The notes beneath the pieces are model-generated. The model was not told the DNA's origin. It did not search any database and saw only the letters and a list, made by a program, of their open reading frames with translations. The position numbers and the translations under genes are program-made. Below, in pieces: positions 1-64,000 of a DNA stretch of 64,000 bases; within the stretch, counting starts at the first letter, position 1, and every line of letters starts with the position of its first letter. The DNA comes from Agaribacillus aureus (lineage in GTDB: Bacteria; Bacteroidota; Bacteroidia; Cytophagales; Cyclobacteriaceae): contig JAUJEB010000001.1 in assembly GCA_030442055.1 (NCBI GenBank), positions 868,001 to 932,000 on the forward strand, in the 5' to 3' direction.

Positions 1-2003
1 TATTGTACATTGGCTCCCTGCGCCATTTCATTGTCATCGAATTTACTGCCATTCTCAGTGTAATCTATAAACTCATGCTGGGCGAAAGAGCCGCTCCACC
101 TGAATTGAAGTTGCTGGGCATAGGTTAGATTCACAGCGTATTCTATTCCTTGCGATCGGGTTTCTCCTGCATTTCTGTTCTCGCGGCTGCCATCATCCAG
201 CTGAACCGATATAATTTGATTGGTAGCGTTGACACTGTAAAAAGCTACGTTACTGTGACCTTGAATTTGGTCGTTGATCCGAAAACCAAACCAGCCCCCA
301 ATTTCATAATTGTCATAAACGGCGGGTTCCAAGGTGGGTATCTTTACGCCCCTATATAGCTCACCTACCTGCGGGGGTACAAAACCTTGTGCGTAATTGG
401 CATACAACCCATTATTATTGCTAAAGTCATAGGTCACGCCAATTTTAGGGGTTACCGCATCAAACGTGCTGACATCATCGGGTGAACCCGAAAAGGAAGA
501 GGGAGGCAGGAAATTCTTGTGATCATAGCTAAAGCGATCATATCTCAGCGACGCGGAAAGCCTTAGTCTTTCCACCGGGTTGACCTGAAAAGTAGCATAG
601 GTACCGATATTGGTGAGCTTTATTTCATTTTTGGTCATAGCTGAATCCACCTCGGTATAGCCCATATTGATCCCTTCGCTATTTTGCTCGACGAGAATAT
701 AGTCTTCATAAAAATCCGTCGGACTGTAATCGAACGATATACCGCCAATCACCTTTGCCCTGATGCGATCCAGTTTTTGGGCGTGTTGAATTACCGATCC
801 ATAGCTTCGGAAAGTGCGTTCGTTAATTCTGCCTGAGGTAACACCCGTATTTCTGTCTGTCCTGATGCGGTAAGATGGGATTTGCCCTAAAGCGTTATCT
901 CTGAAGAATACTCTGGCTGTGGTATTTCCACGTTCACTCCAGTCGTGATGAAGCGTTGACTGTATCCTTAAGGCACTCACAGTTCTCTCGGTAAAGGTTT
1001 GCACACTGGTCAGGTTCTGCCCAAAAAAGGCGGCGCTGTCCAGGCTTCCGGTCATATCGGTATCCAGATCAGCATAGGTTAATGAAAAATTCATGTCCGT
1101 TTTATTAGAAATCGCGCGAGTGATCTTCAATGTTCCGGCATATTTATCCATATCACTGTGCTCAAAAAATCCATCCCTTCTTCTGGCGTAATAACCTCCC
1201 ACAAATACCCCGGTTTTTCCAAATGTATCGCTAAAGCGCAGGTCAGTTCTTCTCAGCCCATTGCTGTTTGACCTTAATGCTACACGGCCTGTAAAATCCA
1301 CCGACGGAGATTGTGTGATCACATTAATGACACCTCCAATAGCTTCTGCACCATAGGTTGAAGAGGCGGGGCCTCTGATAACTTCTATGCTTCTAATGGC
1401 CCCCTGATTCAACTCATTCATCGCGTTGTGGTTAAAAACGCCGGTTGGACGAGTGGGTAGCCCGTCCTCCAGGTAAAGGAAGAGGCCTTTGGTGGAAATG
1501 GGTTGGCGAATACTTGTCATGTGTTGTTCATTGGCCAGGTCGGCCACAAATACCCCGGGTATCTTGTTCAAGACCTGATCCAATGTATTGGGAGCTGTTT
1601 CTTCTATAACTTGTAAAGAAACCGTAGAAATGGCTGCAGGTACCTGGGTCCTGAGTTCCTTTTCCCTGTTGGCTGAAACAATCACCTGTTGCAGGGTGCC
1701 AAGGGACTCCGCAAGGGTAATACTCATTTCGCCCTTCAAATCTGTAATCTCAATGGACTCGTAGCCCATGAATGAGACTTTTATCAACTTGCTCTGTGGT
1801 GGCAGCTCCAGCGAGAATTGTCCTAGCAGATTGGTCACGGCACCTACATTCGCATCCGGAACGGTAATTTCAGCACCAACCAACGGTTCGCCGGTTTGTT
1901 TATCGCTAACAGTTCCGGTTATTGTTTGTTGTCCGTACAAATCGGTCGAGGCGATAAAAGCCAGGAAAAAAGCAGAAATTAATAGTTTTTTATATAAATA
2001 CAT
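1..2003 (-). CDS. TonB-dependent outer-membrane receptor, 5' part (3' end outside window)
   Basis: The frame runs from the ATG at 2003 to the window edge without a stop, about 667 codons. It starts with a signal peptide (MYLYKKLLISAFFLAF). A carboxypeptidase-like regulatory domain follows at about residues 25-110 (GTVSDKQTGEPLVGAEI, then a VSFMGYESIEI strand). Next is a TonB plug domain at about 125-240, with IRGPASSTYGAEAIGGVINV. The rest is beta-barrel with aromatic and polar alternation. Such receptors import siderophores, metal complexes or other large solutes across the outer membrane using TonB energy. The substrate cannot be read from the sequence. The small Cys-motif protein upstream (2193-2582) is on the same strand and may be its partner, which would hint at a metal. 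The family call is secure; the C-terminal barrel is not visible. Confidence 0.95.
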   Translation of the reverse strand, partial: MYLYKKLLISAFFLAFIASTDLYGQQTITGTVSDKQTGEPLVGAEITVPDANVGAVTNLLGQFSLELPPQSKLIKVSFMGYESIEITDLKGEMSITLAESLGTLQQVIVSANREKELRTQVPAAISTVSLQVIEETAPNTLDQVLNKIPGVFVADLANEQHMTSIRQPISTKGLFLYLEDGLPTRPTGVFNHNAMNELNQGAIRSIEVIRGPASSTYGAEAIGGVINVITQSPSVDFTGRVALRSNSNGLRRTDLRFSDTFGKTGVFVGGYYARRRDGFFEHSDMDKYAGTLKITRAISNKTDMNFSLTYADLDTDMTGSLDSAAFFGQNLTSVQTFTERTVSALRIQSTLHHDWSERGNTTARVFFRDNALGQIPSYRIRTDRNTGVTSGRINERTFRSYGSVIQHAQKLDRIRAKVIGGISFDYSPTDFYEDYILVEQNSEGINMGYTEVDSAMTKNEIKLTNIGTYATFQVNPVERLRLSASLRYDRFSYDHKNFLPPSSFSGSPDDVSTFDAVTPKIGVTYDFSNNNGLYANYAQGFVPPQVGELYRGVKIPTLEPAVYDNYEIGGWFGFRINDQIQGHSNVAFYSVNATNQIISVQLDDGSRENRNAGETRSQGIEYAVNLTYAQQLQFRWSGSFAQHEFIDYTENGSKFDDNEMAQGANVQ

Positions 2004-2192
2004 TTTTATGCAATTTTTAAAATGATAGACAGATAGCTTCAAGGCAGCGGCATAGACAACACCGCAGCGGGATTTGGCTTCAGTTATTTTATAACCTTAA
2101 AGCATATGGATTCCTCAATCGCTTTGATAAAAAGGAAAGTATTGGAAAAATAAAAAATCGAATGACAGTTTATCGATTTTGAAGCCTTGTCA

Positions 2193-2582
2193 TCAGGCTA
2201 ATTGCGGAGGGTGAAAGATATCTGCTATGTGACCGGAAGGCAATAATAAAAAATCCGGAATTGTATAGTCTTCAGTAGCAATCCTTAGAAAAATGCTAAA
2301 CTCCAACTCCGTCATGAACTGATTAAAAACCGGTATTTCAATCTTTTGATTGGTAGTAGTTGCTTCCTTTTCCTGTTGTTGGGTTTTGGCTAGTTGGTCT
2401 GATAAATAGCACTGGCCACCACAAACCGTCATGGCGGTAGTTTCCCGGTTTATACACAAAACGCGCGCAATATAATCTCTACGTAAGTTGAAGTCAAGGT
2501 AAATAAGCGGTACCATGAAGGTGCTTCCAACCGTGTTCAGGATTAGCACAAAAATGAGGATATTTCTTACTACCTTCATCAC
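2193..2582 (-). CDS. small exported/anchored protein with C-x10-C-x3-C motif
   Basis: This 129-aa protein has a hydrophobic N-terminus (residues 6-30), either a signal anchor or a signal peptide. A compact motif follows: C43, C54 and C58 in the context VCGGQCYLSDQL. Small Bacteroidota proteins with a C...C-x-GxC-YL-x2-QL motif are often found next to TonB receptor genes; this is recalled family knowledge, not searched here. The gene lies upstream of the TonB receptor on the same strand with about 190 bases between, so co-expression is possible. Three closely spaced cysteines in a probably periplasmic domain suggest metal binding or thiol chemistry, but no function is established. It is real by its motif and start context. 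Confidence 0.75.
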   Translation of the reverse strand: MMKVVRNILIFVLILNTVGSTFMVPLIYLDFNLRRDYIARVLCINRETTAMTVCGGQCYLSDQLAKTQQQEKEATTTNQKIEIPVFNQFMTELEFSIFLRIATEDYTIPDFLLLPSGHIADIFHPPQLA

Positions 2583-2763
2583 GGCAAAAGTAAAGATGAA
2601 AATGGATTTAAAAAATTAAAAAATCCAGAAAATTTTGCCAAAGTACGGCATAGTACCCCTTAATAAAACTTAAAATTGTTTTCTTTGTTTATCTTGGGTG
2701 ATGTCTGTTAGAATCAAAACCCCCTCAACATCTAAATACACTACCGATTATCAATAACAAAAA

Positions 2764-3567
2764 ATGACCACAGAACAGTTAAATCAAGAATTTGAAGAAG
2801 TAAGGGGACCGTTAAAATCCTATATTCTTCGAATTACAGCCAGTGTCGCCGATACCGAAGACATTGTACAGGACACCTATGTTAAGGCTTTGGAAAAACT
2901 GGAAACTTTCCGGGGAGACTCCAGTTTAAAAACCTGGTTATTTACGATCGCCTCCAACCTTGCCAAAAACAATTTAAAGGCCAGAAAGCGTTGGACCGAA
3001 AATGTCACCGATGTTTGCAGGGAGGCTGCCATGGCAGATCAGCAATTTTTCAAAGAGGCAATGCAGATTCGAGCTACCTCGCCACAGGGAGATTTTGAGA
3101 TTAAGGAGCACATAGCCTTTTGTTTTACCTGTATCGCTAAATCCCTACCGCTGGAGCAGCAAATATGTCTCCTGCTGAAAGAGGTATATGGTTTCCAGGT
3201 AAAGGAGATTGCCCAGATTGTGGCTACCACCGAAGCTATGATCAAATACTATTTACATACAGGCCGTGCCAAGATGCTGGACATTTTTGAAGGAAGGTGT
3301 GCCCTGATTAACCAAAAGGGCGTTTGCCATCAGTGTACTGAATTAAACGGCATCTTTAACCCCAAGCAAAACACCCAGGAAGCGCTGATGAAAATTGAAA
3401 TGGTAAAGGCAGCCAAAAACAAGGACAAAGAACATCTTTTTGATCTGCGTATGGAGGTTATGCGGGAAATTGATCCATTTGAATCAAAGGCTGCGGTATT
3501 GCAACTCCATCATTTAGAGCAAAATAGGAAGGTCATGGAAAAATATTTAGAAAAAAAAGGGGAGTAA
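2764..3567 (+). CDS. ECF-type RNA polymerase sigma factor with C-terminal extension
   Basis: This 267-aa sigma-70 family protein directs RNA polymerase to alternative promoters. Region 2 is at about residues 12-80 (VADTEDIVQDTYVKALEKL, then FRGDSSLKTWLFTIASNLA). Region 4 is at about 130-175 (LPLEQQICLLLKEVYG, then VKEIAQIVATTEAMIKYYL). Beyond region 4 lies an 85-residue extension with RCALINQKGVCHQC, longer than a minimal ECF factor; its two cysteines could sense redox state or metal (inference). No anti-sigma factor is adjacent. The two following genes (SRPBCC-like and a 133-aa hypothetical) are close behind on the same strand and are candidate targets or operon members. Confidence 0.9.
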   Translation: MTTEQLNQEFEEVRGPLKSYILRITASVADTEDIVQDTYVKALEKLETFRGDSSLKTWLFTIASNLAKNNLKARKRWTENVTDVCREAAMADQQFFKEAMQIRATSPQGDFEIKEHIAFCFTCIAKSLPLEQQICLLLKEVYGFQVKEIAQIVATTEAMIKYYLHTGRAKMLDIFEGRCALINQKGVCHQCTELNGIFNPKQNTQEALMKIEMVKAAKNKDKEHLFDLRMEVMREIDPFESKAAVLQLHHLEQNRKVMEKYLEKKGE

Positions 3568-3617
3568 TCCTATCATTTCCCATCGCTGAATTGTCAAAGA
3601 TTATAAAAAGTAAAAAA

Positions 3618-4127
3618 ATGAAAATTATAATCTTAATTCTGACAATGATGACAGTAACAAATACCTTCGCACAAAATGGCAAAGCCAGTACGGTCAAAAA
3701 GACCTTCAGCCGTCAAACCTCTATAAGCATTGATATCAAAGCCAGCCCGGTCATTATCTGGTCTCTGCTAACCAATGCTTCTGATTATCCCAGGTGGAAT
3801 TCGACCATTGTTTCCATAGAAGGAGACATCGAAATGGGTAAAAAGATCAAACTCAAATCAACGCTGGATGAAAAAAGAACATTCAAATTAAAAATCAAGG
3901 ATTTCAAACCGGAAAAAAGCATGATTTGGGGAGATGGAAAGGGCAATCGTCTTTTTACGCTTAAAGAAAACAGTAGCGGCAGTATCACTTTTTCAATGGA
4001 TGAAAAAATCGGGGGGCTAATGTATCCCATGTATGCCAAGTATATACCTCCCTTTGACGAAGCATTTGAGCAATTTGCCGCTGACCTGAAAAAAGAAGCA
4101 GAGCTGATCCAAAACACTAAAAACTAA
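3618..4127 (+). CDS. exported SRPBCC-fold protein
   Basis: The frame is open from a TTG at 3591, but the ATG at 3618 is preferred because it gives a clean signal peptide (MKIIILILTMMTVTNTFAQ) in a protein of about 169 aa. The mature part has the START/SRPBCC pattern: SISIDIKASPVIIWSLLTNA, then YPRWNSTI and the later IWGDGKGNRLFTL. That fold makes a deep ligand pocket. Most SRPBCC proteins are cytoplasmic, so the signal peptide is notable. The gene follows the sigma-factor gene by about 50 bases and precedes a 133-aa hypothetical on the same strand, so the three are probably co-transcribed. The ligand is unknown. Confidence 0.8.
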   Translation: MKIIILILTMMTVTNTFAQNGKASTVKKTFSRQTSISIDIKASPVIIWSLLTNASDYPRWNSTIVSIEGDIEMGKKIKLKSTLDEKRTFKLKIKDFKPEKSMIWGDGKGNRLFTLKENSSGSITFSMDEKIGGLMYPMYAKYIPPFDEAFEQFAADLKKEAELIQNTKN

Positions 4128-4161
4128 CATATTTTACCACCATCATTTATTTAAATTTATA

Positions 4162-4563
4162 ATGGAAAAACGAACAAAAGACAATCCCTGGAAATTACAA
4201 ACACCTCCCCTAACTTCTGAATATCAAATGTATATGGATGAAAAAGACGGTGAAGAAATTATCGTTTGCGTCGTAGGCAAAACCGTCCTGCACTACAGCG
4301 CCAGGTGTATCGAAGATCTGCATCAAATGTTGAAAGCACATGGCGATTGGATGCTTCTGGGCAGTGCCGACGAGCAAAAACCCGCCAAGGAAGGCACCGT
4401 TGAAGCCTGGGCCCGCTCTGACAAAAATCCCGTTGGAGGCTGGTATGGCCTAAAAAAAGGCTATAGAGGTCGTTTTGGCATGTACATACCACCATTAATG
4501 GAGCAACTGGGGCTTGCCGAGGTAGAGCACAATAAAAGAAATAACAGGATGAAAGCTATATAA
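4162..4563 (+). CDS. conserved hypothetical protein, 133 aa
   Basis: The family is not recognised by name. The protein is soluble, with no signal peptide or membrane segment. The N-terminus (PWKLQTPPLTSEYQMY) leads into a hydrophobic strand (EEIIVCVVGKTVLHY) and a helix (IEDLHQMLKAHGDWMLLG). The C-terminal half is rich in W, G and R, with PVGGWYGLKKGYRGRFGMYI followed by PPLMEQLGLAEVEH. The order and proline-bounded segments look like a real compact domain. It starts 34 bases after the SRPBCC gene and is probably the third gene of the sigma-factor operon. A role in that regulon is inference only. Confidence 0.7.
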   Translation: MEKRTKDNPWKLQTPPLTSEYQMYMDEKDGEEIIVCVVGKTVLHYSARCIEDLHQMLKAHGDWMLLGSADEQKPAKEGTVEAWARSDKNPVGGWYGLKKGYRGRFGMYIPPLMEQLGLAEVEHNKRNNRMKAI

Positions 4564-4667
4564 AATCTTAAATAAACGCAGGGAAAAACTATCCCGACCT
4601 AATACGTCAGTTAATAACACCGGTGTCAGGACATCATGTGAGCGCAAACGCAAGGTGCTGTCTCGGT

Positions 4668-5957
4668 TCAATCATCCACTGCCTGGAATACCAATTGCCT
4701 GAACATCCAGCCGGTATTGTCGGAAGTTGTTCCCCGCGTTTGTTTCATCAAGATGCCGATGATCTTTTCTTTCGGGTCTGCAAAATATTGGGTATTGAAA
4801 TAGCCTCCCCAATCAAAAGTGCCTTCACTGCCAATGCCTCCCATGGCCTGGCCTTCCTGATTGACGATGCCGAAGGCTATGCCATAATCCTTGCCAGAAC
4901 CTGCCCACAGATCGTCAATTTGATTACTCATGATAGCTTGCACCGTAGTTCTGCTCAAAATACGAATACCGTTCAACTCTCCGCCGTTCAGGTACATTTG
5001 GAGAAATGTCGCATAGTCTTTTGCCGTGCTGGAAAGCCCGGCGCCACCTGAAAAAAATTTCCTGGCACCTTTGACAGGATAATCCGGATCATAAAAAGTA
5101 ACAGGATATCTACGCCACTGCTTACCCTCCATTTCTTGAACAGTAACTAATCGATCTGCTTTTCCCTTTGGCAGGTAAAACCAGGTATCATCCATACCCA
5201 GCGGATCAAATAAGCGGGCTCTCAGAAATTTATCGAAAGGCATACCGGACATTATTTCAATGAAGTATCCCAGTATATCCAGGCCTTCGCTGTAAGTAAA
5301 CTTCTCACCGGGGTTGTGGTGCAATGGAAGTTTCGCCAGTTTTTTGACACTTTCTTCAATGGTTATATTTTCAGTGGTAAACAGATCGGTTATTCCGGCC
5401 TTGTGATAGATCTTTTTAAAACGCGCATCGCCATCTATGACGCCATAGCCTACCCCTGAAGTATGGGTCAGCAGGTGGCGAATGGTAATTTTATTTTTGG
5501 CGGGTTTGGTCGTATAGGTGGTGTCGCTTTCTATCAGAGAATCCAATAATTGTTCATTTTCAAACTCGGGAATATACTTTGAGATGGGATCATCCAACCT
5601 GAATTTACCTTCTTCCCAAAGCATCATTACCGCTGTGGCTGTAATCGCTTTGCTTTGAGAAGCAATTCTAAAAATATCATCCCGCTTTAGGTCTCTGCCA
5701 GATTCGTTGTCAGCCATTCCAAATGCTTTGTGATAAACAATTTTTCCATTTCTGGCAACCAGGGCAACCGCGCCTGGTATGTCCCCGTCTTCAATTGCCT
5801 GCTGGCACATTTTATCGATCCGTGCCAAACGCTCTATTGACATCCCCGCCAGATTTGCCGGACCTTCGGATAAAGGTGGAGAATTTTTAATAGATCTGGT
5901 TTGGGCAACTGCTGTCAAAGTCAACACAGCCAGCAAAAGGGTGAGTAGGCTCCTCAT
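4668..5957 (-). CDS. exported serine hydrolase, beta-lactamase/class C esterase family
   Basis: This 429-aa protein has a signal peptide (MRSLLTLLLAVLTLTAVAQ) and a beta-lactamase-like fold (Pfam Beta-lactamase, PF00144). The SxxK nucleophile motif is SQSK (S100, K103), preceded by IFRIA. The Tyr motif is in FTYSEGLDILGYF, and the C-terminal part has GGYFNTQYFADPKEKI. It presumably hydrolyses an ester or amide in the periplasm. The family holds esterases, D-aminopeptidases and peptidoglycan-related enzymes, so the substrate cannot be set, and a true antibiotic lactamase is unlikely. The gene is monocistronic and convergent with the 133-aa gene. Confidence 0.9.
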   Translation of the reverse strand: MRSLLTLLLAVLTLTAVAQTRSIKNSPPLSEGPANLAGMSIERLARIDKMCQQAIEDGDIPGAVALVARNGKIVYHKAFGMADNESGRDLKRDDIFRIASQSKAITATAVMMLWEEGKFRLDDPISKYIPEFENEQLLDSLIESDTTYTTKPAKNKITIRHLLTHTSGVGYGVIDGDARFKKIYHKAGITDLFTTENITIEESVKKLAKLPLHHNPGEKFTYSEGLDILGYFIEIMSGMPFDKFLRARLFDPLGMDDTWFYLPKGKADRLVTVQEMEGKQWRRYPVTFYDPDYPVKGARKFFSGGAGLSSTAKDYATFLQMYLNGGELNGIRILSRTTVQAIMSNQIDDLWAGSGKDYGIAFGIVNQEGQAMGGIGSEGTFDWGGYFNTQYFADPKEKIIGILMKQTRGTTSDNTGWMFRQLVFQAVDD

Positions 5958-6108
5958 ATTTAAAAGCTATTTAAGGTTAAAATGACAAAATGATGATTTT
6001 TCAGCTAATTATCAAATCACCTTGTTTGAAGCTGCGTGTGACAAACTCCAGGTATTTAACATCAGGGCCCGTTCGCCACGTGGCTTTCAAAAATGATTGC
6101 TCTTGCGC

Positions 6109-7200
6109 TTACGGTTCAAATGCTACCGCCTCGTTTTCATGCCAGCTAGCCGCATATGGATCATAGTTGCAGGGTATTTCAAAATAATAATTGCCGCCGC
6201 GACCTTCGATGGGAATTCTCGGATCTACACACATATAACGGAATTCACAGTCCTTGCAAATCTCAATATCATCTTTTTTGACTTTCCAGTATTTCTGAAA
6301 ATCAGGTGAATGAACAACCTCAATCATTTTATCAGTTTCCACGTTTCCAAATACCTCTTCGGTATGCGGCGCATTTTTTATTTCTCCAGCCTCATTGATA
6401 TAAATTTTTTTGTTAAAATAAAGATTGAAGTGATGGGATTCGTTAAACACGTTTAGATGGTTATTTCTTTGAAAGCCTTCTATGGTTTTTTCATAACTAA
6501 CATTTTCCGGGTGAAAACTAACACTATGGTAGTTAATTTTCCTGCTGTCTGTTGCTGCGGCTGCGTCTACTGTTTTTTCCTTATCGGCATTAAATACATT
6601 CAAAGACCCTATTCTTAGAAATTTTCCCAACAGATCTTTCAGATAGGTGTCATTTGTACTTCCGTTTGAGGCATCGGTAAGAAGCAATTGAAGGTCAGCT
6701 ATTCTGGTTTTGTCAAAAAGGGTCAAAACCCTTTCAAGTGTGGGTTTATCAATTTCAGAAAAAAAACGCAATTGAACGGCAAAGCAATTCATAGCATCCA
6801 ATGCCCTCACCATTTTTTCAAAATGTGGTGCTGTTTTTTTCCCATAATCAATGATGGCGTTGGTCAGTAAGCCCGGGTATTCCCAACTGGTGGTTAAAGG
6901 AGGAAAATACTTCACCCGGTCTTTGGTAGTGTAAAAGATATATTCTTTTTCTTCTAAAAAGGAAAAATATTTTTTAATAAATGCAGCATTTTCTCCCCCA
7001 TACACTGCTATTATCTCATCAACGGTTTTACCCTGGTGCTGCTCAATAATTTCTGCCAAAATATTGGGGATAAGATCCAGTGAACGTCTCTGGCTATCAG
7101 CTATCAGAGACCGGCTAGCGCCTTTTACCAGGCGACAACAGGAAAATAATACAAAGTGATTGTTCATTTTTCGGTTTTGAGGGGATGAATTTCTTTCCAA
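6109..7200 (-). CDS. grasp-with-spasm SPASM-domain peptide maturase, copy 1 (cysteine-poor)
   Basis: This 363-aa protein is of the SPASM type found beside ATP-grasp ligases in Bacteroidota grasp-with-spasm RiPP clusters. It has no CxxxCxxC radical-SAM motif; the N-terminus only has NHFVLFSCCRLVKGASRS. The C-terminal SPASM region has CKDCEFRYMC (C315, C318, C324) and C344. Compared with copy 2 (8921-9952), two SPASM cysteines are replaced: Ala277 in EIKNAPHTEEVFG and Pro327 in CVDPRIP. The start at 7200 overlaps the small gene 7164-7382 by 37 bases, suggesting coupled translation; M12 at 7167 is an alternative. It is the last gene of copy 1. Confidence 0.85.
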   Translation of the reverse strand: MERNSSPQNRKMNNHFVLFSCCRLVKGASRSLIADSQRRSLDLIPNILAEIIEQHQGKTVDEIIAVYGGENAAFIKKYFSFLEEKEYIFYTTKDRVKYFPPLTTSWEYPGLLTNAIIDYGKKTAPHFEKMVRALDAMNCFAVQLRFFSEIDKPTLERVLTLFDKTRIADLQLLLTDASNGSTNDTYLKDLLGKFLRIGSLNVFNADKEKTVDAAAATDSRKINYHSVSFHPENVSYEKTIEGFQRNNHLNVFNESHHFNLYFNKKIYINEAGEIKNAPHTEEVFGNVETDKMIEVVHSPDFQKYWKVKKDDIEICKDCEFRYMCVDPRIPIEGRGGNYYFEIPCNYDPYAASWHENEAVAFEP

Positions 7201-7382
7201 AAAGGATAGATATGTCTATTTGAATCGTAAACTGCCACATCAACGGACCGTTGGTGCGTAGCTTTTCTTTTGTTGGCTACGTGCAGCTTTCTGTAAAGCA
7301 CGGGAAACACTTTTTCAAGGTCCGCTTTGATCTCCGGGTCTCCGTTGCTCAAAGTTTCTGCCAGATCATTTGTTTTACTCAT
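7164..7382 (-). CDS. small unassigned protein between ATP-grasp and SPASM genes, copy 1
   Basis: This 72-aa charged protein lies 27 bases after the ATP-grasp gene, and its 3' end overlaps the SPASM gene start. It carries no KGG leader, so it does not look like the precursors of this locus. The N-terminal half is helical and acidic/basic (IKADLEKVFPVLYRKLHVAN). The C-terminus has QRSVDVAVYD and HIYPFWKEI. Copy 2 holds a gene in the same slot (9919-10194) whose product shares RSV and a terminal WKxI. Conserved position in both copies argues that it is real and works with the maturases, perhaps as an adaptor or a second substrate type (inference). Confidence 0.65.
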   Translation of the reverse strand: MSKTNDLAETLSNGDPEIKADLEKVFPVLYRKLHVANKRKATHQRSVDVAVYDSNRHIYPFWKEIHPLKTEK

Positions 7383-7409
7383 TTTTAACTTGGTTAGAAG
7401 GTTGAAAAA

Positions 7410-8399
7410 CTAAACATCGTGTTTCATAAGGTATTCAGCTATTTTCTTCTCCAGATTGTAATTACATGGAAAAGAGGTCATGCCAAATTGGCCAATCGGG
7501 TTTACCTCCAAAAAGACAAACTTGCCTTCTGTCGTCAAAATCATATCAATAGAACCTGTATTAAGCGAAAGTTTCTCCATCAGTTTTTTTAGCTTTTTTT
7601 TCAGTTTATCCGGCAACCTGAATGGAACTTTCCTATTGGGCTTTGAATAATCGTAATGTCTGAAATCAACGGCTGTTTGGTCATTGGCTTGGGAAAATAT
7701 GGCCATAGCATAAAATTCAGGTTCTAAATAGAAAATACGTAGTTCTAATTCCTTCTTTATCTGTTTTTGAAAAAGGGAGGGATAAAAAAGATCCGGGAGT
7801 TTTTCTATATCTGTCTTATTTATTTCCTGGGTATACATCATATATCTTGTATCCTGGTGGGAAAAAATGGTAACGTTATGAATACCCTTGGTTATCAATG
7901 TCCCCTGCTCTTTGTGAAATTGGCTCAATTCTGATTTCTGTGTAGTGACCAAAGTAGGCGGTATGGATATGCCTAATTGCCTGGCACAGATTAAAACTTT
8001 TATTTTATCCTCTGATTTTCTAAAACCAAAATTCCCCAGCCAATGTGCGTCCTCCAGAAGCGCTACGAATCCACAATCGCTGTATAGCTGTTCGTTTTCT
8101 ATATGCCGCGCTATATCCGTATTAAGTTCGTTATCTGCAATCGGATCAAATGAATGGTTACCGGCATAGTAGGGTTTTGACTTCCATCGTCTGTAAAAAA
8201 CGACATTGGGTTTGACCTTATTTAAAGGCTTATTCTTAAGGTTTATAGTGGTTTCTTCATTATTTAGAAGATAGGAAAAGGGAGTATTACGTAAAGTGTA
8301 ATCTCCTTTCATTACCTCAAACTGTCCCTTTGACCAATTGATCCACTCCATTACGTGAAGGGCAGAAATATCCTCGCCATTGGTTATAATCAAAATCAT
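7410..8399 (-). CDS. grasp-with-spasm ATP-grasp peptide maturase, copy 1
   Basis: This 329-aa ATP-grasp ligase is related to the graspetide/microviridin ring-forming enzymes. These use ATP to activate Asp/Glu side chains of a precursor and join them to Ser/Thr (ester) or Lys (amide). Visible motifs are FYRRWKSKPYY (about residue 68), KELELRIFYLEPEFYAMAIF, TAVDFRHYDYSKPNRKVPF, and the metal-binding C-terminus SIDMI plus FVFLEVNPIGQFG. The substrate is inferred to be the precursor just upstream (8588-8803). Between them lies a hairpin-plus-T-run terminator that could limit maturase expression relative to precursor. Copy 2 at 10154-11140 has the same architecture. Confidence 0.9.
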   Translation of the reverse strand: MILIITNGEDISALHVMEWINWSKGQFEVMKGDYTLRNTPFSYLLNNEETTINLKNKPLNKVKPNVVFYRRWKSKPYYAGNHSFDPIADNELNTDIARHIENEQLYSDCGFVALLEDAHWLGNFGFRKSEDKIKVLICARQLGISIPPTLVTTQKSELSQFHKEQGTLITKGIHNVTIFSHQDTRYMMYTQEINKTDIEKLPDLFYPSLFQKQIKKELELRIFYLEPEFYAMAIFSQANDQTAVDFRHYDYSKPNRKVPFRLPDKLKKKLKKLMEKLSLNTGSIDMILTTEGKFVFLEVNPIGQFGMTSFPCNYNLEKKIAEYLMKHDV

Positions 8400-8532
8400 A
8401 TCAATCTAATTACCGATTTTTATGTACTGAGAAAGTCCGAAGGACCTTGCCAGGTTTGTTATTTCTGAACTAATCAAATCTCGATGAAATGATAGCTGTA
8501 TTTTTAATCTGAAAGAATGACGAATAAATCCT

Positions 8533-8567
8533 CAAAAAATAACCGAAACTAAATAAGCTTCGGTTAT
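8533..8567 (-). terminator. Rho-independent terminator/attenuator after precursor P1
   Basis: On the minus strand, just downstream of the P1 stop, there is a perfect 9-bp stem (ATAACCGAA at 8539-8547 against TTCGGTTAT at 8559-8567) with an 11-nt loop, followed by a run of six T. It sits between the precursor and the ligase gene. Partial read-through would give much precursor and little maturase, which is common in peptide-modification operons. Confidence 0.75.
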
Positions 8568-8587
8568 CTTCTAGAGGTTTTTACATC

Positions 8588-8803
8588 TTAGCATTCACCG
8601 TCAACGGTACAAGTTCCTGCAGTATCGTCATAAGTTGCACGAGATTCGTCATCAGTAAAAGTATCCCCTGGTTGAGAAGAGTTTTTTCCTGAAACATTTC
8701 TTCCTCCTCCGGTTTTAGTTTTAAAGCCTAAACCACCTTTAACTGCCTCAAGCTGGAACTTTTCCAACGACATACTTTCGAAATTTTTCATTGTTTTTTT
8801 CAT
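8588..8803 (-). CDS. grasp-with-spasm precursor peptide P1, 71 aa
   Basis: This is a RiPP precursor with a leader ending in KGG (MSLEKFQLEAVKGG), as in the GG-Bacteroidales leader type that C39-peptidase exporters cut after the double glycine. The core of about 47 aa starts at LGFKTKTGGGRNVSG and is rich in T, S, D and E, with TFTDDESRATYDD and a C-terminal TCTVDGEC. Thr/Ser beside Asp/Glu is what an ATP-grasp ester-forming ligase needs. Two cysteines near the C-terminus could bridge. M5 is an alternative start. It lies upstream of ligase copy 1 and downstream of SPASM copy 2; a terminator follows. Ring pattern and activity are unknown. Confidence 0.85.
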   Translation of the reverse strand: MKKTMKNFESMSLEKFQLEAVKGGLGFKTKTGGGRNVSGKNSSQPGDTFTDDESRATYDDTAGTCTVDGEC

Positions 8804-8920
8804 TATTTTATGTATTTAAATTGTTCCTACTCTATTAAAGCTTTTCGGACCCGCTTTTATCTTATATGTCAAGATTTTTTATTTATTCATTAGTAAAAAC
8901 AGCTGTTTTCCGGTATGTGA

Positions 8921-9952
8921 TCACCAAACTCCTTCATAAGGATCATAAGTACATTTGGCGGGTTTGGATAATTCATCAGCGGGATTGGTTACATAGGCAC
9001 GGCAATCGTGACAGATATACCGGAACTCACAGTCTTTACAAACCGATATCTCGTCTTTCCGCAGGTGCCAGGCCCGTTGAAAGTTCACATCCTCACTTAC
9101 CGCTTTCACAGATGTGGTTTTAATTTGCCCATAAGACTTTGTCATGGAAGGGCAGTTTTTTATTTCTCCTCTTTTGTCAATGCCAATCTTGCGGTTCAGG
9201 CAACTATTAAAAGTTTGTGCCTCCGTAAATGACGCCACGTTGGAAGTGAAATAATGGGGTAACACCTGCCCGCAACAGGACTCGGACGTTATTTCCTGGT
9301 GCAAAAAAATGATTTTGTCACCCGCACCTCCATCATCATCCACGCCGTCGGGGGCATCGTGAATAAGGATCTTTTGCACCCTGGGATTCTCATTGGCAAG
9401 CTGGTTTAATTTCTCAGGAGCCAAATCCGGATGGTAACGTACCATCACCTGCACGCCTCGAATAGCGGTATCCTCAAACAGGCTCAGGCAAGCTGTGAGC
9501 TGGCTAAAGGGAAGTGCATGAAAAAAGCGTAGCTCTACTGCCGGGCAGTACATAGCTGATAACTGTGTAATGATATCTGATAAGTTATGATCACTTTTCT
9601 CATCAAAGTCCACGATGGCGTTGGTAATCGGAAAGGGATTATACCAGGTCAGATCCATTTTTGGGAATTTTTGAGGTTCCTCACTGTAAAAACCATATTC
9701 TTTCTCCGTCAAAAATTCCAGGTACTCCAATATCTCTTTATCATAGGCATGATCATATGCTTCCAATAATTCCCCGATGGACTTTCCCTCATGTTCTGTG
9801 AGAATTTCGTACAGTACATTCGGAATAAGCTCAAAAGAGTCACGCTGCAAATCGCAGATAGTACTTCTATTGGCCCCCTCCACAGGAATACAGCAGGCAA
9901 ACAGTACAAAGTAATTTTTCAGGAATTCCGGTTCTCTTCTATTGATTTCCAT
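8921..9952 (-). CDS. grasp-with-spasm SPASM-domain peptide maturase, copy 2
   Basis: The frame is open from 10036, but the ATG at 9952 aligns with copy 1 (MEINRREPEF against MERNSSPQNR) and gives 343 aa. Both then have FVLF-[AS]-CC and RSxIxDxQR near the N-terminus. There is no radical-SAM CxxxCxxC. The C-terminal SPASM set is complete compared with copy 1: C267 (EIKNCPSM), then C305, C308, C314 and C317 in CKDCEFRYICHDCRAY, and C334. SPASM domains bind auxiliary iron-sulfur clusters and often help bind peptide. In this family the domain stands without the radical-SAM core, so the chemistry is unsettled. The gene overlaps the preceding small gene by 34 bases. Confidence 0.88.
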   Translation of the reverse strand: MEINRREPEFLKNYFVLFACCIPVEGANRSTICDLQRDSFELIPNVLYEILTEHEGKSIGELLEAYDHAYDKEILEYLEFLTEKEYGFYSEEPQKFPKMDLTWYNPFPITNAIVDFDEKSDHNLSDIITQLSAMYCPAVELRFFHALPFSQLTACLSLFEDTAIRGVQVMVRYHPDLAPEKLNQLANENPRVQKILIHDAPDGVDDDGGAGDKIIFLHQEITSESCCGQVLPHYFTSNVASFTEAQTFNSCLNRKIGIDKRGEIKNCPSMTKSYGQIKTTSVKAVSEDVNFQRAWHLRKDEISVCKDCEFRYICHDCRAYVTNPADELSKPAKCTYDPYEGVW

Positions 9953-10194
9953 ATAGACTCGTTTAAGGTGGTAGAAATTGGTTTGTATAAACCGTAGGTA
10001 AAAAATAATTTGGTATTGTACGGAACACTGCGACAAGGTGATAATGCCCCATCCTGTTCGGATTCTTCCGCTGCATGTTGTTGCTTCAACTCCTTCAATT
10101 GTGCCATCAAAAGATTGAGTGAATACAACTTCCGCTGACGGGGGGGGATGGTATCAAGAAACTTTTCTTTTTTCATAGGTATGGTCATTTTCAA
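9919..10194 (-). CDS. small unassigned protein between ATP-grasp and SPASM genes, copy 2
   Basis: This protein has 91 aa from 10194, or 85 aa if it starts at M7 (10176). It overlaps the end of the ATP-grasp gene and the start of the SPASM gene, a sign of coupled translation. It has a basic N-terminus (MKKEKFLDTIPPRQRKLY), a helix with LLMAQLKELKQQHAAEE, then CRSVPYNTKLFFTYGLYKP and a C-terminal ESIWKSIEENRNS. It shares position, the RSV tripeptide and terminal WKxI with the copy 1 protein but little else. It has no KGG leader. It is probably a partner of the maturases; its function is not known. Confidence 0.65.
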   Translation of the reverse strand: MKMTIPMKKEKFLDTIPPRQRKLYSLNLLMAQLKELKQQHAAEESEQDGALSPCRSVPYNTKLFFTYGLYKPISTTLNESIWKSIEENRNS

Positions 10195-11140
10195 TGAGGT
10201 GTTCCGCGATAAGCTGATCGAGGTTGAAGTTGCATGGTATCGCCGTCATGCCATACTGGCCTACGGGATTGACTTCTAAAAAGTAATAGCACCCGTCACG
10301 TCCCCGGATCATGTCTATTGAACCGCAATTCAGATCAAGGATCCGCATTAACAGGTGCAATTTGTTTTGTACCTCCTGCGGTAAGTGGTACGGGACATTA
10401 CGATTCGGCCTATCATCATTGTAATGTCTGAAATCAAGCTTTGTCTGTGCGTCTGACTGGGAAAAAATGGCCATGGGATAAAAGGCGCCGGCCAGATAAA
10501 AAACTCTGATCTCATAATGCTTTTCTATCTTCTTCTGAACCATTGACGGGTAGAACTTCGCTTCCAGCTTCTTAACAATTTCAGGTGTGAGCTCCTCCGT
10601 ATACATCATATAGGTCGCCTGGTTTGTCTCCAATACAGTAGATTCAAAAATGGATTTACAAATCAAACTTTGATCTTCCATCAGTGTGAGTAATTGATCT
10701 TTGGTATTCACTACATAGGTAGCAGGAATGGATAGGCCACACTGGTTAGCTTTGTTGAGTACATGCATTTTGTTTATAGAAACGTTGAGCGGGTGATTTA
10801 ACCAGTAGGCATCGTGAAAGAGCGTGGCAAAACTATGGCGCAGGCTGGCATATTCGAAGTTGAGCTGCTCGATGGTCTGTTCAACCAAATGTCTTTGGTT
10901 ATTTCGGAAGAAAAAGGAATTCTTAAATGCATCCGTTCTCCGGTACCATACGGCGTTCACCTCAGATGCCTCAATACGATCTCCTTCAATGGTAAACACC
11001 CCGGATAGCAAGGAAAAGGAAACCCGCTTGTCCAGAAAGTCACCCAAATTGATCCTTATAAAAGGGTGTTTGTAAAAATTCAACCAGTCCATCACATCTT
11101 CCGTAGATGGATCTCCGGACATACTCATAATTAAAATCAC
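10154..11140 (-). CDS. grasp-with-spasm ATP-grasp peptide maturase, copy 2
   Basis: This 328-aa paralogue of 7410-8399 has the same motif order: MILIMSMSGDPSTEDVMDWL, VWYRRTDAFKNSFF, KHYEIRVFYLAGAFYPMAIF, TKLDFRHYNDDRPNRNVPY, SIDMIRGRDG and FLEVNPVGQYGMTAIP. The Glu and Asn of LEVNP are the usual metal ligands of ATP-grasp enzymes. It lies 120 bases after precursor P2 and leads into the small gene and SPASM copy 2, so its likely substrates are P2, P3 and P4. The two ligases have diverged clearly, which argues for different core specificity and not a recent duplication. Confidence 0.9.
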   Translation of the reverse strand: MILIMSMSGDPSTEDVMDWLNFYKHPFIRINLGDFLDKRVSFSLLSGVFTIEGDRIEASEVNAVWYRRTDAFKNSFFFRNNQRHLVEQTIEQLNFEYASLRHSFATLFHDAYWLNHPLNVSINKMHVLNKANQCGLSIPATYVVNTKDQLLTLMEDQSLICKSIFESTVLETNQATYMMYTEELTPEIVKKLEAKFYPSMVQKKIEKHYEIRVFYLAGAFYPMAIFSQSDAQTKLDFRHYNDDRPNRNVPYHLPQEVQNKLHLLMRILDLNCGSIDMIRGRDGCYYFLEVNPVGQYGMTAIPCNFNLDQLIAEHLIENDHTYEKRKVS

Positions 11141-11260
11141 AGTGCCTTATGAAAGTAAGTTTAGAAATGGAAGTTTAGAAAAGGAGCCTTGAAATTAAGT
11201 CCCAACCCGACCTTGATCCAAGACCCCTTTTAAAAAAAGACTAACAAATAAACTCGTTAA

Positions 11261-11407
11261 CTAGAAATCTATGTCGTACAAGTCTCCGTGTGTTTTTTTA
11301 TTGCAACTATCATTTGGTTTAAATCTAGAACCTCCTTTTGCCTGGGCCATTTGGGTGGCCTCCAACGTTTGGAATTTAGTTGCCTTTAACTTTTCAAATT
11401 TTTTCAT
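11261..11407 (-). CDS. grasp-with-spasm precursor peptide P2, 48 aa
   Basis: This short gene encodes a leader nearly the same as that of P3 (MKKFEKLKATKFQTLEATQM, then AQAKGG). The 22-aa core begins SRFKPNDSC and ends HGDLYDIDF, with one Cys and several Asp near Ser/Thr. It is read from the ATG at 11407 to TAG at 11261, 41 bases after the P3 stop and in the same direction. On the minus strand the stop is followed by a weak AT-rich hairpin and a T7 run, a possible attenuator before ligase copy 2. The shared leader and KGG make this a confident call despite its size. Confidence 0.85.
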   Translation of the reverse strand: MKKFEKLKATKFQTLEATQMAQAKGGSRFKPNDSCNKKTHGDLYDIDF

Positions 11408-11448
11408 GGATGCATTTTTAGAATTTACATATAAAAAAATACCCTATT

Positions 11449-11637
11449 CTATATGGATGATCCTACCATTACCAGGTCCAGAGAATCATCGGTATCCCAT
11501 TCGCACACTGACCCCGTATAGCTTTTTTTGTAGGTAGCAGTATCCAGACCACCACGTGCACCGCCTTTGGCCGCTTCCATCCGGGAACGCTCTATAGTTT
11601 GAAATTTTGTTGCGTTTAGTTTTTCGAATTTTTTCAT
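11449..11637 (-). CDS. grasp-with-spasm precursor peptide P3, 62 aa
   Basis: The leader is MKKFEKLNATKFQTIERSRM followed by EAAKGG, so it differs from P2 at only a few positions. The 36-aa core begins ARGGLDTATYKKSYTGSVC and continues EWDTDDSLDLVMVGSSI. It has Thr/Ser and Asp/Glu clusters suited to side-chain cyclisation, one Cys and one Trp. Leader identity with P2 and a wholly different core is the usual sign of one enzyme set working on several products. It lies between P4 and P2. Confidence 0.88.
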   Translation of the reverse strand: MKKFEKLNATKFQTIERSRMEAAKGGARGGLDTATYKKSYTGSVCEWDTDDSLDLVMVGSSI

Positions 11638-11690
11638 GATTTTCAGATTTTAAATTTTAATAAAGTTTACTGCTTTAAGCCCCATGACAT

Positions 11691-11855
11691 TTATGATGTC
11701 GTTCTTACCTTCTTTCTATTTGGATGAGGCAAGGGTACATCAGAGGTCCAAATAAATTCTCCGTTAGGCCCCAGCGACCAGCTACCACCTTTGATCTTTG
11801 CGGAAAATGTTATTTCGCAATGCTCAAACTGGTGAAGTGATTTTTGCTTTTTCAT
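11691..11855 (-). CDS. probable precursor peptide P4, 54 aa, divergent leader
   Basis: This 54-aa peptide is read from the ATG at 11855 to TAA at 11691. The leader MKKQKSLHQFEHCEITFSAK plus IKGG keeps the double glycine but not the KFQ helix of P2/P3. The core begins SWSLGPNGEFIWTSDVPLP and ends in basic NRKKVRTTS, with few acidic residues, so it is a poorer graspetide substrate than P1-P3. It is the first gene after the hairpin at 11951-11994 and may share a promoter with P3 and P2. It could be a substrate of other chemistry or an unmodified exported peptide. Confidence 0.7.
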   Translation of the reverse strand: MKKQKSLHQFEHCEITFSAKIKGGSWSLGPNGEFIWTSDVPLPHPNRKKVRTTS

Positions 11856-11950
11856 TATTGTTTTTAGTTCAAAATATTAGTTATGTGCAAAAAATTATTA
11901 GATGACGAATATAACGGGCTATTTCTGCAAAATGCTAATTCCCAGCATCT

Positions 11951-11994
11951 ACAAGTCGTCTACAGCTATTAAAAACAGCTTGTAGACGACTTGT
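11951..11994. repeat. perfect 14-bp inverted repeat containing GTCTAC
   Basis: ACAAGTCGTCTACA (11951-11964) pairs with TGTAGACGACTTGT (11981-11994), and an AGCT pair extends the stem. It lies between the hlyD stop (12035) and precursor P4 (start 11855). No T-run follows on either strand, so it is a weak terminator candidate. It carries the same GTCTAC hexamer as the paired sites at 13383 and 15974, so it may be an operator or a processed RNA hairpin. Confidence 0.6.
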
Positions 11995-12034
11995 CCTACC
12001 CCAAATGGTCAGATGATTTCATCTAAAAGAGCTG

Positions 12035-13336
12035 TTACTGTCCTTGTAGCCTGTATTTGATAGATTTTAACCAATGAAACATTTTCTCCATCAGCCGCAG
12101 GTCCTCTGTGATCACTTCTGTTTGTCCTGTGAGATTTTGACGAATGCTTAGCGCCTTGCCATAGGTGGTTTCCAGTTGATTTGGTAAAGAAAGTTCAACC
12201 TGGTAATGGTCTTCCACAGATATAATAGGAAAATCCCTCACCACACCGCGCAGCATACCATACTGCTCGTGCGGATAATGATCGAGTTTGATATTCACCT
12301 GCTGTCCGATATCCACCTTCCCGGCGCCTGCCACCGGCAAAGTGGCGATGGCAAGAATCTCTCCCCGGTCGGGGACCAGTGAAAACAACGCCTTGCCCAT
12401 AGGTATATATTGATTATCATGCAGGATATCCAGGTAGCTTAGCCGGCCTTCTGTCGGCGCTATAAAGAGGTGGGCAGTTTTCCAATTTCCGATCTGCGCC
12501 AAAAGCTCACTTTTAGTATTGGCCAATGCCTGCCAAAGTTGATTGCTTTCCGACTGTTTTGCTATGCTCAATTTGGTTTGCAAGGCTTTTAGCTCTTCAA
12601 TACGCACCTCCTGGTTAATCAGCGAAGCTCCCATTCGTTCCGACTCCTTACGGCTTTGCAGAAATTCTTTTTTTCTTTGTTGGAAATCTACCTTTGGAAT
12701 GACGTTCTGTGTAAACAATGTAGAATCTGCCTTGAATTTAGTGGCCGCAAGATCTTGCTGTACTTTGGTTAATTGCCACTGTTGAACCAGGTTTGATTTA
12801 AGCTTTTCATGCGCCACCAATTGTTTCTGTATTTGCGAGATCTGGCGGTTATGATCATCCATGGCAAGGAATAAATGCCATTGACTTTTCGCCAGTGTAT
12901 ACCGGTTGTAGTAATCCTGGAGTGGCCCAAGGTTGGTATATTCGCCGGTTTCGGCTTTAGGAGCCATTAGTTCGGCTTCAAGTTGCAAAATAACGCGCCA
13001 ATCTTCCGGTGATTTTATTAGTCCCAGCACATCTCCTTTCTTAACAGCTTCCTTTTCTTTCATCAGTACCACGATAGGTCCCGAAGACCTGGCTACCAGG
13101 GTAACGGGTGCAGGGTTGGTTGTGATCAATACATCGGCATGAAGGATGTCCGGATACTTAATAAACCATGAAATAGTCAGCAGCACCATCAGCACGGCAA
13201 AGATTAGTGAAATGCCTGTACGCACCAGCCAATGCGGTACCGCCCCGATCATATCCTGTATCTCGTCAGATCGACGATGAATTCCCTCATAGGGGTTGAT
13301 GCCGACTTCTTCGTAATGTTGTTGGTTATTTTTCAT
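12035..13336 (-). CDS. HlyD-family membrane-fusion protein of a peptide exporter
   Basis: This protein has about 433 aa from the ATG at 13336; the frame is open to a GTG at 13366. A short cytoplasmic N-terminus precedes one membrane segment (GISLIFAVLMVLLTISWFI). A biotinyl/lipoyl-like domain follows (SSGPIVVLMKEKEAVKKGDV), then a long coiled coil (about 120-290) and a C-terminal barrel (FIAPTEGRLSYLDILHD, VDIGQQVNIKLDHYP). Such adaptors link a peptidase-ABC exporter to the outer membrane. The exporter gene is divergent (13563-15767), and the shared intergenic region holds a GTCTAC direct repeat. The call is secure, and so is the inferred role in export of the KGG peptides. Confidence 0.92.
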   Translation of the reverse strand: MKNNQQHYEEVGINPYEGIHRRSDEIQDMIGAVPHWLVRTGISLIFAVLMVLLTISWFIKYPDILHADVLITTNPAPVTLVARSSGPIVVLMKEKEAVKKGDVLGLIKSPEDWRVILQLEAELMAPKAETGEYTNLGPLQDYYNRYTLAKSQWHLFLAMDDHNRQISQIQKQLVAHEKLKSNLVQQWQLTKVQQDLAATKFKADSTLFTQNVIPKVDFQQRKKEFLQSRKESERMGASLINQEVRIEELKALQTKLSIAKQSESNQLWQALANTKSELLAQIGNWKTAHLFIAPTEGRLSYLDILHDNQYIPMGKALFSLVPDRGEILAIATLPVAGAGKVDIGQQVNIKLDHYPHEQYGMLRGVVRDFPIISVEDHYQVELSLPNQLETTYGKALSIRQNLTGQTEVITEDLRLMEKMFHWLKSIKYRLQGQ

Positions 13337-13382
13337 AGCGGATAAATTTAGTGGGAAGAAAACCACCTTAATAAAAAGGAGC

Positions 13383-13399
13383 GTCTACAAATAGTCTAC
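13383..13399 (+). promoter_or_regulatory. GTCTAC-N5-GTCTAC direct repeat, candidate operator (site A)
   Basis: Two identical GTCTAC hexamers at 13383 and 13394 have an 11-bp period, so both face the same side of the helix. The site lies 47-63 bases before the hlyD start, within the hlyD/exporter divergent promoter region. The same arrangement recurs at 15974. The binding protein is unknown. Confidence 0.5.
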
Positions 13400-13562
13400 T
13401 CGCAAATAATGGTTCACCGACAGGCCTTATTAAAAAAAATTTTTAGTTAACATCACGCCTTGAAAAGATCGGAGGGAACGCGACAATAATCAGTGGTGAT
13501 ATCGATACCTCCCTGGTTTTCCCAATCCTATTTATGATCTCGGTTTTAATTGAGTGGCAGCA

Positions 13563-15767
13563 ATGACAAAAAGATTCCCCTTATTCACACAACATGATAG
13601 CATGGATTGCGGTCCTACCTGCATACGAATGATCGCCAAATCATACGGTAAAAATTATTCACTTGAATATTTAAAACGGCGGTCCTACTTTACCCGGGAG
13701 GGTGTATCGCTGGCAGGTATAAGTGAGGCAGCGGAAACCATAGGTTTCAGAACGTTAGCGGTAAAGACTACACTTGAAAACCTGGCGAAGGAAGCGCCGT
13801 TGCCATGTATTGTCCACTGGCAACAGCAGCATTTTGTGGTGGTCTATAAGATAGATAAGAAAAAGGTCTGGATTGCCGACCCGGTAGGACAAAGAATTAC
13901 ACTTAGTCACGATGAGTTTTTGCGATCCTGGGCTTTTATGACAGACCGCGATGAAAAACTGGGAATTGTGTTGCTGTTTGAAACTACCCCCGATTTCTAT
14001 TCCAGGGAAAGGGACGAGCAGACCAGTCAAAAGAAGCGTATCACTCATCTATTTTCCTACTTTCATCAATATAAATCTTTTATCTGGCAGCTGATCCTGG
14101 GATTGCTGGCCGGTAGCCTGGTACAGCTATCGTTACCCTTCCTGACGCAAGCCGTGGTAGATGTTGGTATCAACACCCAAAACCTGAACTTTATCTACAT
14201 CATCCTGGCAGCGCAGCTCATGCTGGTATTTAGCCGCACAGCCGTAGATTTTATCAGAAGATGGATATTGCTTCATCTGAGTACCCGGGTAAATATTGGC
14301 ATGATCTCAGATTTTCTCATTAAGATTATGCTGGCCCCTTTATCATTTTTTGATTCAAGAATGATAGGCGACATCCTTCAGCGTATCGGGGACCATACCA
14401 GGATTCAAAACTTCCTAAGCTCCTCCTCCCTGAACATTCTATTTTCTTTTTTCAACCTGCTGGTATTTGGAGCCATCCTGCTATTTTATGATATTTCAAT
14501 CTTCCTGATTTTCTTTATTGGTAGCGCCATATACTTTCTATACGTTATCCAGTTTCTTAAAAAAAGAGAGGAGCTGGATTACAAACTATTCAACCAGCAA
14601 TCCACTAATCAAAGCACCCTGATACAACTGATTACAGGGATTGCTGAAATCAAACTCAATGGGGCCGAAAAAACCAAGCGGTGGGAATGGGAGAGAATAC
14701 AAGCAAAGCTTTTCAAAGTAAAAGTAGCCTCTACCTCGCTGCAGCAATGGCAGGAATCCGGAAGTGTTTTTATCAACGAACTGAAAAACATTGTGGTAAC
14801 CATACTGGCTGCCAAAGCGGTAATCGACGGCGAAATGACGCTGGGCATGATGTTGGCAGTGCAATACATCATTGGCCAGCTCAATGCGCCCATCAATGAC
14901 ATTATACTATTTTTAAGAGAGTGGCAGGATGCAAAAATCAGCCTGGAGCGGGTAGGCCAGGTATATGAGCAGGAAAATGAAGAAACGCAGCATGCGGACT
15001 ATAGCTTGATTTTACCTGCCCACAGATCTATAAAAGTCAAAAACCTGTCATTTCGCTATGACGGTGGGCGCGGAGATCTGGCCCTGGATGATGTTTCCTT
15101 TGATATACCCGAAGGCAAGGTGACGGCCATTGTAGGGATGAGTGGGAGCGGTAAAACAACTTTGTTGAAGCTACTTTTAAAATTTTATCAACCGACAGCA
15201 GGCAAAATTACGGTAGGGGGCATGGATCTCCAGGCCATTCACAGCAAAAGATGGCGCAGTCTGTGTGGCGCAGTAATGCAGGACGGCTTCATATTTTCCG
15301 ACACCATCGCCAGTAACATTGCGGTCGGTGAAGATATAGAATACCATGATCAGCAACGCCTGAAAAAGGTGTCGGAACTAGCTAATATCTCAAGCTTCGT
15401 AGAAGAGCTCCCACTTGGATTTAATACTAAAATCGGTCAGGAGGGCATTGGGATGAGCCAGGGCCAGCAACAAAGGTTATTGATTGCAAGAGCCATTTAC
15501 AAAGAGCCTGAATTTCTTTTCTTTGACGAGGCCACCTCTTCGCTGGACGCCAATAATGAAACCGAAATTATGAGGAACCTGGAGCAGGTATTTGCGGGCA
15601 GGACGGTGTTAGTCATCGCACACCGGTTGAGTACTGTCAAAAACGCAGATCAGATCATTGTCATGGATAAAGGCAGTATTGTAGAGCTGGGTAATCATCA
15701 TTCCTTGATCAGACAACAGGGAAATTATTACTACCTGGTCAAAAATCAACTGGAACTTGACAAATGA
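13563..15767 (+). CDS. peptidase-containing ABC exporter (C39 peptidase, membrane and ATPase domains)
   Basis: This protein has about 734 aa from the ATG at 13563; a GTG at 13554 is also possible. The C39 peptidase domain is at about residues 1-140, with FTQHDSMDCGPTCIRMI giving the Gln and the catalytic Cys16, HWQQQHFVVVY giving the His, and IADPVGQ the Asp. The membrane domain spans about 160-450. The ATPase domain has Walker A GMSGSGKTT, signature MSQGQQQRLLIARA and Walker B FLFFDEATSSLD. It cuts leaders after GG and exports the cores, which matches the KGG precursors across the divergent promoter. A 28-codon frame overlaps its stop (ATGA). Confidence 0.95.
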   Translation: MTKRFPLFTQHDSMDCGPTCIRMIAKSYGKNYSLEYLKRRSYFTREGVSLAGISEAAETIGFRTLAVKTTLENLAKEAPLPCIVHWQQQHFVVVYKIDKKKVWIADPVGQRITLSHDEFLRSWAFMTDRDEKLGIVLLFETTPDFYSRERDEQTSQKKRITHLFSYFHQYKSFIWQLILGLLAGSLVQLSLPFLTQAVVDVGINTQNLNFIYIILAAQLMLVFSRTAVDFIRRWILLHLSTRVNIGMISDFLIKIMLAPLSFFDSRMIGDILQRIGDHTRIQNFLSSSSLNILFSFFNLLVFGAILLFYDISIFLIFFIGSAIYFLYVIQFLKKREELDYKLFNQQSTNQSTLIQLITGIAEIKLNGAEKTKRWEWERIQAKLFKVKVASTSLQQWQESGSVFINELKNIVVTILAAKAVIDGEMTLGMMLAVQYIIGQLNAPINDIILFLREWQDAKISLERVGQVYEQENEETQHADYSLILPAHRSIKVKNLSFRYDGGRGDLALDDVSFDIPEGKVTAIVGMSGSGKTTLLKLLLKFYQPTAGKITVGGMDLQAIHSKRWRSLCGAVMQDGFIFSDTIASNIAVGEDIEYHDQQRLKKVSELANISSFVEELPLGFNTKIGQEGIGMSQGQQQRLLIARAIYKEPEFLFFDEATSSLDANNETEIMRNLEQVFAGRTVLVIAHRLSTVKNADQIIVMDKGSIVELGNHHSLIRQQGNYYYLVKNQLELDK

Positions 15768-15850
15768 GCGACTTAAAAGATAGTGCCTTTAACCCACCGG
15801 AACAGCAGGGTTTTATCTCTAACCATGGCGGTATTACCTATCCTGACTAA
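15764..15850 (+). CDS. 28-aa reading frame overlapping the exporter stop (ATGA)
   Basis: The ATG at 15764 overlaps the exporter's TGA, the classic coupled-translation arrangement, and the frame runs to TAA at 15850. The peptide is MSDLKDSAFNPPEQQ, then GFISNHGGITYPD. It has no KGG leader and no membrane segment. It could be a small partner of the exporter, the remnant of a longer downstream gene, or chance. Confidence 0.35.
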   Translation: MSDLKDSAFNPPEQQGFISNHGGITYPD

Positions 15851-16611
15851 TTCTAAGGATAGCCTTGTTTGTGATGAAGTTCTATGGCTGTCAAAACCAG
15901 GTGTCCAGTTAAGCTAAGCCACCTTAAATCAATTATTTTGGGTAGGGTGCCTTTGGCGGCTTTATTTATGGTTGTCTACAAACCGTCTACATTCCTTCAA
16001 AATTATGTCTGACAACCTTGTGGAACTCAATTGGATAACAAAAGATTATTAGATTTGGCCCATTGTCAAACAAATTTCTTAATCAAAGTGATCATCAATT
16101 ACCCTAACCAACCATTGAAGTTAATTAACAATCCGAACATCAGCTGTTTTTCTGACTATACAAATGCCGTTTGCAGGCAAGCAGGAAATAAGCCGGCGTC
16201 TAAATCCAGTAGTACACCCACTGTGAGTGGACCTCTGATATGGCTAATGAATCGCAAAGAAAAAAGTGGCATCGCTTATAACATAACCTACCAAAAGAGG
16301 AAACCTGCTACCGATAAGTTCATCTCAAAGCCTAAAGCATAAAATGTTATAAAAACCGGCTTTGTGTCTGCTTTGAGCAATCCGGAGAAGCTTCCCTTCT
16401 TAAGCAACTTAATAACGCCGGATGCCCGGGCTATTCCGAATTATAAACAATTTTAGAGGAAGCCTGGGTTTTGCCTGATGTTCCCATCTGCGCCTGTCAA
16501 TTTCAGGTATGTACAAGCATGTTTGAAATTTCAATTCGAGGCGCTACATTTAATATTACATTTACTTAGACTACCGGTTTATATTGACTACCGTCTAATT
16601 GCTTTAAAATC
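15851..16611. other. long intergenic region between exporter and TPR regulator
   Basis: It holds the GTCTAC pair at 15974 and an open frame of 103 codons (16031-16342, plus strand). That frame's product (start MDNKRLLDLAHCQTNF) has no recognised domain, and the minus strand is also partly open, so it may be a decayed gene. Just before the TPR gene, GACTACCG occurs twice (16569 and 16586) with a 17-bp period. Nothing else is clear. Confidence 0.5.
15974..15990 (+). promoter_or_regulatory. GTCTAC-N5-GTCTAC direct repeat, candidate operator (site B)
   Basis: GTCTAC hexamers at 15974 and 15985 have the same 11-bp period and nearly the same spacer (AAACC against AAATA) as site A at 13383. The site lies after the exporter and about 620 bases before the TPR-HTH regulator gene, in a long non-coding stretch. 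Confidence 0.45.
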
Positions 16612-18393
16612 ATGAAACAATCTTTCTTTTTGAGTTTATTATTGCTGCTATCCGGCCATTGGGTTTTTGCAAATACCAAAAATGATGTAGATAAACTTTT
16701 TGATATAGGCCTCAATGAGGTCAACCTGCCACCGGATTCTACCATTGCCATTGGCAACAGTATGTTGGCAATGAGCCAAAACCTGGATTATATACGTGGC
16801 ATCATAAGGGCCAGGGTGATTAAAGGAATTGGCTATTTATTTTCCAATCAGATGGACTCATCATCTACCGAACTGCTTACCGCCATCCAACTGGCCGAAG
16901 ATTCAAATGCGGAAAAGACGTTTGAATATGGGTTGGCTAAAAATTTTCTTGGCAGTGTTTTTACCCGTCTCAGTAGTCTGGATAAAGCCAGGCAAAATTT
17001 CGAAGAAGCACTGGAGATATTCAAGGATGTAAACAATAATAGTTATATCTGTGCAGCAACCACCAACATAGGCACTATTTTCGGTATGCAGGGAAGCTAC
17101 CCGGAGGCGCTGGACTTTTTTCTGGCAGCACATAAAATAGCCAGTAACGAAAACGTGCCGGTGAGAAGGCAGGCGGAAGCCATGTCCAATATTGCGACAA
17201 CGTTAAGCCTGATGGGCAAAAAGGAACAGGCTTTGCAATATGCTTTCAAAGCGCTGGCCATCGACGAGGAAGAAAAACTCATGAGAGGTGTATACATTAG
17301 CCATAACTTAATAGCAAACATCTATAACCGGAATGATGATTATGACAGTGCCTTGTATTACTATGACCTGAATGTGAAAATTGCGCCGGCCAATAATCCA
17401 AGGTTTACACCAATTATTGCACGTGCCATTACCGGAACCTGTAACATCTATATTCGCCAGAACAAGCTTCATGAAGCCATCAAATTATTAAAAAGGGTAG
17501 AAAACGAAGGATATAATTATCAAACAGAAATTCTTTACAACACCATTGCATCGAATTATCTCAAATTGAAACTGTACGACAGCACCCTTTTTTATGCCCG
17601 CAAAGCACTTTCCATTGCTACAGTGGCCAATGCTAAAAAAGGGATCAAGAATGCTTCAAACCATTTGCAGCTGGCGCATTTTGGAAAAAAAGCCTTTGAC
17701 TCGGCCTATTTTTATCAACAGCTTCACCATATTTATAAGGATTCCATGTACAATGAGTCCAACGAACGGAAGTTCAACAACTCTGTCATGGCGCTGGTCA
17801 CTATGGAAAAGCAACAGGAAATAGACCAGCTAAGGCAGAAAAGAGTGATCGATAAACTACAAAGCCGTATCACAACCGGAAGCCTGATCACCGGGATCCT
17901 GTTCGTTCTTGCCATTTTCATGTTCTATCGTCATGAACAGCGTTTAAAGCAAAAAACACTGGAAAAGAAACTCGACTTAAACCAGAAAAACCTGACAAAT
18001 CACACCCTAAACATGGTGCATAAAAACAATGGGTTTATGCAAATGGAAAAAGAGGTAAGAAGTATGAGGGAAAAAGACGAGGTAAACTTCCAAAAACTAT
18101 TAAATATCATTAACCTCAACCGGTCGGCGGAAAAAGATTGGGATAACTTTAACAATTACTTCAGCGCAGCACATCCCGGTTTTGAGCAGCAATTTGCCAG
18201 GAGATTCCCCGGTTTAAGCATTGGCGACCGGCGCCTGGCTTCTCTGATAAAAATGAAATTATCAAACAGAGAAATAGCTTCTATATTAAACATCGAATCC
18301 AAAAGCGTAAGGATGAACAAATATCGCTTGAAAAGGAAACTGGAGTTATCTGAAGAAATTGACCTGCACGACTACCTGAGCGAGATATCGTAG
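16612..18393 (+). CDS. TPR-repeat membrane regulator with C-terminal helix-turn-helix
   Basis: This 593-aa protein has a signal peptide (MKQSFFLSLLLLLSGHWVFA). TPR repeats span about residues 40-390 (e.g. AKNFLGSVFTRLSSLDKARQ, ALYYYDLNVKIAP). A short coil, one membrane segment (ITTGSLITGILFVLAIFMFY, about 425-445) and a cytoplasmic coil follow. The C-terminal HTH is of LuxR type: GDRRLASLIKMKLSNREIAS, then ILNIESKSVRMNKYRLKRKL. The layout lets a periplasmic signal reach DNA through one protein. It lies next to the peptide exporter on the same strand, so it may control the peptide locus through the GTCTAC sites, but that is inference. Confidence 0.88.
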   Translation: MKQSFFLSLLLLLSGHWVFANTKNDVDKLFDIGLNEVNLPPDSTIAIGNSMLAMSQNLDYIRGIIRARVIKGIGYLFSNQMDSSSTELLTAIQLAEDSNAEKTFEYGLAKNFLGSVFTRLSSLDKARQNFEEALEIFKDVNNNSYICAATTNIGTIFGMQGSYPEALDFFLAAHKIASNENVPVRRQAEAMSNIATTLSLMGKKEQALQYAFKALAIDEEEKLMRGVYISHNLIANIYNRNDDYDSALYYYDLNVKIAPANNPRFTPIIARAITGTCNIYIRQNKLHEAIKLLKRVENEGYNYQTEILYNTIASNYLKLKLYDSTLFYARKALSIATVANAKKGIKNASNHLQLAHFGKKAFDSAYFYQQLHHIYKDSMYNESNERKFNNSVMALVTMEKQQEIDQLRQKRVIDKLQSRITTGSLITGILFVLAIFMFYRHEQRLKQKTLEKKLDLNQKNLTNHTLNMVHKNNGFMQMEKEVRSMREKDEVNFQKLLNIINLNRSAEKDWDNFNNYFSAAHPGFEQQFARRFPGLSIGDRRLASLIKMKLSNREIASILNIESKSVRMNKYRLKRKLELSEEIDLHDYLSEIS

Positions 18394-18405
18394 ATTCCCT
18401 CACTT

Positions 18406-18444
18406 AAAAAAAGATAAGGACAGTTAAAAATAACTGACCTTATC
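18406..18444 (-). terminator. hairpin terminator for the 18490-19005 gene
   Basis: The stem GATAAGG-A-CAGTTA / TAACTG-A-CCTTATC (18413-18444) has a 4-nt loop and one A-A mismatch. On the minus strand it is followed by a T7 run, so it ends the globin-like lipoprotein transcript. On the plus strand the hairpin could also stop the TPR gene but lacks the T-run. Confidence 0.75.
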
Positions 18445-18489
18445 ATCTAAGCGCAATTATTACTCAATGATTTCTTATTTATTACCCCA

Positions 18490-19005
18490 TCAAGGTACAA
18501 TAGAACTCCTGCTCTGTTCCAGCAGATTTCTATATTCAGACAAGATGGACTCATTTGAGATCCCCGCTTGCTTTGCTCCCGAAATCATCGCATCCAAAAA
18601 GGAATCGTAAGTGGCATTGGTTATATTTTCCGTGTTTGCCATTCTCGGATTCGTCGCGGCATGGGCGGCCTGCATACTCAGTCCGCTATAGGTTGCATTA
18701 CCTCCGGAAGCCTCATCAATAAAATCAGCAATGTTGTCTTTTAAAGCTTCCAGCCCGGGGCCTTCGCCATTCTCATCCTGAAGTAGCACAGCAAAAAAAG
18801 GCGTAAGGTCAGGGTCGGAAGCGATGGCAAGTATTGATTTTTCTACAGCACTTTCTATACCGGCCCTTTCTCCCAGCTTTTGATAAAGAGATTGTTGATC
18901 TCCGGCATCGTCATCATCTCCACACCCTGAGAACAACATGGAAATTATCAATACTGACCCGAAAAAAAATAGTATACCGGAATGGTACATTTTGATTGTT
19001 TTCAT
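18490..19005 (-). CDS. lipoprotein with degenerate truncated-globin domain
   Basis: This 171-aa protein has a lipoprotein signal (ISMLFSGC, Cys28) and an acidic linker (GDDDDAGD). The domain opens with SLYQKLGERAGIESAVEKSI, which matches the group 1 truncated-globin start. The likely proximal His is H115 in MQAAHAATNPRM. The distal B10 Tyr of true globins is Ile58 here, and the GGP-YTG loop is not kept. So it may bind haem differently or not at all. The cytoplasmic globin 19668-20048 lies two genes upstream on the same strand. An exported globin-like lipoprotein is unusual; a role in periplasmic haem or gas sensing is only a guess. Confidence 0.8.
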   Translation of the reverse strand: MKTIKMYHSGILFFFGSVLIISMLFSGCGDDDDAGDQQSLYQKLGERAGIESAVEKSILAIASDPDLTPFFAVLLQDENGEGPGLEALKDNIADFIDEASGGNATYSGLSMQAAHAATNPRMANTENITNATYDSFLDAMISGAKQAGISNESILSEYRNLLEQSRSSIVP

Positions 19006-19027
19006 TGTTTGTTGTGTTTGGTTTAGA

Positions 19028-19480
19028 TTACTCTGTTTTATTGTTCTTAAAAAACTCCTGGAAAAAGGATCCTATCCGGTAAGTGATGGATTTCTTATCC
19101 AAAACCGGGCAGCTTGAGCCGGATTGGATTCCTTTTTCAGGGGCATATCTTACAGCATCAAATGAACCTGCCTGAATAAACTCATCAAAAACTTTAGCCG
19201 ATTTGAAGCTTCCTTTTTTAGTGGCATATACCAACGTTCCCTTTTTGATATTCAAATAGCTGTCAATAACATCGGGAATTGTATCCATGACCTGCCTGGC
19301 CTTTAGGGAAGTGGCAGGACTTAAAGGAGCTTCATTAAACTCCACCCTGGTCAGCTGCCAGCGAGTGCCTTGTTCGCTGGAAAATTGTGTGACGGCATAG
19401 ATATGTACCACCAACAGGATGACTGATAGAGCCATTAGGACCAATGTCCCCGCAAATATTTTTTTTATTAATGTCTTCAT
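19028..19480 (-). CDS. membrane-anchored hypothetical protein, 150 aa
   Basis: The family is not recognised. One N-terminal membrane segment (FAGTLVLMALSVILLVVHIY) is followed by a periplasmic domain of about 115 aa. That domain has TRWQLTRVEFNEAPL, a stretch VMDTIPDVIDSYLNIKKGTL, GSFKSAKVFDEFIQAGSFDA and a single Cys in SGSSCPVLDKKS. The 'cleave-and-fold' spacing suggests a small ligand-binding domain but no catalytic motif is visible. It ends 22 bases before the globin-like lipoprotein on the same strand, so the two are probably one transcript. Confidence 0.65.
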   Translation of the reverse strand: MKTLIKKIFAGTLVLMALSVILLVVHIYAVTQFSSEQGTRWQLTRVEFNEAPLSPATSLKARQVMDTIPDVIDSYLNIKKGTLVYATKKGSFKSAKVFDEFIQAGSFDAVRYAPEKGIQSGSSCPVLDKKSITYRIGSFFQEFFKNNKTE

Positions 19481-19667
19481 AATTATTCAATTGTTACCCT
19501 TATCAGCTAATAAACCGGATCGTGATTTCTTTGGCGCCCGAGACAGGAGATGGTATTGTCTGTCAACCAATGGTGCCGTGTCCCTTTGGGTGGGATCAAG
19601 CTCTTATCTCCCTTACTTCTAAGGAATTTGCAAACTCCCCTGCTATTCAAGTATTTTCTGTAACCAT

Positions 19668-20048
19668 CTAATGACCTAAAACATCCTCTCTGGTACTACC
19701 TACCAACTGCATTACCTCGTCTACCAAATCAGCAGCCACGCCAAGCTGAACCAGCGTATCCTGCAGGTGTTGCGCCACCGCATCAAAGTGTTTATGATCA
19801 AGGCCATTCGCCACCAGCCGGCGATGGGCACTTGTCAGGTCCTTGCCGGTGTAGTTTACCGGCCCTCCGAATGCGTAGGTCAAAAAAGATTTTTGCTTTT
19901 CCAACTGTAGCTTCATGTCGATGTCGTTAAAAAAATGTTTGATCAGGTCATCCTGAAGTATTCTCTCGTAAAAAATCTCTACGGCTTTATTCACGGCTTC
20001 TTTTCCGCCAATACGCTCATAGAGTGTCAATTGATTTTTGTCTTTCAT
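19668..20048 (-). CDS. group 1 truncated haemoglobin
   Basis: This 126-aa cytoplasmic protein is full length for trHbN-type globins. Key features are LYERIGGKEAVNKAVEIFY with B10 Tyr27, the AFGGPVNYTG loop (59-68), and proximal His75 in TSAHRRLVANGL. The family binds O2 and NO, and several members detoxify NO. The gene starts downstream of a GTATAC-N5-ATCTAC pair (20139-20155) that resembles the sites in the peptide locus. About 190 bases separate it from the 19028-19480 gene. Confidence 0.93.
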   Translation of the reverse strand: MKDKNQLTLYERIGGKEAVNKAVEIFYERILQDDLIKHFFNDIDMKLQLEKQKSFLTYAFGGPVNYTGKDLTSAHRRLVANGLDHKHFDAVAQHLQDTLVQLGVAADLVDEVMQLVGSTREDVLGH

Positions 20049-20138
20049 GATTTAAGGTGTAAAAATTCCGAAGCCAGGCATGCACCTGACTGTCAATGCG
20101 AAAGTGGGAAAAACAAGGCAAAAAATGACATTTAGGGC

Positions 20139-20155
20139 GTATACAAAGCATCTAC
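20139..20155 (+). promoter_or_regulatory. degenerate GTCTAC-type pair upstream of globin gene (site D)
   Basis: GTATAC (20139) and ATCTAC (20150) keep the 11-bp period and the AAA-containing spacer of sites A and B, with one change in each half. The pair lies 91-107 bases before the globin start. It is a weaker match and may be chance. Confidence 0.3.
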
Positions 20156-20321
20156 ATCCCCGATAAAAGGTCTTATCGCCTGGATATGGCTTCAATTTTT
20201 TGTGCATGCAATTGTTAACACGCCTTGGTAACGCCCCTATTTGTCAGCTCATCCTACGAGGCTTACAATTAATGGTGCAAAAATTTATAAGCATGAGGAA
20301 GGTTAACCGTTTTGCAACCTT

Positions 20322-21515
20322 CTAGCTGGTAGTGTTATAACTTTTGTTGAGGTTGTGTTTGATCAGGGCCATTCGCTGGCGTACACTATTCGCCGAAGTC
20401 AAGCCGTCTTCGGGTGTATGCATGGCATAATCTACCAGCCTTTCTATGGAAGAAATTGCGACATGTAACCTGGTGTCTGAGGATGCATAGTAAATAAAAA
20501 CCCTGCCTTCTTCGTCAGTCACCCAGCCATTAGAAAACACAACATTGGAGACATCCCCTACGCGTTCCATACCTTCCGGCGCTAAAAAATATCCGCCGGG
20601 CCGGTGGATTACCTTCCAGGGAGATTCAAGGGCTGTCATAAATAAATATAATACATACCTTAATCCGGCGGCGGTATTGCGTACACCGTGGGCCAGATGC
20701 AACCAGCCGTGATGGGTTTTGATAGGTGCCGGCCCCAAACCGTTTTTTACCTCTTTGATGGTGTGATAGACGCGGTCATCGATAATTATCTCCTCGCGAA
20801 CTTCTGCCCGCTCCATACTATCTGATAACCCCCACCCAATTCCTCCACCGGACCCAACATCGATAAAGCCTTGCTGAGGTCGCGTATAAAAAGCATATTT
20901 GCCCTGAACGAATTCCGGATGCAGCACAACATTTCGTTGCTGGCCGGTATAGGTTTTCAGGTCCTCGAGCCTTTCCCAGGTTTTAAGATCCCGGGTGCGG
21001 GCTATGCCGCATTGTGCGATGGCCGAAGAGGTGTCGGATGGTAAACTTCCGGGATCTTTTCTTTCAGTGCAAAATAATCCATAGATCCATCCATCCTCAT
21101 GTTGCACCACCCGCATATCGTAGACATTGGTATCGGGATCACTGGTTTCCGGCATTGTAATCGGATAATCCCAAAACCAAAATTGATCCACACCGTTGGC
21201 ACTCTCTGCCACTGCAAAAAAAGATTTACGATCCACCCCTTCCATCCTGACTACCAACAATACCCGGCCGTTAAGCCTTATGGCGCCGGCGTTAAAAACG
21301 GCATTGATACCCATTCTTTCTATCAGCAATGGATTGGTCCGGTAATCGAGGTCATACTTCCAAAATGGGGGCACATGGGCTGCGGTCAGTATAGGTTTTT
21401 TGTAGCGTTTGAAAATCCCGTTACCTACGTTTTCCTGCTCATTTTTGGTATCTATCAGACGCCGGTAATGCGCAAATAACCGGGCTACCTCTTCATTAAA
21501 TCTTTTTTCTTTCAC
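20322..21515 (-). CDS. GH130 phosphorylase, mannosylglucose phosphorylase type
   Basis: This 397-aa protein has no signal peptide, so it is cytoplasmic. The GH130 five-blade propeller motifs include [34 protein letters not shown] with the likely catalytic Asp133, [18 protein letters not shown] and [12 protein letters not shown]. In the known Bacteroides mannan pathway, mannobiose is epimerised to mannosylglucose and then split by this enzyme with phosphate to mannose-1-phosphate and glucose. The neighbours (AGE epimerase, GH26) fit exactly. It is the last gene of the mannan operon, with 31 bases to the epimerase gene. Confidence 0.92.
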
Positions 21516-21546
21516 AGTGTTTAAACTATTTACAACTTTTAAATGC

Positions 21547-22914
21547 CTATTGGTCGTTAATTTTCAACCGCTCTATGCAATGCATCATGGATCGGGCCGT
21601 GTGATAATTGACCTTCCATATCTGGGCTTTGGGGCCTGTTTTCCACTCTGGCTCTTTATCCAAACCACCCCAATACCAGCCACCGTGCTCATGATCAATA
21701 AGGTAGGTTTTGGTATAATCCCATAAAATTTTAAATTTTTCAAAATACCGGGCCTCATCGTCGGGAAAAAGATCGGCCATCATCAGTAGCGTATTAAGCG
21801 TTTCCGCCTGGGACCACCAGACTTTAGTATCTTTTATAATGGTTATTTTTTCTTCCTCTTTAAAATAATATCCCTGATCATATAAACCTCCCGATGCCGT
21901 ATCCCAACCATTTTGAAGTGCGTGATCTACCATTGCCTTGGCCTTTTGCAGTGTTTCTGCGTTATTTTCAATTTCCAGAGCCTCGGAGGCTTCTAATAGT
22001 AAAAAGGCGGTTTCAACATCATGTCCGAAAGAAACATGGTCAAATTGATAGTTGGCAGCCCGTATTTCGGCAGTGGAATCCCGGTAGGATACGGGTGTCC
22101 AATCCCGGTTAAAAAACAGGTTCATATAACCTTTGTCGGTGGTGATGGTGTCTCTGATCAGCACCAGTAGACCGGAAAGCCTTTCTCTTAATGTATCATC
22201 AGGCCAGGCGTGATATAGTTCGGTAAAGGCCTCCAACAGGTGAATGGTACTATTCTGGTCTTTGGGCGGCGCATTGCCATAACCGGACACCAGGGGTGTA
22301 CCGTCGCGTTGCATAAACTGAAAATACCCGCCATGCAATGAGTCATAGCTATGCTCCTCCAACCAGTGAAATGTCTGTTTCGCCAACTCAAGGGCTTCCT
22401 GCTCTCCTGACAAACCGTAATAAGCTGCCAGCCCATAAATAGCAAAAGCGTTACCATAGGCATTTTTAATAATATTTCCCTGGCCATCGGGCTTTACGTT
22501 ACCTTGTCGGTCGAGCAAGTTGTAAAAGCCCCCATGCTCCGGATCCCACATGCTTTCTTTGAGGAACTTAAACCCATGGGATGCGTGAGATTTTAATACT
22601 GCTTTTTCCGCAGAAAAAGCAGCTACTTTAGCGCAGGTCCATACGTGGCGCGCCTGGGTGACGATCATCTTGTCATGATTACCTTTCGGTTCCCATCGAT
22701 GGTCAAAATCGCTCAAAAAACCACCGTGTGTTGTATCCAGAACTCTTGGATACCATATGTCAATCAATTCTTTGTTAAAGGAGTGTTCCAACTCCTCCAG
22801 CAAGACTTTTTTGGGATCTGATAACATTTCTTTTTTCTCTTTCGAACAAGACGTGAATGTTAATACTGTAATGGTGAAAATTACCTTGATGCTGTTAATG
22901 GTGCCAATGTTCAT
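21547..22914 (-). CDS. AGE-family (mannobiose/cellobiose 2-epimerase-like) lipoprotein
   Basis: This 455-aa (alpha/alpha)6-barrel protein is of the N-acylglucosamine 2-epimerase family. Motifs are [49 protein letters not shown] and [12 protein letters not shown], which carry the conserved active-site His and Arg. The role expected from context is mannobiose to mannosylglucose. Unlike the well-known cytoplasmic enzymes it begins with a lipoprotein signal ([10 protein letters not shown], Cys23), so it should act outside the inner membrane. If so, the product, not mannobiose, would have to be imported for the cytoplasmic GH130 enzyme. A symporter remnant lies directly upstream. Confidence 0.9.
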
Positions 22915-22951
22915 AACCTTTTAAATTATAGTGTTAGGAATGTCCTCTTGC

Positions 22952-23176
22952 CTATCTGAGCTCCATGGTTACTTTGGCCATAAATGCTTCATCCAGCTTA
23001 AAAAATACCATAAACAATGCGCTCAACAAGGCCCCTGCCCCAGCAATAATACTGATCATCAGGCGGATTCCCAAAAACACGTCTGCACGCTGTTCCATGT
23101 TGGCTTCAAATCCAAAGGCCGCCAGGATCCATCCGGTCAGGGCACTTCCTAATTTCAATTTAAGTTTTTGGGACAT
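22952..23176 (-). pseudogene. C-terminal remnant of a GPH-type sugar:cation symporter
   Basis: The 74-codon frame reads MSQKLKLKLGSALTGWILA, then AFGFEANMEQRADVFLGI and SIIAGAGALLSALFMVFFKL, ending in a short charged tail. This matches the last two membrane segments of glycoside-pentoside-hexuronide symporters. The frame is open for about 15 more codons upstream (VNNRKASPP) before a TGA, but the other 350 or so residues are absent: GH26 ends at 23249. In related mannan loci a full symporter gene sits here between GH26 and epimerase. A deletion of the 5' part is the simplest reading. Confidence 0.75.
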
Positions 23177-23248
23177 CGGGGGGGAAGCTTTTCTGTTATT
23201 GACCCAAAAACCTTTGACTCATTCAAGTACCTGATTTACACACTAATT

Positions 23249-24391
23249 TCATTTTTTGGGCCGGGCGTAAACACGTGGCAAATCATCCTCAAACAGCGTA
23301 AAAGGATCATTGTGGAATTTAATAAAATCCTCGCTGCTTGAATGTCCCGGATAGGGTGCATAATGATGCTTGGTGTTTGCATTGCGCCACACCAAGACGT
23401 AGGCAATCCTGCTGGCAACCGGATCGCTTTTGATGCTTTCCAGTAGTATCCGGGTCCACCATTCCTGTATTCCAATAGCCTCCAGCCCTGTTTCGGAAAG
23501 TGCCGCGACCTTGTTCTTTTCCTCCGCAAGTTGTACCACGGCTTTTAGTCTCTGGATAAAACCAGCCGTGTCTGCGGCGGATTTAATGCCTTTGTAATCA
23601 TCAAAGGCCAGGATATCCACGTAATCATCACCCGGATAGTAGTCCAGGTATTCTTCCGAGGAAGTAAAGACATCTGTGGAATAGGCGTAGAGTATATTGT
23701 TTAAACCCTTCACATCACGCAGGTAGTGAACCGTGAAACGCCAGAGTTTCACATACTCCTCCTTACTGCAATGGTCATCACCCCACCAAAACCAATGGCC
23801 CGTATGCTCGTGAAATGGCCGGAAAATGATCGGAACCTTCGTACCAAACAATCCCGATTTCAATTCCTTAACGAAGGTAGCAAAAAGATCCAGTTTGGTC
23901 CTGTAAGTACTGTGATGCGTGCCGTCCGGCAAAATGCCTGCTACCGCCCGGGTGGTATCCCAGGAGTTTCCTCCCGATACGGGATTGTCCATATGCCAGC
24001 TGATGGTGTTGATCCCTCCCATTTTAAAGGCCGTGATTATCCACTTCTTCATGTTCTGAAAATTGATAGAATCGATATTTTGATCATCGACAATTTTGCC
24101 CACATCCCATCCAAAAACTGCTGGATAGGCACCGCAAACGTCCTTCACGTCAGATCGTCCATCTTCATTTTTCCAGTTTACGCCGTAAGCCAAATCATCC
24201 TGATGACCAAAGAGCACACCCCGCCGCGCAATATCCTGTAAATTCAGGTAAAGCGCCCTGGTTTTTTTGGTGGCTTTAGGGTCGACCAGTTTTACTGTAT
24301 TAAGGGCAGCGTCTGTTTTTACATTTTGAGCATGGCCGCTTATACCACAGCCTATGAACAAAAGCCATACTGTTAGTTTTTTGCCTCTCAT
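23249..24391 (-). CDS. GH26 endo-beta-1,4-mannanase, exported
   Basis: This 380-aa protein has a signal peptide (MRGKKLTVWLLFIGCGISG); Cys15 could make it a lipoprotein, though the lipobox is weak. The GH26 motifs are GVLFGHQDDLAYG, IISWHMDNP-like TISWHMDNPVSGGNSW, acid/base Glu195 in FRPFHEHTGHWFWWG, and nucleophile Glu300 in AALSETG. It cuts beta-mannan to mannobiose. It is the first gene of the mannan operon, downstream of a 305-base non-coding region that should hold the promoter controlled by the hybrid sensor 24697-29040. Confidence 0.94.
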   Translation of the reverse strand: MRGKKLTVWLLFIGCGISGHAQNVKTDAALNTVKLVDPKATKKTRALYLNLQDIARRGVLFGHQDDLAYGVNWKNEDGRSDVKDVCGAYPAVFGWDVGKIVDDQNIDSINFQNMKKWIITAFKMGGINTISWHMDNPVSGGNSWDTTRAVAGILPDGTHHSTYRTKLDLFATFVKELKSGLFGTKVPIIFRPFHEHTGHWFWWGDDHCSKEEYVKLWRFTVHYLRDVKGLNNILYAYSTDVFTSSEEYLDYYPGDDYVDILAFDDYKGIKSAADTAGFIQRLKAVVQLAEEKNKVAALSETGLEAIGIQEWWTRILLESIKSDPVASRIAYVLVWRNANTKHHYAPYPGHSSSEDFIKFHNDPFTLFEDDLPRVYARPKK

Positions 24392-24696
24392 ATTATTTTG
24401 GTTATTAATTTTTATATGAAAATGATTTCATGATAAAGCTGGTATTTCACCATTCTGGCCAGCGTTATCAATTAATTTCGTCAACCTTAAGGTTAGAACC
24501 CGGGATTATTTTCGTTTCTTCATTAAAAATTTAGATTGAATTAAAAATGCTTGCTAAAGCTAGACAGACGAGGCACGGAAAATGGGGTACAATTCTTTCA
24601 AAAAGGAGGGTGTAACATTTCAATAAATGAATTTTAAGCCTTAAAAAATCCCTTTTTCCTGATCTTTAACAGAACCTGGCAAATATCTGTGAGCAA
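24392..24696. other. intergenic region, likely mannan-operon promoter
   Basis: These 305 AT-rich bases separate the GH26 start from the end of the hybrid sensor gene. No reading frame, strong hairpin or clear promoter motif was seen. Position alone suggests that it holds the binding site of the adjacent AraC-type output domain. Confidence 0.4.
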
Positions 24697-27600
24697 CTAT
24701 TTCTTGGAGGGCTCCAGCGATTGGTCAAACTTCGATGCGTATTGGGAAGGGGTAACCTTGAATTGTTTTACAAAACAGCCGCGAAAATATTTGAGATCAT
24801 TAAAACCCACCATGTAAGCTACTTCCGCAACCCGCAACTGGCTTTTTTCAAGGAGTTGCGCCGCTCTTTGCAATCTTTGGGTTCGAATAAATTCATTGGC
24901 GGACTGGCCTACCAAAGCTTTCATCTTCCGGTATAGATGGACCCTGCTCATTGCCAGGTCTTTGCTAAAGTCCTCCACACCGTAGGTAGAGTCATCCATG
25001 TGTTTCTCGACCAGGTCCATGGCCTTTTGCAGGAATATTTCATCAACGGAATTGATGGTGATATCTGCAGGTTTCAGGTATAACTTCCCCTGAGAGCGTT
25101 TTTTAAGTTGTTTTCTGAGGTTGATCAGGTTTTTTACCCGAAGCAGCAACAGGGAAGGCTCAAAAGGTTTGGTTATATAGTCGTCAGCCCCGGTTTCAAG
25201 CCCTTCAGTCTTGTATATTAACGATGTTCTGGCTGTTAGCAAAATGATAGGGATGTGACTTGTTTTTTCATTGGTTTTCAGCTGACGGCACAATTCCATG
25301 CCATCCATTTCCGGCATCATGACATCGCTGATTATTAAATCGGGAATAGTCGTTGTAGCCATCGCCAGGCCTTCTTTGCCATCCGAAGCTAGCAACACCT
25401 GGTATTCCTCACTGAATATACTTTGAATAAAATCCTTTACACTCTTATTGTCCTCCACAATTAATATCAACGGACTTTCTTTATTTACATTAACATCAGT
25501 GGCGGCTTCCTGCACTTGCTCTTGCTGCCGTTCAGTTACCTGGTAGTGATTTACCTGGTAATGATTTTCATGCTCGCTATCAATAAAACCCACAAGCATT
25601 TCATCTTCCTTCAGGTGCGTATTCCCCATAGGAAGCCATACACTAAAATCGGTCCTTTTGTTTAACTCACTTTCAACCTTGATCTGACCATGATGCAGGT
25701 GGACCAGCTCTTTGGACAGGGCCAACCCAATGCCTATGCCCCGCTCACTTTTGGGATTAGCCTTTTGCACGCTGTAATACCTGTCAAAAATATTCTTTAG
25801 ATGTTGGTCAGCTATACCCCTGCCTGTGTCAAGCACAGAAATTTTCACGTATTTACCCGCGTCGGTATGTTGTGTGTTAGTGGCTTCCGGATCCTTCAAA
25901 CCCATACAGACACGAAGGGTGATTTTACCTTTATTTGGGGTGAATTTAAATGCATTGGAAAGTAAATTAAAAAAGACTTTCTCCAACTTATCCTGGTCAA
26001 ACCAGCAGCGTATTTCCCGCTGCTCGGACTCAAATTTAAAATCTATTCCCTTTTCAAGGGCATATTCCCGGAAGGAAACATGAATCTCTTTTAAGAATTC
26101 CACCAGATTACCTTCTATGGCCTGTAATTTTAAAAATCCGGCCTCCTTCTTGCGAAAATCCATCAACTGGTTCATTAACCGTATTAGCCGCTCGCCATTT
26201 TTTTGCATATTGAGCAATTGGTTATGCAGTTTGGCGCTCAAATCAGTGGATTGGGCCAGTTTTTCCAAAGGCCCCAGGATTAAAGTCAGCGGCGTACGTA
26301 TTTCGTGAGATATGTTGGTAAAAAAACGTAGCTGCATCCTGTTTAACTCCTCGGATTTTTCTCTTTCCACTCTTTCGAGGTTAATCCTGTACCGGAAATT
26401 TGCTCTCATCAAAGTCAGGCTTCTCACCAGGAGCAGCAAACCCAAACCGGTAATAAAGTACAGGAAGTAAGCCCATCCCGTAAGCCAGAAAGGGGGGGTA
26501 ATATGAATAGCCAGGGTAACCCCCGCTTCGCTCCAGACGCCGTCATTGTTGGAAGCTTTTACTTTAAACACATAACTACCTGGCTTCAAATTAGTGTAAT
26601 TTGCCTGGGTCTGGGAGGCGTCCTTGTAAACCCAATCCTCATCAAACCCTTCCATCTTATAGGCATATTGATTTCTTTCCGGGGAAGCAAAATGTAATCC
26701 GGCAAATTCAAATGACAGGATCTTTTCTTTATGTGTAAGGGTAATGCCGGAGGTATTGCTGATCGCATCCGTTAAAACCACCCTGCCATTTATTTTCTCA
26801 CCGATGGCAACATCTTCATGGTTAATCTGAAAATTTGTAAGCACCACCTTCGGCGGGATGGGATTGGTTTTAATATCAGCGGGATTAAAAATGTTAATGC
26901 CATTGATGCCACCAAATAAAAGCAACCCGCTCCTGGCTTTCAAGCAAGAACTTTGGTTGAAAAAATCACCTTGCAATCCATCGTCCACATCAAATCTTCT
27001 GAAAGAAAATTGACCGGAATCCGTTTCCATACTTTTGGTGGCAGGAAATTCAAACAATCCATTATTAGTACTGACCCAAAGGTTTTCGTTGTCATCTTCC
27101 ACGATACTTTGTATAAAATCGGACTGAAGGCCATCCTGGCGTGTAAAACATCTGAACACACCGGTCTCATTGTCCAGCTTACATAAGCCACTTTCTGTGG
27201 CTACCCAAATATTATGGTGACTATCTTCATAAATGTCACTGATATATTTATCCATCTCCCCGTTTTGGGTTTTGTAAAAATGCAGAAAATCTTCTTTCCC
27301 GGTAGGTGTGTTAACAGGCCTGAAGGCATATAAGCCTCCCCCTTTGGTTCCCAGCCATATTCTCCCGGAATGATCTTCCAGGATCTTTATAATAGGAAAG
27401 GTATTTAAGTCTTTTGGCACGTGCGACATCTGATTGTAAGAGGTAAACTGATCCGTAGCCGGATTATATTTACTTAGCCCCTTTTGCCAGGTACCTATCC
27501 AAATATTGTGGGCGCGATCCTCGTATATTTCATTTATATAATCATCATCCAGTGTAAAGGGAATTCTTCTTCCGTAATGTATAAAATTGGAAATTTTACC

Positions 27601-29040
27601 GGACTTCTTCCCGACATCATTTTCATGAAACCTGTAAACGCCATCACCTTTTGTGCTGACCCACACGTTGCCGGCGTGATCTGCAAAAACTGAGGTGATA
27701 ATATCTGAAAAGTTATTTTTTACCCCGGAGATATCAATTCTGTGATGTGTTATACTGAAGGTGCCATCGTTTTTATCACCAAACCGAAGTCGATTAATTC
27801 CACCGCCATTGGTAGCAATCCATATGTCTCCGGAAAGGCTTTCACTAAAATCCTTGACGTCGTGGTGAGAAAGCCAGTCAACGTATTTCTCATCGTCGTT
27901 AATGTGAATAAACTTTTTCCGGTACCGGTCGAGTTTATACAATCCCTTTTCAGTACCCAGCCATAAAACGCCGGAGAAATCTTCATACATAGAGTAAATA
28001 TGTACTTCCTGAAGCGTAGAGGTGCCCAGAGCCTGACCGGTAAAAGTTATAAATTTTTCGTTCTGCTTATCAAATTTATACAAGCCGGCATCCGTCCCTA
28101 CCCACAGGAAGGTTTCACCGTCAGTATTCGTTTGATACAGTGACTTGATCTTGTCCTGATTGAAAGTGCCTGAATTAAAGGGATTATTGAAATGGGCCAG
28201 CTCCATACCGCTGCTATCCATTGTAATTTTCTTTAATCCAGCCATGGTTCCAATCCAGATTTCTTCCCTTCCTTTAGTGTTAGATTTTACATTTCCCTGG
28301 ATGATATTCACAATGTTGTGATACCGGCTTTCTCCCGATTCAATATCGAGGTGGATTTCTTTAAAGTTATCTTTGCCAGGGTCCTGAAGATCAAACGTGG
28401 CTATTCCATCAGAACCTCCTATCCATAAGATATCATCTGAAGATTTATAGATAGATACAAAGGATGAGTCTACGTGAAAGTTCCTAAAGGGAAATGACAA
28501 AAAAGATAAGGTTTGCGGCTGATCGCGGTTTTCCTTTTGATCACTTAAGTTTTCCTGTTGTACCTTATGCACTACCCTGTCCTTGGTGACCAACCATATG
28601 GCACCTTTCCGGTCTTCACAAATACCAATAACATAATTGCTACCCAAATGCGGCTGGTCTTCAGGGTTAATTAAAAACTTAGAGAAGGAATCCTTTTCCC
28701 GGTTATAGCGATGAAGTCCTTCATTTTCAATACCGATCCAGAGTGTACCCCGGCTGTCTTCAAAGAGGGTCCTGATCTTTCTTCCCTGGATTGAATTGGG
28801 ATTATTTTTATCAGCGGTATAAGCTTTAAACTCAAATCCATCGTACCGAAAAAGGCCCTCCCAGGTACCCAGCCACAAATAACCCTGGCTATCCTGTAAT
28901 ATACAGTTGATGGAAGAGCTTTGACGAAAGCCACTTTCAACACTGAAATCCTCGAAATTTAACTTCCCCGAAAAAGATTGAGGCCAGGCGGAAACGCTAC
29001 AAAAAGTAACAATAAAAAGAAAGATTAAAACAATTCTCAT
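24697..29040 (-). CDS. hybrid two-component sensor/regulator (propeller, kinase, receiver, AraC HTH)
   Basis: This 1447-aa protein has a signal peptide (MRIVLIFLFIVTFCSVSA). Two 7-blade Reg_prop propellers span about residues 25-770 with repeats such as DSQGYLWLGTWEGLFRYDG and DSRGTLWIGIENEGLHRY. A Y_Y_Y domain lies at about 790-845 and a membrane helix at about 850-873 (FWLTGWAYFLYFITGLGLLL). The HisKA box is NISHEIRTPLTL (His about 912), followed by the HATPase (DTGRGIADQHLKNIFDRYY). The receiver at about 1190-1300 has Asp in IISDVMMPEMDG, and the AraC HTH is at about 1350-1440. Periplasmic oligosaccharide sensing to DNA binding is the known mode. It lies upstream of the mannan operon, which is its likely target. 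Confidence 0.95.
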   Translation of the reverse strand: MRIVLIFLFIVTFCSVSAWPQSFSGKLNFEDFSVESGFRQSSSINCILQDSQGYLWLGTWEGLFRYDGFEFKAYTADKNNPNSIQGRKIRTLFEDSRGTLWIGIENEGLHRYNREKDSFSKFLINPEDQPHLGSNYVIGICEDRKGAIWLVTKDRVVHKVQQENLSDQKENRDQPQTLSFLSFPFRNFHVDSSFVSIYKSSDDILWIGGSDGIATFDLQDPGKDNFKEIHLDIESGESRYHNIVNIIQGNVKSNTKGREEIWIGTMAGLKKITMDSSGMELAHFNNPFNSGTFNQDKIKSLYQTNTDGETFLWVGTDAGLYKFDKQNEKFITFTGQALGTSTLQEVHIYSMYEDFSGVLWLGTEKGLYKLDRYRKKFIHINDDEKYVDWLSHHDVKDFSESLSGDIWIATNGGGINRLRFGDKNDGTFSITHHRIDISGVKNNFSDIITSVFADHAGNVWVSTKGDGVYRFHENDVGKKSGKISNFIHYGRRIPFTLDDDYINEIYEDRAHNIWIGTWQKGLSKYNPATDQFTSYNQMSHVPKDLNTFPIIKILEDHSGRIWLGTKGGGLYAFRPVNTPTGKEDFLHFYKTQNGEMDKYISDIYEDSHHNIWVATESGLCKLDNETGVFRCFTRQDGLQSDFIQSIVEDDNENLWVSTNNGLFEFPATKSMETDSGQFSFRRFDVDDGLQGDFFNQSSCLKARSGLLLFGGINGINIFNPADIKTNPIPPKVVLTNFQINHEDVAIGEKINGRVVLTDAISNTSGITLTHKEKILSFEFAGLHFASPERNQYAYKMEGFDEDWVYKDASQTQANYTNLKPGSYVFKVKASNNDGVWSEAGVTLAIHITPPFWLTGWAYFLYFITGLGLLLLVRSLTLMRANFRYRINLERVEREKSEELNRMQLRFFTNISHEIRTPLTLILGPLEKLAQSTDLSAKLHNQLLNMQKNGERLIRLMNQLMDFRKKEAGFLKLQAIEGNLVEFLKEIHVSFREYALEKGIDFKFESEQREIRCWFDQDKLEKVFFNLLSNAFKFTPNKGKITLRVCMGLKDPEATNTQHTDAGKYVKISVLDTGRGIADQHLKNIFDRYYSVQKANPKSERGIGIGLALSKELVHLHHGQIKVESELNKRTDFSVWLPMGNTHLKEDEMLVGFIDSEHENHYQVNHYQVTERQQEQVQEAATDVNVNKESPLILIVEDNKSVKDFIQSIFSEEYQVLLASDGKEGLAMATTTIPDLIISDVMMPEMDGMELCRQLKTNEKTSHIPIILLTARTSLIYKTEGLETGADDYITKPFEPSLLLLRVKNLINLRKQLKKRSQGKLYLKPADITINSVDEIFLQKAMDLVEKHMDDSTYGVEDFSKDLAMSRVHLYRKMKALVGQSANEFIRTQRLQRAAQLLEKSQLRVAEVAYMVGFNDLKYFRGCFVKQFKVTPSQYASKFDQSLEPSKK

Positions 29041-29325
29041 AGGACCACATGGTATATTGCCTATTCAACCACGTATGTAGAAATTACGAAAAACTGTATT
29101 CAAAAACCAAAAACCGTCGTACTATTTACAATTCCATCGCCTTATTTATATAAAATTTAAAGGAGTTAAAATAAATACAGACAGCCTGCCACTATTTGAA
29201 TGCGGCTGAAACCATCAGATAAACCTGGAAGCAAGTGGTCTGACCACTCCTGGAACTTATTTTTACCAGCTGACCTTTGGAAATGAGATTTCCGCCAACC
29301 ACTTCATTAAATTAAAGCCATCCTG

Positions 29326-30744
29326 CTATTTAGGCGAAAGCTTTAGGATTTTTCCGGGCCGGTTAAGTACCATATAGATAACTCCTTCGTTAGTAATTCC
29401 AACATCTCTTACCCTGCCGGCATTTTTGAGGATGATCTCTTCTTTTACAACCTTGTTATCTTCTATCACCAGCCTGGCTAATTGCTTGTATTTTAAAGCG
29501 CTGACAAAAAGATTATTTTCCCACTTCGGAAAAGCACCTCCTTTGTAAAAATCAATGCCGCAAACAGCAATGGATGGGGTCCAATGTAACACTGGTTGTT
29601 CCATATTCGGCTTCTCTTTAAATTCGGAGATGATATCGCCATTATAATTAATTCCATAAGTAATTTCCGGCCAGCCGTAATTGAGTCCCATTATTGGTTT
29701 ATTGAGTTCGTCGCCGCCCATTGGGCCATGTTCTGTTTCCCAAAGCTCCCCGGTTGATGGGTGGAATGCCAGTCCCTGAGGGTTGCGATGCCCGTAGCTA
29801 AAGATAGATGGAATGGCATTTTTATCTTTGACAAAGGGGTTATCTTCCGGAATTTTGCCATCTCTGTGAATGCGATGTAATTTACCATTGGGATAAGCCA
29901 CATCCTGTGCCTGGTCGCCTGCCCCGCGGTCACCTATTGAAAAATACAGGTATCCCTCACTATCAAAAACAATCCGGCAACCATAGTGGTGGCGCGTTGT
30001 TCGGTATTTTTCATGTGGGGCTTCAAAAATCACTTGCTCCGATGTCCACCTGTTATTTTTAATTTTTCCACGAACGATTCGCGTCATGGCCCCGCTGCGG
30101 CTTTTTCCGGTTTTTGCCGTCCCCAGGTCGTGGCTGTAAGCGAGGTACACCCACCCGTTTTGGGCATATTCAGGATCCGCCGCTACATCTAACAATCCTC
30201 CCTGTCCCTCATTCAATACCGCAGGCGTATTCGCAACCGGCTTTGGTTGCAATTTATCATCTATCAGGAAACGAAGTTGGCCGTTCTTTTCCGTGACAAG
30301 GCTATGACGTTCATCCAAAAAGGCAATAGCCCATGGTGTATCCAATCCTTCGGCTACTGTCTCGACAGATATTTTGTAGTCTTCAGTGGTTATTTCCTTG
30401 GCAATTGGCGGTGGAGAAACGCCGGATTTATTTTCCTGATCAAAAATAAATCCCATGAGCGTTCTTATATCATCATCGGTCATAACGGAACCCCACGCTG
30501 GCATACCAACATTCAATATGCCATATTTTATATTGCGAAAAACGGCATTCTTTCCATCTCCGTAGCTCCATACGGCATCAATAAAACTGGATCCGTCCCC
30601 TCCTTCCAGGTTTTTACCATGACATGTCGCGCAATATTTGTCATAAAGCGCTCTGCCATCCTGGGCCATGAGCAAGGCCGGTAAAAAAAATAGACTATAG
30701 GTAAAAAAAACGGTTAAAATTTTTAATCTGTACACGTGGTTCAA
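29326..30744 (-). CDS. cytochrome c-fused PQQ-dependent sugar dehydrogenase
   Basis: This 472-aa exported protein has a signal peptide up to LLMAQ. A small cytochrome c domain at about residues 28-105 has CATCHG (C38, C41, H42) and likely axial Met81 in NVGMPAWG. The six-blade glucose/sorbosone dehydrogenase domain at about 125-470 has GLDTPWAIAFLDERHSLVTE, YGHRNPQGLAFHPSTGELW and ETEHGPMGGDELN. The fused haem would pass electrons from PQQ to the respiratory chain. The substrate is probably an aldose, but it is not known. The gene stands alone, with 285 bases to the sensor gene showing nothing clear. Confidence 0.9.
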   Translation of the reverse strand: MNHVYRLKILTVFFTYSLFFLPALLMAQDGRALYDKYCATCHGKNLEGGDGSSFIDAVWSYGDGKNAVFRNIKYGILNVGMPAWGSVMTDDDIRTLMGFIFDQENKSGVSPPPIAKEITTEDYKISVETVAEGLDTPWAIAFLDERHSLVTEKNGQLRFLIDDKLQPKPVANTPAVLNEGQGGLLDVAADPEYAQNGWVYLAYSHDLGTAKTGKSRSGAMTRIVRGKIKNNRWTSEQVIFEAPHEKYRTTRHHYGCRIVFDSEGYLYFSIGDRGAGDQAQDVAYPNGKLHRIHRDGKIPEDNPFVKDKNAIPSIFSYGHRNPQGLAFHPSTGELWETEHGPMGGDELNKPIMGLNYGWPEITYGINYNGDIISEFKEKPNMEQPVLHWTPSIAVCGIDFYKGGAFPKWENNLFVSALKYKQLARLVIEDNKVVKEEIILKNAGRVRDVGITNEGVIYMVLNRPGKILKLSPK

Positions 30745-31070
30745 AGTTTAGGGTATTAGTCAGGTTTCTAAATTTCAGTTCTCAAGCATTAGTTACCATA
30801 CGTAATATGGAGCCATTTAGATACAGATTCAGGATTTCCTATGAAAAAAGTGCCCATTGCCCGGATTAATCAGACAGGGACCGGGTGGCGATGACATTAA
30901 TTTTATGCTGAAAAAAGTCGCCTGTGACTGACTTGTGGGCCATCGAAATAAATTGGCGCCTTATTGGTCTGTGGCAAGGCTCGTTTTTTACTTTATTTTT
31001 TTCTAATTTAAACCGACGTAGCGACTGTATTATCTTAAATCATTGTTACCATTTCACCAAAACATCATCA

Positions 31071-32072
31071 GTGTCTGCAAATATTGATTTTTGGAAACCA
31101 GCGAGAAAGTTTCCCCTGACGTATCCGGGATTATGTCCCGACGATTCATTTCTATTGCTTGATAATAATATTTTGCCTTTGACGGCTGAAGATTCAGGTG
31201 CGTTTTTTGCGCACACCGGAACGAGCGAGCCGGTGGCTGTCGACAGGATACTGGAAGATCTCAATTTGCCACCTATCGATGAACGCATTGCCGTATTGGC
31301 GTACGGTGCCAACCGTAACCCGGCAACGCTGAAAATTAAGTTTGAAAACTACCGTTACCAGTCGCCCGGCCATGCTATAGCCGTTCCCATGCTAAAGGCA
31401 TACATTAAAAATGCCGACGTCGCCGCGTCGGGGTTTCATGGGCAGGGTTACTTTTTTGGTGATTTGTTACTCGATATAAAATACACCAATCTCACAGAAA
31501 CTGAGACCTGGGTAATGTTGTTAGACCATGACCAGTTGCGGGTGATGAATGATTCGGAGAATATTAAAACCGGTATGTACACACTCTGCGATATAAATCA
31601 AGTCATGCTTTGTAATCCAGACATAGCAGTTACACCGTTATGCTACATAGGAACGGATCCCTTATTTGTATCAAAACACCACCATACCCCAATTGCTTTT
31701 TCAACCGTGAGGGCTTCTAACCGAAACATACCGGCCAAGACCACTTCCGAGTTGATAGATCACTTTATACAAGTTTATGATCTAAATGATAAAATTGCTT
31801 CCCTGATAAACAATCACAATGAAGATGCTCCGCTGTATAAACGGTTATCCAGTTATATGAATAACAACTGGTGGAAGGAATTTAATAAGCAGCATACAGC
31901 ACACAAAGGATACAAGAAAATTTTAAAATTGTTTAATGCAATCATTAAAGCATCTAATCGCACCTATTCATTACAAGAGAAAATTAAAGACCGGTGTCGC
32001 TTGATAGATACCCGCGACCCACATTATTACCGGCCGTTTGAATATAAAAATCTAATTAATATAAGCAGATGA
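31071..32072 (+). CDS. gamma-glutamylcyclotransferase-like protein of unknown function
   Basis: The frame is open from an ATG at 30924, but the first 49 codons are Trp/Cys-rich and unlike a protein start, so the GTG at 31071 (VSANIDFWKPARKFPLTY) is preferred, giving about 333 aa. The motif IAVLAYGANRNPATLKIKF resembles the YGSN loop of cyclotransferase-like folds, with GYFFGDLLLDI and FSTVRASNRNIPA later. No signal peptide is seen. The last codon overlaps the next gene's ATG (ATGA at 32069), so the two proteins are probably made together. The reaction is unknown. Confidence 0.65.
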   Translation: MSANIDFWKPARKFPLTYPGLCPDDSFLLLDNNILPLTAEDSGAFFAHTGTSEPVAVDRILEDLNLPPIDERIAVLAYGANRNPATLKIKFENYRYQSPGHAIAVPMLKAYIKNADVAASGFHGQGYFFGDLLLDIKYTNLTETETWVMLLDHDQLRVMNDSENIKTGMYTLCDINQVMLCNPDIAVTPLCYIGTDPLFVSKHHHTPIAFSTVRASNRNIPAKTTSELIDHFIQVYDLNDKIASLINNHNEDAPLYKRLSSYMNNNWWKEFNKQHTAHKGYKKILKLFNAIIKASNRTYSLQEKIKDRCRLIDTRDPHYYRPFEYKNLINISR

Positions 32073-34018
32073 GCCAACCCTTACTGATACTTGGAAACTT
32101 TTTCAACCTGATCAAAGACAACGAAAGGTTAATACTGATCATCTTTGTCCTGATCAGTCTACTTGTTTTTTATCAGTATTTTATTTCAGCCAAAAGAATT
32201 GTTTTTAAACCATGGGTAAATCTATACGATGAAAAGGATGCTACCATTGGCAACCGATTGGGAGAATTGTTATTATTTAAAATCAGATATATCAAAAAAA
32301 TCCATGCACAATCGGCAAAAAAACTAGGTTTGTGGAATCCCTATGATGATATTCCAGCCTTTAAGCAAAGTCTTGACGATGATGTCAAACTATTGGCTTC
32401 GGTGGAGCTGGAGAACTATGGTAAAATTATATCGGGTATCCTTTCGATCCTCTTTAAACTAATCCCGCTGGCTGTTAAACCCGCGCAGTTAGAGGGGAGT
32501 ATTCAAAAATATGGGGAAAAAATGATTTTTCTGGTCACGATTAAAAACTATCGCTCCGGCATTTTTTCAAGGCGTACCACATTACTTTGGGAAAAAGAAG
32601 AGACCAACGTAGATCAAAATAACCTGCCCAACCTCATAGAAGATCTGGCCTACAAAATTTACCTGGATCTTGTGGAAGAGGATCTTTTCAAAACCCCGGA
32701 ATGCTTTAAAATTTATACGGAGGGTGTGGATGAATATATTCGATTTACCAATTTAGGCAGAGTAGACGATCGTGAAAATGCTGAGAAAAAATACCTTGAA
32801 GCCCTCAAAAAAGAAGACTCTAACCCCGCTATCGCGTACAATCTTGGTGTCTTAAAATATTATAAATATGACCCAGCTGAAAATCTTGCTGCCCTGGATT
32901 ATTTTAAAAAATCCTTGAACACACAAAACAAAAAGTTGGAAGCCCGGGCAAGAAGCGGCATCACCAATGCATTATCTCAGCAGATGCACCGGTTTGATAA
33001 AACGCGCAGAAATCGCGAGAATTACCTCGCCGCCATAGAATTCAGCAGGGTAGCCATCCTCATCGACAGAAAAAACGACGCCGCGCACAAGGCCTATGCT
33101 TTTGGTTTACATCAATATAGTGAATATCTAGCACCATCCGCAGAGGATACTGATCAACAGGATGTTATCACCTGTAAAATCGAAGCGATCAAACACTATC
33201 GTCTGGCTGTAAAATATAATTCAAAACACTACGTAGCACTCAATAATCTTGGGAATTTGTACCTGGAATGGGCTAAAACCCTGCAGGATACTAAAGTGTT
33301 TTATCCCAGGCACAGAATTGAAGGAAAGAGCACTTTTTTGAAAAAAATATTCAAAAGCAAAATGCACATCACCAAACCTGAGTTACTGGACATGGCAAAA
33401 AAGGCGGTGCAGGCCGCTATTAAAATTAACAGTCGCTACCATCATGCCCATGATAATCTGGGAAATATTTACAGGTCCATCGGAAACAGGATGGTAGAAG
33501 CTGAAAAAGCCTTTAGAGATGCCACGACCTATGTTTATGATTACGCGGAAGCGCATAATGATCTAGCGATGCTCTATCTGGAAGATAAAAAGGAAGAAAA
33601 AAAGGCACTATTACACTTCAAAAATGCTGTAAAATATACCAAAGGATCCGGACAGGCCAAAAAGCTCATTGAACAGTTTACAGCCGCTCACAGCAAAAAC
33701 AACTATTCCGACAGCCAAAAAGAAGCGGATACTTATCGCGCATTGCTGGCTATTTTAAATGAGACGGCCATAGAAGACATCAAAGAAAATGATACCACGG
33801 ATATGGTTGAAAAGTCGTATGAATTACATGCGTATGCTATAAAAAATGCTGTTGACGCTAAAACTAAGGAGCATTTTCGCAAAGAATTTCTGCAAGGCAT
33901 AGAAAAAGCAGCGGCAGCCAGGCTGGAAAAGGAAAAGATTGAAACCTATCTTCCGAATCTAAAAGCATATGCAGAAAAACTTGTAAGAGAAATGACTGCT
34001 AAAGACACTAAAAGCTAA
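32069..34018 (+). CDS. membrane-anchored TPR protein
   Basis: This 649-aa protein has one N-terminal membrane helix (LILIIFVLISLLVFYQYFI, about residues 22-42), an unrecognised domain to about 200, then TPR units. Examples are NPAIAYNLGVLKYYKYDPA, HYVALNNLGNLYLEWAKTL, YHHAHDNLGNIYRSIGNRM and YAEAHNDLAMLYLEDKKEE. TPRs bind partner proteins. It is translationally coupled to the cyclotransferase-like gene, which may be its partner. The C-terminal 130 residues are charged and helical. The orientation, mostly cytoplasmic, is inferred from the charge around the helix. Confidence 0.8.
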   Translation: MSQPLLILGNFFNLIKDNERLILIIFVLISLLVFYQYFISAKRIVFKPWVNLYDEKDATIGNRLGELLLFKIRYIKKIHAQSAKKLGLWNPYDDIPAFKQSLDDDVKLLASVELENYGKIISGILSILFKLIPLAVKPAQLEGSIQKYGEKMIFLVTIKNYRSGIFSRRTTLLWEKEETNVDQNNLPNLIEDLAYKIYLDLVEEDLFKTPECFKIYTEGVDEYIRFTNLGRVDDRENAEKKYLEALKKEDSNPAIAYNLGVLKYYKYDPAENLAALDYFKKSLNTQNKKLEARARSGITNALSQQMHRFDKTRRNRENYLAAIEFSRVAILIDRKNDAAHKAYAFGLHQYSEYLAPSAEDTDQQDVITCKIEAIKHYRLAVKYNSKHYVALNNLGNLYLEWAKTLQDTKVFYPRHRIEGKSTFLKKIFKSKMHITKPELLDMAKKAVQAAIKINSRYHHAHDNLGNIYRSIGNRMVEAEKAFRDATTYVYDYAEAHNDLAMLYLEDKKEEKKALLHFKNAVKYTKGSGQAKKLIEQFTAAHSKNNYSDSQKEADTYRALLAILNETAIEDIKENDTTDMVEKSYELHAYAIKNAVDAKTKEHFRKEFLQGIEKAAAARLEKEKIETYLPNLKAYAEKLVREMTAKDTKS

Positions 34019-34249
34019 AGTCAGCATAGCGCCTCTCCTGGATTATCAGGTTGGTTAAAGAAAAAGTAATCTTTGATTCCACAAATTCTGACATCAATTT
34101 TACCGACTTTTTAGACATCAAATTTAAAACAAAAAATCATATCATTTGTTATTAATTTTCATTGGTTACCGATCTTAAAACTCGACGAAATTAATTATGT
34201 TAGCCTACATCCATTTAAGCAGTTTCCAGAGGTCTCCTAAAGCGTTTTT

Positions 34250-35647
34250 ATGAATTTCTCAAACTTGGTCACCGCCTTACAAAACGTAAAAGAATTGGCA
34301 CAAATTCCGGAGGAAGAATTGGCCTGGATTGTACAAAAGGGGGAATTACTAACCATCAAATCCGGTGATTTTCTTTTTAAGAAAGGAGATCCAATGGTAT
34401 ATCTTTTTATTATTTTACAGGGGGAATTTTGTATCAAGATGGAACAGGGAAACCAGTTTCGAAATGTAGGGAGCTTCCTGTCTTTCACTATTACCGGATT
34501 GTTACCTTATTCCCGCGCAGTAGAAGCCCGGGGATATGCGGAGGCTGTTGAAGATAGTAAAATCATCAGATTGCATAAGGACAACTTTAAGTTTATGATC
34601 ACTCATCATGAGGAGTTGACTACAGCGCTGGTTCACGTCATGAGCTCCCGGATCAGAACGTTCACCAAGCTGGAACAACAAAATGATAAAATGATGGCCC
34701 TGGGGAAACTTTCGGCGGGATTAGCGCATGAATTAAATAATCCTTCCGCAGCGGTGGTAAGAAGCGCTCAAAGTCTCAAAAAACATCTTTCCCTGATTCC
34801 TCAAAGTTTTAAAAGTGTCATTAAAATCCGGATGAAAGATGAACAGGTGGATGCCATAAATAATCTCTTGTTTTCCAAAATTGAAAAGGGTGTAGTGTCT
34901 TTGACTTTAATAGAAAAAACAAGCCTGGAAGATAAAATTGCTGAGTGGTTGGAGGAGCAGGGTGTAGATGACGGATACGAAATGGCTGAAAATTTTGTGG
35001 ATTTCGGCTTCAACAACAATGACCTTCAAATGATCTCAGACCAGGTTCCGGAAGTGGACATGTTGCCGGTAATTAACTGGATCAACCAAAATCTCACCAC
35101 TGAAAAGTTGGTTAATGAAATCGAAGATGCATCACAAAGGATCAATGATCTGGTAAGGTCGGTTAAAAGTTACACCCACATGGACCAGGCACCTGAAAAA
35201 CAACCGGTCGACATTCATGAAGGTATCAACAATACGCTGACGATGTTAAACCATAAAATAAAAAATTCTCAAATTGAAGTTGAGCAAAATTACGGGGTTA
35301 TTGAACCGGTAAATATTTTTGTGAGCGAGATGAACCAGGTTTGGACCAATCTCATAGATAACGCTATTGACGCCATGGCGGAAGGTGAGAAAAAAAAGCT
35401 TACAATCACCACCAGGATTGAAGGGAAATTTGTTAATGTTGATATAAAAGACTCAGGGACAGGAATACCTGAAGAGGTGATCGATAATATCTTCGATCCA
35501 TTTTTTACAACAAAGGCCGTGGGAAAAGGAACCGGGCTGGGATTGGATGTGGTTCGGCAAATAATCAATCAGCATAATGGCCGGATAAAAGTAAAGTCAA
35601 AACCAGGAGAAACGATTTTTAATGTTTGTATTCCAAGAAATCAATGA
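34250..35647 (+). CDS. cNMP-binding-domain histidine kinase
   Basis: This 465-aa soluble kinase has a CRP-like cyclic-nucleotide domain at about residues 15-140 ([32 protein letters not shown]). The H-box is [19 protein letters not shown] with His160. The ATPase domain at about 330-465 has N-box [14 protein letters not shown]1 [19 protein letters not shown] and G2 [11 protein letters not shown]. The canonical cNMP phosphate-binding cassette is poorly kept, so the ligand may differ. The gene overlaps the receiver-flavoprotein gene by ATGA, which makes that protein its obvious phosphorylation partner. The preceding 231 bases show no feature. Confidence 0.92.
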
Positions 35648-37305
35648 AAAAACCAATCATACTTGCTATTGATGATGACCCCTCGGTATTACGGGCCGTA
35701 GTCAGGGATTTAAGATCTAATTATAAGCAGGATTATCGCATTATGTCAACCACGTCGGCCGTAGAGGCTTTGACCACCTTAAAAGAATTATTCAACAGAG
35801 GAGAAACGATAGCCTTATTTATCAGTGACCAGCGTATGCCTGAAATGTTAGGCGTTGAGTTTTTGGAAAGTGCGAAAAAATTCTACCCAAAAGCCAAAAG
35901 AATATTGTTAACCGCTTACTCGGATACAAAGGCAGCTATCAAGGCAATTAATGATGTACAATTAGATTATTACTTGCTAAAACCCTGGAACCCTCCTGAA
36001 GAAAATCTATATCCGGTCATCAATGATCAGTTAGACGAATGGCAGAACCACTATAAACCAAGGTTTGAAGGCATCAAAATAATAGGCTATCAGTGGTGCT
36101 CAAAATCGCATAACATCAAAGATTTTTTGTCAGGTAATCTTATACCTTATTTATGGATGGACATTGAAACCAGCACCCAGGCCTTGGAATTGATGGATTT
36201 AAATAGTATTGAACAAAGCGATTTACCTGTTGTGCTACTGGAAGATGGTCAGCTATTAAAGAACCCTTCATTGGGTCGGCTAGGTGAAAAAGTAGGCATG
36301 AATGCTAAGGCTCACCAAACAATGTATGATGTTGCCATTATCGGAGCCGGACCTGCCGGACTGGCCGCTGCAGTCTACGGTGGATCCGAGGGGCTCAACA
36401 CTATTCTTATTGAAAAAAGAGCCCCTGGAGGACAAGCTGGAACAAGCTCCAGAATAGAAAACTATCTGGGTTTTCCAAAAGGATTAAGTGGCGCCGAATT
36501 GTCCAGAAGAGCCATTTCACAAGCGGCAAGATTTGGCATTGAATTTTTGTCGCCCCAGGAGGTTGTAAATATTAGAAACCTGCAAAATCATAAGATTATT
36601 TACCTGGAGAACGGTGATGAGATAAATGCGCGAAGTATCGTAATTTCTACCGGTGTTGATTACCGCAAGCTTCCGGCAAAAGGTATAGGAAATTTTACCG
36701 GAGCAGGTGTATATTATGGGGCCGCAACCACAGAGGCCAAGGCTTGTGAAAATAAAGATGTATATATTGTAGGAGGTGGAAATTCTGCCGGACAGGCAGC
36801 GATGTATCTTTCCAATTTTGCTAAAACTGTAAATATACTGATCCGAAAAGACAACCTGACCAGCAGTATGTCTCATTACCTGATCGGTCAAATAAACAAT
36901 ACCAAAAACATCCATGTTTTTGGTAAAACAGAGGTTACCCAAGTCAGCGGAAATGGTAAATTGGAGCAACTCACTATTAAGAACAATCGCACCGGGAAAG
37001 AGCAGTCAAGGTTGGCCGCCGCTTTACTAATTTTTATTGGGGCCAGGCCTTATACTGATTGGATAAAACTGGATATTATCAAGGATGAACGAGGGTTTAT
37101 TGAAACTGGAAATTCGCTCAATACCTACGATGATTTTAAAAAAATGTGGAAGTTAGACAGAAAGCCTTATTTGCTCGAAACCTGCTGTCCCGGAATTTTT
37201 GCGGCCGGAGACGTGCGGGCAGGCGCCATGAACAGGGTTGCCTCTGCAGTCGGTGAAGGCTCCATGGCCATCAAATTTGTGCATGAATATCTAGCTGAAA
37301 ATTAA
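35644..37305 (+). CDS. response-regulator receiver fused to thioredoxin-reductase-like flavoprotein
   Basis: This protein has about 553 aa from the ATG at 35644, which overlaps the kinase stop. The receiver domain at about residues 4-130 has acidic DDD at 10-12, phosphoacceptor Asp62 in LFISDQRMPEM, and LTAYSD. A linker runs to about 225. The flavoprotein domain has FAD motif IIGAGPAGLAAAVYGG, NAD motif YIVGGGNSAGQAAM and C-terminal GIFAAGDVRAGAMNRVA. The CxxC redox pair of thioredoxin reductase is missing: the place reads YYGAATTEAKAC. So it probably reduces something other than thioredoxin, or it senses redox state. Phosphorylation by the upstream kinase would gate a redox enzyme directly, without DNA binding. 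Confidence 0.92.
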   Translation: MKKPIILAIDDDPSVLRAVVRDLRSNYKQDYRIMSTTSAVEALTTLKELFNRGETIALFISDQRMPEMLGVEFLESAKKFYPKAKRILLTAYSDTKAAIKAINDVQLDYYLLKPWNPPEENLYPVINDQLDEWQNHYKPRFEGIKIIGYQWCSKSHNIKDFLSGNLIPYLWMDIETSTQALELMDLNSIEQSDLPVVLLEDGQLLKNPSLGRLGEKVGMNAKAHQTMYDVAIIGAGPAGLAAAVYGGSEGLNTILIEKRAPGGQAGTSSRIENYLGFPKGLSGAELSRRAISQAARFGIEFLSPQEVVNIRNLQNHKIIYLENGDEINARSIVISTGVDYRKLPAKGIGNFTGAGVYYGAATTEAKACENKDVYIVGGGNSAGQAAMYLSNFAKTVNILIRKDNLTSSMSHYLIGQINNTKNIHVFGKTEVTQVSGNGKLEQLTIKNNRTGKEQSRLAAALLIFIGARPYTDWIKLDIIKDERGFIETGNSLNTYDDFKKMWKLDRKPYLLETCCPGIFAAGDVRAGAMNRVASAVGEGSMAIKFVHEYLAEN

Positions 37306-37331
37306 TTCAACATATCTTAACTTTTATACTT

Positions 37332-37607
37332 ATGCTGAAAGAAAAAATTTGTGATCACCTGGAAAACCTAAATATCAAGTTGCCCACGACATATAGTTGT
37401 GAAGAGTGCGTAAAAACAGGAGACACCTGGGTACATCTTAGAACCTGCCAGGAATGTGGCATTACACTATGCTGCGACTCATCTCCCAACAAACATGCTT
37501 CAAAACATGCCCGGGCACACGGTCATCCTGTAACTATATCCGCCGAGCCTGGCGAAACCTGGGCCTATTGTTATGAGCACAGACTAATGAAAATGAATGT
37601 GAGATAA
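37332..37607 (+). CDS. UBP-type zinc-finger protein, 91 aa
   Basis: The zinc ligands include C7, H9, C23, C26, C39, C42, C47, H55, H59 and H65 in the ZnF-UBP order (ICDHLENL, YSCEECVKTGDTWVHLRTCQ, ECGITLCC, HASKHARAHGHPV). In eukaryotes this fold binds the ubiquitin C-terminus. Bacterial single-domain versions exist, and they have no known ubiquitin role. The gene starts 26 bases after the receiver-flavoprotein gene and is likely the third gene of that module. It may dock the kinase or the flavoprotein through a free C-terminus (inference). Confidence 0.92.
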   Translation: MLKEKICDHLENLNIKLPTTYSCEECVKTGDTWVHLRTCQECGITLCCDSSPNKHASKHARAHGHPVTISAEPGETWAYCYEHRLMKMNVR

Positions 37608-37631
37608 TTGGTTTCGACACCACCTTTGTTT

Positions 37632-39242
37632 TCAGTTTGAATCCAGATCAGACGCCATTATTTGCTGTGCCAATTCATCGGAATCCTGGTATTGTTCCTG
37701 CAGCTTTCGTAATTCGGCCGTCATGTCTTGTCTGACTTCAAAGTAAATGTCATCTTCGAAAACATTGTTCATCTCGTGAGGATCTTTTTCCAGGTCGTAT
37801 AACTCCCACTCGTCAATATCATGATAAAAGTGGATAAGCTTATAACGATCCGTACGAACGCCATAATGTCGTTTCACAGCGTGGATACCGGGGTATTCAT
37901 AATAGTGATAATAAATTGATTTTCTCCATTCCGACGATGTTTCCGTCAATAGTGGCAGCAGGCTTTTTCCCTGCATATCTCCAGGAATTTCTGCGCCGAC
38001 CGCCTCCAGGAATGTTTCCGCAAAATCAAGATTTTGTACCAGGTTATTATTGATACTTCCGGCTTTTACTTTGCCGGGCCATCTCACGATCAGGGGTGTT
38101 CTGAAAGACTCTTCATACATAAAACGCTTATCAAACCAGCCATGCTCTCCCAGGTAAAAGCCCTGGTCGGAGGTATAAACCACCAGCGTATTCTCCGCTA
38201 GTCCGGTACTATCCAAATATTGCAATAAACGGCCTACGTTTTCATCTACAGACCGAATAGACGTCAAATAGTCTTGCATATAACGCTGGTACTTCCAGCT
38301 GGTCAACGCGTCGTTTTGGGGCGTGTTATTTTTGAAATTCTCATTGATAGGGCCATAAACCTTTTCCCAGTTTGCCTTTTCCTCATCGGACATCCGGTTA
38401 TAGTCATTTAAATGCGCCCGTGAGTACCATGATAAAAAATCCTTAAACCCCAGGGAATCGACTATTTTCGGTTTAATCTTGTTATCATTTGTCAGGCCCA
38501 TGTGATCACTTATCCTCATCTCCGCCTCCCTGGCCGCTGCGCCACGGTTTTGATAATCGTCAAATAAAGAGGGCGGTTCGGGGTATGTTTGCCTGCCGAT
38601 ATCTGACAAATGATTCTGAGCGGGCCACCATTCCCTGTGAGGCGCCTTGTGCTGGTACATCAGCATAAAGGGTTTTTCCTGATCCCTTTTCGTACCCAAC
38701 CATTCAAGGGCAATATCTGTAATGACATCGGTGACATAACCTGTTTCCTTTACCACACCCCCGGGCGTCCTGAATTCCGGATGGTAATAATGCCCCTGAC
38801 CGGGTAATACCTTCCAGAAATCGAATCCGGTCGGAGTCGATTTTAAATGCCACTTACCAATCATAGCTGTTTCATAGCCAGCAGCCTGCATTAATTTTGG
38901 CAAAGTTTGCTGGCTGCTGTCAAAAACCTGAATATTATCTCGCAATCCATTGATGTGACTATGTTTTCCCGTCAATATAACCGCCCGGCTGGGAGAACAT
39001 ATGGAATTAGTGACAAAGGCTTTATCAAAACGCATGCCTTCCTGTGCCAGCCGGTCTATATTAGGTGTATTAATCAGATTCGAGCCATAGGCGCTGATGG
39101 CCTGATAAGCATGGTCGTCGGTCATGATAAATACGATATTTGGCCTCTTGGATTGGACGGCCTTTTCCTGCGCAGGCTGACAGCTGACAAGCACCAAACC
39201 CACAACTACCCATAATTTAAATGTAATTTCACATCGATTCAT
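37632..39242 (-). CDS. sulfatase (S1 family) lipoprotein
   Basis: This 536-aa protein has a lipoprotein signal (VVVGLVLVSC, Cys21). The sulfatase start is PNIVFIMTDDHAYQAISAYG with the metal Asp pair. The CSPSR motif has Cys82, which a formylglycine-generating enzyme must oxidise, and is followed by AVILTGKHSH. Later motifs are AMIGKWHLKS, FMLMYQHKAPHREW and VVYTSDQGFYLGEHGWFDKR. It removes sulfate esters from glycans at the cell surface or in the periplasm; the substrate is not known. The maturation enzyme is not in this window. It is not next to the mannan genes. Confidence 0.93.
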   Translation of the reverse strand: MNRCEITFKLWVVVGLVLVSCQPAQEKAVQSKRPNIVFIMTDDHAYQAISAYGSNLINTPNIDRLAQEGMRFDKAFVTNSICSPSRAVILTGKHSHINGLRDNIQVFDSSQQTLPKLMQAAGYETAMIGKWHLKSTPTGFDFWKVLPGQGHYYHPEFRTPGGVVKETGYVTDVITDIALEWLGTKRDQEKPFMLMYQHKAPHREWWPAQNHLSDIGRQTYPEPPSLFDDYQNRGAAAREAEMRISDHMGLTNDNKIKPKIVDSLGFKDFLSWYSRAHLNDYNRMSDEEKANWEKVYGPINENFKNNTPQNDALTSWKYQRYMQDYLTSIRSVDENVGRLLQYLDSTGLAENTLVVYTSDQGFYLGEHGWFDKRFMYEESFRTPLIVRWPGKVKAGSINNNLVQNLDFAETFLEAVGAEIPGDMQGKSLLPLLTETSSEWRKSIYYHYYEYPGIHAVKRHYGVRTDRYKLIHFYHDIDEWELYDLEKDPHEMNNVFEDDIYFEVRQDMTAELRKLQEQYQDSDELAQQIMASDLDSN

Positions 39243-39572
39243 ACCTAAGGTTAATTTATTTCATGAAACAGGCCAATATAGTACTTTATGCTAAATATTA
39301 AAATACAGAACGAGCAGTATATTCACCAGCTTTGCAGCACTGGTAAAACCAGGGGGTTTTTACAGTCTTCGGCCGTGATGGCAACAGGGTAACAGTCTTG
39401 TATTTGACCGTCGGAAACTTATTAAAAAGAAGCTTCCCTCTTCATGGTTATCTCAGGTAATCCGCCTTTTTATTCGAAAGTAAATATCTGATAATCAATT
39501 TGTTATATTGGTTATTTTTTTGTTGGCACAATACTTGATATTTATTGGGCAGGACTGAAAACTCTCTATGTT
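39243..39572. other. intergenic region, divergent promoters
   Basis: These 330 AT-rich bases separate the sulfatase and repeat-protein starts. No frame or strong hairpin is seen. T-rich runs at about 39500-39535 lie where a promoter for the repeat protein would be, without an exact TAnnTTTG match. Confidence 0.4.
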
Positions 39573-40691
39573 ATGAAAAAGATATTAATAATTACTACTA
39601 TAATAGCCGGGCTTTCAATTTTCAATAGTCAGGCTCAAACATTTATCACTGCCGGCGGGATACACTTAAGCTGGAATATCCCACTTGCCGTTTCGGATGT
39701 GGTCACTTATGACTACCCGGGGTACATCTGGGTACATACTGAAAGATTTAGATTTAACGGACGCCTGACCTTCAGATTGATCCTGAAGGATGGACCAACA
39801 TACGTTGAATTACACCTGAACCGTTTTGGGCGCGTACTTGATAGGGTTTATCATGATTATTATCCATTGGTTAATCACACGTGTTATGATTGTGGGTTTC
39901 ACAGTTACTATTATCACAACTATTATTATCCGGCCTTTATTAATTTCAGGATAAGACCTCATTATTTCTATCACAGGCCCTATTATAGAAATACATATGT
40001 CTATAATTATAACCACTTCTATTATCATAAAAACTACTACAGGGACAGACCTGTCAGCAGAAGATACAATAATAATAACTCCAGGAGACATTCCTATGGC
40101 AACAACAAAGCCTACCGAAGTGAGGCAACGCGAAGCAGAAGGAACGGGGATTATAACAGTAGTGCCAGAAGAAGCAGCCAAAACAGCAGCGTCCGAAGCC
40201 GGAGAAGTGGCAGCAACGGTCAAAGCGGTAGGGTCCAAAGTCGAAGAAGCGGTAGCAGTACCAGCCGAAACGGTACGGTCCAAAGCAGAAGAAGTGGCAG
40301 CAGTACCAGCCGAAGCGGTACCGTCCAAAGCAGAAGAAGTGGCACCAGTGCCAGTCGAAGTGGTACCGTCCAAAGTAGAAGAAGCGGCAGCAGCATCCAA
40401 AATGGGCGTACTCAAAGTAGGTCAAGCAAGAGTTACAGCCAACAAAGCCGGGTCCAAAGCAGGGGAAGTAGTGGTACTGCCTATAAAAGTCGTCCTCAAA
40501 GCAGAAGGGTGGAAAACAACCATAAAACCCCGTCTGCAAGATCGAGCAAGGGGACCAGTTACAAAAGCAGCCGGCAAGGCAGATCAGAAAGCAGTGGCCG
40601 CACCAGCCAACGCAAGGTAACACCCCAAAAACGTAGTAATTCATCTGCCTCTTCCAGCAGCAGTTCCCGATCAAGGCGTAGAGGGCAGTAA
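39573..40691 (+). CDS. exported basic protein with Tyr/His-rich middle and Arg/Ser repeats
   Basis: This 372-aa protein has a signal peptide (MKKILIITTIIAGLSIFNSQ). A folded-looking N-terminal domain runs to about residue 100 (WNIPLAVSDVVTYDYPGYIW). A Tyr/His-rich stretch at about 105-165 (YYHNYYYPAFINFRIRPHYF) has only two Cys just before it. A low-complexity Arg/Ser tail at about 165-372 includes 15-residue repeats of VQSRRSGSSTSRSGT encoded by a 45-bp tandem repeat (40233-40412). The very basic tail should bind acidic surfaces such as DNA or polysaccharide; this is inference. A clean terminator follows. Confidence 0.82.
   Translation: MKKILIITTIIAGLSIFNSQAQTFITAGGIHLSWNIPLAVSDVVTYDYPGYIWVHTERFRFNGRLTFRLILKDGPTYVELHLNRFGRVLDRVYHDYYPLVNHTCYDCGFHSYYYHNYYYPAFINFRIRPHYFYHRPYYRNTYVYNYNHFYYHKNYYRDRPVSRRYNNNNSRRHSYGNNKAYRSEATRSRRNGDYNSSARRSSQNSSVRSRRSGSNGQSGRVQSRRSGSSTSRNGTVQSRRSGSSTSRSGTVQSRRSGTSASRSGTVQSRRSGSSIQNGRTQSRSSKSYSQQSRVQSRGSSGTAYKSRPQSRRVENNHKTPSARSSKGTSYKSSRQGRSESSGRTSQRKVTPQKRSNSSASSSSSSRSRRRGQ
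40233..40412 (+). repeat. 45-bp in-frame tandem repeat, about four copies
   Basis: Copies begin with GTCCAAAG at 40233, 40278, 40323 and 40368; the last is degenerate. Each encodes 15 residues of the form VQSRRSGSSTSRxGT. The period is a multiple of three, so copy number can change without breaking the frame. Confidence 0.9.
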
Positions 40692-40710
40692 ATCATAACA
40701 TAAATAAGCA

Positions 40711-40740
40711 AGAGCTTCACCTGTGTGAGGCTCTTTTTTT
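40711..40740 (+). terminator. Rho-independent terminator
   Basis: The stem AGAGCTTCAC / GTGAGGCTCT has one G-T wobble and a short CTGT loop. It is followed by a run of T, 20 bases after the stop of the repeat protein. Confidence 0.9.
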
Positions 40741-40827
40741 TACGCCAGAATTCCACTAGGTTTGCAAAATATCAAAGAGGATATGTCGTTGTTTATTTGA
40801 TTTAAATTGGACCCTTGACCCTTAATT

Positions 40828-43182
40828 GTGAATAACCGGTTTGCAGATGCTTTAATATCCTTTAAGTCCCTCACCAAAAAAATTGCGGATTCCTGGAAAA
40901 ACAGGCCCTGGTACAAATCCTTAACCCGCGCGGTGCTCATTTTATTTCTGATGAGTATTGCAGGCATGGCAGCGTTTTACTGGAGTATCCACCTTGGTTT
41001 TTTTGGTCCTATTCCATCGCAGCAGGAACTCCGGAATATACAAAACCACGTGGCTTCGGAAGTATATTCAGCAGATAGTGTGTTATTGGGCAAGTACTAT
41101 CTACAGGAGCGTACTGATATTAGTTTTGATCAGTTACCACCTCATTTCATCCAGGCTTTGCTGGCCACGGAAGATGTCAGGTTTTATGAGCATTCCGGTG
41201 TCGATAGACGAAGTCTTTTCCGGGTTTTATTCAAAAGCATATTATTGGGGGATGAATCTTCGGGTGGCGGCAGTACCATCACGCAACAACTGGCCAAAAA
41301 TATTTTTCCCAGGAAAAGAAATAAATTTTTGTCTACGCCAATAAATAAGCTGAAAGAAATAATCGTCGCCAGAAAGTTGGAGGCCATCTATTCCAAGGAA
41401 GAAATATTGACCTTATATCTCAACACCGTTTCTTTTGGTGAAAATGCTTTTGGGATTAAAACGGCTTCCGAAAGATTTTTCAGCGTTAAGCCAAAACAAC
41501 TTAATCACCAGGAAGCCGCCGTTTTAGTAGGGTTGTTGAAGGCGACCAATACCTACAATCCCAGGCTGCATCCCAACAAATCTATCGAGCGAAGAAACCT
41601 GGTGATTAACCAGATGGCCAGGTACGATTACCTGACCAGGGCAGCTGCGGATTCTTTAAAATCATTGCCGCTGGTTCTAAGATACAAACAATACAACCAC
41701 AATCAGGGTATCGCCACCTATTTTAGAGAGCACATTCGTCGCAGGTTAAATGAATGGTGCCGGGAAAACGAAAAACCGGATGGCACTTCCTTCAACCTTT
41801 ATACCGATGGTCTCAAAATCTATACTACCATTAATGCCAGGATGCAGCGATACGCTGAAAATGCTTTGCAGACACATATGGCCGAATTGCAAGCTACATT
41901 CAACGAGCATTGGGGGAAAACCAAACCATGGACAAAAAACCGGCAGATATTACTTAATGCCAGAAATAAAAGCCACCGGTATAAAAAACTAAAAGCTTCC
42001 GGTCTTTCAGAAAATGAGATTGACAAGGTATTTCTCAAACCGGTGAATATGAAAATCTTCACATGGGCTGGCGAAGAGGAAAAAGAAATGAGTCCACTGG
42101 ATTCCATCAAACATTATTTACAATTTCTACAGGCGGGATTTATGGCTATGGAGCCCAGGTCGGGTAATGTATTGGCTTGGGTCGGAGGCATAAATCATAA
42201 GTATTTCAAATTTGATCACGTCAATATCAATACTAAACGACAGGTAGGTTCCACATTCAAACCGATCGTTTATGCTACCGCCCTTGAAAATGGTGTGGAA
42301 CCCTGTGATTTTGTAAGGGCACGGCGTGTTACCTATAAAAATTTTGAAGACTGGTCCCCCGGGAACGCCAATGACAACTACGAAGGTTCCTATTCAGTGA
42401 AAGGGGCTTTGACCCATTCAGTAAATACCGTGTCGGTTAAGGTATTAAAAAGGGCTACCATTAACAAAACCGTAGCTTTAGCCAAGGCTATGGGCATTCA
42501 AAGTGATATTCCAAAAGTGCCCTCTATTGCCCTAGGCACCCCAAATATCTCTTTGTATGAAATGGTCAATGCCTTTGCCACTTTTGCCAACCACGGTGTT
42601 GTAAGCCATCCAAATTTTCTGCTGAAGATTACAGATAAAGACGGCAATATATTAGAAAATTTCCAAAGGGATCCTCTGGGTGAACAAGTTATGAGCACAC
42701 AGACGGCCGACATGATGGTGGAGATGATGAGAAATGTGGTTAACAAAGGTACCGCTGCGCGGCTTAGAACCAAATACCAACTGCAGAACGACATTGCCGG
42801 AAAAACAGGTACGACACAATCTCATGCCGACGGCTGGTTTATGGGTTTCACGCCCGAGCTGGTGGCTGGTGTATGGGTAGGTTCTGATGATCCTAACATT
42901 CATTTCAGAAGTATTACCTATGGCCAGGGCGCTGCAATGGCGTTACCGATCTGGGCATTATTTATCAAACAGTTAAATAAAGACCGGCAGCTAAATCATT
43001 ATACAAAGGCAAAATTTAGCACGCCTGGCAATACTGTTCGTACGTTAATGGATTGTGAAGATTACCGGGATCGCAGGTCCTTTATAGATGAGATATTTGC
43101 CAAAATATTAAAAAAACGCGACAGGCCGAAACCGAAACGCACCAAAACACGGCGGCAGCGCAGGAAAAAAAGGAACAATTAG
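40828..43182 (+). CDS. penicillin-binding protein 1A, bifunctional
   Basis: This 784-aa protein starts at a GTG at 40828, since the next in-frame ATG falls in the membrane segment. The N-terminal membrane helix is AVLILFLMSIAGMAAFYW. The glycosyltransferase (GT51) domain has catalytic Glu in LLATEDVRFYEHSGVD and GGGSTITQQLAKNIF. The transpeptidase domain has the SxxK motif GSTFKP, the SxN motif THSVNTV and KTGTTQSHADGWF. It builds and crosslinks peptidoglycan on the outer face of the inner membrane. The tail is strongly basic (RPKPKRTKTRRQRRKKRNN). It is a housekeeping gene and stands alone. Confidence 0.96.
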   Translation: MNNRFADALISFKSLTKKIADSWKNRPWYKSLTRAVLILFLMSIAGMAAFYWSIHLGFFGPIPSQQELRNIQNHVASEVYSADSVLLGKYYLQERTDISFDQLPPHFIQALLATEDVRFYEHSGVDRRSLFRVLFKSILLGDESSGGGSTITQQLAKNIFPRKRNKFLSTPINKLKEIIVARKLEAIYSKEEILTLYLNTVSFGENAFGIKTASERFFSVKPKQLNHQEAAVLVGLLKATNTYNPRLHPNKSIERRNLVINQMARYDYLTRAAADSLKSLPLVLRYKQYNHNQGIATYFREHIRRRLNEWCRENEKPDGTSFNLYTDGLKIYTTINARMQRYAENALQTHMAELQATFNEHWGKTKPWTKNRQILLNARNKSHRYKKLKASGLSENEIDKVFLKPVNMKIFTWAGEEEKEMSPLDSIKHYLQFLQAGFMAMEPRSGNVLAWVGGINHKYFKFDHVNINTKRQVGSTFKPIVYATALENGVEPCDFVRARRVTYKNFEDWSPGNANDNYEGSYSVKGALTHSVNTVSVKVLKRATINKTVALAKAMGIQSDIPKVPSIALGTPNISLYEMVNAFATFANHGVVSHPNFLLKITDKDGNILENFQRDPLGEQVMSTQTADMMVEMMRNVVNKGTAARLRTKYQLQNDIAGKTGTTQSHADGWFMGFTPELVAGVWVGSDDPNIHFRSITYGQGAAMALPIWALFIKQLNKDRQLNHYTKAKFSTPGNTVRTLMDCEDYRDRRSFIDEIFAKILKKRDRPKPKRTKTRRQRRKKRNN

Positions 43183-43295
43183 GGGGAAAGATATCCCTTT
43201 TACCCTCGTTACTCGTGCGCAACGCTTGGTATTCCCGATAAATAGCCTTAATATTCGGCCTTCATTTGTTTAACTTTAGGATCGATACTCGCCAT

Positions 43296-44300
43296 ATGAC
43301 AAGCTCAAGGATTACAGGAATAGGACATTATGTACCGGAAAACATCGTAACCAATGATGATTTATCCAAATTAATGGATACGACCGATGAATGGATCGTG
43401 GAAAGAACAGGCATTCATCAACGAAGATTCCTGGATCCGGAGAAAGATACCGTGGCGAATATGTCCGCCAAAGCTACCCATATGGCACTGGAGAGGGCAA
43501 ATTTGAAAGTTGAAGACATTGAGTTTATTGTATTTGCCACCATTACACCCGATTACTTCTTTCCCGGATCAGGTGTATTACTGCAACGGGAATTAGGTTT
43601 GGAAGGCATTGGCGCCCTTGATATTCGCAATGCTTGCTCGGGATTTATTTACGCACTTTCTGTAGCCGACCAGTTTATTAAAACAGGTATGTACAAAACT
43701 ATACTGGTGATTGGCGCTGAAATTCAGTCTACGGCCCTGGATCTAACTACCAGGGGACGTGGAACAGCGGTAATTTTCGGGGATGGCGCAGGGGCGGCGA
43801 TACTGCAGGCTTCTGAAGAAAATGGCGCCGGTGTATTGTCTACTCACCTTCATTCCGACGGTCGCTACGCCGAGGAGTTGTATGTAAAAGACCCCGGAAG
43901 TAGTCGTCCACATGCTGAACGACAAGCGGAACAGATCCTTGATACCTCTTCCTTTAAAGTGCATATGAATGGCAATGCTGTATTTAAGCATGCCGTTGTT
44001 AAATTTTCGGAGGTCATTCACGAAGCGCTGAACGCCAATGATGTCGAGGTTGAAGATATTGATTTACTCATACCGCATCAGGCCAATTTAAGAATCAGCA
44101 AATTCCTACAAAGCTCGCTGAAACTCCCCGATGAAAAGGTTTATAATAACATCATGAAATATGGCAACACAACGGCGGCCTCCATTCCTATTGCCTTGAG
44201 TGAAGCCTGGGACGAAGGCAAAATCAAAGCCAACCACCTGGTGTGCCTTGCGGCATTTGGCAGCGGCTTTACCTGGGCTTCGGCATTGATAAAATGGTAG
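43296..44300 (+). CDS. fabH: 3-oxoacyl-ACP synthase III (FabH)
   Basis: This protein has about 334 aa from the ATG at 43296; a TTG at 43266 would add ten residues unlike FabH. The start MTSSRITGIGHYVPENIVTN is typical. The catalytic triad is visible: Cys in IRNACSGFIYALS (about 113), His in LIPHQANLRI (about 260) and Asn in KYGNTTAASIPIAL (about 290). It starts fatty-acid synthesis by joining acetyl- or branched acyl-CoA to malonyl-ACP. The gene is standalone and not in a fab operon here. Its 3' end faces a glycosyltransferase gene 14 bases away. Confidence 0.94.
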   Translation: MTSSRITGIGHYVPENIVTNDDLSKLMDTTDEWIVERTGIHQRRFLDPEKDTVANMSAKATHMALERANLKVEDIEFIVFATITPDYFFPGSGVLLQRELGLEGIGALDIRNACSGFIYALSVADQFIKTGMYKTILVIGAEIQSTALDLTTRGRGTAVIFGDGAGAAILQASEENGAGVLSTHLHSDGRYAEELYVKDPGSSRPHAERQAEQILDTSSFKVHMNGNAVFKHAVVKFSEVIHEALNANDVEVEDIDLLIPHQANLRISKFLQSSLKLPDEKVYNNIMKYGNTTAASIPIALSEAWDEGKIKANHLVCLAAFGSGFTWASALIKW

Positions 44301-44313
44301 ATAGCCGGATTTG

Positions 44314-45345
44314 TCAGGCCTTCGATGTTTGATCTCCTGCGGAAACAGAGGTATTGGAAGCGACGGTTTTGTCGAAATGTTCTTGCTTTACGTTCAGTAC
44401 CTTTTCGTAAATACCGATAATCTTTTTGGCAATAGTGTTTATTTCCAGGTGTTGAATGTCTCTTCTTCCGGTAGTTTCCCGGCCAAAATGCAGGGCCATA
44501 CTAACTTTCTCTTTCATATCTTCTGCAGTCGATGCCGTCAGATAGCAACCTTCGGTTTTTCCAATAATTTCACTCACGTCTCCCACATCGGTGGAGACAA
44601 TGGGACAATTGCTGGCCATGGCTTCCTTGATCACATTAGGAGAGCCTTCCAGTAAGGAGGCCAATACAAGTACATCGGCACTGTTAATATAAGCCGGAAT
44701 ATTTTCGGGAGCTGTGGGATAGGGATTGAGTACTTGCCAGGAAGGATCCGCAGCCAATGCTTCCGCTTCTTTCAGCAACGCAAAATTCTTGATCACATAA
44801 GTGGGGTGCCCAAGAAACAGGATCACTTTCTTATCGATATCTATGCCCAGCTTCTTCCTGGTCGCCTCCTTATCGCGGGGTTGAAACTTCTCAAAATTGA
44901 CACCATTCGGTACAACTGCTGCCTTTGACTTTAAAGCAACACCTTCGAGAAGTTTTTCAGATTTAACAATAATGGCACTGACCAGAGGCTGCAGCAACCT
45001 GACCAACATGCGATCCACTCGTATTCTTACTTTCTCATCACCACTTAACCCGCCTGAGCCGTATACATCCGAACCCATCAGGGAAACCACGACGGGAACA
45101 CCGCTGAATGTCAGAAGGGCTACCCAGGCACTATAAGAATAATGTGCGTGAATAACATCGCATTTGTTCCGCTTCAAATATCTCCTCAGACCGAATATAC
45201 TTTTAATGTAGCCTTTTAATCCTCCGGCTGGAATAATAAAATAGTCGAGGTCAATACCATTCTGCTGTAAAGAATCTCCCTGACTCTTGATGAATGGAAT
45301 AATATCAAAACTCGGTCTTTTTCTACTTATAAAAAGTACTTTCAT
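44314..45345 (-). CDS. glycosyltransferase, GT4 family
   Basis: This protein has about 343 aa from the ATG at 45345 (MKVLFISRKRPSFDIIPFI); an ATG at 45366 adds seven residues. The N-terminal Rossmann half has CDVIHAHYSYSAWVALLTF and VPVVVSLMGSDVYG. The C-terminal donor-binding half has VVPNGVNFEKFQPRDKE, VILFLGHPTYVIKNF and the EX7E-type ADVLVLASLLEGSPNVIKEA. It transfers a sugar from a nucleotide donor to a glycan or lipid on the cytoplasmic side. With the polysaccharide deacetylase upstream it probably belongs to surface-glycan synthesis. The product is not known. Confidence 0.92.
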   Translation of the reverse strand: MKVLFISRKRPSFDIIPFIKSQGDSLQQNGIDLDYFIIPAGGLKGYIKSIFGLRRYLKRNKCDVIHAHYSYSAWVALLTFSGVPVVVSLMGSDVYGSGGLSGDEKVRIRVDRMLVRLLQPLVSAIIVKSEKLLEGVALKSKAAVVPNGVNFEKFQPRDKEATRKKLGIDIDKKVILFLGHPTYVIKNFALLKEAEALAADPSWQVLNPYPTAPENIPAYINSADVLVLASLLEGSPNVIKEAMASNCPIVSTDVGDVSEIIGKTEGCYLTASTAEDMKEKVSMALHFGRETTGRRDIQHLEINTIAKKIIGIYEKVLNVKQEHFDKTVASNTSVSAGDQTSKA

Positions 45346-45493
45346 GTGTTTATAATCGATTTTCATTGGTCACATGGAACCGCGCATATTATAATCATTG
45401 CCCTTGCGCCTCCGCTAAAGCTACGGCGACACGCGGTGTGTGTCGATCAAGTCATGCTTGGTTTCATGTGTTCATAATTTATTTTTTTGGTCA
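45340..45493. repeat. imperfect direct repeat around the glycosyltransferase start
   Basis: TTTCATGTGTTTATAAT followed by ATTTT and TTGGTCA (45340-45372) recurs with small changes at 45472-45493. The first copy holds the glycosyltransferase start codons on the minus strand. The second lies 130 bases upstream, just after the deacetylase stop, and its ATG is followed quickly by a stop. It looks like a duplicated translation-start region. Confidence 0.5.
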
Positions 45494-45516
45494 GGCAGGG
45501 TCACCGGTGCTTATTT

Positions 45517-46410
45517 TCATTGCTCAACATTGTTAGTCCATCCAAAATTATTTTTCTTTCGCCTGTCAGGCGCAAAAAATGCCCAGACGCCGCTAGCTTT
45601 TACTATGAGTTCATCCATCGTACAAGAATCATTCATACTTAATCGCTTGAGCTTGAAAGGATCCGTATGGATCGTATTAAAACCCGCATCAACAGTTACT
45701 CCGTGGGTATAACCAGCTTCTCTGGAAAGCCGGATATCCCTGTCGGAATAATCACCGTTCGGATAGGCAATGGTATTGATAGTTAACGCGTATTCGTTTT
45801 CCAGTTTTTCTTTCGATCCAAGAATCTCTTCCCTCGCCTCCTCCTCGTTACACCGTGGCAAACAGGGGTGAAACAGGGTGTGGGCCTGCATATTTACCAT
45901 TTCTTTCATTTCTAGTATCTGTTCCCTGGTCATAGCCTCGGGGTTATCAAACTCCTTATCCTGCTCAAACCCTACCGTTGAAAGGGCCTCCAACCGCTCT
46001 TTGTTAGACTGGTGTTTTAATTCCAAAGACGAAAAGGAAGATTGCTTAAAATTGAACCAGAAGTGCCTGTTTGTGTCAATAATAGAAGCGCATAAAAAAA
46101 TGGTAACAGGTATATTGAATTCTCTAATGACCGGCAACATTTCATAATTGCCGATATGGCCATCGTCGAAGGTGATAATCAAAGCTTTTTTTGGAATGCC
46201 GGATAGGTCCTTGTTTTGGCACGCCTGGATGAAATCATTTAAATGAATGAGGTTATATTTCCCGGACAGGTATCTAAATATTTCTTCTGCTTTTTCTTTG
46301 TCGAGATCGTGGAATAGTAAGATACTAACCTTATTTCTTTGCAACAGCTCACGAAAGATGAACGGTAATCTCGAAAGCCTTAGCAACTTAAAAATTAATG
46401 TTCTCATCAT
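45517..46410 (-). CDS. polysaccharide deacetylase family protein
   Basis: This 297-aa protein has a NodB-type fold. The metal motif is ALIITFDDGHIGNY (Asp-Asp) with a second-ligand region in VNMQAHTLFHPCLPRC. A later motif is IAYPNGDYSDRDIRLSREAG. The N-terminus (MMRTLIFKLLRLSRLPFIF) may be a weak membrane contact. Members remove acetyl groups from GlcNAc-type glycans or act in glycan export. The glycosyltransferase gene follows on the same strand after about 150 bases, so the two may share a pathway. About 200 bases upstream hold nothing clear. Confidence 0.9.
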   Translation of the reverse strand: MMRTLIFKLLRLSRLPFIFRELLQRNKVSILLFHDLDKEKAEEIFRYLSGKYNLIHLNDFIQACQNKDLSGIPKKALIITFDDGHIGNYEMLPVIREFNIPVTIFLCASIIDTNRHFWFNFKQSSFSSLELKHQSNKERLEALSTVGFEQDKEFDNPEAMTREQILEMKEMVNMQAHTLFHPCLPRCNEEEAREEILGSKEKLENEYALTINTIAYPNGDYSDRDIRLSREAGYTHGVTVDAGFNTIHTDPFKLKRLSMNDSCTMDELIVKASGVWAFFAPDRRKKNNFGWTNNVEQ

Positions 46411-46607
46411 AATTTAACACAGGACTTCTTCGGATACCTTTGGGGATTGACCGTTGTTTTAAACGGTTTAATGCCTAAAACTATTAATATAATTATTTTT
46501 TTTCCAAATATAATACAAAAATACCGAACAACTAATACCAATGAATTTTTTCTATTTGCATTTTGCGTAGTTTTTGAAATAAGATCAACCCAGGTCCCGT
46601 AGATGGA

Positions 46608-47921
46608 TTATTTTTTCCATTGGTTCCCATAATCGAAAACCAAGTTGCAAAATGCTCTCAAGCCCAACAGCATCCCGGCGTCTTCTACATAAAAATCCGG
46701 TGTATGGTGTGGAGCGGCTTCTGTACTTTTTTTGCCTTTCGGCATGCCGCCGATAAAAAAATAAAGACCCGGAATTTTTTCCTGAAAAAATGAAAAATCC
46801 TCGGCGCCTGTAATCGCATCCATGTAAATCAGGTTCTGCTTGCCGGCTACCCGTTCAAAAGTCGCTTCCATATTAGCCGTGAGTCCGGGATCATTGTAGG
46901 TAATGGGATAACCTGGATTGATGGTAACCTCAGCTTCGGCACCGGAACTTTCGGCTATCTTCGTCGCCGTGTGGATGATCTTTTCATGAATAACCTTGCG
47001 CATGTCGTAATCCAGGGTTCTGATTGTTCCAATCAATTCCACCTGCTCTGGAATAATATTATTTCTTACCCCACCGTGAATGCTTCCCACTGAAATAACT
47101 GCAGCTGCCTTGGTGAGTTCCATTTGCCTGCTGACAATGGTTTGCAAGCCATTGATGATCTGTGCAGAAGCCATGACGGGGTCAACACCGGTCCACGGTG
47201 TAGATCCATGCGTTTGCTTGCCCTTTACCACAATTTTAAATGAATTCATTGCCGCCATAATGCCTTTTGAGCGATATTTCAGCTTTCCAACCTCAGTCCT
47301 GGAGTTAATGTGCAAGCCAAATATAACCTCCACTTTTGGGTCATCCAGCACACCTTCTCTGATCATAAGATCGGCGCCCCCCTCTTCGCCTTCAGGTGCT
47401 CCTTCCTCAGCGGGTTGGAAAATAAATACGACAGTTCCTTTTAAGGTCGTCTTGAGCTTTGACAATACTTCTGCAGTACCCATTAGAATGGCAACGTGTG
47501 TATCATGGCCACAGGCATGCATAACGCCTACCTCCTGCCCCCTGAATTGTGCTTTCTCCCTGGATGCAAAGCTGATGTTTACCCTTTCCGTTACCGGTAA
47601 CGCATCCATATCTGCCCTCAATCCAATCACCGGCCCGGGTTTGCCGCCCCGCAAGACTCCTACCACACCGGTGTGGGCTATTCCGGTTTTCACTTCAAGC
47701 CCCAGCTCCTCTAAATGCGCGGCAATTTTGGCGGCAGTTTTGAATTCACGGTTAGATAATTCAGGATATTGATGAAAGTGATGGCGCCACTCAATTACTT
47801 TGAGTTCGACTGCGCGGCTTAATTGATCTATCTTTGAATACACTGACTTCTGGGCAAAAACGCAGGGGCTAAGTATGCAGGTCCAGAAAATAAGGAAGGT
47901 AAGCGCGAAATAGTTCTTCAT
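46608..47921 (-). CDS. exported M20-family amidohydrolase
   Basis: This 437-aa protein has a signal peptide up to CVFAQ. M20D motifs are VIGLRADMDALPV, VMHACGHDTHVAILMG (metal Cys/His), FQPAEEGAPEGEEGGADLMI and ITGAEDFSFFQEKIPG. The family includes hippurate, indole-acetyl-amino-acid and N-acyl-amino-acid hydrolases that use two metal ions. The signal peptide places it in the periplasm, where it may release amino acids from N-acyl or amide forms. The gene is monocistronic. Confidence 0.93.
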   Translation of the reverse strand: MKNYFALTFLIFWTCILSPCVFAQKSVYSKIDQLSRAVELKVIEWRHHFHQYPELSNREFKTAAKIAAHLEELGLEVKTGIAHTGVVGVLRGGKPGPVIGLRADMDALPVTERVNISFASREKAQFRGQEVGVMHACGHDTHVAILMGTAEVLSKLKTTLKGTVVFIFQPAEEGAPEGEEGGADLMIREGVLDDPKVEVIFGLHINSRTEVGKLKYRSKGIMAAMNSFKIVVKGKQTHGSTPWTGVDPVMASAQIINGLQTIVSRQMELTKAAAVISVGSIHGGVRNNIIPEQVELIGTIRTLDYDMRKVIHEKIIHTATKIAESSGAEAEVTINPGYPITYNDPGLTANMEATFERVAGKQNLIYMDAITGAEDFSFFQEKIPGLYFFIGGMPKGKKSTEAAPHHTPDFYVEDAGMLLGLRAFCNLVFDYGNQWKK

Positions 47922-48113
47922 AATTTGAGGGTATTTGTTAACCTCAAATTAAAAAAATAAAACAAAAATGTAAGCTTTCGGATAAGAATTAAGGTCGTAA
48001 TCTTCCATTAAAGCAATAACAAGCTGTAATAAAAGACGAGATCAGGAATTGTGCATGAACGGTAGCTATCTCAATAACCAAACAATTTATGTCCGGCAAA
48101 CCAGCTAATTTAT

Positions 48114-48473
48114 TCAATTGGCGTCCTTGGAAAATTGAAAGTTGAGCCACTTATCGTAAAAATCTACCTGGCCATTCTTTCTGATAAGTAATACTCTTTT
48201 ATTGGCATTAACCTTTTCGATATTGGTAAAGTGGTTGGTACTTAGTAAATGAAAGCTACTATCATAGACTTCAATGACTCCATCTTTTTTATGCACCACA
48301 ATAAACTTATCACCTAATACAATATCAATAATGTCGCTTAAATCTGTTATTTTATTTGTCTTCAACGCTTTCACAATTTTAGATATATGATTTGATACGG
48401 TATTTCCAAATGATATGCCAACTGCATTTTCTTCGTTAATCCGGGCAAAACGAGCATTTTTTGTGCCAATCAA
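48114..48473 (-). CDS. hypothetical protein, possible 5'-truncated gene
   Basis: The 119-codon frame has no internal ATG and would start at a TTG (48473). It reads like real protein: SDIIDIVLGDKFIVVHKKDG, VIEVYDSSFHLLSTNHF, RVLLIRKNGQVDFYDKWLN, a pair of beta-type repeats similar to WD or propeller edges. The lack of a good start suggests either a rare start or a fragment of a longer gene. The family is not recognised. Confidence 0.4.
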   Translation of the reverse strand: MIGTKNARFARINEENAVGISFGNTVSNHISKIVKALKTNKITDLSDIIDIVLGDKFIVVHKKDGVIEVYDSSFHLLSTNHFTNIEKVNANKRVLLIRKNGQVDFYDKWLNFQFSKDAN

Positions 48474-48571
48474 CTAAAAATCTGTTCCAAAATGGGATTC
48501 AACTCCCAATTTGGTTATCTTAATGTTAAATAAATCGTATATTATATTATGTTTCACAAGATAACTACCGT

Positions 48572-48826
48572 ATGATATCAATTGGTGCCTTTAACAAACT
48601 TTCGAAATTCCAGCAATGTGTCTTAATCTGGCAGGAGGGCACATTTATATCCAACAGGTTTGATCACAATGGCTATCGCATCAATTTATATTATACAGGA
48701 AGTTTTTATGCCGAGGTGTGGTACAACGGCAACCAACAGAAGGTCGGGTCTATCAGAACATTCAGCACCTTGTCGAAACTACAGCCTTATCTGGATAAAA
48801 TAGATATTGAGGATATCTATCATTAG
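48572..48826 (+). CDS. small conserved hypothetical protein, 84 aa
   Basis: MISIGAFNKLSKFQQCVLIW is followed by QEGTFISNRFDHNGYRINLY, then FYAEVWYNGNQQKVGSIRTF and a C-terminal LQPYLDKIDIEDIYH. Small soluble Bacteroidota proteins of this pattern are familiar but have no assigned function. It is divergent from the frame 48114-48473 and convergent with the permease gene. Confidence 0.7.
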   Translation: MISIGAFNKLSKFQQCVLIWQEGTFISNRFDHNGYRINLYYTGSFYAEVWYNGNQQKVGSIRTFSTLSKLQPYLDKIDIEDIYH

Positions 48827-48877
48827 TTAGTCGTAGATTTAAGCCTTAATAGTACGAAAATGATATTTATTTTCGGC

Positions 48878-51274
48878 CTACTCAGTTCTAAGGGTTTCTG
48901 CAGGGTTAATGTTACTGGTTTTAAATGCGCGATAACTAATTGTCAGTATAGCGATTATCAGCGTTATGATACCCGCCAATAAAAAATTACCAGCTCCAAG
49001 ATCTATTTTATAAGTAAAAAATCCCAGCCATTTCTCCATAAGTAAATAAGCAATAGGTGTAGCAATCATAAAAGCTATCATTACCTGGCTGGCAAATCCT
49101 TTAATTAATAGCAATAACAGATTGGTAACGGAGGCACCAAGCACTTTGCGAAGACCAATTTCCTTGGTTCTTCTTTGGATCACATAAGATGCCAACCCAA
49201 AAAGCCCCAGGCAGGCAATAAAAATTGTCAAGCCGGCACCGATTGTAAAAAGTCGCGCTGCCCTGAGGTCGTTCTTATAAAAATTTGCCAGCTGATTTTC
49301 CAGAAAGTGATATTCCATAGGGGTGGAATTGTCAAACTTCTCGTGAATTTTTTTGATATCGGCGATGGTCTTAGGCATGTTTTGAGCACTGATCTTTATG
49401 GAAAAATAGTCAATGTAGTTAAACGGATTTGTGCGGTATCCCATGATCAGGGGTGAAATTTTTTGGTGCAGCGATTGAAAATGGAAATCTTTCACAACGC
49501 CAATTACCTTAAACCCATTAGGTCTGCCATCTATGTGAAATTCCTGGCCTATCGGATTTTCCCAACCCATCATCTTGACCGCCATTTCATTTAATAAAAC
49601 ATTGGAGGAATCGGCTCCTTCATTGCCGGAAAAATTCCTGCCTGCCAACAATTCCATATCATAGGTTGCCAACATATCTTCATCAAAGCCCATCAGATAA
49701 GATTGAATGGAGTCATCCGGTGTCAGGTTACCTCCCTTGACGTATACTTCCTGAATGTTTTTCCATTCGCCGGGTACGCGGGAAGAAATAGCTACTGCCT
49801 TCACCCCCGGCACCTTCAAAATCTCAGATTTCATAGCATGGGAACTTCTCCTGACGTTGCCATTGTTAATATCTACCACCAGCATTTTATCAAAGTCGAA
49901 GCCCATTTTCTTGTTTCTGATAAAATCCATTTGGTGACTTACCACCACCGTAGAGACAATCATAATAACAGATAAGGTAAATTGGACAATGACCAATAAC
50001 TGCCTTAGCTTTAAATTTCCGACGGAGGTTTTAATCTCGCCTTTCAGGGTATCGGCCGGTTTGAGCTTCGAAAGATAAAATGCCGGAAAACTGCCGGAAA
50101 CCAGGCCAATGACAACGGCAATGGAAAATAACCACCACAAATTCCTCCCCGACAACTCATCACTAAAGACCAGGGACTTTCCCGAGAGATCGTTAAACAG
50201 CGGCATTAATAAATCGGTGAGACCTACCGAAAGTACAAATGCTATAAACGTTATGATCATTGATTCGGCAAGAAACTGTATGATTAAGTGGCTTCTTCCC
50301 GCACCGGACACCTTCCTTAGGCCAATTTCCTTGGCCCGTTGCATGGATTTGGCGGTTGCGAGATTGATGTAATTGATACAGGCGATTAACAATATGAATA
50401 CACCTATAGCCAAAAAAATGTATATATAATAATAATCCCCTTTTACCCCCGAAATTCCGGCCTCGATATTTTCAGAATTAAGATAAATCTCCCTTAGCGG
50501 CTGAAGTTGCAAGCCGATTTTGTGAGGATTATCCGGCAGATAGCGATCAATAAACGCTGGGATTTCGGATTCGACATCCTCAATCCTATTCTGCTCATCT
50601 AACAATATGTAAGTGAAAGCACCGTAATCCTCCCAGGATTGGTCAGCGGCGTCCCATCCCTTGAAAAAGGTATTCCTGGAAAGTAAAATACCAAACTGAA
50701 TGTGTGATCTGTCTGAACTGGGATTGACAACCCCGGAAATTTTGACTGGTTCCAGGGCATTAAAATCTAAAACCCTGCCAAGCGCTTTTTGATTACCAAA
50801 ATATTTTTCAGCCAGTTCTTTGGTAATTACAGCCTGATTAGGGGCATCAAGGGCAGTTTCCGGAGAGCCTTCCAGAAATTCAAAATCAAACAGCTCAAAA
50901 AATGACGGATCACCCACTAACCAATTTCTTTCGCTGATACGCTGGCCTTTCCAGGTGATGTCAATATGCCCCCAAGGCTGGCGGACCTTGGTTTGGCCGA
51001 TGACCTCCGGATAATCCTCCACCAGGGTGGGGCCTACCGCATGCAGTGTTTGTCCGTAATACCTGACCGGATCCACTGCGTTGACCGAGGTTACCACCCT
51101 GTATATGCGATCGCCCTTTTGATGAAAATTATCGTACGACAATTCATTATTGACAAACATGAATATCAGGCAGGCACTGGTAATACCGATCGTTAAACCA
51201 ATAATATTGATGCTGGTGTACAGCTTATGCCTGAGCATGTTTCTGAAGGCGATTTTTAGATAATTTTTAACCAT
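48878..51274 (-). CDS. FtsX/MacB-type ABC transporter permease, copy 2 of pair
   Basis: This 798-aa permease has an N-terminal helix (LYTSINIIGLTIGITSACLI), a MacB-type periplasmic domain (about 45-280), and three helices with the FtsX motif AKSMQRAKEIGLRKVSGAGR. A second periplasmic domain (about 440-660) and three more helices follow with YVIQRRTKEIGLRKVLGASV. This duplicated layout lacks an ATPase; the partner ATPase must be elsewhere. It is 33 bases downstream of the paralogue 51308-53746, so the pair is one operon. Such pairs next to NtrC-type systems are common in Cytophagia. The substrate is unknown. Confidence 0.93.
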   Translation of the reverse strand: MVKNYLKIAFRNMLRHKLYTSINIIGLTIGITSACLIFMFVNNELSYDNFHQKGDRIYRVVTSVNAVDPVRYYGQTLHAVGPTLVEDYPEVIGQTKVRQPWGHIDITWKGQRISERNWLVGDPSFFELFDFEFLEGSPETALDAPNQAVITKELAEKYFGNQKALGRVLDFNALEPVKISGVVNPSSDRSHIQFGILLSRNTFFKGWDAADQSWEDYGAFTYILLDEQNRIEDVESEIPAFIDRYLPDNPHKIGLQLQPLREIYLNSENIEAGISGVKGDYYYIYIFLAIGVFILLIACINYINLATAKSMQRAKEIGLRKVSGAGRSHLIIQFLAESMIITFIAFVLSVGLTDLLMPLFNDLSGKSLVFSDELSGRNLWWLFSIAVVIGLVSGSFPAFYLSKLKPADTLKGEIKTSVGNLKLRQLLVIVQFTLSVIMIVSTVVVSHQMDFIRNKKMGFDFDKMLVVDINNGNVRRSSHAMKSEILKVPGVKAVAISSRVPGEWKNIQEVYVKGGNLTPDDSIQSYLMGFDEDMLATYDMELLAGRNFSGNEGADSSNVLLNEMAVKMMGWENPIGQEFHIDGRPNGFKVIGVVKDFHFQSLHQKISPLIMGYRTNPFNYIDYFSIKISAQNMPKTIADIKKIHEKFDNSTPMEYHFLENQLANFYKNDLRAARLFTIGAGLTIFIACLGLFGLASYVIQRRTKEIGLRKVLGASVTNLLLLLIKGFASQVMIAFMIATPIAYLLMEKWLGFFTYKIDLGAGNFLLAGIITLIIAILTISYRAFKTSNINPAETLRTE

Positions 51275-51307
51275 TTGCGTATTGAAGTTAAAGTAGGTGG
51301 TAAACAG

Positions 51308-53746
51308 CTATTCATTTCTTAAGGAATCTACCGGATTGGCCATAGAAGCCCTGACAGCATGAAAACTAACTGTTATTTGGGTGATGATTAACGCCATCAG
51401 TCCGGCCAAAGCAAAAACCCAGAAACTGATATCAATTCTGTAGCTAAAATTCTCCAACCATTTCCTCATGGCGAAATAGGAAACCGGTATGGATAATATA
51501 AAGGCAATTAAGGTTAGCTTACCGAAATCCCTGGATAACAACCTCAATATTTGCGTTGAGGTAGCGCCCATTATTTTCCGTATACCAATTTCTTTGACTC
51601 GTTGTTCGGCTGAGTAAAGCGACAGACCATATAACCCGAGACAGGAAATTAAAATAGCCAGTACCGTAAAATAGGTTATGATCGCCGAGGTGGATCGATC
51701 CTCATCATATTGTTTTTGAATGTGATCGTCCAGAAACCAGTATTCAAAAGGGGTTTGGCTGTTGGTTGCCTGCCAGGTATCTTGTAAGGACGCAACTATT
51801 TCACTGGTCCTGGCAGATCCGGCTTCAATGATAATAGCGTTGTACGTAGCCTGAGGCAGGACACCTAAAGCCAACGGCATAATATCCTCGTGTAATGACA
51901 GGTGATGGAAATTCTCAATCACACCGATAATCTCCTGTTTAAAAACTGAATCTTCCCAATTAAAATTAACGATTTGGCCCACGACATTCTCCAGGTTGAA
52001 ACCCAGACTTTCCACAGCCTTGCGATTGATAATGATTTTGCTTTGGCTTTCAACCTTTCGATTGTCGGTAAACCTGCGTCCGGCAATTAAATCCATGTCC
52101 ATCATTTTCAGAAAACCGTGGTCAATATAGTTGTATTTCGTCAACACACCATTTTCTGAATTGGAGCCCTTGGGATACAGAATCATATCATCTAAAATCG
52201 TGCTTCCCGGAATCGCGTCAACACCGCAGGCGTTGGTAACAAAAGACTTTTCCCGGATGCTTTCAACTAAAATTTTATAATTTTGCCGGGCCTCACTATT
52301 CCGCAGTGGGATGACGACTTTAGATTTGGCATTGAATCCCAAATCTTTATTTTCCAGGTAAGACAGTTGCTGGTTGATCAATACCACCATACCCACCAGT
52401 GTTATTGAAATGACAAATTGAAAAATGACCAGGTGCTTTCTGAAAAAATCATTGGACCTTGTCAATTTCCTGCCGGCTTTTAAGACGGAAGCCGGCTGAA
52501 AAGAGGATAGATAGAAAGCCGGATAGCTTCCCGACAATATACCGGTTACAAAAGTCGTGATCAGTAGGATAGTAAGGAAAAAAGGTAAGTTAGCACCACC
52601 AAAACTCAGTGATCTTTGGGTGAGAGTATTAAACAGCGGCAATAATAATTCCACCCAGAGCACGCTGAAAATGATGGCAATCAAAACCAGGATAACCGAT
52701 TCCCCGAGGAATTGCCCAATCAACCCTTTTCTTTCAGCACCCATCACTTTTCTTATTCCCACCTCGTTGCTGCGCTTATTCGCATTGGCAGTCGCCAAAT
52801 TCATAAAATTTATACAAGCAATCACCAAAATAAAGATAGCGATGGTGGAGAGCATATAGATATTTCCGATATTTCCATTGACACCCAGGTCGATGAAATC
52901 AAAATCAGATCTCAGGTGAATATCTGCAAGTCTTTGCAACCGGTGCTTTTTATGCAATCCCAACACTTTCATTTCCTGGGCGCCGTTTTCCAGCAAGATT
53001 TCATTAATCTGCCTCTCTACGCCATCAACATCGCTTCCAGGCATTAACCGGAGATAGGCAAAAAACAAATTGTTGCCCACCCAATTGGTCAGTGTATTAT
53101 CGACGGGCCTACCCCATCCATCACCGTGCATCGATAATAGAAAGTTGATTTTTAAATGTGATTTTTTATTGGATCCCTTAATCACACCGGTGACTTTGTA
53201 AGGCATCGGTGAGCGACCGGTTTCGATTTCAATGATCTTCCCCAAAGCCTCTTCAGCGCCAAACAACTTGCTTTTCAAGGCCTGACTTATCACCACGGCA
53301 TTAGATTCTTTCAAAGCATACCGCACATTTCCCTCAGTAAGCTGATAATCAAAAACTTTGAAAAAAGTGGAATCAACCATATAACCGTTGGTTTCATAAA
53401 ACTTATTGTCTTTGAACTTTATCAGGCTTTGTTCTGCGCCAGGCGGTGTAAATATTCGCGTTACAACACCAATTTCCGGGATTCTGTTTTTGACGCCCCA
53501 CGCCAGAGGACCTGAGCAGGAAGCAAGCCTAAATTCCTTTCCCGTATCATTTTTCATAAAGGAGGTTACGCGATAAATATCTTCGGCTTTGTTGAAATGT
53601 TTGTCGTAGCTCAACTCCTCCTGAATATAGAGGGCCAGCAAAAGGCAACAGGCCACACCAACGGAGAGTCCAAAGATATTAATGATGGTAAACAACTTGT
53701 TTCGTTGAATATTCCGGATACTGATTTTAATATAATTCCTGATCAT
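51308..53746 (-). CDS. FtsX/MacB-type ABC transporter permease, copy 1 of pair
   Basis: This 812-aa paralogue of the next gene has the same layout: helix LFTIINIFGLSVGVACCLLL, a periplasmic domain, TANANKRSNEVGIRKVMGAE, a second domain, and AEQRVKEIGIRKIMGATSTQ near the C-terminus. It is the first gene of the pair and reads away from the NtrC-type regulator. A near-consensus sigma-54 promoter lies 25-40 bases before its ATG, so the regulator at 53978 probably activates it. Confidence 0.93.
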   Translation of the reverse strand: MIRNYIKISIRNIQRNKLFTIINIFGLSVGVACCLLLALYIQEELSYDKHFNKAEDIYRVTSFMKNDTGKEFRLASCSGPLAWGVKNRIPEIGVVTRIFTPPGAEQSLIKFKDNKFYETNGYMVDSTFFKVFDYQLTEGNVRYALKESNAVVISQALKSKLFGAEEALGKIIEIETGRSPMPYKVTGVIKGSNKKSHLKINFLLSMHGDGWGRPVDNTLTNWVGNNLFFAYLRLMPGSDVDGVERQINEILLENGAQEMKVLGLHKKHRLQRLADIHLRSDFDFIDLGVNGNIGNIYMLSTIAIFILVIACINFMNLATANANKRSNEVGIRKVMGAERKGLIGQFLGESVILVLIAIIFSVLWVELLLPLFNTLTQRSLSFGGANLPFFLTILLITTFVTGILSGSYPAFYLSSFQPASVLKAGRKLTRSNDFFRKHLVIFQFVISITLVGMVVLINQQLSYLENKDLGFNAKSKVVIPLRNSEARQNYKILVESIREKSFVTNACGVDAIPGSTILDDMILYPKGSNSENGVLTKYNYIDHGFLKMMDMDLIAGRRFTDNRKVESQSKIIINRKAVESLGFNLENVVGQIVNFNWEDSVFKQEIIGVIENFHHLSLHEDIMPLALGVLPQATYNAIIIEAGSARTSEIVASLQDTWQATNSQTPFEYWFLDDHIQKQYDEDRSTSAIITYFTVLAILISCLGLYGLSLYSAEQRVKEIGIRKIMGATSTQILRLLSRDFGKLTLIAFILSIPVSYFAMRKWLENFSYRIDISFWVFALAGLMALIITQITVSFHAVRASMANPVDSLRNE

Positions 53747-53770
53747 TTGATAAACATTTCCCGTTGAAAG

Positions 53771-53786
53771 TCAATTCACATGCCAC
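53771..53786 (-). promoter_or_regulatory. candidate sigma-54 promoter of the permease pair
   Basis: On the minus strand the sequence is TGGCATG-TGAA-TTGAC. The sigma-54 consensus is TGGCACG-N4-TTGCW, so the -24 block has one change, the spacer is exact and the -12 block has A in place of C. The ATG is 25 bases downstream. The adjacent regulator has the AAA+ domain that sigma-54 requires. Confidence 0.6.
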
Positions 53787-53977
53787 GATATTAATTATCT
53801 GATTATCAGTAAATTAAATATGATTTCTTTATTTATTTGGATATCAACTGACCATTTTTAAAACGTCAGGTGTCCATTCATGGGCACTTGTTGTGGATTT
53901 GTTGACTAATCTTAATACATTTAAATCAATTTATAACAAGCGTAGTTTGTGAGATTGTGGATGTTTAAAAAAACGGG

Positions 53978-55357
53978 ATGTCTATGAGTAAAATTCCGGG
54001 AAAAGTACTAATCATTGATGACGACCAATACGTGGCCATTTCACTAAAAATGCTATTGGAGGAGCATTTTAAAACGGTCATTACCGAAAAAAATCCCAAA
54101 AAAATACCTTTTCTGCTAAATCAAAGCAATTACGATGTCATTATCCTCGACATGAATTTTCAGCAGGGCGCTACCAGTGGAGAAGAGGGATTAAAATGGC
54201 TCAGGACTATTAAACAATCGCCCAATACTGCCAACGTTATTCTGATCACTGCCTACGGCGATGTGCGTGTTGCCGTGCAAGCCATTAAAGAAGGAGCATT
54301 GGATTTTGTCACAAAACCATGGCAGAACGAAAAATTGTTGGCTACGGTCATTGCCGCTTACAAATTGAGCCATGAAAAAAAGCGGGTTGAACAGTTAGAA
54401 TCTCAGCAAAAGATAATTACTTCCAGCATTGACCATCAATTTTCAAACATCATCGGGCAATCCGAGGCGATGGTCAGTGTTTTCAAAACCATCCAAAAAG
54501 TGGCCCAAACCAATGCCAATGTATTGATCCTGGGTGAAAATGGCACCGGAAAGGAAATGGTTGCCCGGGCAATTCATCGTCAATCTGATCGTCACCAGGA
54601 AATATTTATCGGGGTCGACATGGGTGCCATTGCTGAGAATTTATTTGAAAGCGAATTATTTGGTCATAAAAAAGGCGCATTTACCGACGCCAAAGAGGAT
54701 CGGATTGGCCGCTTTGAAGCAGCAAACCGGGGAACCTTGTTTCTGGATGAGATTGGAAACTTATCGCTTAACCTTCAGGCCAAGCTCCTATCGGTCCTTC
54801 AAAGCCAGGTTGTTACTAAAGTAGGTAGCAATGAAGCTATTCCCGTTGATGCACGGGTGATTTGTGCAACCAATAGTAATATCTACAAAATGGTAAAATC
54901 GCAAACTTTCAGAGAAGACCTTTTGTATCGTATCAATACAGTTGAAATTACATTGCCACCATTGCGGGAGCGCGTAGATGATATTCCGCTGTTGTCAGCT
55001 CATTTTCTAGACAATTATTGCAAAAAATATCAAAAGCCAAAGCTAAAAATCCCGGGACACGTCGTAAAAAGGCTACAGAGATATCGCTGGCCCGGCAATA
55101 TCCGTGAATTACAACATGCATTGGAAAGAGCTGTAATCATGTGCGAAGGAGACACCTTACAGGCGGAGGATTTCACCTTTCTCGATAAAGAAAGTGATGA
55201 GGAGCTGAAAGTAGAACATTATAATCTGGACAACCTGGAAGCCTGGGCCATTAAAAATGCTATCAAAAAACATCATGGAAACATAAGTCACGCGGCACAG
55301 GAATTAGGCCTTTCCCGGGGCGCGCTTTACCGCAGAATGGAAAAATATGATCTATAA
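53978..55357 (+). CDS. sigma-54-dependent response regulator (NtrC type)
   Basis: This 459-aa protein has a receiver (about 8-125) with DDD at 14-16 and phosphoacceptor Asp58 in VIILDMNFQQG. The AAA+ domain (about 155-390) has Walker A LGENGTGKE, the sigma-54 contact loop GAFTDA (the usual GAFTGA with G to D, seen in other Bacteroidota), Walker B GTLFLDEIGNL and the R-finger region. A Fis-type HTH (HHGNISHAAQELGLSRGALY) ends the protein. It overlaps the kinase gene by 11 bases and is divergent from the permease pair, its likely target. Confidence 0.94.
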   Translation: MSMSKIPGKVLIIDDDQYVAISLKMLLEEHFKTVITEKNPKKIPFLLNQSNYDVIILDMNFQQGATSGEEGLKWLRTIKQSPNTANVILITAYGDVRVAVQAIKEGALDFVTKPWQNEKLLATVIAAYKLSHEKKRVEQLESQQKIITSSIDHQFSNIIGQSEAMVSVFKTIQKVAQTNANVLILGENGTGKEMVARAIHRQSDRHQEIFIGVDMGAIAENLFESELFGHKKGAFTDAKEDRIGRFEAANRGTLFLDEIGNLSLNLQAKLLSVLQSQVVTKVGSNEAIPVDARVICATNSNIYKMVKSQTFREDLLYRINTVEITLPPLRERVDDIPLLSAHFLDNYCKKYQKPKLKIPGHVVKRLQRYRWPGNIRELQHALERAVIMCEGDTLQAEDFTFLDKESDEELKVEHYNLDNLEAWAIKNAIKKHHGNISHAAQELGLSRGALYRRMEKYDL

Positions 55358-56693
55358 AAACTTTAAGGTTAATGTAGTTTTGCGGGTATTGCTTATTTGC
55401 ATATTCATTGGCCTGCTGATGTATTTTCTCCTGGTCGATGAGAGATACCTTCGCAGTGTTTATCTAGCTGTATTTCTGATTTTATCCGTTCTTGAATTAT
55501 TTTGGTATATCGATAAGTCTAATCGCGATTTTTCCTCCTTTTTACTGGCCTTGTTACAAAACGACTTTTCCACCACTTTTTCAGGTAAAAGTAAGGGAAG
55601 ATCTTTTGCCAGGCTTTATGATGCCTATAATCAGATAACCCAAAAATTTAAAGATATCAACGCCGACAAGGAATTGCAGCATCAGTATTTATTGATGCTG
55701 ATAAAGCACATAAACATCGGCATCATCAGCTTTGATGAAAAGGGTCATGTTCTCCTGATCAATAACGCGTTCAAGGAAATCGTAGATAAGCCATTTATTA
55801 ACAATATCAAAGTATTGGAAAGGGTCAGTCCTGTATTGTATCACGCTATTAATGATATTCAACCCGGCCGACAGCAGCTGGTGAAACTGGCTTTACACCA
55901 TAAAATCAAAGAATTTGCCGTAGAGGCTTCGGAGTTCAAGGTAGGATCCTCTGCCTATAAACTGGTATCTCTGCAAAACATAGCCCATCAGTTGGATGAA
56001 AATGAAACAATGGCCTGGCAAAAGCTCATTCGGGTACTAACACATGAAATCATGAATTCTGTGACTCCCATCACTTCGCTTACGGATACTTTGCATCACA
56101 TCGTCAGGCAAAAACTGGAAAAAAACGAAGTCATAGATGCATTGACATTGGAAAAAGTTAATAATGGACTCATGGTAATTAATGACCGCAGCAAAGGTTT
56201 GGTTAATTTTACGGAAGCCTACAAAAATTTAACCCGGATTCCTGCGCCAGCTTTCAAAAAAGTGAGTGTTTCAAATCTCCAACAGCAACTATCGTTGTTA
56301 TTTAAACCTAAGCTTGCCGAATCAAATATCAACTTTGAAGTAACCGAGGTAGATACCACGCCAGAGATATTGGCTGATCCCGAATTATTGTCACAGGTAT
56401 TGATCAACCTGCTAAAAAACGCTATGGAAGCTGTTGCTAATCAGAAAAACCCTTTAATCTCGATAAGCACCCAAAGCCACGGGGAAAAAAGCGTTGTCAT
56501 TAAAGTCAGGGATAATGGTCCGGGAATCCCGCCGGAAATTCTGGAAAATATATTTATACCTTTTTTCACCACCAAAGAAGGTGGATCCGGAATTGGCTTA
56601 AGCGTTTGCCGGCAAATCATTCAACTTCACAAGGGTGTGTTGACCGTCGATACAAAGCCCGGCGTAGGGACGGTTTTCACAATTATGATTTAA
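55347..56693 (+). CDS. membrane histidine kinase, partner of NtrC-type regulator
   Basis: This 448-aa kinase has two N-terminal helices ([19 protein letters not shown] and [20 protein letters not shown]) with only a short loop between, so it probably senses within the membrane or the cytoplasm. A PAS-like domain follows (about 120-215, [20 protein letters not shown]). The H-box is [19 protein letters not shown], with N-box [12 protein letters not shown]1 [16 protein letters not shown] and G2 [11 protein letters not shown]. The gene overlaps the regulator gene's end and should phosphorylate that protein. Confidence 0.93.
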
Positions 56694-56761
56694 TCATGCC
56701 GAAAGCGGGTAATATCCTGAGATATTGATATTATTGCAAATATTTTGCTTTTCACCGCACT

Positions 56762-57778
56762 ATGAAAATACAGGAAAACGTCTCTCTGAAACCTTTCAAT
56801 ACCTTTGGCATCGATGTAAAAGCCAAATGGTTTTGCTCGTTTGAAAATGAAAATGATGTTATCAATTTGCTATCCAATGACCGGTATCGTGAGGAGAAAA
56901 AATTAATTCTGGGTGGTGGAAGTAATTTATTATTCACCTCCGATTTTGACGGACTGGTGATGAAAAATGATATCAGGGGCATTGACAAATTAAAAGAAGA
57001 TGAAAATCACGTGTGGCTTCGAATAGGTGCAGGGGAAAACTGGCATGAATTCGTTTTGTATTGCATCAGCAATGGTTGGGCCGGCGTGGAAAATTTGTCC
57101 CTTATTCCCGGCACGGTAGGTGCCGCCCCCATGCAAAACATCGGTGCCTACGGCGTAGAAATAAAAGAGGTATTCGAATCGTTGGAAGCCATTCATATTA
57201 AGGACAAAACCGTCAAAACTTTCTCCAACGAAGATTGCCGGTTTGGATATCGCGAAAGCTATTTCAAGAAAGAAGGCAAGGGGCAATATATTATTACCAG
57301 CGTAACGCTGAAATTATCTAAACAACCGGCATTTAATGTATCATATGGGGCCATTGCCCAAACCCTGGAGGAATCCGGCGTGCAGAAACTGAGCATTAAA
57401 GCCGTCAGTGATGCCGTAATTCATATACGGCAAAGCAAGCTACCGGATCCCAAAAACATAGGCAATGCGGGCAGCTTTTTTAAAAATCCCACCATCGACT
57501 TTATAGACTTTGAACAATTGAAAATCCAGTTTCCGGGTATGCCAGGTTATGAACAGCCTGAAAATACCATCAAAGTGCCTGCCGGTTGGCTGATTGAACA
57601 ATGCGGTTGGAAAGGCAAGACACTCGGTCAGATTGGTGTACACAAGCACCAGGCGTTGGTGCTGGTTAACTACGGCGAAGGGAAAGGTGGCGATATCAGG
57701 GATCTTGCCCGGGAAATAAAAAAATCCGTGGCGCGAAAATTTGGTATCGTAATAGAGGAAGAGGTAAATGTGGTATAG
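56762..57778 (+). CDS. murB: UDP-N-acetylenolpyruvoylglucosamine reductase
   Basis: This 338-aa FAD enzyme reduces UDP-GlcNAc-enolpyruvate to UDP-MurNAc in peptidoglycan synthesis. It has NVSLKPFNTFGIDVKAKW, the FAD loop LILGGGSNLLF, SLIPGTVGAAPMQNIGAYG with RFGYRESYFK (catalytic region), and a third domain with GNAGSFFKNP and GWKGKTLGQIGVHKHQALVL. Length and motif order match the E. coli-type (I) enzyme. It is a housekeeping gene, 70 bases after the kinase gene. Confidence 0.96.
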   Translation: MKIQENVSLKPFNTFGIDVKAKWFCSFENENDVINLLSNDRYREEKKLILGGGSNLLFTSDFDGLVMKNDIRGIDKLKEDENHVWLRIGAGENWHEFVLYCISNGWAGVENLSLIPGTVGAAPMQNIGAYGVEIKEVFESLEAIHIKDKTVKTFSNEDCRFGYRESYFKKEGKGQYIITSVTLKLSKQPAFNVSYGAIAQTLEESGVQKLSIKAVSDAVIHIRQSKLPDPKNIGNAGSFFKNPTIDFIDFEQLKIQFPGMPGYEQPENTIKVPAGWLIEQCGWKGKTLGQIGVHKHQALVLVNYGEGKGGDIRDLAREIKKSVARKFGIVIEEEVNVV

Positions 57779-57893
57779 GGTAGCTGCTGCTGGTGGTTGA
57801 TAAATCTAATCTTATGTTATAATGGCCTCCGCAGACGCAAGACCCTCCAAAACCAATTTATATTGTTTTGGGCTATGCCCAGTCAGCGCTCAT

Positions 57894-58376
57894 TTAAATC
57901 ATATGCGTAATGTTCTCTAAATTGCCATGGTATTTTTCCACCTCAACGCCAAATCTCAACAAAAAATCCACCCCTTCATCACTGGAAATACCTTTGTATT
58001 CCGCATAAGACTTCAGGTAAATAACCTTTTTGACCCCCATGGTATAAATAATGCGTGAACAGGCCAGGCAGGGAGACAAGGTGACATACATAGTAGCCCC
58101 TTCGACGGAAGTTTTATTTTTAACAGCATACAACAAAGCATTTTGTTCTGCGTGAATGGCCAGTGAACAGCCTCCTTTTGAGTCGCGCGGGCAACCATCC
58201 TCAGGCCATTCGTCATCGCAATTGTGAGTGCCGGCCGGAGGCCCGTTGTAGCCGATCGAAATTATTCTTGTATCTCTAGCCAGTACCGCCCCCACATGAC
58301 GCTTAATGCAATGTGATCTTTTTGCCAGGTTTACCGCCAATTCCATATAAATATCATCAAACTTTGGCCTGCTCAT
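57894..58376 (-). CDS. dCMP deaminase family protein
   Basis: This 160-aa protein has the zinc motif HAEQNALLYA (about residue 75) and SPCLACSRIIY (about 105), with GYNGPPAGTHNCDDEWPED before them. This is the ComEB/dCMP deaminase pattern; it turns dCMP into dUMP for dTMP synthesis. Additional Cys/His (CPRDSKGGC) may bind a second zinc. The gene is monocistronic. Confidence 0.93.
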   Translation of the reverse strand: MSRPKFDDIYMELAVNLAKRSHCIKRHVGAVLARDTRIISIGYNGPPAGTHNCDDEWPEDGCPRDSKGGCSLAIHAEQNALLYAVKNKTSVEGATMYVTLSPCLACSRIIYTMGVKKVIYLKSYAEYKGISSDEGVDFLLRFGVEVEKYHGNLENITHMI

Positions 58377-58472
58377 AACGTTAATTGAAAAGTTGCTCTA
58401 AATAAATATTCAAATTTGGGATAAATAATCTTTAAATTTAAAGTATTTTGAGGCAAACATGTTGCTGATAAA

Positions 58473-59006
58473 ATGAAAAGTTTTGTTTGGGTTACGGTAT
58501 TCATCATAATGTTGTCAGGTATTTTTGACGCCCTGGCACAAAATGCGCTACCGCCACAACCTAGCCCCAATGCCATTTCCACGCTCAAATATGAGGGGAC
58601 CTACATAAAGATCACCTATTGCCGGCCGCATCAAAGAGGAAGAACTGTTTTTGGCGGTATGATACCATATGGAAAAGTTTGGAGAACCGGCGCCAATGAA
58701 GCAACGGAACTGACCATCACCAGGGATATCCTTATCGGTGGCAAAAAATTATCCGCCGGAACTTATTCTGTATTTACGATTCCCTATCCCGACGAATGGA
58801 TTGTTATCATTAACCGTGAGGTTGGACAGTGGGGTGCTTACGAATATAACAAGGACCAGGATGTCCTGAGATTTTCCGTTCCCGTAGCAGTTTCAAATAT
58901 CCACCATGAACCTTTTACCATAGAATTTGAACAAAAGGAAAAAATCACCAACCTGTTAATGCAATGGGATCGGACCAAAGTTATTATACCTATTCGCTTC
59001 CTGTGA
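58473..59006 (+). CDS. exported DUF2911 family protein
   Basis: This 177-aa protein has a signal peptide (VFIIMLSGIFDALAQ). The DUF2911 core has ITYCRPHQRGRTVFGGMIPY, GKVWRTGANEATELTITRDI, GTYSVFTIPYPDEWIVIIN and WGAYEYNKDQDVLRF. The family is common in Bacteroidota, has no known function, and is predicted to be periplasmic. It starts 34 bases upstream of nothing conserved on the minus strand and 17 bases before the AraC-type regulator on the same strand. Confidence 0.92.
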   Translation: MKSFVWVTVFIIMLSGIFDALAQNALPPQPSPNAISTLKYEGTYIKITYCRPHQRGRTVFGGMIPYGKVWRTGANEATELTITRDILIGGKKLSAGTYSVFTIPYPDEWIVIINREVGQWGAYEYNKDQDVLRFSVPVAVSNIHHEPFTIEFEQKEKITNLLMQWDRTKVIIPIRFL

Positions 59007-59022
59007 AAAACAAGTTACAGTT

Positions 59023-60105
59023 ATGGATGCTGCCGTAAATTCCTGGACTTTCATTTTCTTATTTGCCGCTGCCCAGGGTCTTTTTCTGGCCGTCTTGATA
59101 CTCACCTTAAATAAGGGCGTTAAACTGGCTAATCATGTGCTCGCAGCCATCATCTTGCTTTTTTCATTATCGCTGGTATACTACGTGGCGTTCTGGACGG
59201 GATATGAAAATCACCTGCATCCCATCATCTCGCTTCCGCTGTCGTTTGTATGGCTATTCGGCCCATTGCTACTTTTTTATTTTAAAGCTTTAAATGGGAG
59301 CAAGCCAAAACAAGACTGGTTATGGCACTTTTTACCTTTCGGGTTGGCATTCTTTAATCGCCTTGTAAATATATTTGATCTTCAGTCGCTATTTGGCTTG
59401 CCATCGTTTTCGGCCTCCGGCACTATGATTTATGACCTGTTGATTACACTTCAGTTAGTGCATTTATTTTCTTACGCCGTTGCCATCAATACCTATCAAC
59501 AAAAGCATATCTTTCCAAAAAACATCAGCAACACACAGCGCCGGTGGCTAAGACGTATCAGCTTATTTTATATTGGGTTTTGTTTGAGCTATTCCTCTTA
59601 TTACTTGCTGGTTTGGTCCGGGATGTTAAAAATTGAATACGACTATATTATTTCGCTGGTCATGTCAATTTTCATTTATATGACGGGATATTTTGGGTTT
59701 AAAAACCCTGAAATACTGCAAGAGATAGCGCATACAGTGAAATATGAAAAATCGAGTCTGGGCAAAAGTGCCTCTGAAACCCTGGTAAACAAATTGCTAT
59801 TTTATATGGATCATTACCAACCGTATACCAATAGCGAATTAAAACTAACCGAACTGGCAAATCAACTGGACACATCTCCACACCATCTATCCCAGGTTAT
59901 TAACCAGAATCTCCGGCAAAATTTTTCCGATTTTATAAATAATTACCGCATCAGACATGCGAAAATATTGCTAAAGCAACAGGACAACAGCCGGGAAAAA
60001 ATCATCAACATCGCCTATGACAGCGGCTTCAACAATAAGGTCTCTTTCAATACCGCTTTCAAGAAATTCGAAGGTGTCTCCCCTTCTGTGTTTCGTAAAA
60101 AGTAA
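59023..60105 (+). CDS. AraC-type regulator with multi-helix membrane N-terminus
   Basis: This 360-aa protein has about seven membrane helices in residues 1-230 (e.g. FIFLFAAAQGLFLAVLILTL, VLAAIILLFSLSLVYYVAFW, IISLVMSIFIYMTGYFGF). The AraC DNA-binding domain is at about 255-360, with LTELANQLDTSPHHLSQVIN and IAYDSGFNNKVSFNTAFKKF. It probably senses a membrane or periplasmic signal and acts on DNA at the membrane. It follows the DUF2911 gene closely, and two small exported protein genes follow it. Confidence 0.92.
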   Translation: MDAAVNSWTFIFLFAAAQGLFLAVLILTLNKGVKLANHVLAAIILLFSLSLVYYVAFWTGYENHLHPIISLPLSFVWLFGPLLLFYFKALNGSKPKQDWLWHFLPFGLAFFNRLVNIFDLQSLFGLPSFSASGTMIYDLLITLQLVHLFSYAVAINTYQQKHIFPKNISNTQRRWLRRISLFYIGFCLSYSSYYLLVWSGMLKIEYDYIISLVMSIFIYMTGYFGFKNPEILQEIAHTVKYEKSSLGKSASETLVNKLLFYMDHYQPYTNSELKLTELANQLDTSPHHLSQVINQNLRQNFSDFINNYRIRHAKILLKQQDNSREKIINIAYDSGFNNKVSFNTAFKKFEGVSPSVFRKK

Positions 60106-60231
60106 TATGTCTCCAAACTGATGAGCGGCATTAAATGAAACCAATTGATCTCTTTCGGTAAAATTTTATAGGATTTATCCGGTCACCTAAAAAAAAATAT
60201 GATATTGATCCAAACCAAAAAAGGATCAGTC

Positions 60232-60741
60232 ATGAAAAAACACTTAATTCTGTTAATCACCATCTTTTATCATTTTTCAACGTATGCACAAGAAGAGGAA
60301 GCCTCAGCGGCCTTTGACTTTTGGGTTGGCAAATGGACATTGACCTGGGATGAAGGTAACGGCAGCATTGGAAAAGCTACTAATAACATCGTTAAAATAC
60401 TGGACGATAAAGTGATCCAGGAAAACTTTGAAATTTTGGAAGGTGCCCAAAAAGGGTTTAAGGGTACAAGTATATCCGTGTACAATCCAAAAACCAAGCA
60501 GTGGCACCAGGCCTGGGCTGATAATCAGGGTTCCTACTTTGACTTTACAGGCGCCATTGAGGGTGATAAAAAAATATTCAAAACCCGCATGATTGAAAAA
60601 GAGGGCAAAAAAATCATCCGAAGAATGGTATTCTATAACATACAAAAAGAGCGCATGACCTGGGATTGGGAAGGCTCCGAAGACGGTGGAAAGAGCTGGA
60701 AGCTTCTCTGGCGTATTAATTACAAAAAGGTCAATGAATAA
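60232..60741 (+). CDS. exported protein, DUF1579-like lipocalin-type fold
   Basis: The frame is open from an ATG at 60199, but the ATG at 60232 gives a clean signal peptide (MKKHLILLITIFYHFSTYAQ). The mature part has FDFWVGKWTLTWDEGNGSIG, ISVYNPKTKQWHQAWADNQG and WDWEGSEDGGKSWKLLWRIN, which fit DUF1579-type beta barrels. It is short (169 aa). It overlaps the next gene by 8 bases, so the two are probably co-translated. Confidence 0.8.
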   Translation: MKKHLILLITIFYHFSTYAQEEEASAAFDFWVGKWTLTWDEGNGSIGKATNNIVKILDDKVIQENFEILEGAQKGFKGTSISVYNPKTKQWHQAWADNQGSYFDFTGAIEGDKKIFKTRMIEKEGKKIIRRMVFYNIQKERMTWDWEGSEDGGKSWKLLWRINYKKVNE

Positions 60742-61195
60742 ATTAGCCATTAGTATCGCAGTAATTGTATCACTCAGTGGGTCGCTGGGAGATGCAGCAT
60801 TATTTGGCCAATCCAGGTTGGATTTGCTGAAAGAGGCTTTTTCTTCTTTTAACCAGGCATTTGTAGCTGCCGACGTTGGCAAATTAACGTTATTGGTCAC
60901 TGATAACTATACCCACACCAATCAAAACCATCCTCCTATTGATAAGACAACATGGTTTGATTACATCCGCAAACGCCGCCGAAAAATTGAGGATAAAATA
61001 TTAAAAATTGATACCTATGACCTCTCGGAAGTCGATTACCAACTCAATGAAAACACCGCGGTCATTACCGGTGTGGTACAATCAACCGGCACCGATGCCG
61101 GTATGCCATTTACCGTAAGGGTAAGATTTACCCAAACCTGGGTGTTGATTGACAACCAATGGAAAAGAGCTGCCTTTCAAGACGCCAAGCTCTAA
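60734..61195 (+). CDS. exported NTF2-like (DUF4440-type) protein
   Basis: This protein has about 153 aa from the ATG at 60734 (MNKLAISIAVIVSLSGSLGD); the frame is open from 60686, but that would lose the signal peptide. The core has FNQAFVAADVGKLTLLVTDN, YTHTNQNHPPIDKTTWFDYI and FTQTWVLIDNQWKRAAFQ, the SnoaL/NTF2 cone fold used for small-molecule binding or as enzymes. It is coupled to the preceding DUF1579-like gene. Confidence 0.8.
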   Translation: MNKLAISIAVIVSLSGSLGDAALFGQSRLDLLKEAFSSFNQAFVAADVGKLTLLVTDNYTHTNQNHPPIDKTTWFDYIRKRRRKIEDKILKIDTYDLSEVDYQLNENTAVITGVVQSTGTDAGMPFTVRVRFTQTWVLIDNQWKRAAFQDAKL

Positions 61196-61297
61196 ATGCA
61201 ATTAACGCGTCATTTTAAACCATAGGTATCACCCACCACACCAGACAGGACAGGTCCTGGCAACATCAACTATTTTTCGTCTTAAAATATGTGCAGC

Positions 61298-62455
61298 CTA
61301 TCCGCCATAGGTAATACGGTAGATAACCCCGGATTTATCATCCGACAACAGCATGGAGCCATCGGGCATAAACAGCAGGTCTACGGGCCTCCCCCAGGCA
61401 TCCTGGGCCTCATGATCCAACCAACCTTCGGCAAAGGTTTCGTAGCCCACCGCCTTATTTTCCTGTAATTTTACCATGGTTATCCTGTAGCCGCTTTTCT
61501 TTGACCGGTTCCAACTACCATGTTCCGCAATAAATACGTGTTTTCTATATTCTTCGGGGAACATAGTGCCATTATAAAACTTTAATCCCAGAGGAGCTAC
61601 GTGAGCCCCGAGGTTCTGAGCGGGCAGTGTGAAGTCTTCACAAGGGCGTTTGTCACCAAATTCGGGATCTTTAATAGTACCACCGTGGCAATAAGGGTAG
61701 CCAAAGTGCATGCCTTTTTTGGGTGCGCGATTTAATTCACAAGGTGGCATATCGTCTCCCAGCATATCCCGGCCATTGTCGGTGAACCACATTTCCTTGG
61801 TATCCGGGTGCCAGGTAAACCCCACGGAGTTTCTTACCCCTCTCGCAAAGATTTCCAGACCGGAGCCATCCGGATTCATCCTGGTGATGGTGGCGAAAAT
61901 CTCATCTTCAGATTCACAAATATTGCAGGGAGCACCTACCGGAATATAAAGTTTGCCGTCCGGGCCAAAAGCGATATATTTCCACCCATGGTGTTTTTTG
62001 GTTGGATATTGGTCATAAATTACCTCGGGTTTGGGAGGATTATCCAGGTGAGACTCAATGTCTTTAAACCGAAGGACTCTGCTTACCTCTGCCACATAAA
62101 GATCTCCATCTTTAAATGCCACGCCATTAGGCATTGTTAAACCCGTGGTGATGGTAAATTTTTTATCAACTTTAAAATCCCCGTCAGTATCTTGTAATGC
62201 ATAGACCTTGTCTTTTCCCCGGTTTCCGACAAACAGTGTACCATTTGGTGACAGACAAATTGAACGCGCGTTTTCTACGTCTGTAGCGTAAATGCTAATC
62301 TTAAAACCCTCCGGAAGTTTTATTTTATCAAGATTCTCGGCGGCCTTCTTTCCTTTTTTATCATCACCCCCCGTATTGGCGCACGAAAAAAACGGAAAAG
62401 CAATGAGCGCCAGAAATAATATGGCGTTGGTTATTCTAAGGTTCATAGGAGTCAT
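61298..62455 (-). CDS. sorbosone dehydrogenase-like lipoprotein
   Basis: This 385-aa protein has a lipoprotein signal (LALIAFPFFSC). M4 (62446) may be the true start. The beta-propeller has LPEGFKISIYATDVENARSI, LTMPNGVAFKDGDLYVAEVS, NSVGFTWHPDTKEMWFTDNG and HVFIAEHGSWNRSKKSGYRI. Members oxidise sugars with PQQ or act as non-enzymatic propellers. Cysteine pairs (CNICESED, YCHGG) are present. Unlike 29326-30744 it has no cytochrome domain. Confidence 0.88.
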   Translation of the reverse strand: MTPMNLRITNAILFLALIAFPFFSCANTGGDDKKGKKAAENLDKIKLPEGFKISIYATDVENARSICLSPNGTLFVGNRGKDKVYALQDTDGDFKVDKKFTITTGLTMPNGVAFKDGDLYVAEVSRVLRFKDIESHLDNPPKPEVIYDQYPTKKHHGWKYIAFGPDGKLYIPVGAPCNICESEDEIFATITRMNPDGSGLEIFARGVRNSVGFTWHPDTKEMWFTDNGRDMLGDDMPPCELNRAPKKGMHFGYPYCHGGTIKDPEFGDKRPCEDFTLPAQNLGAHVAPLGLKFYNGTMFPEEYRKHVFIAEHGSWNRSKKSGYRITMVKLQENKAVGYETFAEGWLDHEAQDAWGRPVDLLFMPDGSMLLSDDKSGVIYRITYGG

Positions 62456-62689
62456 GGTTAAATCCGGTAGTTAAACAACAATAAATATAGTTACAATAAA
62501 CCGATTTACGCAGTATATTTAAATATCTCAGCTACTTTATGGCTACATAATGGAACCTAAATTGGAAAGGCAGGGGAATTATTGGCCAAAAAATCTTTAA
62601 AATCTGGCCTCTGATAGCGGGCAAAGTGATCTTCTCACAAGTAAATTATCATCTTGTGTAAATAAATTAAGCCCTAATACAACCATCCA

Positions 62690-63151
62690 TTACCAGGTGG
62701 TATTCTTGATATCTCTAATGGCTTTTAGAATATCTCGCCGACTTACCTGCCCCATCAACCTTCCGTGTTCATTTACTACCGGAAACTTTCTGAAGTTGGT
62801 GGTCAGAAACTCGTTGGCAACATCCAGTATGTCACTATCGATAGAGATTGTTTTAACTACCGCCGACATATAATCAGACACCCGCTTGTCCTCATAAGGC
62901 AGGTTGTTGTACGCGCTATCAATGATGAGCCTCAGGCAATCCTTTTCAGTAAGCATACCAACAATTTTTCTTTCGGCGTCCAATACCGGTACCCCAGTTA
63001 CCTTAAAGTTTAATAAAACATCAATGGCCTCGTTGATTGTCAACTCAGGTTGTAGCGTAACTTCATCGGTTGCCATATACTGACTTACCTCCGGAAAGGA
63101 CATCAATTTGGAAGAAGCCGGGTTTTCTGCCTTTCTTGGTGTGAAATTCAT
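62690..63151 (-). CDS. CBS-domain-pair protein
   Basis: This 153-aa protein has two CBS motifs. The first is at about residues 30-85 (TINEAIDVLLNFKVTGVPVL, KIVGMLTEKDCLRLI) and the second at about 90-150 (ILDVANEFLTTNFRKFPVVN, RLMGQVSRRDILKAI). CBS pairs bind adenine nucleotides and regulate a partner. No partner is adjacent, so this is a free-standing sensor module. Confidence 0.93.
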   Translation of the reverse strand: MNFTPRKAENPASSKLMSFPEVSQYMATDEVTLQPELTINEAIDVLLNFKVTGVPVLDAERKIVGMLTEKDCLRLIIDSAYNNLPYEDKRVSDYMSAVVKTISIDSDILDVANEFLTTNFRKFPVVNEHGRLMGQVSRRDILKAIRDIKNTTW

Positions 63152-64000
63152 AGCAATAATATTTAGGTATGTTTATTTATATGAACGGAAACAACATTCG
63201 CCTCAGACCTCAGCTGGCCCGGGACTTATCGTACTAACTCCCGTAAACTATAAAATATACAAAAATTCTGGCTCTTTTCCAAAATTACGTCAGGTGACGA
63301 TTAGAAAAATACTATGGCCTAAAAGCGAATAACCCTGACATAAATGGCTTTATGCAGGGTTATTGGGAAACGAAATTAATTAACCGGTTATAAACAACCA
63401 ATCCAACTAATTCAACGATTAATTAGGTTCTTTTTTCCCACCTCTTCGCTTATTATACAACCTTAAATAAAACTCCAACCTGTAATCCAACACACCAGAT
63501 ATCCAACTTCTCCTTACGGCGGGCAATAAATTGTGAACCTAATTCACACATAGAAACTTAAGATATTTAAAATCTCCCTTATCAATCATTTGAAACTCTC
63601 GACTTTTACACTCTCAATCTCTTTCTGAAATCTTCTTATTTTTAAATATCTAATTCAAAGTAAAGGCATAATATAATTATATTTGCTTATAATCGGTAAG
63701 CTAAGTTAGTTACTTGCTGATTTGTACTTTTTTATCGGTAAACAGATATTCAGGAATTTGTTATCACCATTTGATAATTACTATTTTGTTTAGTCCTGAC
63801 AAAGTATGAGCAGCAATCAAACTCAGGTGCTCCGAATAGACATCGTCGCTGAATCACCGTGATGGCATCACTAAATGGGGATAACATGGTGAAATTAATG
63901 GTAAATTGAAAAATAAAGAAAATAGTCTGGGCGTTTGTATGATCAGGAATAGGCGCTAATTGCCTAAAATCCCATAAATCACCACGTCAAGGCTAAAAAA
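63152..64000. other. non-coding region at window end
   Basis: These 849 AT-rich bases have no convincing frame; short frames here lack start context or protein-like composition. The region contains the near-perfect hairpin at 63328-63364. No tRNA, repeat array or mobile element was recognised. A gene may begin past the window. Confidence 0.6.
63328..63364. repeat. 16-bp hairpin in non-coding DNA
   Basis: AATAACCCTG (63328-63337) pairs with CAGGGTTATT (63355-63364), and inner CATAAA pairs with TTTATG around a TGGC loop, with one bulged A. No T-run follows on the plus strand, and only a T4 follows on the minus strand. It could be a weak terminator for a small RNA or a REP-like element. Confidence 0.5.

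Follow-up and report, generated by a model that had tools for sequence, protein, structure and literature searches.

Branch 5 of the 2022 graspetide survey (PMC8939145), which corresponds to the "grasp-with-spasm" families TIGR04192 and TIGR04193, is the closest described relative of the locus presented here, found in a window (the whole stretch of DNA that was analysed) of 64,000 nucleotides from Agaribacillus aureus. In that survey it is the largest poorly characterised graspetide branch, and its loci, like ours, combine an ATP-grasp ligase and a SPASM protein with a small LPL-type protein (in ours assigned by position) encoded directly upstream of the SPASM gene, several unlike GG precursors and, frequently, a C39 exporter and an HlyD protein. 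The parts of the survey that cover this branch describe a single module, whereas the window holds two; they mention two-ligase loci for microviridin-like loci only, and take the SPASM proteins to be radical SAM enzymes. We infer that group 14 of another source (PMC13097080) is the same branch; its section on the group notes that an NHLM-type transporter is common, reports no characterised member and describes no cofactor classes. The rosaritide pair MirB/MirC, as presented in the corresponding part of that source, is the nearest tested precedent for such a helper, in that the ligase needs a partner protein, although MirC is PPIase-type and the helper in the window is a SPASM protein.

Both modules lie on the minus strand with the same gene order. 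Module 1 comprises ATP-grasp ligase 1 (10154–11140), a small partner of 85 aa recognised by alignment (9919–10176) and SPASM1 (8921–9952), and module 2 comprises ligase 2 (7410–8399), a partner of 72 aa placed by its ORF, its LPL-family position and alignment (7164–7382) and SPASM2 (6109–7167). The first-pass annotation had described two tandem ligase/partner/SPASM sets, four GG peptides, an HlyD adaptor and a C39 exporter between 6109 and 15767, and all of these lie inside that span. Both ligases exceed the TIGR04192 cut-off of 230 (ligase 1, 318.1 bits; ligase 2, 268.5 bits) and both SPASM proteins the TIGR04193 cut-off of 175 (SPASM1, frame 8921–10036, 337.5 bits; SPASM2, frame 6109–7200, 234.8 bits), so the two grasp-with-spasm modules are real. 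The partner 1 frame overlaps both its neighbours, ligase 1 at its end and SPASM1 at its start (likely ATG at 9952), and the likely ATG of SPASM2, at 7167, overlaps the partner 2 stop. Each ligase keeps all 16 columns that are invariant across 21 ligases. The partners have no family match above cut-off in NCBIfam or Pfam, and the model of partner 1 (pTM 0.33) is too weak for a fold search. By position, a small protein stands between ligase and SPASM in both modules, as the LPL type does; the YKPIS pattern, common at the equivalent place in other loci, is clear in partner 1 and weak in partner 2. Across loci, the partner C-terminal motif divides by SPASM type as 51/64 versus 13/32, a split dominated by one Chryseobacterium clade and set aside. 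A plasmid collection, searched for near-identical DNA only, gave no match.

Three precursors with a KGG motif precede the ligase of module 1 and one precedes that of module 2, all on the minus strand. Precursor 3 (11261–11407, 48 aa), at 28.0 bits with TIGR04149 (cut-off 25), is the only one of the four above a family cut-off; precursor 2 (11449–11637, 62 aa) reaches 18.7 bits and is assigned through its leader, which scores 97 with that of precursor 3, the next leader scoring 60. Precursor 1 (11691–11855, 54 aa), the least certain, and precursor 4 (8588–8803, 71 aa), whose ORF starts 404 nt before ligase 2, have no NCBIfam match and are called from the GG motif only. The leaders of precursors 2–4 are alike; ranked against module 1 leaders, that of precursor 4 is 6th of 119 (14th of 117 in the reverse comparison), and since it is fairly like them, cross-feeding between the modules could occur. 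Export genes follow, with the HlyD-type adaptor on the minus strand (12035–13366; PF13437 above cut-off) and the C39-peptidase ABC exporter on the plus strand (13554–15767; PF03412, PF00664 and PF00005 above cut-off). This exporter is full-length, and the earlier description of one exporter alongside two diverged modules is supported. Four further C39 matches occur in the genome, and contig C23 carries two of these next to a different GG-peptide locus. The two product families that the first-pass annotation thought likely, and their export through this pump only, are predictions.

The eight auxiliary-cluster cysteines are complete in SPASM1, whereas SPASM2 has four of the eight, missing exactly the four predicted AuxI ligands and retaining the four predicted for AuxII; the assignment of the quartets to AuxI and AuxII is a prediction by motif. 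With TIGR04085 (cut-off 27) SPASM1 scores 28.0 bits and SPASM2 20.1 bits; with Pfam SPASM PF13186 (cut-off 21.5) SPASM2 scores 22.8 bits and SPASM1 has no listed match. Among 130 members of the TIGR04193 family, 87 have both quartets and 41 AuxII only, the latter type being found in many single-module loci, such as a Chryseobacterium group; two lack AuxII together with all or all but one of the AuxI ligands, and none keeps AuxII with a partial AuxI. The pattern was found in a discovery set of 101 proteins (AuxI+AuxII cysteines: 68 with 4+4, 32 with 0+4, one with 1+0) and recurred in 29 further proteins outside that set (19 with 4+4, nine with 0+4, one with 0+0). Even the two proteins in which at most one of the eight ligands is left can be aligned over the rest of the sequence; their C-termini are shorter too. 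Quartet state is clustered on the SPASM tree, where two to three changes suffice, and whole-unit loss thus rests on a few events rather than on 43 independent ones. The loss in SPASM2 suggests that the helper may position the peptide instead of carrying out radical chemistry. The difference in cluster ligands between SPASM1 and SPASM2 was absent from the first-pass annotation.

The structural model of SPASM1 (pLDDT 95) shows about four beta-alpha units. Its closest solved folds by Foldseek are PDB 5WHY and 5WGG, which we take to be CteB, and the SuiB entries 5V1Q, 5V1S and 5V1T (E 7.9e-7 to 1.7e-4; TM-scores 0.32–0.44 of the query). These structures are of radical SAM enzymes; they span 418–440 residues against 343 in SPASM1, and the CxxxCxxC motif is missing from both SPASM proteins of the window. 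A PDB sequence search with the SPASM profile gave one weak match, 7uek ("OT3", E 0.0015), which was judged to be due to chance, and one with the SPASM1 C-terminus gave no match. The N-terminal domain is putatively leader-binding-like, judged by strand and helix order and the Foldseek matches and not by a family match.

Against the view taken in the literature, we infer that the SPASM protein is a leader-presenting scaffold and has no radical chemistry. It would bind the precursor leader through its N-terminal domain and, together with the small partner, present the core to the cognate ligase, which would join Thr/Ser to Asp/Glu side chains of the core; finished peptides of both modules would then leave by the single HlyD/C39 exporter, with cleavage after GG. 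The iron-sulfur sites, which some parts of the family have lost one complete site at a time, would probably be structural or regulatory, with both predicted sites in the module 1 protein and AuxII alone in that of module 2. With moderate confidence we favour a two-module graspetide locus with module-specific, non-radical-SAM SPASM scaffolds and shared HlyD/C39 export, in which the scaffold role, the pairing within modules, the products and the common export are all predicted features; the anatomy, the divergence, the cysteine states, the missing radical SAM motif and the predicted fold are what the analysis itself shows. More tentatively, and at somewhat below even probability, the whole TIGR04193 family, named for a SPASM peptide maturase, may not be a maturase at all but a former radical SAM enzyme that now serves as a leader-binding scaffold and can do without either iron-sulfur site as a unit. 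The locus in the window may then run two insulated assembly lines, whose scaffolds carry two clusters and one cluster respectively, into one exporter under separate control elements.

The SPASM proteins could instead be active maturases, adding a thioether or C–C bond as a second modification, as the survey assumed; in its text on this branch it names the proteins radical SAM enzymes and points to core cysteines (PMC8939145). In the 82 of 105 modules usable for this comparison, where part of the precursor calls are clearly spurious ORFs (e.g. the nearest before L073 and L139), the nearest core holds Cys in 23 of 26 modules lacking AuxI versus 27 of 56 others (p 5e-4). This association is inseparable from kinship, with one to two independent pairs, and it points to the type with fewer clusters; we treat the link between core cysteine and SPASM type as a lead only. 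The radical-SAM CxxxCxxC motif called for by the published view occurs in none of the 130 family members, SPASM1 and SPASM2 included, and in two members the cluster ligands are gone or reduced to one, so that we regard an active maturase as unlikely. Eight-cysteine members may keep a redox chemistry that others have lost, and cysteine loss elsewhere is no proof against this. Should the SPASM proteins be scaffolds, thioether or C–C bond products should no longer be predicted, and any test of such ligases should include the SPASM/partner pair; the presence of a predicted two-cluster and a predicted one-cluster SPASM protein in one locus, each with separate precursors, would provide an internal comparison for AuxI function.

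The relation between the modules bears on two further readings. The ligases had been described as diverged, which their 39% identity confirms, two of 19 other compared ligases being 40% identical to ligase 1; SPASM1 and SPASM2 are 34% identical, and other SPASM proteins reach 47% to SPASM1. Recent tandem duplication, which the first-pass annotation had named as an outcome that would refute its reading, was rejected at these identities, since neither pair of paralogues stands out as more alike than its members are to proteins of other loci; the reading is not refuted on this count. Loci chosen for spread supplied 36 ligases and 37 SPASM proteins for AU tests, in which sisterhood was not rejected for the ligases (p 0.516, the tree constrained to sisterhood being 0.76 log units higher) or for the SPASM proteins (p 0.235). 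By their identities the module pairs are old, and given the AU tests an ancient duplication is possible. An old tandem duplication within the lineage, with both modules making related products in one pathway, would fit these tests, the identical gene order and the likeness of the leaders of precursors 2–4, but we consider it doubtful given the low identities and the SPASM tree, where three Sphingobacterium-type proteins are the companions of SPASM1 (98*), and SPASM2 stands beside 19 AuxI-less proteins in a group of 20 (84, without a star). At another multi-module locus, L140, the ligase tree (100* and 100*) and the SPASM tree (99* and 100*) place each module with identical outside loci, and modules can thus travel as units. 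It is less probable still that module 2 is a decaying copy that has lost a SPASM2 cluster and the partner 2 motif, leaving module 1 alone productive: SPASM2 and partner 2 are indeed the more divergent, the end branch of SPASM2 is 1.28 versus 0.75 on the SPASM tree, and L107 has a second module with its SPASM gene in pieces, one at a contig end, but the frames of module 2 are open, partner 2 and SPASM2 overlap, ligase 2 keeps every invariant residue, the AuxII-only state is common, and precursor 4 comes with a DUF805b element and a hairpin of its own.

Two-module loci of the kind favoured here are uncommon but not unique. The earlier remark that a single set is usual agrees with the loci sampled: of 80 named ones (the best 80 of 553 matches to ligase 1, hence not a random sample), 76 have one ligase in the fetched DNA and four have paired modules; in 51 of 53 genomes with an above-cut-off ligase no second lies within 10 kb, and two have a pair; for most of these genomes no more than 5–10 candidates were scored. 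Five other loci have more than one module: L059, L140 and L146 combine two ligases with a single HlyD and a single full-length C39 exporter, L087 has no exporter within its 14 kb, and L107 has C39 as two short pieces only.

A DUF805b cis-regulatory RNA element (Rfam RF02914; 8824–8857, minus strand) scores 44 bits (gathering 35.6) and ends 20 nt before precursor 4; within the locus it occurs only ahead of the module 2 precursor. As a RiPP-only element it was rejected, the next gene in 76 fetched copies often encoding a secreted or other protein; about seven of these loci (L171, L172, L173, L175, L176, L183, L198) were uninformative, with the element not at the expected place. A terminator-like hairpin lies on the minus strand between precursor 4 and ligase 2 (8533–8573; −17.3 kcal/mol for 8530–8570, 0/200 shuffles as low), while a terminator pattern scan alone gave fewer hits than chance (2 in 10.8 kb, against 10.6 expected). 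A 17-nt repeat has three copies in the genome, all at this locus, flanking module 1 and the exporter: ATCTACAAGTCGTCTAC (11947–11963, +), after hlyD and before precursor 1, within a strong hairpin (−31.2 kcal/mol, 0/200 shuffles as low); GTCTACAAATAGTCTAC (13383–13399, +), in the divergent hlyD/exporter gap; and GTCTACAAACCGTCTAC (15974–15990, +), between the exporter and a TPR protein. When a hexamer repeat is sought by a looser rule that allows both spacings (10 or 11 bases) and both strands, three sites are reached in 10 of 100 other loci, and this statistic alone is accordingly weak. The Bacteroidota promoter pattern occurs three times in the window, against 3.67 expected, and not in the locus. 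The difference in control elements between modules 1 and 2 was likewise absent from the first-pass annotation. The TPR protein (16612–18393, +; Pfam TPR above cut-off) has a possible C-terminal helix-turn-helix, with a GerE score of 19.6 bits (below the Pfam cut-off of 23.5), and may be a candidate regulator.

Gene order on the minus strand, from 13366 down to 6109, runs hlyD, three GG precursors (1–3), ligase 1, its small putative LPL-type partner, SPASM1, precursor 4, ligase 2, partner 2 and SPASM2; the C39 exporter lies divergently on the plus strand, from 13554. In profile searches, both ligases (TIGR04192), both SPASM proteins (TIGR04193), and the exporter and HlyD domains exceeded the curated cut-offs. 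Gene order and family matches thus agree with the first-pass annotation of two tandem ligase/partner/SPASM sets accompanied by four precursors, HlyD and a C39 exporter. Elsewhere in the genome (G000; 9.39 Mb, 36 contigs, with the window at C1:868001–932000), neither TIGR04192 nor TIGR04193 gave a match at E 0.001. The locus exporter is one of five C39 matches in this genome, so export through another of them is possible in principle. TIGR04192 was without a match in G001, the only genome listed under the same genus; the locus is therefore not general in the genus.

The expectation that most such loci have one set was borne out by two counts. Across four overlapping draws (195, 395, 395 and 390 genomes), two over-cut-off TIGR04192 matches lay within 10 kb of each other in 2 of 53 distinct genomes with an over-cut-off match (the window genome and G494), as counted by hand from the search tables; 5–10 candidates were scored in most genomes, and the count excludes adjacent matches of lower score, for example of the MvdC/MvdD-like kind. 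Among 80 named loci, which are the best 80 of 553 relatives by match to ligase 1, at least two ligases were found in four (L087, L107, L140 and L146), a lower bound for this set given flanks of at most 10 kb, some ended by contig ends. L087 has three ligases, and one of the ligases of L107 is cut by a contig end. Multi-module loci recur across several Bacteroidota groups; the system at the window locus is a known one, here in a rare two-module version. The three tandem modules of L087 (L087:1–14220) belong to a Chitinophagales MAG; Flavo-1 sRNA matches lie in both inter-module gaps and one lies ahead of the first module. Modules were also seen beyond the usual Bacteroidota range, in MAGs whose titles name Aminicenantes, Gemmatimonadetes and Thermoanaerobaculum (L095, L143 and L151), possibly through binning errors.

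The finding of wider use concerns the SPASM partners, which fall into discrete cluster-ligand classes and lack the radical SAM motif: CxxxCxxC occurs in 0 of 130 SPASM open frames. Of 113 SPASM hits, 101 scored above 200 bits and remained once fragments and three duplicates, arising from loci retrieved twice, had been discarded. Four cysteine columns (C227, C251, C267 and C317 in SPASM1 numbering) are present or absent as one, and the other four (C305, C308, C314 and C334) are conserved throughout alignment A2 (79 of 79 proteins). We assign these quartets to two predicted auxiliary iron–sulfur sites, AuxI and AuxII respectively, on the assumption that the ligand split is that of the sulfatase-maturase structure. 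The SPASM1 spacing, C305-x2-C308-x5-C314-x2-C317-x16-C334, matches the published SPASM motif of Cx2-4Cx5Cx2-3Cx14-18C plus remote cysteines (PMC5682303). Of the 101 proteins, 68 have four AuxI and four AuxII cysteines, 32 have none and four, and one has one and none; a second set of 29 from other genomes, unused in finding the pattern, divides into 19 with 4+4, nine with 0+4 and one with 0+0. Thus, a partial AuxI quartet of one to three cysteines accompanies AuxII in 0 of 130 proteins. The two AuxII-less proteins, from G019 (L077; one AuxI-column cysteine left) and G305 (L057; none), have a shorter C-terminus, yet align through most of the remaining sequence. On a SPASM tree made without the four AuxI columns, the AuxI label requires three changes (two on starred branches alone) versus a shuffle mean of 27.9, so such events were few. 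In the two-module loci L059 and L146, one SPASM protein has both quartets and the other AuxII only, and every SPASM protein of L140 and L087 has both; with so few loci, this split is not significant.

The SPASM1 model (pLDDT 95, pTM 0.89) opens with strands at 14–17, 21–24, 30–34 and 39–43 and three helices, a portion that we interpret as leader-binding-like; beyond it come about four beta-alpha units, then the SPASM region. All eight Foldseek matches with E <0.001 were to CteB or SuiB entries (E 7.9e-7 to 1.7e-4, TM 0.32–0.44 of query), proteins that both carry leader-binding domains. From the missing motif, the cysteine classes and the predicted fold, we infer that the SPASM protein and small partner would form a leader-presenting scaffold, with ring chemistry done by the ligase. 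In contrast, a 2022 graspetide survey classes them as radical SAM enzymes that should form thioether or C–C bonds; it had also proposed that the LPL protein acts much like a chaperone, and observed that the LPL motif resembles the leader motif absent from these precursors (PMC8939145). A 2026 paper notes only that a SPASM protein accompanies all of graspetide group 14, and reports that the rosaritide ligase depends on a partner protein (PMC13097080). No publication on the missing CxxxCxxC or the cysteine classes was found in a search mostly of literature outside subscription journals.

Thr/Ser and Asp/Glu residues occur in the window precursor cores, as expected. Precursors 2 and 3 have closely similar leaders, and that of precursor 4 is moderately similar to them (rank 6 of 119; reverse, 14 of 117), so that cross-feeding between the modules is possible; in L059 and L146, by contrast, the two modules have dissimilar leaders (ranks 31–95).

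Ligases 1 and 2 have diverged, as first proposed: they share only 39% identity, and the best of 19 other ligases reaches 40% to ligase 1. SPASM1 and SPASM2 are 34% identical, with other SPASM proteins up to 47% identical to SPASM1. In the tree of 101 SPASM proteins, SPASM1 groups with three Sphingobacterium-type proteins (98, starred branch) and SPASM2 sits among mainly AuxI-less proteins (84, unstarred); no starred set contains either ligase in the tree of 105 ligases. AU tests did not reject sisterhood of either pair, with p 0.516 for the ligases, whose constrained tree scored slightly better, and p 0.235 for the SPASM proteins. The phylogenetic check therefore shows both pairs to be old; they may stem from an ancient duplication or from separate origins. 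At L140, each ligase and its SPASM protein group with the same outside loci, with SPASM sisterhood at AU p 0.042, and whole modules there came from two sources.

The 17-nt repeat RTCTACAANNNGTCTAC lies on the plus strand at 11947–11963, 13383–13399 and 15974–15990, each in a gap between locus genes; these are the only three copies in the genome, which has none of the reversed pattern. Because the motif derives from these copies, a fair test is weaker than the genome count: any four-letter hexamer at the same spacing gave three same-strand sites in 1 of 200 shuffles, and a looser rule found three sites in 10 of 100 other loci. A strong hairpin (−31.2 kcal/mol; none of 200 shuffles reached so low an energy) contains the first copy, which may belong to a terminator. 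A weaker copy, with two mismatches, is at 20139. Module 2 has no copy; precursor 4 instead carries a DUF805b cis-regulatory RNA element (Rfam RF02914; 8824–8857, minus strand) 20 nt upstream and is followed by a terminator-like hairpin (−17.3 kcal/mol), so control of the two modules may be separate.

Six DUF805b copies occur in this genome (L163–L168), five above the gathering score, each preceding a small peptide gene of 36–95 aa. A strict DUF805b string precedes 17 of 105 grasp-with-spasm modules (reversed control, 1 of 105), where close duplicates among the loci, for example L083/L085 and L086/L099, are tallied individually. Each of the 18 strings precedes a GG-type or precursor-like gene, 19–36 nt from its start codon; examples are L085:9635–9669, L083:5380–5414 and L102:9701–9735. 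A role as a RiPP-only signal was rejected, as matches occur in 112 of 198 class genomes (above the gathering score in 75) and, in Bacteroidota, the element also stands about 20 nt ahead of the start codons of other small or secreted proteins, often larger secreted ones; DUF805b is therefore a general 5' element. At a second GG-peptide locus in the window genome (C23:637432–643735), DUF805b copies precede two small genes, a cysteine-rich one with FRGG and a degenerate-looking one; these lie between two C39 matches, one with an internal stop. At C1:37720 (L166), a DUF805b copy is followed by a 36-aa gene with VGG and CSNCGHC, which looks like another GG peptide, and then by a 158-aa open reading frame.
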